Shown here one piece after another: positions 1-28,907 of a stretch of 28,907 nucleotides of DNA; positions within the stretch are counted from its first letter, which is position 1, and each line of letters begins with the position of its first letter. Where the stretch lies: the IMG/VR virus record IMGVR_UViG_3300042483_000955, positions 1 to 28,907 of that record; one strand, written 5' to 3'. The position numbers and the translations under genes were made by a program. Under the pieces are notes generated by a model. The model worked only from the letters and a program-made list of their open reading frames with translations, did not search any database and was not told the origin of the DNA. Source of the DNA: a virus.

Positions 1-897
1 AGTTTGTATGCTTCGGGCTGATCCTTCAAGCAGATTTAAAAGAAGACTTACGTTATAGTTAGAAAAAGTAGCTCTATCAACTTTTATGTCTACAAAATTA
101 TTTTTAAATTCTTCTCTTAACTCTTCTATAGTTTTATCAAAAAGAGACTCTATTGTGTGTTTTACAAATTTAGGAGAATAATCATTTTCCAGAAAAGTTT
201 CTACTCCTGTATTCGGTTCTAATGTCCAAATGCCTTTTGGATTATTTCTATCCGATCGGGTCATCTGAAAAATATTGCCTACAAATGTAACGTTTTTATT
301 GCGTTGAGAATAGTGAATATGTCCAGAATACATGCCTTTGTAATCACTAAAAACTTCTATTGAATTACCACCTTCATGTAATACGTAGGGGTTTGGATTT
401 GTTCTGAGTCCTCTTACTTCAGAATGACAAAAAACATAATCTATCTTCTTAAAAGACGATAGTGTTTCTTTTTCATGATCTTTGTCTCTTCGCCAAGGCA
501 TAAGAAGACATTTTGCATTTTTGAATTCATGTACTTCAGGTTCTTTGTAAACTGTGACATTTTTAATGTGCCTTAAAATATCAACAGAAGAAATATCATT
601 TGTATTTTTTCTGTATATGTCGTGATTTCCAACTATGATGTATACTGGTAAACGTTGGCCTATTCTTTCAAACAGATCGATCGCATAACTAGCAACCATT
701 AGATTCATGGTTTGTCTATTGTCAAATACGTCGCCTAGACAATAAAAAACATCACCCTCTTTTACGTTTTTATCCAGCCAAGGCAAAAAGAAATTCTCGA
801 AGTAATCTTTAGCTATTTCAAACCACTCTAGATTATTTGATCTAATTCCAAAATGCCAATCTGATGTGAAAATTATTCTTTCTGCGTTTATTTTCAT
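1..897 (-). CDS. 47: gp47-like recombination endonuclease subunit (Mre11/SbcD family), partial
   Basis: The frame is open from an ATG at 897 to the left edge, giving the first 299 codons; the C-terminus lies outside the window. All Mre11-type calcineurin-like phosphoesterase motifs are visible: SDWHFG (D13, H15), LGDVFD (D56), GNHD (residues 90-93), CHSE (H158) and SGHIH (residues 191-195). In T4, gp47 is the nuclease subunit paired with the gp46 ATPase; together they process double-strand ends for recombination-dependent replication and help degrade host DNA. The start overlaps the stop of the upstream metallophosphoesterase gene as ATGA, so the two are probably translationally coupled. A gp46 gene would be expected just beyond the left edge, which cannot be seen here. 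Family assignment is firm; the T4 gp47 name rests on the T4-like context. Confidence 0.9.
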   Translation of the reverse strand, partial: MKINAERIIFTSDWHFGIRSNNLEWFEIAKDYFENFFLPWLDKNVKEGDVFYCLGDVFDNRQTMNLMVASYAIDLFERIGQRLPVYIIVGNHDIYRKNTNDISSVDILRHIKNVTVYKEPEVHEFKNAKCLLMPWRRDKDHEKETLSSFKKIDYVFCHSEVRGLRTNPNPYVLHEGGNSIEVFSDYKGMYSGHIHYSQRNKNVTFVGNIFQMTRSDRNNPKGIWTLEPNTGVETFLENDYSPKFVKHTIESLFDKTIEELREEFKNNFVDIKVDRATFSNYNVSLLLNLLEGSARSIQT

Positions 898-2468
898 TTA
901 AAGGTTGTAAATTGGCCGTTGACAAAATTAATGTGTTGTGCTTTACCGTCCTTATGAATTATTACATGTGACTGAAGCCAAGAGCTAGGACCCATATTGT
1001 AATTAACTCTAAGTTTGGTAGAAGTTCCTACTGAAAGAGCGCCGTCTTTTCGACCAGGTGAATGATAATGGCCTACCACCATTTTAGTATTAAGTTTTCT
1101 AAACTGTAAGAGAGATCCTCTTGAACCATTAGAACCGATATCTCCATGCTGACCAAGTTCCCACTTATTTACCACAAAACTATCATTGCGGCCTAACGTT
1201 TTCATCTGTGGAAATTTCTTGTTGATAAGATATGGAATTATCCCGTTAGGAGCTTCGCCTCTAAGCAATAGGTAACTGTATTCCATGTACTCTATAGAGT
1301 TTTTCATGGTATTGGCTTTTCGCCAATCAGTGTTCTTTAACCATCGATCTAAAAAATCATCGTGGTTGCTTCTTACTACAGTGACATTATAGTCTTTAAA
1401 TGATTCCAAGCCCTGAAGCATTGCATCTATTTCATTCTTTAATGAATTAGTGCCATCTGACTCTCTTTTAAATTGCAAGAACGGATCATTAGCTTCATGA
1501 TGATTGATAGAAAGTCCGTCAAACACATCGTGAAGAACAACGTGATCAGGCTTGATTTTTTTCATCATTTCTAATGTCTTCTTGATGACCACTTCATCAT
1601 GTTGGCCATAGTGAAGATCACCTAGAATCAAAGCCGAGATAGAACTAACTTCGTTAATAACGCTTTTGCTCTTATTCATGTCATATTCTACCTGATAGTA
1701 AAGATCATGAAAGTTGCCGTCCTCTTCAGCTGTAACTTGGCGAGCAAAAAAGACGTCTTTATCTTTTATTTCTACAATAACAAAGCCTAGCGTGTGATGA
1801 AATTCTCCTTTTTTACCTGATTTAGAATCTGTATAATTCTTTTCGGTGCATGCACCTGTCGTAATCATCATCTTTGGCATACATTCTTGTAAAACAGGAA
1901 TCATTTCCAATTGAACTTTAGGTGAGCCAAAAATGCAAGAGTTAATTCCACTCATACCCTGTAATCCAGTCATAGGATCTACAGCTGTAGGTTGAATTTT
2001 TACGTCTGACATTATCCACATGTGTTTATGGATCTCGTGACGATTTGCATCAAGATATTGTGCTATCCTGTCAGACCAAGTTTCATAGTTTTTATCGGTG
2101 AAAATTGACGTGGGATTTTTATATCGTCCTGCTATAACATGTATGCTTGCGTCTATCTTTTCTGCGTATGCTTCAATATTAGAGATGAAAGCCTCATGTA
2201 CAGGCGTATCATTCTGTGCCCATGTTACGATAAATCTTTTCTTCTTTTTGTCAAATATTCTTTTTCGAGCCTCGATAAGCTGAGGAGATTCCTGATCAGA
2301 CTTTTCCTTGATGCCTAATTTTGATAGCCAAATCTGAACAGTTCTTTCAGACTTGCCGATAAGTTTGCTGAGTTCAACCATACGTGCATCGTATGTTTTC
2401 TCGCGATCCCAATACACTTGGGCTAGATGCTGAATATCTTCTTCAGTTAGTTCTTCAAACTTCATCAT
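894..2468 (-). CDS. HTH-linked calcineurin-like metallophosphoesterase (putative DNase)
   Basis: This 524-residue protein has an N-terminal helix-turn-helix-like segment at about residues 10-52, containing GKSERTVQIWLSKLG, and a C-terminal calcineurin-like phosphoesterase domain. Metal-site motifs are GDLHYGQ, HDVFDG, RSNHDD (in place of the usual GNHD), GQHGD and VGHYHSPG. The middle region (about 75-270) is unassigned. The T5 pre-early protein A1, involved in host DNA breakdown, also has a metallophosphoesterase domain, so a phage nuclease role is plausible, but that is inference. The gene sits directly upstream of gp47 with an ATGA overlap, placing two Mre11-fold enzymes in tandem. The start is ATGATG in an A/T-rich context without Shine-Dalgarno. 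Substrate is unknown; the phosphoesterase fold is confident. Confidence 0.75.
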   Translation of the reverse strand: MMKFEELTEEDIQHLAQVYWDREKTYDARMVELSKLIGKSERTVQIWLSKLGIKEKSDQESPQLIEARKRIFDKKKKRFIVTWAQNDTPVHEAFISNIEAYAEKIDASIHVIAGRYKNPTSIFTDKNYETWSDRIAQYLDANRHEIHKHMWIMSDVKIQPTAVDPMTGLQGMSGINSCIFGSPKVQLEMIPVLQECMPKMMITTGACTEKNYTDSKSGKKGEFHHTLGFVIVEIKDKDVFFARQVTAEEDGNFHDLYYQVEYDMNKSKSVINEVSSISALILGDLHYGQHDEVVIKKTLEMMKKIKPDHVVLHDVFDGLSINHHEANDPFLQFKRESDGTNSLKNEIDAMLQGLESFKDYNVTVVRSNHDDFLDRWLKNTDWRKANTMKNSIEYMEYSYLLLRGEAPNGIIPYLINKKFPQMKTLGRNDSFVVNKWELGQHGDIGSNGSRGSLLQFRKLNTKMVVGHYHSPGRKDGALSVGTSTKLRVNYNMGPSSWLQSHVIIHKDGKAQHINFVNGQFTTFK

Positions 2469-2469
2469 T

Positions 2470-3057
2470 TTAAAATAATTTTCTGATCTTCTTCTTCTCT
2501 AAAACATTAGTGGCTTTGTCGAGCTCGTTAATCAGTTCGTTTTTGTACTTATTCGAAAGAGATGAATAAAACTTAGCTGGTGCAATGTCAAAATAATCTG
2601 TTAAGTGTGAGAAAATGTCAATTCTTCTAATATTTAATAGATTAGAAGAGACGTATCCAAACACTTCATTCATCTCTAATTTGTTTAATTTTTGGTATTT
2701 TAAGTTTTCATCAATTAAATTATGAACAGAAAACTTAGAATTTTCTATTAGTGCATGTACCTGTTGAAAAAGTAATCTATCATGCAATTTTTCTTCAGGA
2801 TGATCGTAAGAGTGAAAGCTGCTGTCTACAGCAAAACTGACTTTTGCATAGCTTTCATGTTCGATATCACCATAAGTGTTATCAAATATTTTATCAACTT
2901 TAACTTTAAGAGGGCTTAATGGATTACCATCTCCATCAACTTCGTCCGCTTCGGGTTCATCATAAACCTTTTCTTCTTTATCATCGAAGATATCGACAGC
3001 TTGTGTTATTTCGTCAAGCTCATCATCTCTAAATGTATCTTCTTCGTTTTCTATCAT
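2470..3057 (-). CDS. Unknown protein with acidic N-terminus, next to the helicase gene
   Basis: I do not recognise this 195-residue protein. Residues 1-45 are strongly acidic and probably disordered. The rest is predicted to be mostly helical and ends in a basic tail (EKKKIRKLF). Its start overlaps the stop of the replicative helicase gene in an ATGA arrangement, and one base separates its stop from the downstream metallophosphoesterase start, so it belongs to the helicase-to-gp47 operon. The context suggests a replication or recombination accessory role such as helicase loading. T4 gp59 and gp55 were considered, but no specific similarity to either is visible. The coding call is firm because of tight operon packing. 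Confidence 0.6.
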   Translation of the reverse strand: MIENEEDTFRDDELDEITQAVDIFDDKEEKVYDEPEADEVDGDGNPLSPLKVKVDKIFDNTYGDIEHESYAKVSFAVDSSFHSYDHPEEKLHDRLLFQQVHALIENSKFSVHNLIDENLKYQKLNKLEMNEVFGYVSSNLLNIRRIDIFSHLTDYFDIAPAKFYSSLSNKYKNELINELDKATNVLEKKKIRKLF

Positions 3058-4355
3058 GATTGATTTGTAATTATGTCTGAAGTCTCAGAGAGCTTCATGT
3101 AGTTATAGTCTATAGTGAATCTGCACTTAGTCCCTTTGCCTTCCCCGTCTCTTATCTTTAAGACTTTTAACCAATATTCTTTTGCAGCATGCATCATAGA
3201 ATCTTGAATGATAGCATACATCATATCAGCTGTGTGTGCAAGACCTGCTGATTCTGCAATATTTTGCATGGTAACTTCTGAAGCATCCCAAGCACCTCGA
3301 GTAAGCTGTGTAGCTGTTATGACCAACCAATCATTTCTAACAGCCATAGCTCTTAGATCTTCTGCGATTTGCTTGATCTTTAAATATGTATTTTCGCTAT
3401 TTGGATTTCTATAGTTTGCAAGAATATTGATATAGTCAATGATAATCGCTTTTAACTTAAATCCTTGTTTTTCTTCTAAGCCCTTTAAAAAGTTTTCTAT
3501 CTCTAATACAGTTGCTTGACTCGTAGGAAATTCTTTTACAAATAATTTACCAGGAGGCATTAGTCCGTTTGAAATTCTTTCTAATCTTCTCTTCATGAAA
3601 TCTCTATCAGCACTCTTTGCTTGATATTCAGACATTGGAACTCCAAGTAAATTAGCTCCAATTCTCTTGAGAACTTTAACTGCCGCCATCTCAGCAGTTA
3701 CATAAACCGTATTGTAACCCATTCTTACAAAATTTGCAGCGTCGTTGGCCATCCAAATTGACTTTCCTACGTTTTGCTCTCCGGCATAAACGATAAGAGC
3801 CTTTGGATCGTAACCTCCGTTTGTCAGTCTATCAATGAAAGTTAGACCTGATTGGATCTTTTGACCTTCTAATTGTAAGTGATCTTCTGGTGAAAAGAAG
3901 TCTAATCCGAATTTATCATCAAATGAAAGAGAGCCTTGATTCAATAAGCCTATAGCGTGGTTAACTACATTCTCTACGTTATCAGGACTTACATCCTGTA
4001 GTTTAACGTATTCTACAACAGAGATTAATTTTTTATCGAAATATTGCCATTTTACCCAGGCTTCGGTAGTTCTTTTTAACCAATCTTCATCATACTCTTT
4101 GATATCAGTTTGAAAGATTGCTTCCACGATATCATCGTCTAGCTGTCTTTTTGTTTTAATATCTTTAATAAGAATTTTCAGTTGTTCTTTGGAAGGAGTT
4201 TCTGAAAATTTGATCATGAACTGCTTTGATACTTTCGCCAATATGTCAATATCAGGATTTCGAAAGAAACCTTCATAAACTTTTTCAAGTAATAAAGGAG
4301 TCTTTAAGAAATAAAGAAAGAATATTTTTTCGAAATCTACACCGTAGCGATCCAT
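3054..4355 (-). CDS. 41: gp41-like replicative DNA helicase (DnaB family)
   Basis: This 433-residue protein is a DnaB-type hexameric 5'-3' helicase that would unwind duplex DNA at the fork and work with the gp61-like primase also encoded here. The Walker A motif is AGEQNVGKS at residues 191-199, closely like the GGVNVGKS of T4 gp41. It is followed by the VYVTAEMA segment, a Walker B strand AIIIDY ending near D307, and the ITATQLTRG motif at about 346-354 typical of RecA-fold helicases. Residues 1-160 form the helical N-terminal domain. Length is close to T4 gp41. The upstream gene order (uvsX, small ORF, helicase) matches T4's uvsX-40-41 order. The stop overlaps the start of the next gene. 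Confidence 0.93.
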   Translation of the reverse strand: MDRYGVDFEKIFFLYFLKTPLLLEKVYEGFFRNPDIDILAKVSKQFMIKFSETPSKEQLKILIKDIKTKRQLDDDIVEAIFQTDIKEYDEDWLKRTTEAWVKWQYFDKKLISVVEYVKLQDVSPDNVENVVNHAIGLLNQGSLSFDDKFGLDFFSPEDHLQLEGQKIQSGLTFIDRLTNGGYDPKALIVYAGEQNVGKSIWMANDAANFVRMGYNTVYVTAEMAAVKVLKRIGANLLGVPMSEYQAKSADRDFMKRRLERISNGLMPPGKLFVKEFPTSQATVLEIENFLKGLEEKQGFKLKAIIIDYINILANYRNPNSENTYLKIKQIAEDLRAMAVRNDWLVITATQLTRGAWDASEVTMQNIAESAGLAHTADMMYAIIQDSMMHAAKEYWLKVLKIRDGEGKGTKCRFTIDYNYMKLSETSDIITNQS

Positions 4356-4376
4356 GCTTTGCCTTTTTATAATTGT

Positions 4377-4387
4377 TATAGATGAAA
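4377..4387 (-). promoter_or_regulatory. TTCATCTATAA promoter-like motif upstream of gp41
   Basis: This is the second copy of the 11-base minus-strand motif seen upstream of the dUTPase gene, at almost the same distance (21 bases) from the start codon. It would allow transcription of the helicase operon independently of uvsX. Confidence 0.35.
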
Positions 4388-4399
4388 GATGAACTAAGT

Positions 4400-4687
4400 T
4401 TACAAATACGGATTTTTAGCCACTTTGACTATCATCTTTTCATCTGTAACTTTAGTTATCTTTATGAATTCTTCGTTTGAAAGAATAAAGAGAAGACTTC
4501 TAATCTTCTCTTTATCTTTGGATAACTGTGCAGCCAATTGTATATCTGTGAATGATGGATCTTTTCTATCGCCCATTTCTTTTATAATGTGGAATAGTAA
4601 GTCTTGCTCATCAGGATAGCCTGGTAAATCTTTGGCTATACCAAGTACGTGTTTTATCTTGACTTTGTTCCAATTGATATTACTCAT
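4400..4687 (-). CDS. Small conserved-position protein between uvsX and helicase
   Basis: This 95-residue protein of unknown function starts 8 bases inside the end of uvsX, and 44 bases separate its stop from the helicase start. The sequence looks like a small helical, possibly winged-helix domain: a helical region at residues 25-70 followed by a beta-like stretch (EFIKITKVTDEKMIVKVAK). In T4 the same slot holds gene 40, but the sequence does not resemble gp40, so no homology is claimed. Tight overlap with uvsX supports real translation. Confidence 0.55.
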   Translation of the reverse strand: MSNINWNKVKIKHVLGIAKDLPGYPDEQDLLFHIIKEMGDRKDPSFTDIQLAAQLSKDKEKIRSLLFILSNEEFIKITKVTDEKMIVKVAKNPYL

Positions 4688-5903
4688 TTTCTTTTGTCAG
4701 TTGATCAGCAATCTCATCAGTATCTGAGAGTATTTTTTCAGTATCATCATCAAAATCTTCGTCTACGCCATAGCTAAACAGAGGCTTGATAATTTTTTCA
4801 TCCAATATATCCAAAACTTCTTTAGTGATTACCTCAGGCTTGAATAACATGTTCAAATCTACAGTATCGTTAAGATGTTTAACACATAATTTACGAGCAG
4901 TTTCGGATGGCATGAAATAAACTGTAACTTCATCTTCTTTATCGTTTTTGTATGTGTGCTTTCTGCAAGTTTCTCTCTCTTTTTCTGTGATCTTAGTGAA
5001 GTCTTTTTCTGAAATGAATCGACCTCTTTGAATGCCACAATTATCCCAGCTAATGTATTCTTGTAAACCAACATAAGGATTCATACCCTTGTTGAAATCG
5101 ATCCAGAATTTAACCGGTGTCGGCTTAGCAAATCTGTTTTTATTTGGTTTTGCTGTAACAATAATTCCAGTTGAGTTACCATCAGCTAATTTGGCTTTGT
5201 TCAAGAACAAAATAATAGAAGCTGCATATTCAGGTCCTGTACCACCACCTGCGACAGTCTTACTGAAAAGATCTTGTGTTTGGTATACGTGATTTGTGAA
5301 AAGAAATGGTATCTTACAGATTCCTAGTTGAGTCATTAAAATTCTGAATGTAGATTTTAAGAGTCTTGCTCTAGTCATATCTGATTTATCTGATCCAGAT
5401 GCTGCATCATCAATTTCTTTTTGAGTTGCCAAGTTACCAGCAGAATCTAAAATGACCATCACTCTTGGAAGTTCAGATCCTTTCTTCTTCGCGTCTAACA
5501 TCATCTTTGTTAGATTAGTGACACTAGAACGAAATTCTTGAACAGTGTTACATGGTTCATATCTTAATTTAGCTGGATCAATTCCAAATTTTTCTACTAG
5601 GCTCTTATCTACGGCATTCTCAGAATCATAATAAATGATAGAGTAGCCTAGCTTTTGGGCTTCTCTTACAGCGTTTAAGATTAGATAGGTTTTTCCAGTT
5701 CCTGAAGGTCCTGCTATCGCAATAGATCGGTTATTAGGAAATCCTCCCCAAACTGATCCTGTTAAAGCTGCGTTCAATGCGTAGTTACCAGTACTGATGT
5801 AATGATCAACCGTGCTTACTTCACTTTTATCTAGAGTATCTCCGTATGTTGAGATCTTAGAAAGCTCTTTATTTAAGTCGTCAAATGTAAATGCCTTAGA
5901 CAT
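4680..5903 (-). CDS. uvsX: UvsX recombinase (RecA family)
   Basis: At 407 residues this is close to T4 UvsX (about 390). It is a RecA-fold strand-exchange protein that forms filaments on single-stranded DNA, displacing SSB with help from UvsY, to start recombination-dependent replication and repair. Visible motifs are Walker A GPSGTGKT at residues 65-72, the IIYYDSE strand with catalytic Glu near 95, Walker B VMVILDSAGN at 148-157, and the L2-like segment around TVAGGGTGPEYAAS. The C-terminus is acidic. Its start lies 52 bases downstream of the polymerase C-half gene and is preceded by an A/T-rich tract (ACAAATAAGAAATT) with no Shine-Dalgarno. Confidence 0.93.
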   Translation of the reverse strand: MSKAFTFDDLNKELSKISTYGDTLDKSEVSTVDHYISTGNYALNAALTGSVWGGFPNNRSIAIAGPSGTGKTYLILNAVREAQKLGYSIIYYDSENAVDKSLVEKFGIDPAKLRYEPCNTVQEFRSSVTNLTKMMLDAKKKGSELPRVMVILDSAGNLATQKEIDDAASGSDKSDMTRARLLKSTFRILMTQLGICKIPFLFTNHVYQTQDLFSKTVAGGGTGPEYAASIILFLNKAKLADGNSTGIIVTAKPNKNRFAKPTPVKFWIDFNKGMNPYVGLQEYISWDNCGIQRGRFISEKDFTKITEKERETCRKHTYKNDKEDEVTVYFMPSETARKLCVKHLNDTVDLNMLFKPEVITKEVLDILDEKIIKPLFSYGVDEDFDDDTEKILSDTDEIADQLTKENE

Positions 5904-5955
5904 AATTTCTTATTTGTTATTGTTATTGTACAGTAAATTAAAAATTTGTTTCGTT

Positions 5956-7104
5956 TTAGAAAACAGAAGAAGAATATACCAGATTTCTATCCAGTGTGCC
6001 AAGACCCATTGCATATATGACTCTATTAATAGGATCGATTATGCATCGTTCGAATTGATAATCATGATCTACCATAGGTGCAAATTCTATTGGGTAATCA
6101 CCAGGTGGGAATGCAAATACATTGCAGCTCTTATCCTTGCTTAAATAGTATTTGACTTTCTCGCCATCTGAGAGGGTTTTGTAACGGTTTTTATATTTAC
6201 TATTATTCAATAGAAAATTGTAGTAACCCGCAGCTCTGATATGAATCGGACAACCTGAAGCTATTTCAAATTGCTGATAATCTGAAAGAATGTATTTTCT
6301 ATAATTGTTGATCTTCACATTAAAAGTAATGTGTTCAGTATTGGCCAACTTGAATTCTCTCTTTATTTTTTTTAAGAGATTGACAATGTCACCGAGTTCT
6401 ACTTTATCAACAGAAAAAATAAACTTTAATACTTCTTTAAGCTTAGTTCTAGCAAAGAGAGGTGTGCTAGATTGAATAATTTCAAAACCTTTGGCGCTGA
6501 TTTTAGATAGTGGCTCATAATGAATATTAGGTTCTTTCCAAACAATATTCTGCATGTATTTCTTTTTTGCCAGCCAAATAGCATTTTTTGCAACGGTTTC
6601 AAGTTCAAAATTGAGAAAGTTTTCAGCGTTAAGATCTTTTGCGTATTTTTCCAGAATTTTATTATTGAAATCAGCTAATCGATTTTCGTATAAATTCAAT
6701 ACGAAGTCTTTTTCGTTTCCGGTCCATGTGCAATTTTCTAAAACTTCCTGAAAACTTAGATAGCAAGAATCAGTATCGATGTAAATGACTATAGGTTTTT
6801 TAATCTGGCCAGTTACTTCAATATTCATCTTAGAGTGTAGTTCTTTATCCTTAGCCCAATATTCTTGAAAATATCGATTAATCATCTTCTCAGTATAGAG
6901 GATTGCATCCTGACCTTGAAGTGTTATCGTTTCAGCTATGTCAACATTGAAAAAGTAGAACCATTCGTTACCGAATGCTCCATAGATGGAGTTAAGCATT
7001 AATTTTACAGCTTGTTCAAAGTTGTAATATTTTTGTGCTTCAGATTCTACTTCTGCAAGTTTTTCTTGTAATTGCGCTAATTGGTCTCTTTTACTCATTA
7101 TCAT
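5956..7104 (-). CDS. 43B: Split family B DNA polymerase, C-terminal half (motifs B and C, thumb)
   Basis: This 382-residue protein is the C-terminal part of a T4 gp43-type DNA polymerase. It begins with a short charged helix (residues 4-27), then motif B KLMLNSIYGAFGN (K34 to N46), motif C YIDTDS with catalytic D110 and D112, and the KKKY-containing segment LAKKKYM that matches the T4 AKKRY region. The GFEIIQSSTP segment matches the T4 METQQSSTP region at the palm-thumb junction. It lacks the exonuclease domain and motif A, which are encoded by 10985-12397. The C-terminus (LVYSSSVF) could be a clamp-binding tail like that of gp43, by inference. The start overlaps the clamp gene by 14 bases; the third codon is also ATG and may be the true start. 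Confidence 0.92.
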   Translation of the reverse strand: MIMSKRDQLAQLQEKLAEVESEAQKYYNFEQAVKLMLNSIYGAFGNEWFYFFNVDIAETITLQGQDAILYTEKMINRYFQEYWAKDKELHSKMNIEVTGQIKKPIVIYIDTDSCYLSFQEVLENCTWTGNEKDFVLNLYENRLADFNNKILEKYAKDLNAENFLNFELETVAKNAIWLAKKKYMQNIVWKEPNIHYEPLSKISAKGFEIIQSSTPLFARTKLKEVLKFIFSVDKVELGDIVNLLKKIKREFKLANTEHITFNVKINNYRKYILSDYQQFEIASGCPIHIRAAGYYNFLLNNSKYKNRYKTLSDGEKVKYYLSKDKSCNVFAFPPGDYPIEFAPMVDHDYQFERCIIDPINRVIYAMGLGTLDRNLVYSSSVF

Positions 7105-7849
7105 CTGTTATGGCAACTGCAACCGTTAAAACAGTGTTAGTGTCCAAAGATCTAAAAATAACTTTATTCTCGCAAATAACAACCTTATAGTTTTCTTTGT
7201 CTAAGATTGGAATGTATTTTTTGTAAATGCTAACTTCAGTAACACTTTCATCGTGAATTTCAACTTGATGCGTAAGAACTGCATCATATCTTTCACCTGA
7301 TACATGTACACCTTTGTCAGATGCTTTGAATTTGAAAAGTTCTTTGTCATCTTCTAGTTTGAATAGAGATTTCATCTTGTCTACATGGACAGTAAGAAGT
7401 TCAAAGCTGAATACTTTACCTGTTGAGCCGAATGCTCTTTTAATTTCATCGTCTGTCATTTCCATGAAATTAAGGCTTGGATCTGCACAATAAAGATTGA
7501 TCTTTAGATTATCGTCTTCTACCGTAAAGTCAGTAGCTACTAAATCTTCGCCTGTCTTTTGATAAGAAATTTTAGCTGATACCTCTTCTCCAAAATGAGA
7601 AAGTGCATCTATCACTTTATTTCCATTAAAGAAAGAAATTTTGATAGGAGACTTTGCAGGCTCTTCGATTTCAAACATTTCAGAAGTCTTTAGAGAAGTA
7701 AGTTTTACAGCATCTTTCTGAGGAAGATAGACCGACGACGTGATCTGGTCTGGTGACAGCTTCATGAAGATAAACTTGTCAATCGAAAGCAACTTCTTTA
7801 CGAAAGCTTGGAATTCGATTCCATTGATTTTTTTAATTTTGAGTTCCAT
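7091..7849 (-). CDS. 45: gp45-like sliding clamp
   Basis: This 252-residue protein has the alternating beta-strand pattern of a phage DNA sliding clamp and is slightly longer than T4 gp45 (228). Recognition is weak at the motif level: the segments NLYCADPSLNFMEMTDDEI and VHVSGERYDAVLTHQVEI look like the linker and second domain of T4-like clamps. The assignment also leans on position, directly upstream of and overlapping the polymerase C-half gene. A trimeric clamp would tether the polymerase and, in T4, also activates late transcription. No clamp loader genes (44/62) are in the window. The gene follows a strong terminator, and its start has an AATCATAAAA tract rather than a Shine-Dalgarno. 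Confidence 0.7.
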   Translation of the reverse strand: MELKIKKINGIEFQAFVKKLLSIDKFIFMKLSPDQITSSVYLPQKDAVKLTSLKTSEMFEIEEPAKSPIKISFFNGNKVIDALSHFGEEVSAKISYQKTGEDLVATDFTVEDDNLKINLYCADPSLNFMEMTDDEIKRAFGSTGKVFSFELLTVHVDKMKSLFKLEDDKELFKFKASDKGVHVSGERYDAVLTHQVEIHDESVTEVSIYKKYIPILDKENYKVVICENKVIFRSLDTNTVLTVAVAITDDNE

Positions 7850-7905
7850 TTTTATGATTTGATTTAGTATTTTATTAGAAAACGTTCTACTGTTTCATTT
7901 TAAGC

Positions 7906-7933
7906 AAAAAAAAGCCCGGACTAATGTCCGAGC
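7906..7933 (-). terminator. Rho-independent terminator after the Hc1-like gene
   Basis: Read on the minus strand, an 8-bp GC-rich stem (GCTCGGAC / GTCCGGGC, one G-T pair) with an ATTA loop is followed at once by eight T residues. It lies between the Hc1-like gene stop and the clamp start, so it should end transcripts coming from nrdB-nrdA-hc1 and separate them from the clamp-polymerase operon. Confidence 0.9.
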
Positions 7934-7965
7934 ATTTTTAGGATGCAAACTTAATTCAAATCTAT

Positions 7966-8163
7966 CTATTTTTTATCGGTAGCGTCTGATTCTTTTTTAG
8001 AATTCTGTACTTCTAATCTTAGATCTTGTGCTAACCCTTTAAGGTCTTGCATAGATTTTCTAATTCTGGTACCAGCAGCTTTATTGCCTTTAACGAAGAA
8101 TTTATCCACATCATCTTGCGTAGCTTTTATAAGCTCTTGGATTTGTTCGAATGTTTTACTCAT
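7966..8163 (-). CDS. Hc1-like histone H1 family small DNA-binding protein
   Basis: This 65-residue basic protein contains KGNKAAGTRIRKSMQDLK at about residues 25-42. That is the hallmark of the small histone H1-like (Hc1-type) proteins common in Bacteroidota, where the usual form is KGNKAAGTRARK. The rest is a helical region with a lysine-rich tail (SKKESDATDKK). Such proteins bind DNA non-specifically and shape the nucleoid. In a phage it might compact phage DNA, compete for host chromatin or influence host transcription; this is inference. It lies between nrdA and a strong terminator as the last gene of the RNR operon. The start is ATG at 8163 in an A/T-rich context. It is probably acquired from a Bacteroidota host. 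Confidence 0.8.
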   Translation of the reverse strand: MSKTFEQIQELIKATQDDVDKFFVKGNKAAGTRIRKSMQDLKGLAQDLRLEVQNSKKESDATDKK

Positions 8164-8230
8164 AAACTAATTTTTTTAAGTTATTCAAATCTAGTTCTTT
8201 TTAATGAAAAAGAAAAAGAATGTAGACTAT

Positions 8231-9856
8231 TTATCCTTCACAGCTTGAACATGAATTTATATCTCTTGCAAATGACTGTGCTGAACTTTGACTAAATTGA
8301 TAGTATAAAGTTTTAATGCCTTCTTCATGTGCATAAAGATATAATTGGTTAATATCTTTAGCAGGCACTGAAGGGTGGATCATTAGATTCAAAGACTGAG
8401 ACTGATCAATAAACTTTTGTCTTTGGGCCGCTTGTACAACTATTTCTTTTGGACTAATTTCAACAAATGATTTAAAAACTTCTTTTGTTGGAAAATCTAA
8501 ATGCTGTACACTTCCATCGCGCTTTAAGATTCCTTCCCAAACATCTGGTGTATTTAACTCATACTTTTCAAGTTCTGCAATTAAGAACGGGTTTTTATAG
8601 ATAGTTTTTGACTTTGCCAGGTCTTTAATAAAATAATTAGATTTGATTGGCTCAATACCCATACTAACCTGCCCTAGAATAAATGAACTGCTTTTGGTTG
8701 GAGCGATTGCAATTAGTGTCGTGTTTGCATAACCAGGTCTGATTGATCGATAATCCCTTTCATCATGCAACCATTTTGATGCTATTTCACTCTTTTCTTT
8801 TAGGATTGAAAAGATTTCGTGATTTAATCCTTTCGCCTGTAATGAATCAAAAGCAATTAATTTAGATTGAAACAACGAGTGGTATCCTAAAACACCTAAT
8901 CCTAATGCTCTATGTTCGTTTGCGAATCTCCACGCCCTTTTCATACCTGGCATATTATAAGATTTTAAAACAAATTCGTCCATCACTGCGTTTAAAAACA
9001 TCGTATAAACTTCGATAGCATCAGTTTCTTTAATCTCATCCCAATGTAAAAGGTTAATAGAACCTAAGCAACATACGAATGAATTAAATGAATCTGTTGG
9101 TAATTGAATTTCACTGCATAAGTTACTTGCAGTGATATCAAGACCTAGTTCTTTATAGGGAGAATTATTATTTGAATTGTCTTTAAACATGATATACGGA
9201 AATCCAAATTCGCTACGTCTTTGAATTATTTTAGCCCAAGTTTTACGCTTAGATGAATCTCCATCTTTCATTTCCTGGATCCAATTATCGGTTACAGTAA
9301 CTCCGTATTGTAAATTTTGGATAGGATTTCCTTCAGTTCCAATATCTAAGAATTCTAAAATATCATTATGTTCTACAGGTAACCAAACTGCACATGCTCC
9401 TCTTCTAGCTTCGGATTGCTTACAAACATCTACTGTAGTGTCGTATAATCTAGCATAGTGAACAGGTCCATCTGCTCTTCCACCAGTAGAAATTATTGAT
9501 CCTCTTGATCGAATTTTCCCTAAAAATGCAGAAGTTCCTCCACCATATTTAGACATCATGCCAATTTCTCTACTTGCATTTAAGATACTATCTAAATTAT
9601 CGTCAATATTACTTCCATAACAACTTACCGGAAGTCCTTTGTCTTTTCCAAAGTTAATCCAAACTGGTGTTGATAAACTATAAAATCCTTGGCTCATGTA
9701 GTCCTCAAACTTCTTTGCAAACCCTTCGATTTTCAGGTATCTTTCTGCGGTATTAGCTACATCTTTAATTCTCTGTTCCGGAGATTCCGTAATGTAACCT
9801 CTCGAGAGGAATGTTCTGCTGTCTTCGTTAAGCCAGTAATTCTTTTCGTATATCAT
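8231..9856 (-). CDS. nrdA: Class Ia-type ribonucleotide reductase large subunit
   Basis: This 541-residue catalytic subunit reduces ribonucleoside diphosphates to deoxyribonucleotides with NrdB. Active-site residues are visible: C79 in VSCYG and C262 (or C263) in FVCCLGSINL as the redox pair, N245, C247 and E249 in ASNLCSEIQLP for the thiyl radical and substrate site, Y518-Y519 in TLYYQ for radical transfer, and C-terminal C536 and C539 for re-reduction. The protein starts just before the catalytic domain, so the N-terminal ATP-cone seen in E. coli NrdA (about 761 residues) is absent and dATP inhibition through that domain is unlikely. It lies 20 bases downstream of nrdB in the same operon. 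Confidence 0.95.
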   Translation of the reverse strand: MIYEKNYWLNEDSRTFLSRGYITESPEQRIKDVANTAERYLKIEGFAKKFEDYMSQGFYSLSTPVWINFGKDKGLPVSCYGSNIDDNLDSILNASREIGMMSKYGGGTSAFLGKIRSRGSIISTGGRADGPVHYARLYDTTVDVCKQSEARRGACAVWLPVEHNDILEFLDIGTEGNPIQNLQYGVTVTDNWIQEMKDGDSSKRKTWAKIIQRRSEFGFPYIMFKDNSNNNSPYKELGLDITASNLCSEIQLPTDSFNSFVCCLGSINLLHWDEIKETDAIEVYTMFLNAVMDEFVLKSYNMPGMKRAWRFANEHRALGLGVLGYHSLFQSKLIAFDSLQAKGLNHEIFSILKEKSEIASKWLHDERDYRSIRPGYANTTLIAIAPTKSSSFILGQVSMGIEPIKSNYFIKDLAKSKTIYKNPFLIAELEKYELNTPDVWEGILKRDGSVQHLDFPTKEVFKSFVEISPKEIVVQAAQRQKFIDQSQSLNLMIHPSVPAKDINQLYLYAHEEGIKTLYYQFSQSSAQSFARDINSCSSCEG

Positions 9857-9876
9857 GTTTATTTGTTATTTGTATT

Positions 9877-10854
9877 TTAAAATAGATCGTCTTCGGTAAT
9901 AGACTGAGATTTCTTGTTGTAATCAACTGATTTCTTGTAAAAGAAATCTCCTTCTTTGGTTGAAAGTATTTCAACATCAAACCATAAGGTTTTTTCGATT
10001 TCAGTAAAGTCGACATCAAATACAGGTTTCATGCCAATTCGCTGTAAAGAATTATTGAATCGGTTTTGAATAAATTGCTTGATTGTATTTTTTGATAAAA
10101 AGTCCAGTTCTCCATTTTCAAAAATCCAATCAAGAATTTTTTCTTCTGCTATATATGCTTTTTTACAAGCAGAATCTATCAGTTGTTCGAACTCTTCATC
10201 AAACCATTCAGGATTTTCTGTCTTTATAATATTAATCAATTCAGAACCGAAATTACCATGGATCTCTTCTTCTTTGCTTGTTGCTTCTACTACATTAGAT
10301 ATTCCTTTAAATAAATTTTTTTCTTTGTTAAAAGACATCATGATCAAGAATTGACTAAAAAGACTTACGTGTTCGATAAACAAAGAAAAAAGAAGAACTG
10401 ATTTAGTGTACATTTTATTGTCTTTACTACGAGTTCCATCTAGATATTTTGATAGGTAAGCAATTCGGTCTCTGATTGCAGGAATTTCTACAACATTTTG
10501 AAACTCATCCTCTAAACCTAAAACTCTTAATAGTTGCGCATAGGCATCTTTATGTCGAACTTCAGATTCAGCAAAAGTCATTCCAACATCGCCGATTTCA
10601 GTAATAGGCATTCTCTTATAAAGATCAGCCCAAAATGTTTTCACGTTAACTTCTATTTGAGCAATTGCTAACATAGATCTTTTTATCGCTTCACGTTCTA
10701 AATCGGAAACTTTAGTTTTAAAGTCATCGATATCAGTTGTGAAATTGAATTCTGTGTGAATCCAATATGAGTGGCGTATCGCATCTTTGTAAGCTAAAAG
10801 AGAAGGATATTCATAAGGCAAGATATTTACTCTTTTTTCGAAGATGTTATTCAT
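9877..10854 (-). CDS. nrdB: Ribonucleotide reductase small subunit (radical-generating)
   Basis: This 325-residue ferritin-like subunit makes the tyrosyl radical used by NrdA. Metal-site and radical residues are visible in FAESEVRHKDAY: E98, H101 and Y105 keep the E-x2-H-x3-Y spacing of E. coli E115-H118-Y122. The second helix pair has the FIEHVSLF glutamate and EEIH (E-x2-H). The first ligand position appears as Glu in AQIEVNVKTFW instead of the Asp of E. coli NrdB; that sequence style is common in Bacteroidota enzymes. The start at 10854 overlaps the stop of a 30-codon ORF in the structured leader. The C-terminal DDLF tail fits NrdA docking. Confidence 0.95.
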   Translation of the reverse strand: MNNIFEKRVNILPYEYPSLLAYKDAIRHSYWIHTEFNFTTDIDDFKTKVSDLEREAIKRSMLAIAQIEVNVKTFWADLYKRMPITEIGDVGMTFAESEVRHKDAYAQLLRVLGLEDEFQNVVEIPAIRDRIAYLSKYLDGTRSKDNKMYTKSVLLFSLFIEHVSLFSQFLIMMSFNKEKNLFKGISNVVEATSKEEEIHGNFGSELINIIKTENPEWFDEEFEQLIDSACKKAYIAEEKILDWIFENGELDFLSKNTIKQFIQNRFNNSLQRIGMKPVFDVDFTEIEKTLWFDVEILSTKEGDFFYKKSVDYNKKSQSITEDDLF

Positions 10855-10877
10855 TGATTATTAATTTTTTTGTATGG

Positions 10878-10905
10878 AAAAAGTCCTATTTCTTTCGAAA
10901 AGGAC
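10878..10905 (-). terminator. Terminator or attenuator hairpin just upstream of nrdB
   Basis: On the minus strand GTCCTTTTC, loop GAAA, then GAAATAGGAC form a roughly 9-bp stem with one bulge, closed by a C-GAAA-G tetraloop and followed by five T residues. It lies 24 bases upstream of the nrdB ATG, and downstream of both the polymerase N-half gene and the AATATATAGA motif. It could terminate the upstream transcript or act as an attenuator for nrdB. Confidence 0.6.
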
Positions 10906-10936
10906 AAAGATAGTCTTTGATATGTGGTTACACATA
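10905..10936 (-). promoter_or_regulatory. Two further stem-loops in the nrdB leader
   Basis: Two perfect 6-bp inverted repeats sit back to back upstream of the terminator hairpin: CAAAGA/TCTTTG with a 3-base loop (10905-10919) and TATGTG/CACATA with a 4-base loop (10921-10936). With the terminator they make three consecutive stem-loops within about 55 bases. They may form a structured leader RNA or protein-binding sites. The TATCTTTG at 10905-10912 also fits a Bacteroidota -7 element (TAnnTTTG), but no matching -33 element was seen. Confidence 0.4.
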
Positions 10937-10949
10937 GCTTCATAGTTGT

Positions 10950-10959
10950 TCTATATATT
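10950..10959 (-). promoter_or_regulatory. AATATATAGA promoter-like motif upstream of nrdB
   Basis: This is one of four exact copies of AATATATAGA (minus strand) found near gene starts in this window, here in the 130-base gap between the polymerase N-half gene and nrdB, 95 bases upstream of the nrdB ATG. It resembles a phage -10/late-type element in composition (compare T4 TATAAATA). Confidence 0.45.
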
Positions 10960-10984
10960 TTGGACGATCTTGTTAGAAGCTAAA

Positions 10985-12397
10985 TCAGATCTCATTTTTC
11001 AATTTTTCAATTTCTTTTTTAAGCCCGTCTGCTTCGATTTGAAGCTCTTTAGATTTAGCTTTATAGACCTTTCTATTTGTATAGAGCTCAGTCAAAATGT
11101 TCTTTAAAATTGAATCTTCTTTATAATAGACCGCACCTGTGACTGAAACTATTTTATCAGGACTCTTTTCTTTCTGGGCAAGAACTGGATCTATCTTATG
11201 TATGAAAGATTCAGGACTGATATTAATCTGTCTCATGATAGAAGGATATAGAGATGCAAAGTCAAAACATGCAACAGCTCGGTGCATTCCTACAATAGGA
11301 GCTTTTACATAAGCTCCTGCATATTGAGCATCTTTCTTTGAATCGCCTGAAAAATCTCTAGCCATGACCTTGCCCTGTTCCAAGAATTTTCTGCAAAGCA
11401 TTGATTCAGTTACGGCTACTGGACTTGCTGCTTTGTATATACCGATACGACACATCGTTGCTATAGTTAATGCAATGTCCATAGTCTTGAGTTTCTGGTG
11501 GATAAGATATACGAGACATGTATCGACAACGTTATAATAAACGTATTTAGTATATTCTTTCTCGTAAAGATCCTGTATCGTACCGTTGTATTTGATTTTC
11601 TTTAGTCCTACTACGGATTCAGCAGTTGAATCGAGTGTAAAATTCTCCTTGATAAAATCTGAACGATCCCATTTTCTGTATAGTTCTAGATAATCCATCA
11701 TTCCTACATGAAGAGGAAGATTCTCTTTACCCCAGAGTTCTCCCACAGGACTTGATATCGCCGGATCTATTGCGAGCTTAGAAGCCCTGTTGACCAAATA
11801 TTTCCAATCGAAATTGATAAAGTTCCAACCTGTGACCATTGGAAACTTAGATACGAAAGACTTAAAAAATGTATAGAGAAGATCATATTCTGACTCAAAC
11901 TTTTTATAGACGAAACTGAATCGAGTTCCAGTATCTTTAAAATATTCGTCTACATCTTTTTGAATTTTTGATTGTTGATCCTGTGCAAGCTCTCCAGTTG
12001 CTAAAACTATAACCTGAGCATTTGGTGTTACGATAGCTATTGTTGTTACGGGTGTATCAGCTCTTTCTGCTTCCGGAAATCCATCTTTAACCTCAACTTC
12101 AATATCAACAAAATAGGTTTTAGGTAAATTGTATCCGAATATTTCTTCGGTTTCTTCAAAAGAGAGTTCATCTATAAATTGGATGAGAGAATATTTGTCC
12201 AGTCCTCTACCTGCTACTCTTTTTACCGGACGGCCATCCCAATTAGTGAATTTATCAGATTTGTTCTTATCCCTCCCTTCGCAAACTTCCCAATTAGCAA
12301 CCTGATCTACTCTATATTTTTTATAGTTGGTATTTCCTTCTTTGTCATAATACGATATTGTAAGGTTCGCGCCTCTTTGTTGTACGTCAAGTAGCAT
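10985..12397 (-). CDS. 43A: Split family B DNA polymerase, N-terminal half (exonuclease and motif A)
   Basis: This 470-residue protein is the N-terminal part of a T4 gp43-type polymerase. Exonuclease motifs are Exo I YFVDIEVE (D98, E100), Exo II TGWNFINFD (D197) and Exo III YYNVVDT (D292), each aligning by eye with T4 (FDIEVT, TGWNIEGFD, SYNIID). Motif A is FDFASLYPSIMRQINISPE with catalytic D379, nearly the T4 FDLTSLYPSIIRQVNISPE. It ends in a highly charged helix (about residues 441-470), the first half of the fingers, and then stops. Motifs B and C are on 5956-7104, five genes away. Combined length (852) is near T4 gp43 (898). The break therefore falls at the fingers tip, and the two chains must assemble to give one active site. 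Confidence 0.93.
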   Translation of the reverse strand: MLLDVQQRGANLTISYYDKEGNTNYKKYRVDQVANWEVCEGRDKNKSDKFTNWDGRPVKRVAGRGLDKYSLIQFIDELSFEETEEIFGYNLPKTYFVDIEVEVKDGFPEAERADTPVTTIAIVTPNAQVIVLATGELAQDQQSKIQKDVDEYFKDTGTRFSFVYKKFESEYDLLYTFFKSFVSKFPMVTGWNFINFDWKYLVNRASKLAIDPAISSPVGELWGKENLPLHVGMMDYLELYRKWDRSDFIKENFTLDSTAESVVGLKKIKYNGTIQDLYEKEYTKYVYYNVVDTCLVYLIHQKLKTMDIALTIATMCRIGIYKAASPVAVTESMLCRKFLEQGKVMARDFSGDSKKDAQYAGAYVKAPIVGMHRAVACFDFASLYPSIMRQINISPESFIHKIDPVLAQKEKSPDKIVSVTGAVYYKEDSILKNILTELYTNRKVYKAKSKELQIEADGLKKEIEKLKNEI

Positions 12398-12433
12398 ATT
12401 TTTATTTTATCTCTCGTCCTCAAAATGTTTCTC

Positions 12434-12901
12434 TTAATATCCTCTTTTTTGTCTCTCTCTATTCTCCTTATTCTTGCTCATGTACATGTTATACATTTCT
12501 TGAGAAGTCATTCCGATAGAAGTTGCGTAGTTCATGAAAAAATGAAGCATGTCAACTATTTCAAACTTACATTCCAACTGATCTGATTCTGAAAGATCTG
12601 AGAATTTCTTGTCTGTAAAAGATGAATAGTCTTTTTTCCATCTTTTCCAAATGGCATTTCCGGAGCCGTCTTTGATTCCACCTAGAGCATCAGTAGCTTC
12701 ATGAACTTCATCAATCAATGCGTGAGTGTTCATGTGCCAAAAATTCATAATGTCTCGTAAGCTCATATTTTCAAAATCGTAACCGTATACATTTTTTTGT
12801 GTATCAGTTTGAAGATTGAGAACATCACCTAGAGTGTCTTTTGATTGACTGTACAAGTCTTCTATTTCTAATTGAGAACAGCTGTTGTCTATGTTTGCCA
12901 T
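12434..12901 (-). CDS. All-alpha dUTPase-like NTP pyrophosphohydrolase
   Basis: This 155-residue protein has the paired metal-binding motifs of all-alpha NTP pyrophosphatases (dimeric dUTPase/MazG clan): LIDEVHEAT with E65 and E68, and FEIVDMLHFF with E114 and D117. The C-terminal segment MSKNKENRERQKRGY resembles the conserved tail of the dUTPase_2 family. The likely reaction is dUTP to dUMP plus pyrophosphate, keeping uracil out of phage DNA and feeding thymidylate synthesis. It lies upstream of the polymerase N-half gene and RNR genes, which fits nucleotide supply. Nucleotide specificity cannot be fixed from sequence; a MazG-like enzyme is the alternative. Confidence 0.7.
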   Translation of the reverse strand: MANIDNSCSQLEIEDLYSQSKDTLGDVLNLQTDTQKNVYGYDFENMSLRDIMNFWHMNTHALIDEVHEATDALGGIKDGSGNAIWKRWKKDYSSFTDKKFSDLSESDQLECKFEIVDMLHFFMNYATSIGMTSQEMYNMYMSKNKENRERQKRGY

Positions 12902-12921
12902 CTATAATTTATTTGTGAATA

Positions 12922-12932
12922 TTATAGATGAA
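12922..12932 (-). promoter_or_regulatory. TTCATCTATAA promoter-like motif upstream of the dUTPase gene
   Basis: The minus-strand string TTCATCTATAA lies 20 bases upstream of the dUTPase start, and continues as TATAATATT, containing a consensus-like TATAAT. An identical 11-base string lies 21 bases upstream of the gp41 helicase start (4377-4387). The pair suggests an early or middle promoter element. Confidence 0.35.
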
Positions 12933-12952
12933 GTTGTCAATTGGTTTCAAAG

Positions 12953-12983
12953 AAAAAGAGGACTCTTTTGAAGTCCTCTTTTT
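12953..12983 (-). terminator. Strong bidirectional terminator hairpin
   Basis: A perfect 12-bp stem, AAAAAGAGGACT / AGTCCTCTTTTT, with a 7-base loop has a T tract on both strands. It sits in the 104-base gap between the stop of the DUF3008-containing gene and the dUTPase start, so on the minus strand it ends the leader-protein operon. Confidence 0.9.
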
Positions 12984-13005
12984 CTTAAGATTTATATGAT
13001 AATTC

Positions 13006-13893
13006 TTACACAAGTTTCTTGAGATCCTTGTTAGCGTCATCGATAGTCTTGCTCTCTTTCTTAAAGACTCCGAGAAGCTTGTTGATGGCTCCTTTGATGG
13101 CAGATTTGATCTTATCGAAAAGAGAAGCTTCAGCTACAACTTTATCAATTGAGAAGCTATGTTTTACCTGAGTTACTTTCTTGCTTGCTTCTAGTGCTTC
13201 TTCAAGAACTCTCTTCGTTGCAGCGTTTACTTTACCTAGAGCATTTTCGAAAGCAGTCTTATAAGATGCATCTTTTCTTTCGCCACCGAAACGAGATACC
13301 TTAATAAGATATTCTTCGGTCTCTGCTAGCTTATCTCCAACTTCTTTCATGCCATCAATCATTGGCTTAACATCACCTTCGAATTGCTTAAATTGAAGTT
13401 TTTTCTCTTCTAATTCAGCTTCGAGTTTTTTGATTTGTTCTTGTAATTCGTAAAATGTCCCAATTTGGGCTTTTACTCCTGGGTCTTCTATGAAAGCTTC
13501 AAAAAGAAACTCTTCAAACATTTTTACTAAAACCACTTTTTTCTTTTTATTTTTCTTTGTTAGCGCTGATGAAGCCGGAATATCTCCAGACCCTACTTTT
13601 TGACTTGGAAACTGATTCATGGTCCCAGGATCACCAGGAAATGTTACAGGGCCCATGCCATTAACATTAGCAGGTGTAGCAGCTGAACCTTCGTCTGCTT
13701 TTTTAACTCTATCAGGCAAACCTTTGTGTTTAGTAGAAGCAAAATCTTTGAGTTGCTTTTGAGTCATTCCTTGTGCAAGATCTTCAATTTCTTTTCTATA
13801 TTCTGGATCGATATCACCAGGTTCAGTAACTCCTTTTTTAAGAGAGTATGCTTGAGCCATGAGTCTTTGTTGTGCTTTTGATGTGCTTGGCAT
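13006..13893 (-). CDS. DUF3008-like domain joined to a capsid-leader-like coiled-coil protein
   Basis: This 295-residue protein has two parts. Residues 1-65 match small phage/bacterial DUF3008-type proteins: an MPSTSKAQQRLMAQAY start, then KDFASTKHKGLP. After a low-complexity Pro/Gly/Ser linker comes a lysine run and VKMFEEFLFEAF (residues 123-134), which resembles the N-terminal leader of the neighbouring head-interior candidates and contains an L-F-E|A site at E132. The rest is helical with a coiled coil (about 148-200) and a basic C-terminus. The internal Met125 at 13521 has an A-rich upstream context (AGTAAAA), so a second translation start is possible. It is the last gene before a strong terminator. 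Confidence 0.6.
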   Translation of the reverse strand: MPSTSKAQQRLMAQAYSLKKGVTEPGDIDPEYRKEIEDLAQGMTQKQLKDFASTKHKGLPDRVKKADEGSAATPANVNGMGPVTFPGDPGTMNQFPSQKVGSGDIPASSALTKKNKKKKVVLVKMFEEFLFEAFIEDPGVKAQIGTFYELQEQIKKLEAELEEKKLQFKQFEGDVKPMIDGMKEVGDKLAETEEYLIKVSRFGGERKDASYKTAFENALGKVNAATKRVLEEALEASKKVTQVKHSFSIDKVVAEASLFDKIKSAIKGAINKLLGVFKKESKTIDDANKDLKKLV

Positions 13894-13902
13894 AGTATAA
13901 TT

Positions 13903-14436
13903 TTATTCCGGTTTGCCTACTAATACTTTTGTATGAGTATGACCTGCTATTTTTCTATCATAGCTACCGTCTGAATTGTATTTAAGTTCTTTGTTGATGA
14001 TTGAGCGTATTAACTTCTCATCTTTAATATATGCAATGCCTAATTTCTGTGAAAGATCTTTGTCTAATTCAGCATAAAACCCTCCAGTTTTCATGAGATC
14101 TGTAAGTTTTCTCATTACTTCTTTCTTTGCATCTGAAGAACCGTCCTGTCCGATGATAGTGATCTTTATTCCGCTTTTAGTAAACTTTCCACCAAAAACA
14201 ACATCAGCTTCTGGATCTTGATCAATGTCTTTCAGAACCCAATATGAAATGTCGCTATTTTTGAGATCATCTGCTTTCTTGATTTCAGCATTGCCTCCTT
14301 TGTTCGCGTATGCAGTCTGAATCAAACTAAAGATTTCAGAAGAATAATTCATTGCATTTCGAATTGGAATTTCAATGAATTTATTCTTTGGATAATCATC
14401 AGCAAACTCTTCAAATAGTTTTACGTATTTAGGCAT
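13903..14436 (-). CDS. Leader-bearing phage protein of unknown function
   Basis: I place the start at the ATG at 14436 rather than 14469. This gives an N-terminus MPKYVKLFEEFADD that matches the leader of the neighbouring genes, removes the overlap with the upstream gene (stop at 14441), and has an A-rich context (TTTAACAAA). The protein is then 177 residues. It ends with IAGHTHTKVLVGKPE, a tail I recall in uncharacterised proteins of other marine T4-like phages, where a GHKHKK-type motif precedes GKP; this is recollection, not a search result. No clear L-x-E|A site ends the leader, so whether it is processed is doubtful. The leader suggests head localisation, by inference. Confidence 0.55.
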   Translation of the reverse strand: MPKYVKLFEEFADDYPKNKFIEIPIRNAMNYSSEIFSLIQTAYANKGGNAEIKKADDLKNSDISYWVLKDIDQDPEADVVFGGKFTKSGIKITIIGQDGSSDAKKEVMRKLTDLMKTGGFYAELDKDLSQKLGIAYIKDEKLIRSIINKELKYNSDGSYDRKIAGHTHTKVLVGKPE

Positions 14437-14440
14437 TTTG

Positions 14441-15700
14441 TTAAATAGCTTTTTTGCTGCCTGAAACAAGTTCAGCGTTTTTCTTTAACCATGCTAAAGC
14501 TTTACCTGCAGAATATTTTAGCATTCCTTTGAAAGTATTAGCTAAATCTTCTACGTTACCGCCTGATTTTGCTTGATAACCATAAACTGTTCCGTTGATG
14601 CTCACATAGAAAAAATCTTTAGTGACGTCTAGAGGATCTACGATGAGGTTCTCATCAATTTCAAAATCTCCGAATATTTCAACTCTTGATTCATTGAGTT
14701 GAAGATCAATTGCTTTGATCTTTTTGATCATTGCATTAACATCATCTTTTTTCCAGTTTCCGTAGATAGGTTCTTTAACTGCGTTGCCAATTGCGTGATT
14801 TACGATATTTCCATTATCGTATAAATTGTAACTACCACCTGCATATTCTTCACCATCAAGATCTAGGTCAAAAGAATCTTCATCAACTGACTTCTTATTA
14901 ACAGTGCATTTAACACCTTCTACTTTAGAAATAGCATCTGCAACTTTTTGAGCTATCTTAAGAGTCTCTTCTTTTGTAAGACCTGCACGGTTACCAAATT
15001 GAGATGCTTCATTAATTGAATTGACGATAGTAGAACCGATCTTAGAAAGAGAATAGAATTTAGCTCCGTCCTCTTCTTCTATTTTGAAGTAGTGGCTATT
15101 TCTTTGGACCCATTTAGAGGGTGCACCTGATTTAGATACTGCATCCATGAAATCAGATTCGCTAATTTTGCCGCTCTTCAAGAGTTCTAAAATCTTGTTT
15201 CTAACTGGTGCGTTGCTATATACATGTTTGATAGCTATACGACCTTCATGGAGATCTTCAGTTTCTCCGTCTTGAGCCATTTGTGCAGCTTGATGATATA
15301 GAGACGTTGGTAGATCGTACCCAGCTTTACTGGCTACCGCACGAGCTTTATTATAATCATTTGGTAATGCACCACCAAAAAAATCTAACACTGAAAAAGC
15401 ATCTGAAAATTTCTTAGATTCGTTGATAGATTCTGCAACTTTAGTTTCCCAGTATTTTTTTAATTTTTCAAATTCAGATTTACCCATATTTGATGTCATG
15501 AAATCTATGACGTCATCATATTCATCCTTTTCATCGGAATAGAATCCAGGTGTATCGATGTAATCTCTACCCATGATTTTCTTGATTTGAGATTCTCCCA
15601 TTCCATCAATTTCTTCCAAGAATTTTTCGAAATCTTTGGTATTCTTAAAGCCTTCATTTAGACTTTCGACGAATTGTTCGAAAAGTTTTACGTGTTTCAT
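14441..15700 (-). CDS. Putative capsid-targeted internal polyprotein with five protease-like sites
   Basis: This 419-residue protein begins MKHVKLFEQFVESLNE|G, like T4 internal-protein leaders (MKTYQEFIAE|A) removed by the gp21 prohead protease. The same kind of site recurs: LNE16|G, INE94|S, LHE152|G, INE231|A and LNE337|S. Cutting at all five would release the leader and five modules of 78, 58, 79, 106 and 82 residues. No enzyme motif is visible. Module 3 starts GRIAIKHV and resembles the GVVSIKGG and GMVQIAGK modules of the protein at 24630-25511. It sits in a run of leader genes (15700-13006). Function of the modules is unknown; head packaging and processing are inferred from site pattern and family knowledge of T4. 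Confidence 0.6.
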   Translation of the reverse strand: MKHVKLFEQFVESLNEGFKNTKDFEKFLEEIDGMGESQIKKIMGRDYIDTPGFYSDEKDEYDDVIDFMTSNMGKSEFEKLKKYWETKVAESINESKKFSDAFSVLDFFGGALPNDYNKARAVASKAGYDLPTSLYHQAAQMAQDGETEDLHEGRIAIKHVYSNAPVRNKILELLKSGKISESDFMDAVSKSGAPSKWVQRNSHYFKIEEEDGAKFYSLSKIGSTIVNSINEASQFGNRAGLTKEETLKIAQKVADAISKVEGVKCTVNKKSVDEDSFDLDLDGEEYAGGSYNLYDNGNIVNHAIGNAVKEPIYGNWKKDDVNAMIKKIKAIDLQLNESRVEIFGDFEIDENLIVDPLDVTKDFFYVSINGTVYGYQAKSGGNVEDLANTFKGMLKYSAGKALAWLKKNAELVSGSKKAI

Positions 15701-16989
15701 TATAATTCTATTTTTAGATCGTTTGATATTAGAGTCTTGATCGGTTTTTCTTCTGTGAAAAGATTTTCAAGAACTTTTTTATTGTTTAGGTAATCTCCGA
15801 AAGTCTTAAATTCTGAAGTCTCTTTCTTTTCGGAGATCTCCTTGATTTTATCTATCAATTTGTTAAAGTCCTTTATGATCATCGGAGTAAGAACGTCGTT
15901 AGTTCTTTCAGGGTCTCTTTTCTTTCTCAAAGAATTCAACATAATTTGAAAAATCTTGCTGTTATTAACTGAACGAGATACTATCTCTCTGGTCTTTTCG
16001 TTAGGTATGAGTTCAGTATTTAAAGAATATTCAACAGCTTTTGCAAAATCACGAGTCTCAAAATCTAATCTTTGTAAATCATCCTCTTTGGCTTCCATGT
16101 AATCGTTATAGATTGAACATACTAAATTTAAGTACTTCTCGTCTGGGAATTCACCTATTGCCATTTCGGGTTTTAAGCCGTGAGTCTCCAAATATTCTAA
16201 GACATCTAAGATCAAAATTGATACAGAATCAACAGTTCCTCTTTTGCTTGATTCTTTGCTATAAAGAGAATGCATGTATGGATCTACTATTTTGGCTGTA
16301 ACTATCTTATCGCCGCCAGGCTTGACAAATTTAAAAATAATAGAGTCGATAACTGCATTTTCATCATTTGATAAAAGAGGTCGATAAAGATAATAACCCT
16401 TAGGATCGAGTATGCTAAAAAGATATTTGAAAAAAGAATCAGTTCCGAGTATTTCTTCTAACTGGTCTTTTGGTGTAGAAAGAAATTCAAGAAGTTTGGC
16501 TTTTCTTTCTTCGTCCAATTTACCTGCAAATAGCGGAGGATTTTCCTGTACGTTAAGAGTATGTGCCCACTCAGATAATACCCTCGGATCTTCTATCGTC
16601 TTAAGAGTTCTTAGTGTCTCTGGTGATTTGATTAAAATCCTGCTAAGTATGAGGCCTGAAGGAGGAACTTTGCCATATATCGAGGCCTCGCCTGGAAAAT
16701 AATCAAAGCCAAACAGCCAGTCTTCTGGCATCTTTGCTTTGGCTTCAGCCGAAAGTTCTTCAAAATGACGAATGCCCTTTTCATAAAAGAGAGCCAGTGT
16801 CCTGTCAATGAGATTGATCGGCTCTTCACTCTTCTTCAAATATAGGATAGAAGAACCTTTTTTCATTACATAAAAGTCTGAAGCATTTATCTTTTCTGAG
16901 ATAATTACGTATGAATCGAAGAGATCTTTTAAGAAGTTCTCTCCTCGCTCTCTATAAAGCTTGTCTAATTCCGGTATGCTGCTTATCAT
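15700..16989 (-). CDS. Putative ligase-fold nucleotidyltransferase
   Basis: This 429-residue protein has SEKINASDFYV near its N-terminus (K33), resembling motif I (K-x-D/N-G/A) of covalent nucleotidyltransferases such as RNA/DNA ligases. ILYLKK then occupies a motif Ia-like position, and WLFGFDYFPG (91-100) a motif III-like position. Residues 100-429 are mostly helical and unassigned. If correct, K33 would be adenylated and the enzyme would join or cap nucleic acid ends, as phage ligases do. Motifs IV and V are not obvious, so this is tentative. The stop overlaps by one base with the start of the downstream polyprotein gene (shared A in TAATG), and the start follows an A/T-rich GAATAAATAAGAAAT tract. 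Confidence 0.4.
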   Translation of the reverse strand: MISSIPELDKLYRERGENFLKDLFDSYVIISEKINASDFYVMKKGSSILYLKKSEEPINLIDRTLALFYEKGIRHFEELSAEAKAKMPEDWLFGFDYFPGEASIYGKVPPSGLILSRILIKSPETLRTLKTIEDPRVLSEWAHTLNVQENPPLFAGKLDEERKAKLLEFLSTPKDQLEEILGTDSFFKYLFSILDPKGYYLYRPLLSNDENAVIDSIIFKFVKPGGDKIVTAKIVDPYMHSLYSKESSKRGTVDSVSILILDVLEYLETHGLKPEMAIGEFPDEKYLNLVCSIYNDYMEAKEDDLQRLDFETRDFAKAVEYSLNTELIPNEKTREIVSRSVNNSKIFQIMLNSLRKKRDPERTNDVLTPMIIKDFNKLIDKIKEISEKKETSEFKTFGDYLNNKKVLENLFTEEKPIKTLISNDLKIEL

Positions 16990-16994
16990 ATTTC

Positions 16995-17375
16995 TTATTT
17001 ATTCAAGAGCGCAAGGTAATTGATTAGTTCTTTATCAGTCGGTATTACGCTGAAGTTGTTTTTCTGAAAAATCTCCCAAGAGTCTTGTGCATATTTGCCA
17101 ATTCCGTGTAATTCTATAGGCTCCTTCCAATTTCTACGAGTCCAATCTTGGCTAAATTTTATCAGGGTCTTGGCTCTTCTATTATAGAGCCCTAGTGATT
17201 TTATAACTGCTGCAAGGTTAGAAGGATCTGCCGATCCCATCTCAGTGGCTGTAGGCCATATTGAGAAAAGTTCTTCTCTTACTTTATCAACCTGAGTTCT
17301 GGTAGTTTGGTTCAACAATATGCAACCGACTAACATTTTCCAGGGATCATGTTTGTATATCTCTTGTAGCATCAT
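16995..17375 (-). CDS. MBD4-like HhH-GPD mismatch DNA glycosylase
   Basis: The protein resembles the glycosylase domain of vertebrate MBD4, which removes T or U opposite G. Shared strings include DPWK, then LLNQT (MBD4 FLNRT), SLGLYNRRAKTLIKFS (MBD4 PLGLYDLRAKTIVKFS) and PIELHGIGKYAQDS (MBD4 PIELHGIGKYGNDS, the helix-hairpin-helix). The catalytic Asp in VIPTDKELINY aligns with MBD4 D560 in VHPEDHKLNKY. There is no C-terminal Fe-S cluster, as in MBD4. The frame is open from an ATG at 17423, but I prefer the ATGATG at 17375, giving 126 residues that begin MMLQEIYKHDPWK; this avoids overlap with the oxygenase gene and drops a hydrophobic non-family N-terminus. It could repair deaminated or modified bases in phage DNA or attack host DNA. 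Confidence 0.8.
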   Translation of the reverse strand: MMLQEIYKHDPWKMLVGCILLNQTTRTQVDKVREELFSIWPTATEMGSADPSNLAAVIKSLGLYNRRAKTLIKFSQDWTRRNWKEPIELHGIGKYAQDSWEIFQKNNFSVIPTDKELINYLALLNK

Positions 17376-17410
17376 AGTAAAAGATAGAAAAAAGAGACGA
17401 GACGAGAAAG

Positions 17411-18118
17411 CTATTTGAACCAACCTGTAAAGGAGAGTCTTTTAGCTTGTGAAGTAGTCACATGAGAAACGAAATGGTCGGCACCTGCGGTCGTAGAAAG
17501 ATCGAAAAGAACGAGAGCATTGTATCTCGGTGAGATCACCTTCTCAACATAATTAGGATCACCTTGTCTCAAAAAGTGTAGCATACCTCCCCATTCAGGG
17601 CGCCAGGCCCTACTAATGTTGTACACAAAACCTATTTGTCCGTTGTCACCATCGCTATGCATTGAAAGAAAATCGCCTTCTTTATACCATGATGCAAAGA
17701 GCTCATTGCTCTGAGTTACGGATATGTCTGTGATGGAAGTTATGAAATTGTGCACTTCAGAAGTGCTTAGATATTTTCTCAATTGGCATTCTACACAATT
17801 GCAATCTGGAACATGATCATCCAGAGTTCTTCTAAAAATATAAGAAAATTGAGTTTTGGCAAAAGCTTCTCTAGCAGCTCTTTCCTTCTGATCAATGTTT
17901 TCTGCATTTTCATCGTTATAATAGCAGTTGTCCATTCTGTTTTCTCCATTAGGAGTTGGACGAGTACTAACTGACCACCACCATTGTGGCATCTCGTGAT
18001 CAAAATGATTAAATATTCGATCAGCATGCTCTCTTTGTAAAAAATTATCTACTATGACGAAACCGTCTTTTAGAAATTCGTACTTGAGTTTTCTCTTATT
18101 AAGATCAGTATTTAGCAT
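17411..18118 (-). CDS. 2OG-Fe(II) dioxygenase (prolyl-hydroxylase-like)
   Basis: This 235-residue enzyme has the double-stranded beta-helix signature: HSD (H154 and D156) for iron, a distal histidine in DHFVSHV (H215), and R227 in KRLSFTGWF for 2-oxoglutarate, like the prolyl 4-hydroxylase superfamily (H-x-V...R-x-S...GWF). A Cys-rich stretch CNCVEC (106-111) in the middle could bind metal or be structural. Such enzymes hydroxylate proteins or nucleic-acid bases; substrate cannot be told here. It lies directly upstream of the MBD4-like glycosylase and just after a terminator. It is common for marine T4-like phages to carry P4H-like oxygenases of unknown role. Confidence 0.85.
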   Translation of the reverse strand: MLNTDLNKRKLKYEFLKDGFVIVDNFLQREHADRIFNHFDHEMPQWWWSVSTRPTPNGENRMDNCYYNDENAENIDQKERAAREAFAKTQFSYIFRRTLDDHVPDCNCVECQLRKYLSTSEVHNFITSITDISVTQSNELFASWYKEGDFLSMHSDGDNGQIGFVYNISRAWRPEWGGMLHFLRQGDPNYVEKVISPRYNALVLFDLSTTAGADHFVSHVTTSQAKRLSFTGWFK

Positions 18119-18150
18119 ATAAAAAGGGAGAAGCTTTGGCCTCTCCCTTT
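18119..18150 (-). terminator. Terminator after the acidic protein gene
   Basis: On the minus strand AAAGGGAGA pairs with TCTCCCTTT (9 bp, 10-base loop) and is followed by TTAT, giving a five-T tail. It lies between the acidic protein stop (18190) and the oxygenase start (18118), which it almost touches. Confidence 0.75.
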
Positions 18151-18189
18151 ATAGTTAAGTATACGTTAAAAGTTTCAATGTAGAGTATG

Positions 18190-18879
18190 TTAAGACATCT
18201 TTTTAACGAAAGAATCGAAATCCATTACAACCTTTTCAGGTTTTCCAGCTTCTACTTTTTCTTTTTCGATCTCTTTAGCAGTGTCTTCATCTGGAGCCAT
18301 TTCAGCAGCTTTACCAGCTTCTGGATCTTCTTCAACTTCAGCAGCTGCTTCAACTTCTTCAGGTTGTTTTTCAACATCGCCTTCAGCAGGTTCTGGCTCA
18401 CTTTGAGCTACTTTTTCCTTTTCAATGTCTTCAGCTGTGTCTTCTTCAACCTCTTCTTTAGGTTCTTTATCTTCTTCATCTTCAGCCGGAACTTCTTCCT
18501 CAGATTCTAAAGAAGCAACGTTGTTGATTATTTCTTCTTCGTCCTTGTCTTCTTCGCCTTCGCCATGACCGTTTCCACCGTCGCCTTCACCTTCGTCTTC
18601 ATCTTCATCTTCTTTAACAGGTGCTTCGCCGTCTTCTTTTTTAACAAGTTCTTCACCTTTAGCTGTAGGGCCTTCGCCTGCTGTATAATGATCGCCTATT
18701 TCATTAAAGAATTCTTTCTTCTTGTCGTCATCTAATTCAGCTGGAGAGCTAACGTCATATTTCTTTAATAGTGACGCGAATACTTCTCCGTATTCTTTTT
18801 GCAGATCAGCTTCTTTTACTGCTTGAGCTGTTTCGTTTTTCTTCGACTGAAAGTCTGAGAATTTTTGAATTGGTTGCAT
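18190..18879 (-). CDS. Highly acidic protein, putative prohead core/internal component
   Basis: This 229-residue protein is dominated by Glu/Asp runs from about residue 75 to 205, broken by Pro/Ala/Lys. The N-terminus MQPIQKFSDFQ is a loose match to the leader family (M-x4-F-x2-F). Residues 45-61 (SPAELDDDKKKEFFNEI) form a more ordered helix like those in small phage head proteins. An 11-residue element, DTA-(E/K)-(D/E)-IEKEKV, occurs twice (147-157 and 199-209). Extreme acidity recalls the T4 core protein gp67, but this is analogy only; no sequence homology is claimed. The gene has its own AATATATAGA motif upstream and its own terminator downstream, so it is a single-gene transcription unit, which fits high-level late expression. 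Confidence 0.5.
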   Translation of the reverse strand: MQPIQKFSDFQSKKNETAQAVKEADLQKEYGEVFASLLKKYDVSSPAELDDDKKKEFFNEIGDHYTAGEGPTAKGEELVKKEDGEAPVKEDEDEDEGEGDGGNGHGEGEEDKDEEEIINNVASLESEEEVPAEDEEDKEPKEEVEEDTAEDIEKEKVAQSEPEPAEGDVEKQPEEVEAAAEVEEDPEAGKAAEMAPDEDTAKEIEKEKVEAGKPEKVVMDFDSFVKKMS

Positions 18880-18908
18880 ATTTCTTTTTTTAGTTTATGT
18901 CAATTTGA

Positions 18909-18918
18909 TCTATATATT
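18909..18918 (-). promoter_or_regulatory. AATATATAGA promoter-like motif upstream of the acidic protein gene
   Basis: An exact copy of the recurrent motif lies 29 bases upstream of the acidic protein ATG, in the 42-base gap after uvsW. With the terminator at 18119-18150 it frames a monocistronic unit. Confidence 0.55.
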
Positions 18919-18921
18919 CCC

Positions 18922-20430
18922 TTAAAACTTCACATTTTTAATAGTATATGGGAATTTCTGTTCTGTGTATATTTCTCTTCGTACTTCAGCATGTCGATAC
19001 AAATAATTTTTATAAACCTTGCCATCACCAGTATATCTCATGTCGTCCACAAAATCTACAATATTTAACATGTTTTTGCTTTCGTGCATTCTTAATCCTC
19101 GTCCTATAGACTGACGAATGATTACCTCAGATTTAAAGCTTTCAGTAAGAAAAATATTGTGGATTCTCTTTACACTGATTCCTGTAGAAAAAGTACCGTA
19201 GCTGGCTACGAGTATCACGTTATCGTTGTTTTCCATTTTCTTTTTATAGATTTCTCGAAAGTCTTTGTCTGTTCCACCATCTACATAATATACTTCCTTT
19301 CCAGGTATTTGTCTTAACGCATTATAGAGAGCTTCGCCTTGCTCTATTCGATAGAAAAGAACAAGACTATTATGACTTGTCTTTCCAATGATATCAACTA
19401 TGAATTTCTTTCTTCTATCAGAAGAAATGATGAAATTTTGTTCAAGATTAAATAAGTTTTTGCGATCTTCTGGCGTCCTAGAAAGAAAATAAAAGCTCTC
19501 TTTCTGTTCTTCCGTTGCATAATCCATCTCTAATATGAGAACTTTACAAGGTGATACGTGGCCTTGTTCTTGTAAGAATGATGCGCTTACATTCGTAATA
19601 AGAGGACCTGTACAGGCCATAAGTGTCAGACGATCAATAGTGCCTTTTTTAGGAATAGTACCGGAAAGACCGAAACGATAATCACAATGCCAGCAAAGAT
19701 CCATTATAGTTCTAATAGAATTAGATTTTGCTTTGTGGGTTTCATCAACCATAACAACATCGAATTCTTCGTAATATTCTGGTGCTTTTTTTACCAGTGA
19801 TTGATAAGTACCTACTACAATATTGGAGCTCTTTTTGATCTTTGCTCCTGAGTATATTTGTTGAATTTTAAGAGGAATTCGATCTTTGAGATTGTACTCA
19901 TCAAAGTCTTCCGTTGCTTGAAGAACTAGGGATACGTTTGGAACGATAAAGAGAATTCTCTTCATCTTTTTTACCTCTATGAGATAGGCTATCACCATAA
20001 AGCTGATGAGAGTTTTACCTGCAGAAGTTGCCAATTCGGCTAAGCATCTTCGATATTTAAGAATTCTAAAAGCTGCCTGTATTTGATAATCACGAGGTTG
20101 AAATTTTGGATGCTTAGCAAAAAAATCAGTAGCCCATTTGGTGAATTCTTCTTCTTTTATGTCTTCATCAAAAATCTTTTTAATGCCAGACATTTTTACT
20201 TCAAAGCTATAATCTTGGCCGATATCCAGCACTTCTTTCCAAAGTCCTGAAGGAATCTTATTTCCTTTAATGTATGAGATGTATCCGTCCCATAAACGTT
20301 TTTTGACGAGTGGATGAAATCTCCAGCCTTCTATTCTCTTTGTAAGAGAAAGCTTAAGTTGGTCATATTCGATTTCAGTGCATTCGTCTATGATTAAAAA
20401 CTTTCTATCTTCGGATAGTCTTAGTTCCAT
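18922..20430 (-). CDS. uvsW: UvsW-like superfamily 2 helicase
   Basis: At 502 residues this matches T4 UvsW (about 500) in length and domain layout. An N-terminal small domain (1-110) is followed by the Q-motif-like PRDYQIQAA, motif I ATSAGKT (134-140), motif II VDETH (228-232), motif III GLSGT, and motif VI QSIGRGLRMHES near the C-terminus. UvsW unwinds R-loops and drives branch migration and fork regression, switching T4 from origin-dependent to recombination-dependent replication. It lies 15 bases downstream of the UvsY-like gene, echoing the T4 uvsW-uvsY neighbourhood. The start has an A-rich purine tract (AAAAAAGAAAAAGAAAA) upstream. Confidence 0.92.
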   Translation of the reverse strand: MELRLSEDRKFLIIDECTEIEYDQLKLSLTKRIEGWRFHPLVKKRLWDGYISYIKGNKIPSGLWKEVLDIGQDYSFEVKMSGIKKIFDEDIKEEEFTKWATDFFAKHPKFQPRDYQIQAAFRILKYRRCLAELATSAGKTLISFMVIAYLIEVKKMKRILFIVPNVSLVLQATEDFDEYNLKDRIPLKIQQIYSGAKIKKSSNIVVGTYQSLVKKAPEYYEEFDVVMVDETHKAKSNSIRTIMDLCWHCDYRFGLSGTIPKKGTIDRLTLMACTGPLITNVSASFLQEQGHVSPCKVLILEMDYATEEQKESFYFLSRTPEDRKNLFNLEQNFIISSDRRKKFIVDIIGKTSHNSLVLFYRIEQGEALYNALRQIPGKEVYYVDGGTDKDFREIYKKKMENNDNVILVASYGTFSTGISVKRIHNIFLTESFKSEVIIRQSIGRGLRMHESKNMLNIVDFVDDMRYTGDGKVYKNYLYRHAEVRREIYTEQKFPYTIKNVKF

Positions 20431-20445
20431 TTTTCTTTTTCTTTT

Positions 20446-20895
20446 TTAGAAATCATCCTCTGCCAATCTTATTCTGTTTCTGATTGCAAACGCTGAATTA
20501 TCCAGCGTTCTGATACATTCCCGATAAAAGTCGAGGTGTGATTCGAGAAAAGAAATTTGAGTCTGCATAGGGATAAGATCAGCTTTTACAAACCTATCTT
20601 TTTCTCCTCCATTGAGTTTCAAATTTCCTGTGGTGCTATATTCTATGTATTTCTCTTTGTATTTGATCTCGTAAGCTCCTTTTTTCCTATAGATCAAAGC
20701 TTGAATTTCTGTTATGTGATCGACCAACATGTGACGATATGATAACATATTCACTTGAGAATCTGCCAATTGATCTACAGCCTTTAAGCATTTGACAAGT
20801 TCTAATATTCTACCTGACCATTTTTCTCGGTCAGCTATGAGCTTTTCATCAAGTTCTTGGGTTTTTTCTGATATTGTTTTTGTAGTTTCGCTCAT
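20446..20895 (-). CDS. uvsY: UvsY-like recombination mediator
   Basis: This 149-residue helical protein is assigned mainly by size, position and a weak pattern. T4 UvsY is 137 residues and adjoins uvsW. Both have a KW start, a helix leading to KKxAY-K..Y, an EK...K.D segment, and a closing helix with SAFAIRNRIR here against SRGFAIKHIQ in T4. UvsY helps UvsX load onto gp32-covered DNA, and both partners are encoded in this window. Its ATG shares a base with the upstream stop (TAATG), suggesting coupling. Profile comparison would settle the assignment. Confidence 0.6.
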   Translation of the reverse strand: MSETTKTISEKTQELDEKLIADREKWSGRILELVKCLKAVDQLADSQVNMLSYRHMLVDHITEIQALIYRKKGAYEIKYKEKYIEYSTTGNLKLNGGEKDRFVKADLIPMQTQISFLESHLDFYRECIRTLDNSAFAIRNRIRLAEDDF

Positions 20896-21131
20896 TAAAA
20901 TATGTTATCGTTGTCCTTGCCCTTTTGGTGTATTCTAATTATTTTTTTCTTTGTTTCTTTTTTCTTAGCTTCTCCCATTTTAATTTCTTTGCCATCATAT
21001 TCAGTAGAAATACCGAGCCTCAAGAGCATCTTGTATCTCTTTTTACTTTTTTCGTCATCTTCAAAAAATTTATCGAGTTCGTCCATTACGTCAATTTCTT
21101 TAAACATATATGATGTCTCTAGGATTGTCAC
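20895..21131 (-). CDS. Small charged protein between primase and uvsY
   Basis: I do not recognise this protein of up to 78 residues. It has a helical acidic first half (MDELDKFFEDDEKSKK) and a lysine-rich second half (EAKKKETKKKIIRIH). The longest frame overlaps the primase gene by 32 bases. Starts at 21107 (MFKEID) or 21086 (MDELDK, free of overlap and preceded by AAAGAAATTGACGTA) are more likely. The stop shares a base with the uvsY-like start, so it is part of the same operon. Confidence 0.5.
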   Translation of the reverse strand: MTILETSYMFKEIDVMDELDKFFEDDEKSKKRYKMLLRLGISTEYDGKEIKMGEAKKKETKKKIIRIHQKGKDNDNIF

Positions 21132-22161
21132 TAAAATATAAATTTATACTGTTGATTATGTTTATGTTTCTATCTTTGTATGCGATTTTAACTAGATCGT
21201 TGAGATCTTTTATTTTGTGTCGAGTTAACCTATTATCAGCTATGTATTTTTTCCATAAAAATCCACGTTTACCAATCTTCATTTTCTCCATGATTTTTTT
21301 CTTTCCTTCATAATCATTATCGAAAAAATATCTTACTGAATCAAGTTCATCAAAATCTTCTACGTTCTTTTTTACGCCAGTAAGTCCTATAGAATTCTGC
21401 ATGAACATTGCATCTATAGGTCCTTCAAATACGGTAAAGTCTCTTGAAAAATCGAGGTGTAGTATACCAAAAAGCATAGAAATCTTATTAAGAGAATCTA
21501 ATTTTTCAGGAGATACATCAAGAGTTTTATTCAATCTGCTATACATTCTTTCGATGTTATAACTTAGATATTTTGCACTGCTTTCTCCTAAGTTACGAAC
21601 CTGGTATCCTATTACTCGTTCACCAGAAGTGTCCAAATTAAAAACATATAACATGTTTTTTCTAGGATCAAAACCGAATCTTTCAATGTTACCTGTAAGC
21701 AATCTGCTTCTCAGATAAGCATGAGCTCTTTTAGTTCTTTCATTGATAGGATAGACATTAAGAGCATGAAATATTTCACTCTTAGGTATTGAGAGATTGT
21801 CAATTTGTAGAAAAAGATCGAATTTAACAGAGTTTGATACTTCATATTTCTTTCTTTCTCTAACGAGTTTTACCAGTTCTACTCTCATATCACCTTCGAA
21901 ACCTTCTTCAAAATCTCGTAAGAATGAATCAGCGTCTCTATGCTTTCCGCAATTAAAACAGTGGAAAGAGAGGCTTTCCCAATAGAGATTGCCTCTCTTT
22001 TTCCTGTCATCATCTGTTGAATCTCCGCAATAAGGACATGCAAAATTTAACCTCTGATGCATCTGTTTCAATCTCGCCTTTTCAGACGATTTGTGACTTC
22101 TCTGAAGGATAGACTGTACTCTTTCTGCAATCTCTGACTTTATATTGTCAGCTAGTTGCAT
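21100..22161 (-). CDS. 61: gp61-like DNA primase
   Basis: This 353-residue protein (T4 gp61 is 342) has an N-terminal zinc ribbon with C42 and C45 in CPYCGDS and C68 and C71 in HCFNCGKH, closely like T4 CPVCGDS...HCYNCNYH. The catalytic TOPRIM-like region contains VFEGPIDAMFM (T4 VLEGPIDSLFI), then the acidic FFDNDYEG and the WKKYIADNR/KDLNDLV segments. It makes RNA primers for lagging-strand synthesis in a primosome with the gp41 helicase. The stop of gene 32 is one base upstream of its start, giving an SSB-primase operon. Confidence 0.93.
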   Translation of the reverse strand: MQLADNIKSEIAERVQSILQRSHKSSEKARLKQMHQRLNFACPYCGDSTDDDRKKRGNLYWESLSFHCFNCGKHRDADSFLRDFEEGFEGDMRVELVKLVRERKKYEVSNSVKFDLFLQIDNLSIPKSEIFHALNVYPINERTKRAHAYLRSRLLTGNIERFGFDPRKNMLYVFNLDTSGERVIGYQVRNLGESSAKYLSYNIERMYSRLNKTLDVSPEKLDSLNKISMLFGILHLDFSRDFTVFEGPIDAMFMQNSIGLTGVKKNVEDFDELDSVRYFFDNDYEGKKKIMEKMKIGKRGFLWKKYIADNRLTRHKIKDLNDLVKIAYKDRNINIINSINLYFSDNPRDIIYV

Positions 22162-22162
22162 A

Positions 22163-23101
22163 TTAGATGTCTAGACCGTTTAAGAAATCATTTAGATCAT
22201 CTCCATCATCTGCTGATGCTGAAGATTCTTCAACTGCAGGTTTTGGAGATTCTTTTTTTGGTGCAGGTTTTGCATCATCAAAGTTAAGATCGTCGAAGCC
22301 TGAATAGCTTTCTTCTTTCTTGCCACCTCTACTAACATTACCAATTGCCGATCCAGGAGAACGGTAATTGTCGAGAATTCTTTCTACAGAAGATCTAGTA
22401 GAATCATCCCAAGGCTTGAAATCGAAAGAATCAAGTTCAGGCACATCTGTTAGATATTCCATGATCTTTTTTCTGTCTTCTCCGCCGTTGGTCATGAATG
22501 AACCATCGATGTTAATAGCTGTTTTCTTACCTTGGAATTTAGAAGCAGTAAAGCTGTTGTAGCCTGCACTCTTCGTAACCTTAAGTTCAAAGTTTTTGCC
22601 TTCGAAAAGATCAAATACTTGACAAGGTTCGTCGAATTGAGGGTTTAACTCTTCGTCGATCTTCTGTTTGATCTGGTAGCCGTACTTGAATACTTTTACC
22701 TGACCTTCCATGTCAGAATTTTGTGAGTCTTTGACAATTTGAACTAGAGAATAGTAAATTTCTCTTCTCTTAAGTTTTTCTGCCATTTTCTTATCGACCG
22801 CAGAGTCACTGTTTCTTAACTTGAAGAAAAGATCCTGTACTGGACATTTCTCACCGATAGTCGATGGAGAGTCGTAATACGATCCCTTGCCTTCAGAGTC
22901 CTCTAACCAGTAGACGAACTTGCGAACGATAGATTTTTGTGGATTTTTCGGATTCGGTACGAATCTTACTAATGAAGTGTAGACCCCGTCTTTACCCTGG
23001 TCTGCTGTGGGTTTGTAAAGATCACTGCCTTTGCTTTCTGATCTTTTGTAGCTGTCGATATCATCGACGCTGAGGTTGAAGATGTCAAATTCTTTTGCCA
23101 T
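22163..23101 (-). CDS. 32: gp32-like single-stranded DNA-binding protein
   Basis: This 312-residue protein has the T4 gp32 layout: a basic N-terminal region, an OB-fold core including VRFVPNPKNP, EGQVKVFKYGYQI (T4 ENEGKVFKYRFG) and FEGKNFELKVTKSAGYNSF (T4 WEGANFVLKVKQVSGFSNY), then a Ser/Lys linker and an acidic C-tail (DDGDDLNDFLNGLDI). It coats ssDNA and recruits replication and recombination partners. Unlike T4 gp32, the zinc ligands (His, Cys, Cys, Cys) are mostly gone; only one Cys remains in GEKCPVQDLF. The start at 23101 is preceded by a structured leader with a hairpin and TTAAA elements. Translation is probably autoregulated, by analogy with T4. Confidence 0.92.
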   Translation of the reverse strand: MAKEFDIFNLSVDDIDSYKRSESKGSDLYKPTADQGKDGVYTSLVRFVPNPKNPQKSIVRKFVYWLEDSEGKGSYYDSPSTIGEKCPVQDLFFKLRNSDSAVDKKMAEKLKRREIYYSLVQIVKDSQNSDMEGQVKVFKYGYQIKQKIDEELNPQFDEPCQVFDLFEGKNFELKVTKSAGYNSFTASKFQGKKTAINIDGSFMTNGGEDRKKIMEYLTDVPELDSFDFKPWDDSTRSSVERILDNYRSPGSAIGNVSRGGKKEESYSGFDDLNFDDAKPAPKKESPKPAVEESSASADDGDDLNDFLNGLDI

Positions 23102-23240
23102 TTTAATTGCCTTTTAGTTTTTAAATTGTTTTCATAAGCATTAAAAATGCTTTCGCCTGATATCTCATTGGTTTTTCCCGGGGTTGCCATTTGATGCCAG
23201 TTGATTGCCATTTTAATTACTTACTTAGTCTATATATTGC
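23102..23240 (-). promoter_or_regulatory. Gene 32 leader: hairpin, TTAAA elements and decoy start
   Basis: Between the promoter-like motif and the SSB start lies a perfect 7-bp hairpin, AAGCATT/AATGCTT with a TTT loop (23136-23152). An unstructured A-rich tract with TTTAAAAA and AATTAAAATGG follows. T4 gp32 represses its own mRNA by nucleating on a leader structure and spreading over UUAAA repeats, so the layout is suggestive. The 14-base string AATTAAAATGGCAA occurs twice, at the SSB start and at an upstream ATG (23211) that opens an 80-codon frame running out of frame into the SSB gene. Confidence 0.45.
23229..23238 (-). promoter_or_regulatory. AATATATAGA promoter-like motif upstream of gene 32
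   Basis: An exact copy of the recurrent motif lies 17 bases upstream of the upstream ATG at 23211 and about 127 bases upstream of the SSB start. A transcript from here would include the whole gene 32 leader. Confidence 0.5.
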
Positions 23241-23333
23241 GAGTTACCCTATAAGTTTCAAATTTGTCAGTAAAATTTTTAATTTTTTTCTGTGAAAAAA
23301 TAATTTTAAAAAAATGTTAGATTTTTGAAACAA

Positions 23334-23348
23334 AGTGCGCGCAGCACT
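23334..23348 (-). terminator. Weak terminator-like hairpin after the RuvC-like gene
   Basis: AGTGC/GCACT (5 bp) with a TGCGC loop is followed on the minus strand by TTGTTT. It lies about 42 bases past the RuvC-like gene stop in an otherwise very AT-rich gap (23241-23390) in which no gene is seen. The short stem and broken T tract make it weak. Confidence 0.3.
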
Positions 23349-23390
23349 ATATAAAAGTTAATGGAGCTGTTGTGGAGGGTAGACTAGTCT

Positions 23391-24011
23391 CTAAGCCAGC
23401 GACAGGAGCCTACTGATCCAGTAAGAGTCTACTAAGTCGTCTATGGGTTTAGGTATCTCTCCAAGGACAAGATCTCGCCGTTCGACACACCAATGCCACA
23501 AAGCAGATCCTTCTAAGAGCTCATCACCTGAACGATTCTCAATAAAAGCCAAGAGCATTCCTTGCTTATTCAAGTTTCCCTTCCCTGCACAAGTCTTCAC
23601 CTGCGAAGGAGTATAGACCGAGACCTGATGTCCGTCTAACCAAAGCCTGTTTCTCAGAACTGAGTTAAACGCAATAAGATCAATGAAAGAGTTTCCCTTA
23701 GAACCGTAGCTGTAGCCTTCGAGTCCGACTGGTGCAGCTTCAGGAACGTGTGAAGAGATGAGAGTCGCCAGAGTGTGGCTGTCCTCGATCTTTTGAGCCT
23801 GATCGATACAATAGTCATCGTGTTTTCTTCTCCTATTGAAATGTACTATGCTTACGTCATGAAGAGCTGAAATCTCTCTATGTACCATGTAGCCCTTTGG
23901 ATCTTTGACCGGAAATTTTCCTTGGTCGTTGTAAAAACCTACGAAAGAAAGTTGATCAGCCCTGATACAAATACCAGGGCTATTAATTGAAAAGTCTATG
24001 CCTATATGCAA
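23391..24011 (-). CDS. RuvC-like Holliday junction resolvase
   Basis: This 206-residue protein has an RNase H-fold resolvase pattern: HIGIDFSINSPG at the N-terminus (D6), VGLEGYSYGSKGN (E98), YTPSQVKTCAGKGNLNKQGM, and a C-terminal IDDLVDSYWISR with D191, D192 and D195. These fit the DEDD catalytic acids of RuvC-type enzymes. T4 instead uses endonuclease VII (gp49) to resolve branched DNA before packaging, so this enzyme may take that role. Its ATG lies 21 bases after the stop of the leader-bearing gene upstream, so it seems to be co-transcribed with head-interior candidates. A different RNase H-fold nuclease is the main alternative. Confidence 0.72.
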   Translation of the reverse strand: MHIGIDFSINSPGICIRADQLSFVGFYNDQGKFPVKDPKGYMVHREISALHDVSIVHFNRRRKHDDYCIDQAQKIEDSHTLATLISSHVPEAAPVGLEGYSYGSKGNSFIDLIAFNSVLRNRLWLDGHQVSVYTPSQVKTCAGKGNLNKQGMLLAFIENRSGDELLEGSALWHWCVERRDLVLGEIPKPIDDLVDSYWISRLLSLA

Positions 24012-24032
24012 AATAGAGAGTGTTAAGGGTGA

Positions 24033-24617
24033 TTAAGCTTCTTGTGCAATCATTGCGTGGCAAACGTTAACAGAGATCCAACCTGCTTTATTGAAGAACT
24101 CTTTCGCGATCTTTTTAACTTTGTCAGCTTCTCCGCTAGTTATTGGATCTTCTCCCATATCGTTCCAGTCTTTTACAGCTTCTTTGAAGGTGCCTTCGAA
24201 ATCTTTCGATTTGTCGGCATATTCTGGATCGCTCTGTCCAGAAGTATCTGTGTTATAATCTGTCCAATATTTGATGTCGATAGCTTCATGTATCTTGATC
24301 TCGTGTGTATCTTCAGAATTACCTTCTAACAGTTCAGGATAATATTCTTTGATATCATCAGCGTCCATTTCATAAAATTCGCTCTGTAGATAACCTAAGA
24401 TGTCTTTTTTCTTGCCTGTTACGTCAAAAGTTCCAGGATTGCTTTTAACCTCTTTTACTTTGATGTTGTATTTTTTGAAAGCATCTTTTGCGGCTTTGTC
24501 TTCTTCTGTATCTGAATCATCCCAAGCCATATCTAAGTCAATAGTTATAACTTCATTAGGCTTTTTAGAAGAAAGAGCTTCGTTTACGAAGTCTTCGAAT
24601 AATTTTACGTGTTTCAT
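24033..24617 (-). CDS. Leader-bearing putative internal head protein
   Basis: This 194-residue acidic protein starts MKHVKLFEDFVNE|A, the leader type shared with 14441-15700, and has a second similar site, IHE111|A. Processing would give modules of 98 and 83 residues. Module 1 contains ILGYLQSEFYEMDADDIKEY, a helix seen in other phage proteins as far as I recall. Module 2 has no known motif. The first 11 start-codon-proximal bases (ATGAAACACGT) are identical to those of the genes starting at 15700 and 25511. It is flanked by another leader gene and the RuvC-like gene. Packaging into the head is inferred. Confidence 0.55.
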   Translation of the reverse strand: MKHVKLFEDFVNEALSSKKPNEVITIDLDMAWDDSDTEEDKAAKDAFKKYNIKVKEVKSNPGTFDVTGKKKDILGYLQSEFYEMDADDIKEYYPELLEGNSEDTHEIKIHEAIDIKYWTDYNTDTSGQSDPEYADKSKDFEGTFKEAVKDWNDMGEDPITSGEADKVKKIAKEFFNKAGWISVNVCHAMIAQEA

Positions 24618-24629
24618 TAATATGATTTT

Positions 24630-25511
24630 TTAGAATGTGTTGTTCATAATTACATCCTGAACGTCGTCTACTAAGTAAGACTTCACCTTATCAGCGCCTG
24701 GCTTCAAATATTCTTTCTTCATAAGATCGTCAACGATGATAGTGGCTAAGACCTTAGCACCTGATGGCTTGTTTTTTCCGGCTATTTGCACCATTCCTTC
24801 GTTGAGTTCTGATTCATCGATCTTCTTAGCTGCAAGTTTAGGATCTTTTTTAGACATGTTGTCCATATAAGTACCGTTACCATACCAAGCTATCACCGCA
24901 CCGGTATCGGCAGATGAATTAAAATTTCCGCCTGCATTAAAAACATCGACTTCATTTGCGCCTTGTGCAATCAGCTCTTTTGCAAATGACATTGCCTTTG
25001 ATCTGTCGCTGAATTTTTTGCTTCCTCTGACGTGTTGATTAGTGTAAATAACTTCGAAAGCTTCGTTAAGAGATTCAGACATAGATGTTGTAGCTAAAAG
25101 AGAAGCAATAGCTTCTACTAGATCCTCAGTCTTCTTTTTCACGGGAATGATTTCCATGTCAACGAGCTTGTTGAGAACTTTGTGAGCCAAGATTCGACCA
25201 CCTTTGATAGAAACTACACCTTCGTTTAAAGTTTTTTCGGATTCATAAACCGTAATTGCGACATTAGTGCTTTTTTCATAGCTGACTAACTTTAAATTCA
25301 TTGCATCTCCAACCTTTTTCATTTCAGGCTCGCTCATATAAGTAGAAGTTCTAACCTCGTAGCCTTTGCCTGCTTTAGCTATTTTTTTGATTGCATTAGG
25401 ATTATTGCCGGTCTCATTTTCAAAATGCAAAGGAAATTCATATTGAAAATCTTTGAGATTTCCGTCGTAGGCTTCGTTAAGAAAGCTTTCTAGTGTTGAT
25501 ACGTGTTTCAT
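24630..25511 (-). CDS. Putative capsid-targeted polyprotein with duplicated module
   Basis: This 293-residue protein starts MKHVSTLESFLNE|A and carries three further sites of identical type: LNE97|G, LNE150|A and LNE238|G. They divide it into the leader and modules of 84, 53, 88 and 55 residues. Modules 2 (GVVSIKGG...KVLNKLV) and 4 (GMVQIAGK...KVLATIIV) look like duplicates of each other, and both begin exactly at an LNE|G site, so the sites coincide with domain borders. No enzyme motif is visible. It is the middle gene of a run starting from the AATATATAGA motif at 25878. The model is a head-packaged precursor cut by the prohead protease, inferred from T4. Confidence 0.6.
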   Translation of the reverse strand: MKHVSTLESFLNEAYDGNLKDFQYEFPLHFENETGNNPNAIKKIAKAGKGYEVRTSTYMSEPEMKKVGDAMNLKLVSYEKSTNVAITVYESEKTLNEGVVSIKGGRILAHKVLNKLVDMEIIPVKKKTEDLVEAIASLLATTSMSESLNEAFEVIYTNQHVRGSKKFSDRSKAMSFAKELIAQGANEVDVFNAGGNFNSSADTGAVIAWYGNGTYMDNMSKKDPKLAAKKIDESELNEGMVQIAGKNKPSGAKVLATIIVDDLMKKEYLKPGADKVKSYLVDDVQDVIMNNTF

Positions 25512-25514
25512 ATT

Positions 25515-25865
25515 TTAAATTCTTTTTCCTAAATTAAAACCAATAGCAGCTCCAACGAGTCTACTGGTAAGAAGATCGAATAGGAGACCTTTTTCGACTC
25601 CTAATGCATTTGCTACTATTTTTCCGACTGATTGACCTAAAGCAAAGCCCGTAAGCCCTCCGAGTATAGATCCGATAAAGCCTTCATTCGCAAGTTCTTC
25701 CTGTAGTTGTTCTATTGTATAACCGTTGTCTTTTGCTTTTTTGATAAAAGCTTCAACAGCTTCATCTATAGCATTTTGATCAACTGATTCGTTCATTATT
25801 GCTTCAAAAGCTTGAAAATCTTCTTTTTCTCCTATGAACTCATTGAATGATTGCATGTCTTTCAT
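25515..25865 (-). CDS. Leader-bearing protein with glycine-rich hydrophobic C-terminus
   Basis: This 116-residue protein has a short leader-like N-terminus (MKDMQSFNEFIGE) and candidate sites at IGE13|K, MNE26|S and ANE61|G. The C-terminal part (62-116) is hydrophobic and glycine-rich (GSILGGLTGFALGQSVG, then LVGAAIGFNLG), like glycine-zipper membrane segments. If cut at ANE61|G, the product would be a 55-residue potentially membrane-active peptide carried in the head; this is speculation. The start is 12 bases downstream of an AATATATAGA motif, so any transcript from it would have a very short leader. The three-base gap to the next gene marks it as first in the operon. Confidence 0.5.
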   Translation of the reverse strand: MKDMQSFNEFIGEKEDFQAFEAIMNESVDQNAIDEAVEAFIKKAKDNGYTIEQLQEELANEGFIGSILGGLTGFALGQSVGKIVANALGVEKGLLFDLLTSRLVGAAIGFNLGKRI

Positions 25866-25877
25866 AATTCTTCTTTG

Positions 25878-25887
25878 TCTATATATT
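25878..25887 (-). promoter_or_regulatory. AATATATAGA promoter-like motif before the leader-protein operon
   Basis: An exact copy of the recurrent motif overlaps the tail tube stop codon and ends 12 bases before the ATG at 25865. It would drive the 25865-23391 gene run (three leader genes and the RuvC-like gene). Confidence 0.55.
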
Positions 25888-26440
25888 ATTGAAATTCAAG
25901 GTCTACTTTCAAGTTATTATAGACAAAAACCGTATCAAACGTTTTGAATTCAGGTGTATTCGTTGAGAAGTTAAGATTAAGATCAGGCACACTTTGAAAA
26001 AGAACTCGCTGTAATCCGATAGTGACCAGGATATTGCCTTCACCGTCCACCATCTGAAGTCTAAAGCCATCAGGCAGATAAGGACTCTTTTCCCTAAATT
26101 CGTAATAGTATTGAAAAATCTCGTACATCATCCAATAATTAAAATGACCGTCAAACATCTGCATACCGATCGTAAGCTCTTTGGCAAAGAGTTCTGTCAC
26201 CGGTAAAGAAGATCTGTATTGCCTCTTTGTTCCGGGAAAATCTACTTGTTCAACCGGCGTATATGAAAAACTCGGTAATGTAACAGATTGCACTGAATAA
26301 TTAATGAGATCCAACGGATCACTAATTATGTTGCCAGGAATCCTGTTCATGTATTTTGCATATTTAGCTGCAATTGCTTCAGGTATGAAAGCCCTAGGAA
26401 AATTGAATCTAAATTGGTTGCTTTTTGCGCTCTGTAACAT
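25886..26440 (-). CDS. gp19-like tail tube family protein
   Basis: This 184-residue protein opens with SNQFRFNFPRAF, followed by SVQSVTLPSFSY, KELTIGMQMFDGHFNYWMMYE and a closing beta-rich region ending NLKVDLEFQ. T4 gp19 has the same order: NLFQVEI, ATALPAG, DDWTVTVMNDEAHDARQKFVDW and a final FEVTLALDYWE. The length is close to gp19 (163). It would polymerise as the inner tube of a contractile tail; a tube-initiator or baseplate relative (gp54/gp48 type) is possible. Its ATG shares a base with the upstream stop (TAATG). Confidence 0.6.
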   Translation of the reverse strand: MLQSAKSNQFRFNFPRAFIPEAIAAKYAKYMNRIPGNIISDPLDLINYSVQSVTLPSFSYTPVEQVDFPGTKRQYRSSLPVTELFAKELTIGMQMFDGHFNYWMMYEIFQYYYEFREKSPYLPDGFRLQMVDGEGNILVTIGLQRVLFQSVPDLNLNFSTNTPEFKTFDTVFVYNNLKVDLEFQ

Positions 26441-27192
26441 TATTTGAAATTGATATTTGTTAGATCACCAGTGCTCATTATTCTTCTTAAAGAACCTCTT
26501 CTTTTCTGTGCTGCTATCACACTAGGTTCTGTTTCAGTTATAGGAACCACTACGTTGGCTTTTGTGCCTTTTTCCTGTGTAACATCAGAAGGCAAACTTG
26601 TTATATTTAGAGCCAAACCTGTATTAGTAAGTCCACTAGTTTGTAGAGAAGAAAGCTTTGCCAGATTTGCATTAAGCGTAGTTTCTAAAGAATTTTTTTC
26701 TATTTCTTTAGAAGATATCACAGTTTCTAGTACAGCAATTTCAGCTTCTAAAATTACTTTCTCACTCGTGAGAGATTGCAGTCTAGATACATTAGCCTGT
26801 GTTTTTTCTTCTATACCTACAGTAGCTGCATTGTATTCGAGTTCTGCGCTAAGTTCAAAAAGATCCCACGTTCCGGTAAAAATTACAGTTTCGTCTTGTG
26901 CACCGTCAGGATAGTCTCTAATTACTGAAATAAGAAAAGTTTTTGTTTTGATTTTACGAGCCTGTTTAGCATCATAAGAAAGAACAGAAAAAGTCACTTC
27001 ACCCTGTCTGGCTGAACCTTGTCCGAATAAAGGCGATGATTTCGTTCTTACTGCGTAGTTTTCATTGTCTTTAAATGTAAGATAGGCTTCACGATAAACC
27101 GAAAGATCGGTTGCTACTCTCATCCCATTCATCTGCGATTCTATAGTAAATAGAAAGAAGTTATCAAACGGACTGACTAAAATATCTGTCAT
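26440..27192 (-). CDS. Structural protein with beta domain and coiled coil (paralogue 1)
   Basis: This 250-residue protein has a beta-rich domain at about 33-112 (YLTFKDNE...GEVTFSVLSYDAKQA...FLISVI...DETVIFTGTW), then a coiled coil at about 128-186 and a Thr/Ser-rich tail. The same domain-plus-coil layout occurs in the next gene upstream, so the two are tandem paralogues. The D-ETV-(I/L)-(F/Y)-(S/T)-G-x-W pattern recalls N-terminal domains of baseplate upper proteins, but this is a loose match. Position beside the tail tube suggests a baseplate, neck or fibre role. Confidence 0.5.
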   Translation of the reverse strand: MTDILVSPFDNFFLFTIESQMNGMRVATDLSVYREAYLTFKDNENYAVRTKSSPLFGQGSARQGEVTFSVLSYDAKQARKIKTKTFLISVIRDYPDGAQDETVIFTGTWDLFELSAELEYNAATVGIEEKTQANVSRLQSLTSEKVILEAEIAVLETVISSKEIEKNSLETTLNANLAKLSSLQTSGLTNTGLALNITSLPSDVTQEKGTKANVVVPITETEPSVIAAQKRRGSLRRIMSTGDLTNINFK

Positions 27193-27194
27193 AA

Positions 27195-28520
27195 TTATAA
27201 TTCTACTTCGCCTATGAGCTCAGTTATTTTTTTATTTGGATCTACGTCTCGAGCATAGACTACATATTTGTAATAGTAGTTATCAGCGCTTCCAAGATAA
27301 TATGCAGTTGCGCTCTTATTGCTATCATTATAAGGAACTGGTGGCTCTTTTACTGGATCGGTTCCAACCATAGTCTTGAATTGTTCTTTGGCATCAAATT
27401 GATCCAATCTCTTTTCTATTAGAGCCATTACGTTAACCTTTCCGGCTGTAGGTCTTCCACCTTCACTATCTTTTATTGTGAACCATGATGCATCAACTTG
27501 CTTTGCCAAAGTGCCTGCACTTGCAGAATCAGAATAGATGTAAACAAATCTTCTTACTTGTACTTTTTCTTTTGTATCTTCAAGTTCCAAAGTATAGTTT
27601 ACGTTGTATTTTTTATTCAAGCCTGCACTTAATATACCTCCAATAGGGTTTAATACGAAAGCAATAGCTGAGAGCGGATTTTTAAAGAAGCCTCCTATCT
27701 TTTTAGAAAAAGGAACTTTCTGTTTTGTTTCTACTATTTTAGCTTTTCTTCTCTTAGATTTTTTAGCTATTTGCTCTTCTTCGGCTTTCTTGTCTTCTTC
27801 GGCTTTTTCTGCTGCAGTTTCTGCTAAGACTGTAGCAGCTTCTTGTTCTTTTTCTACTTTAGCCTCTATTTGAGAAATGCTTTCGCTAGTTGAACCTATT
27901 TGAGTCTTGAGATCAGTTATTATAGAATCTAGTTGAAGACTTCTTTCTGTTAAGTTTTTCTTCCTGTTCTTTAGAATATCAACTTCAGCTTGCAATGTGA
28001 TAACTTGAAGGTCAGATTCTCTAAGTCTCTCGTTCAATATTCTAAGTCTATCAGAAAAAGTAACTCTTTCAGTCTCATTTGATTTTTGCCAAACTCCTGA
28101 ATATAGAACCGTTTCATTTACTACGGCAGAACCTACTGAAACTGCAGTCGAAATAAAATAATATCTATTAGATAGTTGGAATATAGCAGAACTCTGGTCT
28201 TTGCTTATTTTAAAAACAGCCTGACCGATAGTCTTGTCCACGTTGACCATGTTCTGCAAAGCAGATATTTTTACCTGTCTTTGATCATCGATAAAAGTCA
28301 AATAAATTTGGCCAGCTCCTGAAAGATCTGTTTCTTCTAGCGAATTATCTTGAAGCCTCTGCGAAAAATCAAACATCACATAACTATCAAAATCAGGTAC
28401 AACCAAAGTTCCATCGCCTGGTAAATACTCTCTAGAATTAGGAGTAGTTGGTTGCACTAGATAATTGTAACTAGTGGGTGTAACTGTTGTTAGAGTGTTT
28501 GTCTGTATTATATTAGCCAC
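27195..28520 (-). CDS. Structural protein with beta domain and long coiled coil (paralogue 2)
   Basis: This 441-residue protein has a beta domain at about 70-150 (IYLTFIDD...AVFKISKDQSSAI...YYFISTA...NETVLYSGVW) like that of its downstream neighbour. A long coiled coil follows at about 152-256, with a KE/A-rich end, then a basic patch (KKSKRRKAK), a hydrophobic glycine segment (about 277-302) and a C-terminal globular part. The start is GTG at 28520, overlapping the stop of the upstream gene by 8 bases; the next in-frame Met is at residue 49, so GTG is the best choice. Probable virion fibre or baseplate component. Confidence 0.5.
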   Translation of the reverse strand: MANIIQTNTLTTVTPTSYNYLVQPTTPNSREYLPGDGTLVVPDFDSYVMFDFSQRLQDNSLEETDLSGAGQIYLTFIDDQRQVKISALQNMVNVDKTIGQAVFKISKDQSSAIFQLSNRYYFISTAVSVGSAVVNETVLYSGVWQKSNETERVTFSDRLRILNERLRESDLQVITLQAEVDILKNRKKNLTERSLQLDSIITDLKTQIGSTSESISQIEAKVEKEQEAATVLAETAAEKAEEDKKAEEEQIAKKSKRRKAKIVETKQKVPFSKKIGGFFKNPLSAIAFVLNPIGGILSAGLNKKYNVNYTLELEDTKEKVQVRRFVYIYSDSASAGTLAKQVDASWFTIKDSEGGRPTAGKVNVMALIEKRLDQFDAKEQFKTMVGTDPVKEPPVPYNDSNKSATAYYLGSADNYYYKYVVYARDVDPNKKITELIGEVEL

Positions 28521-28890
28521 CTGTGTTCTGATTTACTGTTATCGTTACTGGAGAAATCTTAGCTAATACAGTTGATCTGTCTCTATAGACTGTGTTTACT
28601 ACGACTTGAGTTTGTACCGGAGTTCCTGCAACTTGTCCTGTTTGATTCTGTTGTACGTTAACAGTATTTCCTCCGATTACAATCTGAGTCTTGTTCTCGT
28701 CAATAACTTTATTGTAGACTTTTACTACTTCTGGAACTTTGCCTAGATAAATCTTTTGTAATTTTCTGCCGTAAACTCCAACGTCTCTAGACGTAATAGT
28801 AGAATTTCTAATGATTTGTTCTTGTGTATCTCTATTAACCAATCTTAAAATATAGTCGATAGTAAAACTCACCGCTACTGAAGAATTCAT
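28513..28890 (-). CDS. Unknown structural-region protein, possibly 5'-incomplete
   Basis: This 125-residue protein is predicted to be beta-rich, with a C-terminal low-complexity segment rich in Val, Thr, Gln and Asn (GNTVNVQQNQTGQVAG, then VTITVNQNTGG). I do not recognise it. An ATG at 28890 gives the listed start, but the frame stays open through the remaining 17 bases to the window edge, so the real start could lie outside. It overlaps the GTG start of the next gene, so it belongs to the structural operon. Confidence 0.5.
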   Translation of the reverse strand: MNSSVAVSFTIDYILRLVNRDTQEQIIRNSTITSRDVGVYGRKLQKIYLGKVPEVVKVYNKVIDENKTQIVIGGNTVNVQQNQTGQVAGTPVQTQVVVNTVYRDRSTVLAKISPVTITVNQNTGG

Positions 28891-28907
28891 AACAACTGGT
28901 CTGTATA

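Follow-up and report, generated by a model that had tools for sequence, protein, structure and literature searches.

A leader-bearing multi-module protein of a T4-like phage contig is probably an internal head precursor cut at several sites

The window, a 28.9-kb IMG/VR virus record, has recognisable genes that are T4-like and lie on the minus strand. They encode UvsX, UvsW, UvsY-like and gp32-like proteins, a DnaB-type helicase and a primase, together with a DNA polymerase in two ORFs and a weak tail-tube match. The polymerase is split between ORFs 5956-7104 and 10985-12397 (minus strand), and the relative L002 is split likewise. The ribonucleotide reductase genes at 8231-10854 (minus strand) encode proteins of 541 and 325 aa, compared with 838 and 335 aa at the same place in L002, which suggests gene replacement at this locus. 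Bases 1-25000 had no close DNA match among 50,697 phage records, and relatives of the window were obtained as virus contigs. The nearest large relative, G001, is 62.5 kb long, and its UvsW is 93% identical. Its portal and protease best match uncultured huge phages, the 462-kb LR756500 first and then records of 635-735 kb.

We examined a 419-aa ORF of the window, here called locus A, and the other proteins with a similar N-terminal leader. Their features are listed below, with a slash marking each predicted cut.

14441-15700, minus strand: ORF of the leader-bearing precursor (locus A, 419 aa); homologues with module losses in L002/L003 and L006/L007
15653-15700, minus strand: capsid-targeting-like leader MKHVKLFEQFVESLNE, predicted cut after E16; resembles T4 IP leaders
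15419-15652, minus strand: module M1, residues 17-94, site INE94/S; absent from L007, present in L002; pLDDT about 90-95
15245-15418, minus strand: module M2, residues 95-152, site LHE152/G; absent from L002, directly after the leader in L007
15008-15244, minus strand: module M3, residues 153-231, winged-helix-like by structural matches, site INE231/A; stand-alone and leader-tagged in L063 and L074
14690-15007, minus strand: module M4, residues 232-337, site LNE337/S; absent from L002 and L007, stand-alone and leader-tagged in L042
14444-14689, minus strand: module M5, residues 338-419; conserved in L002, L007 and L038
24630-25511, minus strand: second multi-module precursor, with leader 1-13, B1 14-97, R1 98-150, B2 151-238 and R2 239-293
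24033-24617, minus strand: third precursor, with leader 1-13, D1 14-111 and D2 112-194
25515-25865, minus strand: small protein with the leader pattern, beginning MKDMQSFNEFIGE; weak match to PHROG 2667 'internal head protein' (E 0.025)
13903-14436, minus strand: leader-like protein with the leader pattern, beginning MPKYVKLFEEFADD
18190-18879, minus strand: acidic protein with a leader-like N-terminus (MQPIQKFSDF) and a leader-like C-terminus (MDFDSFVKKMS)

The translation of locus A contains all five protease-like sites named in the first-pass annotation: LNE16/G, INE94/S, LHE152/G, INE231/A and LNE337/S. That annotation had also called them regularly spaced, a description we dropped, since the intervals (16, 78, 58, 79, 106 and 82 aa) are domain-sized. 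Its division of the chain into modules of 58-106 aa was borne out, and the sites between them are of the gp21 type (L/I-x-E). Position P3 is L or I at 5/5 sites, which does not fit the S/A/G-x-E motif of the phiKZ type, and with five sites the protein departs from the single cut of T4 internal head proteins. The leader pattern, like MKHVKLFEQFVESLNE/G and ending in L/I-x-E, was found on many proteins of relatives.

The pattern (L/I)NE(A/G/S) occurs four times in 14441-15700 and four times in 24630-25511 (E13, E97, E150, E238), as first reported. The impression that replication proteins of the window lack it could be extended to the 25 other window proteins examined (0/25; 7,706 aa). When the proposed count against shuffled sequences was run, the bodies of six leader-bearing proteins held 6 copies compared with 0.21 in shuffles, and the body of 14441-15700 alone held 3 compared with 0.06 (p=0.0004). 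With the T4-derived motif [LIV]xE[AGS], 24630-25511 and 14441-15700 were the two most enriched among 33 window ORFs. In the 234-kb relative G018, the top three of 297 ORFs by motif enrichment were two precursors and the protease/scaffold.

As a control, the same motif was applied to T4, where it occurs exactly once in each of IPI, IPII and IPIII, where the leader ends (residues 19, 10 and 10), and also picks LTE65/A in gp23. These positions agree with what is described for T4, namely leaders of 10-19 residues, an L/I-x-E motif and a gp23 propeptide of 65 residues (PMC9026906). In 14441-15700 the motif additionally matches E90, beside E94, and E181, within a confidently folded domain. Thus, the cuts are not defined by the motif alone, and sequence by itself over-predicts them.

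The decisive evidence came from comparison with relatives, in which modules are lost at or near the predicted sites. The L002/L003 version has 260 aa and lacks M2 (SLNE/A runs directly into RIAIKH) as well as M4. In L006/L007 the leader is joined straight to M2 (MKHLKLFEQFINE/AKKFPDAF), so that M1 is skipped, and M4 is missing too. The M1 and M2 junctions are residue-exact; those of M4 can be placed only to about four residues, owing to divergence of the flanks. The other precursors behave similarly. For 24630-25511, the middle module between R1 and R2 is replaced in L003, R2 stands alone after a leader in L007, and R1 shares a single chain in L007 with D2, which lies at its end. D2, the C-terminal half of 24033-24617, stands alone after a leader in L004 and is C-terminal in long precursors. 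In total, M3, M4, R2 and D2 were found elsewhere as single-module, leader-tagged genes.

A wider-family search with a three-sequence alignment as query yielded 41 loci. In distant uncultured phage contigs, window modules form part of precursors that reach 1,034 aa and are joined by linkers of the kind ESVVNE/, ESLNE/ or SVVTE/, and M1 was found within the long precursors of L037, L039, L043, L044, L052 and L061. G018 carries some twenty further proteins with leaders such as MKHIKLFEQFxNE/. Within five homologous groups, 34 of 129 inserts had both ends no more than 5 residues from a T4-derived site, compared with 2.7 expected under random placement (maximum 10 in 1,000 randomisations). The inserts are phylogenetically non-independent, so this figure is indicative. 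A cruder test, based on where all-against-all BLAST alignments end, showed these ends to be only about two-fold enriched close to sites; since the ends of local alignments are noisy, we prefer the indel test.

The motif is short and degenerate, and in principle its matches could be accidents in an unrelated protein. This is hardly credible, as the enrichment of 14441-15700, the coincidence of its sites with indel ends in two relatives and the family-wide excess of inserts at sites already contradict it.

Nucleotidyltransferase (CTP_transf-like, NMNAT-like) domains follow NE/ sites in the site-type precursors L008:13200-15095 and L070:7905-9029. The former chain includes a homologue of 15700-16989 and ends in the leader-like SIMTFEQFINKY. 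In the window, 15700-16989 (minus strand) encodes a conserved unannotated protein without any family match, and its ISEKINASDF is reminiscent of RNA-ligase motif I. The L007 version of 18190-18879 (L007:11551-12438) runs past VNEGNVNEG into an extra module of ~75 aa.

To judge where the sites lie, we modelled the 419-aa protein with AlphaFold (mean pLDDT 73.6, pTM 0.37) and found M1 and M3 to be confident. Confidence falls near residues 91-110, 141-160, 231-240 and 331-350, around the internal sites. On the suggested check of whether the sites fall in linkers, the model places them in low-confidence stretches between the domains, but helices are drawn across E94, E231 and E337. Linker placement is thus backed by confidence, not by coil, and the sites are better described as uncertain extensions than as coils. 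M4 fragments were excluded from the structure input because a joint alignment of module fragments misplaced M4 on M3 or M1, and the M4 model is weaker.

Over residues 154-240, the M3 model matches winged-helix regulators, with MepR the best (Z 9.6, rmsd 3.4 over 85 residues). Other matches are of the MarR/TubR type, including TubR and AspA (Foldseek E about 0.02). On the strength of this model, M3 is likely rather than certain to be a winged helix, and its inferred function is probably DNA binding. The modules other than M3 have no structural identification, and most match no known family. Pfam, PHROGs and PADLOC searches of the precursors returned no significant match from which a function could be named. 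Pfam matches above cut-off, including any to a peptidase domain, were lacking in the window precursors, which is weak evidence of absence. No relative of the window precursors, or of two long precursors of L061, was found in 50,697 GenBank phage records. For the C-terminal domain shared by the long precursors, Foldseek gave a best E of 1.1, a second look gave only generic helical-bundle matches, and profile comparison with solved structures produced no significant match.

We did not find a protease or capsid gene in the window, a 28.9-kb fragment. In G001, an S77 prohead protease (E 6e-17) is fused to a repetitive scaffold-like region and adjoins the portal and a gp23-type capsid protein. The protease/scaffold has candidate sites of the same kind at VNE164/S, after the protease domain, and at LNE481/G and LNE537/S; the capsid protein has LINE/A near its start and QLNE/N at about residue 45. 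An above-cut-off S77 match and gp23 occur together in 8/16 further precursor contigs, and the remaining 8 may be fragments.

These candidate sites bear on whether the chain is cut at all. A leader-bearing gene of L050 has become fused, in frame, to an apparent former upstream spacer (NINNTIMKHVKLFEAFVNE/KAYRMTG...), while G018 retains the stand-alone version, which suggests that precursors can grow by fusion of neighbouring tagged genes. The xNE linkers could then be flexible joints or recombination points left by gene fusion, with leader remnants holding the motif by descent and one working multidomain chain acting in the head or the cell; the model helices that cross some sites would suit such a protein. 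However, the same motif is found in the capsid protein and where the protease domain ends, and neither is a fusion remnant, which makes an uncut chain less likely. In addition, the strongest enrichment in G018 includes the protease/scaffold, and sites of the LHE152 type have the L/I-x-E form with no clear trace of a leader. We consider an uncut protein very unlikely.

Taken together, these data make 14441-15700 probably an internal-head polyprotein that a prohead protease would cut into packaged products. This multi-cut precursor, already proposed in the first-pass annotation, remains the best-supported reading. The leader, the sites and their enrichment, indels and module exchange at sites, stand-alone tagged modules, and an S77 protease and capsid protein with matching candidate sites in a close relative are present at the level of sequence. 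That the chain is really cleaved, that its pieces stay in the virion and are ejected, and what they do as cargo are inferences, without proteomics or biochemistry.

In the proposed mechanism, the N-terminal 16 residues would act like the T4 capsid-targeting sequence and dock the chain in the prohead core. There, the S77 (gp21-type) prohead protease would cut after Glu at L/I-x-E/(A/G/S), that is at E16, E94, E152, E231 and E337, and free five small domains of 78, 58, 79, 106 and 82 aa inside the head. The freed domains would be packaged with the DNA and probably ejected with it, so that a single leader would carry in several cargo proteins. Because every junction would be a cut site, a module could be gained, dropped or exchanged while those next to it stay intact.

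Against the polyprotein weigh the absence of a protease or capsid gene from the window fragment and the model helices across sites. The motif match at E181, inside M3, would also have to remain uncut, and the known multi-site proteins of T4 (gp22, gp67 and gp68) are fragmented and for the most part lost. The main rival is a core or scaffold protein that would enter the prohead and be cut there at these sites, its pieces aiding assembly before being expelled. In T4, core proteins carry several gp21 sites and most of their material is removed (PMC9026906), gp22 has 10 [LIV]xE[AGS] matches in 269 aa, and several modules are acidic. However, locus A does not show the dense cutting of gp22; its module-bounding sites lie at intervals of 58-106 aa and enclose whole domains, of which two are confidently folded. 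The relative already has a scaffold-like region fused to its protease, the modules are dispensable and variable among close relatives, and tagged single-module proteins exist, like the T4 IPs. In the absence of virion proteomics, site spacing, exchangeability and tagged copies argue for cargo, and a gp22-like role is unlikely.

The proposed polyprotein shares several features with known systems. T4 IPI, IPII, IPIII and Alt likewise have a short N-terminal leader with L/I-x-E before a small residue, and their cutting by an S77 protease and varied cargo match what is inferred for locus A; the leader, the motif and their role in bringing varied proteins into T4 heads have already been described (PMC9026906). 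In T4 IPIII, Asp at position 10 prevents processing while targeting persists (PMC9026906). The IPs differ in having one motif site and one product each, whereas locus A has one leader, five modules and a site at each junction. T4 gp22, gp67 and gp68 also have several gp21 sites per chain, but these are dense and the fragments mostly removed, whereas the sites of locus A are domain-spaced and its modules exchangeable. The earlier claim that the precursor goes beyond the single-cut proteins of T4 thus stands for a multi-cut chain with seemingly independently folding, exchangeable cargo. It does not stand for multiple cutting as such, since in T4 both ends of Alt are processed and the chains of gp22, gp67 and gp68 are fragmented (PMC9026906).

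In the giant phages phiKZ and SPN3US, inner-body and ejection proteins are similar as abundant, cleaved internal head proteins with multiple propeptide cuts, reported within propeptides of SPN3US (PMC10052503). However, the phiKZ protease prefers S/A/G-x-E, and the multiple cuts remove a propeptide and do not free several domains. The polyvalent proteins of phages and conjugative elements are also multi-domain and are delivered with DNA, as is inferred for locus A (PMC5512222), and their authors compare them with viral polyproteins (PMC5512222). Their release is ascribed to embedded peptidase domains, whereas the cuts of locus A are predicted to be made by the prohead protease. In the literature searched, we found no account of packaged precursors with several modules that a prohead protease cuts apart, which is not proof of priority. 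Thus, the leader system is known from the T4 IPs and Alt, and the modular multi-cut precursor appears to be a novel form of it.

On balance, we lean towards a broader proposal: in a large clade of uncultured giant T4-like phages, one leader would import as many as about ten orphan domains, the chain would be diced by the prohead protease, and cassettes would shuffle at the cut sites, giving exchangeable multi-protein delivery. If true, this would extend T4 capsid targeting, in which each protein has its own leader, to a system in which many share one, and would allow economical packing and evolution of injected cargo in giant phages. Cargo discovery would be easy, with modules readable between sites, and nature would offer a model for filling phage heads with several proteins at once. 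As most modules belong to no known family, candidates for host-takeover or DNA-binding proteins may be sought among them.

Leader-like sequences were also observed outside the multi-module precursors. The window protein 13006-13893 (minus strand) has a DUF3008 N-terminus and an internal leader-like VKMFEEFLFE/AF, and its segment GMGPVTFPGDPGTMNQFPSQKVGSGD resembles the capsid-protein N-arm GMGAVSFPGDPGLNTGFPTQASGSGD of a relative (L015:7555-9231). LR756500 (462 kb, L024-L033) encodes more than twelve proteins with a leader tag, most of which have just the one leader site; among them are leucine-rich repeats, a PNK 3'-phosphatase, a DUF2201 metallopeptidase/VWA protein, an ATP-grasp protein and a ligase-like protein.

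Follow-up and report, generated by a model that had tools for sequence, protein, structure and literature searches.

ORF A (positions 24630 to 25511, minus strand) encodes a protein of 293 aa in which short strings resembling protease cleavage sites coincide with the borders of apparent modules. This raises the question of whether the sites are functional and what kind of protein would be built from units bounded by them. The gene lies in the window, by which we mean the whole stretch of DNA analyzed here (28,907 nucleotides), a 28.9-kb piece of an uncultivated T4-like phage (record G000) that carries replication genes and a tail-tube-like gene; most gene names in the window are our reading of the translations. 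The family B DNA polymerase seems to be encoded by two ORFs (positions 10985 to 12397 and 5956 to 7104) with ribonucleotide reductase genes between them, as it does in the nearest relative, G009 (L018). The ORF resembling the ribonucleotide reductase large subunit has 541 aa in the window (positions 8231 to 9856) versus 820 aa in that relative (L018:5136-7598) and may be truncated or split. The late-promoter string TATAAATA was not found in the window.

The translation of ORF A contains four LNE|[A/G] sites, at residues 13|14, 97|98, 150|151, and 238|239, which divide it into a leader and four modules. The leader, residues 1 to 13 (25473 to 25511, on the minus strand like all the ORFs and modules of the window described here), resembles a capsid targeting sequence and reads MKHVSTLESFLNE|AYDG across its site. 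Module A1 (residues 14 to 97; 25221 to 25472) ends in TLNE|G, within EKTLNE|GVVSIKGG (P1 = 97); A2 (residues 98 to 150; 25062 to 25220) runs from GVVSIKGG to SESLNE|AFEV (P1 = 150); A3 (residues 151 to 238; 24798 to 25061) ends in SELNE|G, within ESELNE|GMVQIAGK (P1 = 238); and A4 (residues 239 to 293; 24633 to 24797) runs from GMVQIAGK to NNTF. The earlier note had A2 and A4 each beginning exactly at an LNE|G site, and the translation bears this out, both starts directly following LNE at residues 97 and 238. A structure model of ORF A reached a pLDDT of 53, with 135 of 293 residues below 50 and all four sites in stretches below 50. The model is poor because the module fragments failed to align as one chain, and its final alignment excludes the A1 rows and two A3 rows.

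ORF A stands in one row with ORFs C and B, in the order C, A, B and each leader-first, and ORF D is the second polyprotein of the window. All four carry an N-terminal leader of 10 to 20 residues ending in [L/I]xE, with Val at P3 in the case of ORF B. ORF B (24033 to 24617; 194 aa) consists of a leader (residues 1 to 13, VNE|A), B1 (residues 14 to 111, ending IHE|A), and B2 (residues 112 to 194, AIDIKYW...), and a homology edge falls at residue 111. By eye, a B1-like stretch is joined to A4 in L050, and the ends of L040 and L045 resemble B2. The copy of ORF B in G009 (L017:5286-5642) has lost most of B2 but retains the final eight residues of that module; this deletion does not run from site to site. 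ORF C (25515 to 25865; 116 aa) has the leader MKDMQSFNEFIGE|K and a weak match to PHROG 2667, “internal head protein” (E = 0.025); the best PHROG match of ORF A is a family of unknown function at only E = 0.21. ORF D (14441 to 15700; 419 aa) comprises a leader (residues 1 to 16; 15653 to 15700; ending SLNE|G) and five segments: D1 (residues 17 to 94; 15419 to 15652; ending SINE|S), D2 (residues 95 to 152; 15245 to 15418; ending DLHE|G), D3 (residues 153 to 231; 15008 to 15244; GRIAIKHV...SINE|A), which belongs to a large module family, D4 (residues 232 to 337; 14690 to 15007; ending QLNE|S), and D5 (residues 338 to 419; 14444 to 14689). Together, ORFs A to D contain 23 [LIVMF]xE[AGS] strings, compared with 5.7 ± 2.2 in shuffles that preserve their composition (P = 0.0005, the lowest value that 2,000 shuffles allow), and 25 other ORFs of the window contain 32 such strings, with 30.5 expected.

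Directly upstream of the polyproteins in both lineages is a ligase-like gene (..VVEKISAPSFYV.. / ..IISEKINASDFYV..; window positions 15700 to 16989; L006:3883-5766, with counterparts in L007 to L009), which in L006 to L009 is apparently fused to a nucleotidyltransferase-like domain (FVGRFQPFTLGHAK). ORF F (13006 to 13893) has a DUF3008 N terminus and an internal leader-like string, VKMFEEFLFE|A, with P1 at residue 132. The motif NxxGMGxVxxP...GSGDxP was noticed at three loci (ORF F itself, L015:9555-11231, and L009:6682-7593); it is present in the DUF3008 leader proteins and also immediately follows a putative cut site near the N terminus of the major capsid protein (NVYGMGAVSFPGDPG...GSGDKP).

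According to the available portion of an account of T4 (PMC9026906), the prohead protease gp21 cleaves after L/I-X-E, and the leaders of the internal proteins, the capsid targeting sequences, are 10 to 19 residues long; in IPIII, residues 4 and 7 serve targeting and residues 8 and 10 serve processing, with Asp at position 10 blocking processing. In a 10-residue leader, these positions correspond to P7, P4, P3, and P1 relative to the cut. Among the leaders that we collected, which were chosen by [LIVMF]xE only and not by aromatics, an aromatic residue stood at P7 in 33 of 52 and at P4 in 35 of 52, compared with 21 and 18, respectively, of 167 internal border sites (in the leader of ORF A, P7 is Leu and P4 is Phe). 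Because the aromatic residues are found at leaders and mostly not at internal sites, the leaders look like targeting and processing signals and the internal sites like processing signals only.

A protease of the S77 (gp21) family is encoded in 15 of 18 large polyprotein-bearing records and in 5 of the 9 first records, including G009, and its His and Ser motifs are kept in all 11 of the S77 ORFs read. There was no S77 match in the other three large records (G006, G013, and G014) or in the other four first records (among them G006, which belongs to both sets), and no protease gene was recognized in the 28.9-kb window. In L002 to L005, the polyprotein gene adjoins the S77 gene or is near it. In L015:6975-8819, L151 to L156, L158 to L160, and L150:18049-19947 (LR756500), the S77 protease continues into a long C-terminal region (about 570 to 640 aa in the ORFs read, several of which are cut by the end of the stretch). 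In G009 this region contains numerous YxxYLAEN-like repeats, as though a single gene supplied both the protease and the core scaffold. Within 20 kb of the major capsid gene of LR756500, we saw the protease-core gene and no polyprotein.

Each module of ORF A recurs elsewhere with different neighbors. The first search for ORF A relatives returned eight contigs, all of which matched approximately residues 11 to 97 (A1), one of them to residue 111, and these matches sit in proteins of 414 to 1,008 aa whose remaining parts differ. A1 is present in 13 distinct proteins with nine upstream contexts, A2 at nine loci (six distinct proteins including that of the window, all starting E|G), A3 also in L043, L047 (right behind the leader), and L098, and A4 at 21 loci. 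The 363-aa counterpart of ORF A in G009 retains A2, at 81% over the module, and A4, at 64%, with unrelated segments replacing A1 and A3, and the retained modules start after ITE|G and IDE|A. The loss of LNE sites in homologues that the earlier note would have taken as contrary evidence was therefore not seen; the sites persist as cleavable-type variants. In the G009 counterpart of ORF D (L018:271-1053), D2 and D4 are absent, with the gaps running from site to site, and D4 is found in the L006 and L009 polyproteins. The alignment of L007 with L008 shows 93% identity across its first 544 columns and 85% across its last 318, and L007 has two additional modules between sites. Tandem duplications bounded by sites occur in L098, L125, L104, L037, and L048; the two copies in L098 share 90% identity and are ended by IKESVNE|A or IKE|S. 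L143:1236-4358 encodes a single 1,040-aa protein of about a dozen modules, several junctions of which share the identical 18-nt seam GAATCAGTTACTGAGGCT.

The earlier note suggested looking in related phages for a module as a stand-alone leader-bearing gene, and A4 occurs in this form, as a gene of 66 to 71 aa, at 6 of its 21 loci (L052, L058, and L066 to L069), one example being the 66-aa product MKHIQNFDSFIGE|AMVQVAGK.... Leader and A1 form a gene of 172 aa in L023, and in L026 this same gene is fused behind a DUF3008-like protein with its MKHLKNFESFVNE leader retained inside the chain. In G009, the C-terminal module common to many polyproteins has a gene to itself with a leader of its own (L017:3173-4165), and in the fused forms of the module the leader-like MKTKFIYESFGDFINSLNE precedes it. 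Exchange, insertion, loss, tandem duplication, and stand-alone forms were all observed with borders at the sites, and they strongly support the conclusion of the earlier note that the cut sites delimit units and are probably functional.

We then compared the edges of homology with the positions of sites in a set of 88 proteins (45,608 aa), of which 75 were the non-near-duplicates among 135 proteins from 136 match loci (L059 was without an ORF) and 13 were others. Sharp edges were taken from trimmed HSPs of at least 45% identity with dissimilar flanks, and an edge was counted when it lay within 4 residues of [LIVMF]xE|[AGS]. This was the case for 139 of 232 N-terminal edges (60%), compared with a null of 12% and a maximum of 44 in 500 circular shifts, and the decoys LxD, LxK, and LxQ/N gave 2, 2, and 0 of 232 (0 to 1%). 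Among C-terminal edges, 120 of 279 lay near a site (null, 12%; maximum, 54), with 2, 19, and 18 of 279 for the Asp, Lys, and Gln/Asn decoys. When the identity filter was removed, 149 of 462 N-terminal edges (32%) and 127 of 406 C-terminal edges were near a site, versus a null of 11%, and two Glu-containing decoys rose approximately 2.3-fold, probably because linkers are rich in Glu and Ser.

The residue at P1 was Glu in 13 of 13 distinct proteins for A1, 6 of 6 for A2, 15 of 15 for A4, and 46 of 46 for the C-terminal module, the A2 and A4 counts supporting retention of the ORF A sites. For D3 the count was 41 of 51, or 50 of 51 when rows with a non-Glu border residue and a preceding Glu were moved by one, the border being extrapolated; D4 starts, whose border could not be extrapolated, were excluded. 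Because the sequences are related, these counts are not independent events, and the fairest figure is that for unrelated upstream contexts, in which Glu occupied P1 in 55 of 56, against a background of 8.5% Glu in the protein set. At junctions of the C-terminal module, P3 was Leu, Ile, or Val and P1′ was Ala or Ser in 46 of 46. The pattern is looser elsewhere: P3 is Thr, Cys, or Ala in 5 of 15 members of the A4 family, and P1′ is Arg in 26 of 51 D3 junctions, a residue not mentioned in the available portion of the T4 account (PMC9026906). Since [LIVMF]xE[AGS] strings are also conserved within modules (for example, RNKMLE|A in D3), sequence alone is insufficient to define cutting.

The earlier note had reached its view of the sites by way of a duplication, taking A2 and A4 to be homologous copies and the segment that begins at the LHE|G site of ORF D, D3, to be possibly a third relative. 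In local alignment, A2 and A4 scored 27 versus a shuffle mean of 22.8 (P = 0.18). Comparison of their profiles with relatives included (hhalign) gave P = 0.001 at 21% probability over 36 to 37 columns, with an effective diversity of 1.4 for A2, and ranked the pair 14th among 496 comparisons of 32 module families, in which most top-ranked pairs seem to us to be parts of a single module that an internal site divides. Both modules are about 55 aa long, start after the cut with [GA][MV]V, and are modeled, at low confidence, as two helices. The pairwise shuffles, the profile comparison, and the all-against-all null therefore leave homology of A2 and A4 suggestive rather than established. D3 does start at the site LHE|G (152|153), but neither pairwise tests against A2 and A4 (P = 0.29 and 0.24) nor profile tests (P = 0.11 and 0.17) were significant, the D3 family numbering 114 viral loci of which the best 80 were kept, and a third copy is unsupported. 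The duplication on which the earlier note relied is thus weakly supported and its third copy unsupported, whereas the conclusion that it drew about the sites is upheld by the relatives.

The modules themselves turn over rapidly. When the 88 proteins were cut at the motif, 417 fragments of at least 30 aa grouped into 128 families, a count in which some modules are oversplit; 50 of the families have at least two members, and module size ranges from about 30 to 310 aa. Searches with tblastn against 50,697 phage records gave no match for ORF A, ORF D, stand-alone A4, or the L006, L143, and L045 polyproteins, and none of 76 pattern matches in bacterial genomes encodes an A4 relative. By major capsid protein, the nearest named phages are an uncultured 462-kb phage (62%) and the Prevotella Lak phages (41%). 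Among 17 proteins scanned against Pfam, the only domain above the cutoff was DUF3008 (L005 and ORF F); the PADLOC defense library gave no match for seven proteins, PHROGs gave none for the commonest module, and none of the three libraries gave a usable match to a module function. The model of the C-terminal module (pLDDT, 79) matched nothing in PDB or BFVD at E ≤ 0.001.

Taken together, these observations make it likely, in our view, that ORFs A to D encode capsid-targeted cargo, in the form of polyproteins assembled from shuffled cassettes and cleaved by the prohead protease. Several observations weigh against this reading: no protease gene was recognized in the window and some records gave no S77 match, the late-promoter string was not found, motif strings are conserved inside modules, Arg is frequent at P1′ of D3 junctions, P3 departs from the motif in part of the A4 family, the deletion in the G009 copy of ORF B is not bounded by sites, and the border signal weakens when the identity filter is removed. 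That the sites are instead common acidic motifs and the resemblance of the modules noise is very improbable: chance does stand for the pairwise claim about A2 and A4, whose similarity is not significant, but for the sites it is refuted by their excess in ORFs A to D only, their coincidence with borders, and the conserved P1. A reading that deserves more attention, although we consider it unlikely, is that these are uncut multidomain proteins in which [LV]NE is an interdomain linker spread by recombination at short repeated DNA seams. The sole direct repeat of at least 14 nt in ORF A (18 nt, 89%) joins two junctions, the seam in L143 is identical at three junctions, and the sites of ORF A all lie in the low-pLDDT stretches mentioned above, as this reading would have it. 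A plain linker, however, has no need of the T4 gp21 motif, and the residues chosen are hard to reconcile with one, given that P1 is Glu in nearly every context though Asp is about as common (8.5% versus 7.9%), that LxD is depleted at borders, and that P3 is hydrophobic only while P2 varies (46 of 46 for the C-terminal module). Moreover, codon identity at the seams is only mildly elevated (0.64 versus 0.54; 295 codon pairs, 5 proteins).

Slightly less improbable than the linker, yet still an outside prospect, is that the chains belong to the prohead core or scaffold and are chopped by the protease for clearance, so that the sites would serve removal and the modules would not be cargo. Such processing has a precedent in the T4 core proteins gp22, gp67, and gp68, which are cut to fragments according to the available portions of PMC5694885 and PMC9026906, and the position of the polyprotein gene beside or near the S77 gene in L002 to L005 would suit it. 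Against it, the modules are conserved as wholes, some of them as stand-alone leader-bearing genes; the repertoire of 128 families is one of rapid turnover, whereas one would expect conservation in a scaffold; and the protease genes already bear a long core-like C-terminal region.

Under the cargo polyprotein model, which we read from sequence patterns, the 13 to 16 N-terminal residues would act as a T4-like capsid targeting sequence and bring the chain into the prohead core, where a gp21-type (S77) protease would cut after [LIV]xE, taking off the leader and freeing the modules separately. The freed modules would be small internal head proteins that stay with the DNA and probably enter the host by ejection. 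A self-contained cut site at each module would allow modules to be gained, lost, exchanged, duplicated, or produced on their own while their neighbors stay intact, and the genes would evolve as cassette arrays. With somewhat less assurance, we lean toward a broader version in which, in a large group of uncultivated T4-like phages, one leader imports up to a dozen unrelated ejection proteins, the protease separates them in the head, and the seam doubles as a joint for exchange of cassettes between phages. T-even internal proteins are highly diverse defense proteins of which the targeting sequence alone is conserved, as described in the available portion of PMC3012670. From the similar fast turnover of modules behind a conserved leader, we infer that the modules are packaged and probably ejected proteins, and by the same analogy many of them are perhaps directed against host defenses.

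If this is true, it supplies a sequence rule for packaged and probably injected proteins, namely, that they are the stretches which [LIV]xE sites delimit downstream of an FxxF[LIV]xE leader; the approximately 50 recurring module families without known function become candidate host-takeover or antidefense proteins; and a protease motif can serve as an evolutionary joint. Polyprotein processing is familiar from RNA viruses. To our knowledge, polyproteins are not a recognized multiprotein delivery route for tailed phages, in which a cargo polyprotein strategy would be unusual. Among open-license papers, we found none on shuffled prohead protease cargo polyproteins.

The closest parallels are the T4 internal proteins IPI, IPII, and IPIII and Alt, which share with ORFs A to D a short leader ending in [LI]xE, conserved targeting and processing positions, highly variable cargo, and an encoded S77 protease, here in related records. 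As far as the available T4 accounts go, each of those proteins is one unit of cargo with a propeptide at its terminus (in Alt, at the C terminus too), whereas the chains described here join several unrelated modules, every one of which ends in a site, and the modules are shuffled. The inner head proteins of phiKZ and SPN3US, which have long propeptides, are likewise cut by a prohead protease after a short Glu-ending motif, with several cuts per precursor, but in the available descriptions the additional cuts fall within propeptides that are removed, whereas the segments between sites here are conserved, exchangeable modules. Finally, the polyvalent proteins of Iyer et al. (2017; PMC5512222) are, in the available portion of that paper, multidomain proteins of many combinations that are predicted to be packaged and injected, with recognizable enzyme domains and, for some, a suggested autoproteolysis by an embedded peptidase. 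Unlike them, the proteins scanned here yielded no Pfam domain above the cutoff apart from the DUF3008 N terminus of some chains, and the separator is a short site of the prohead protease type.
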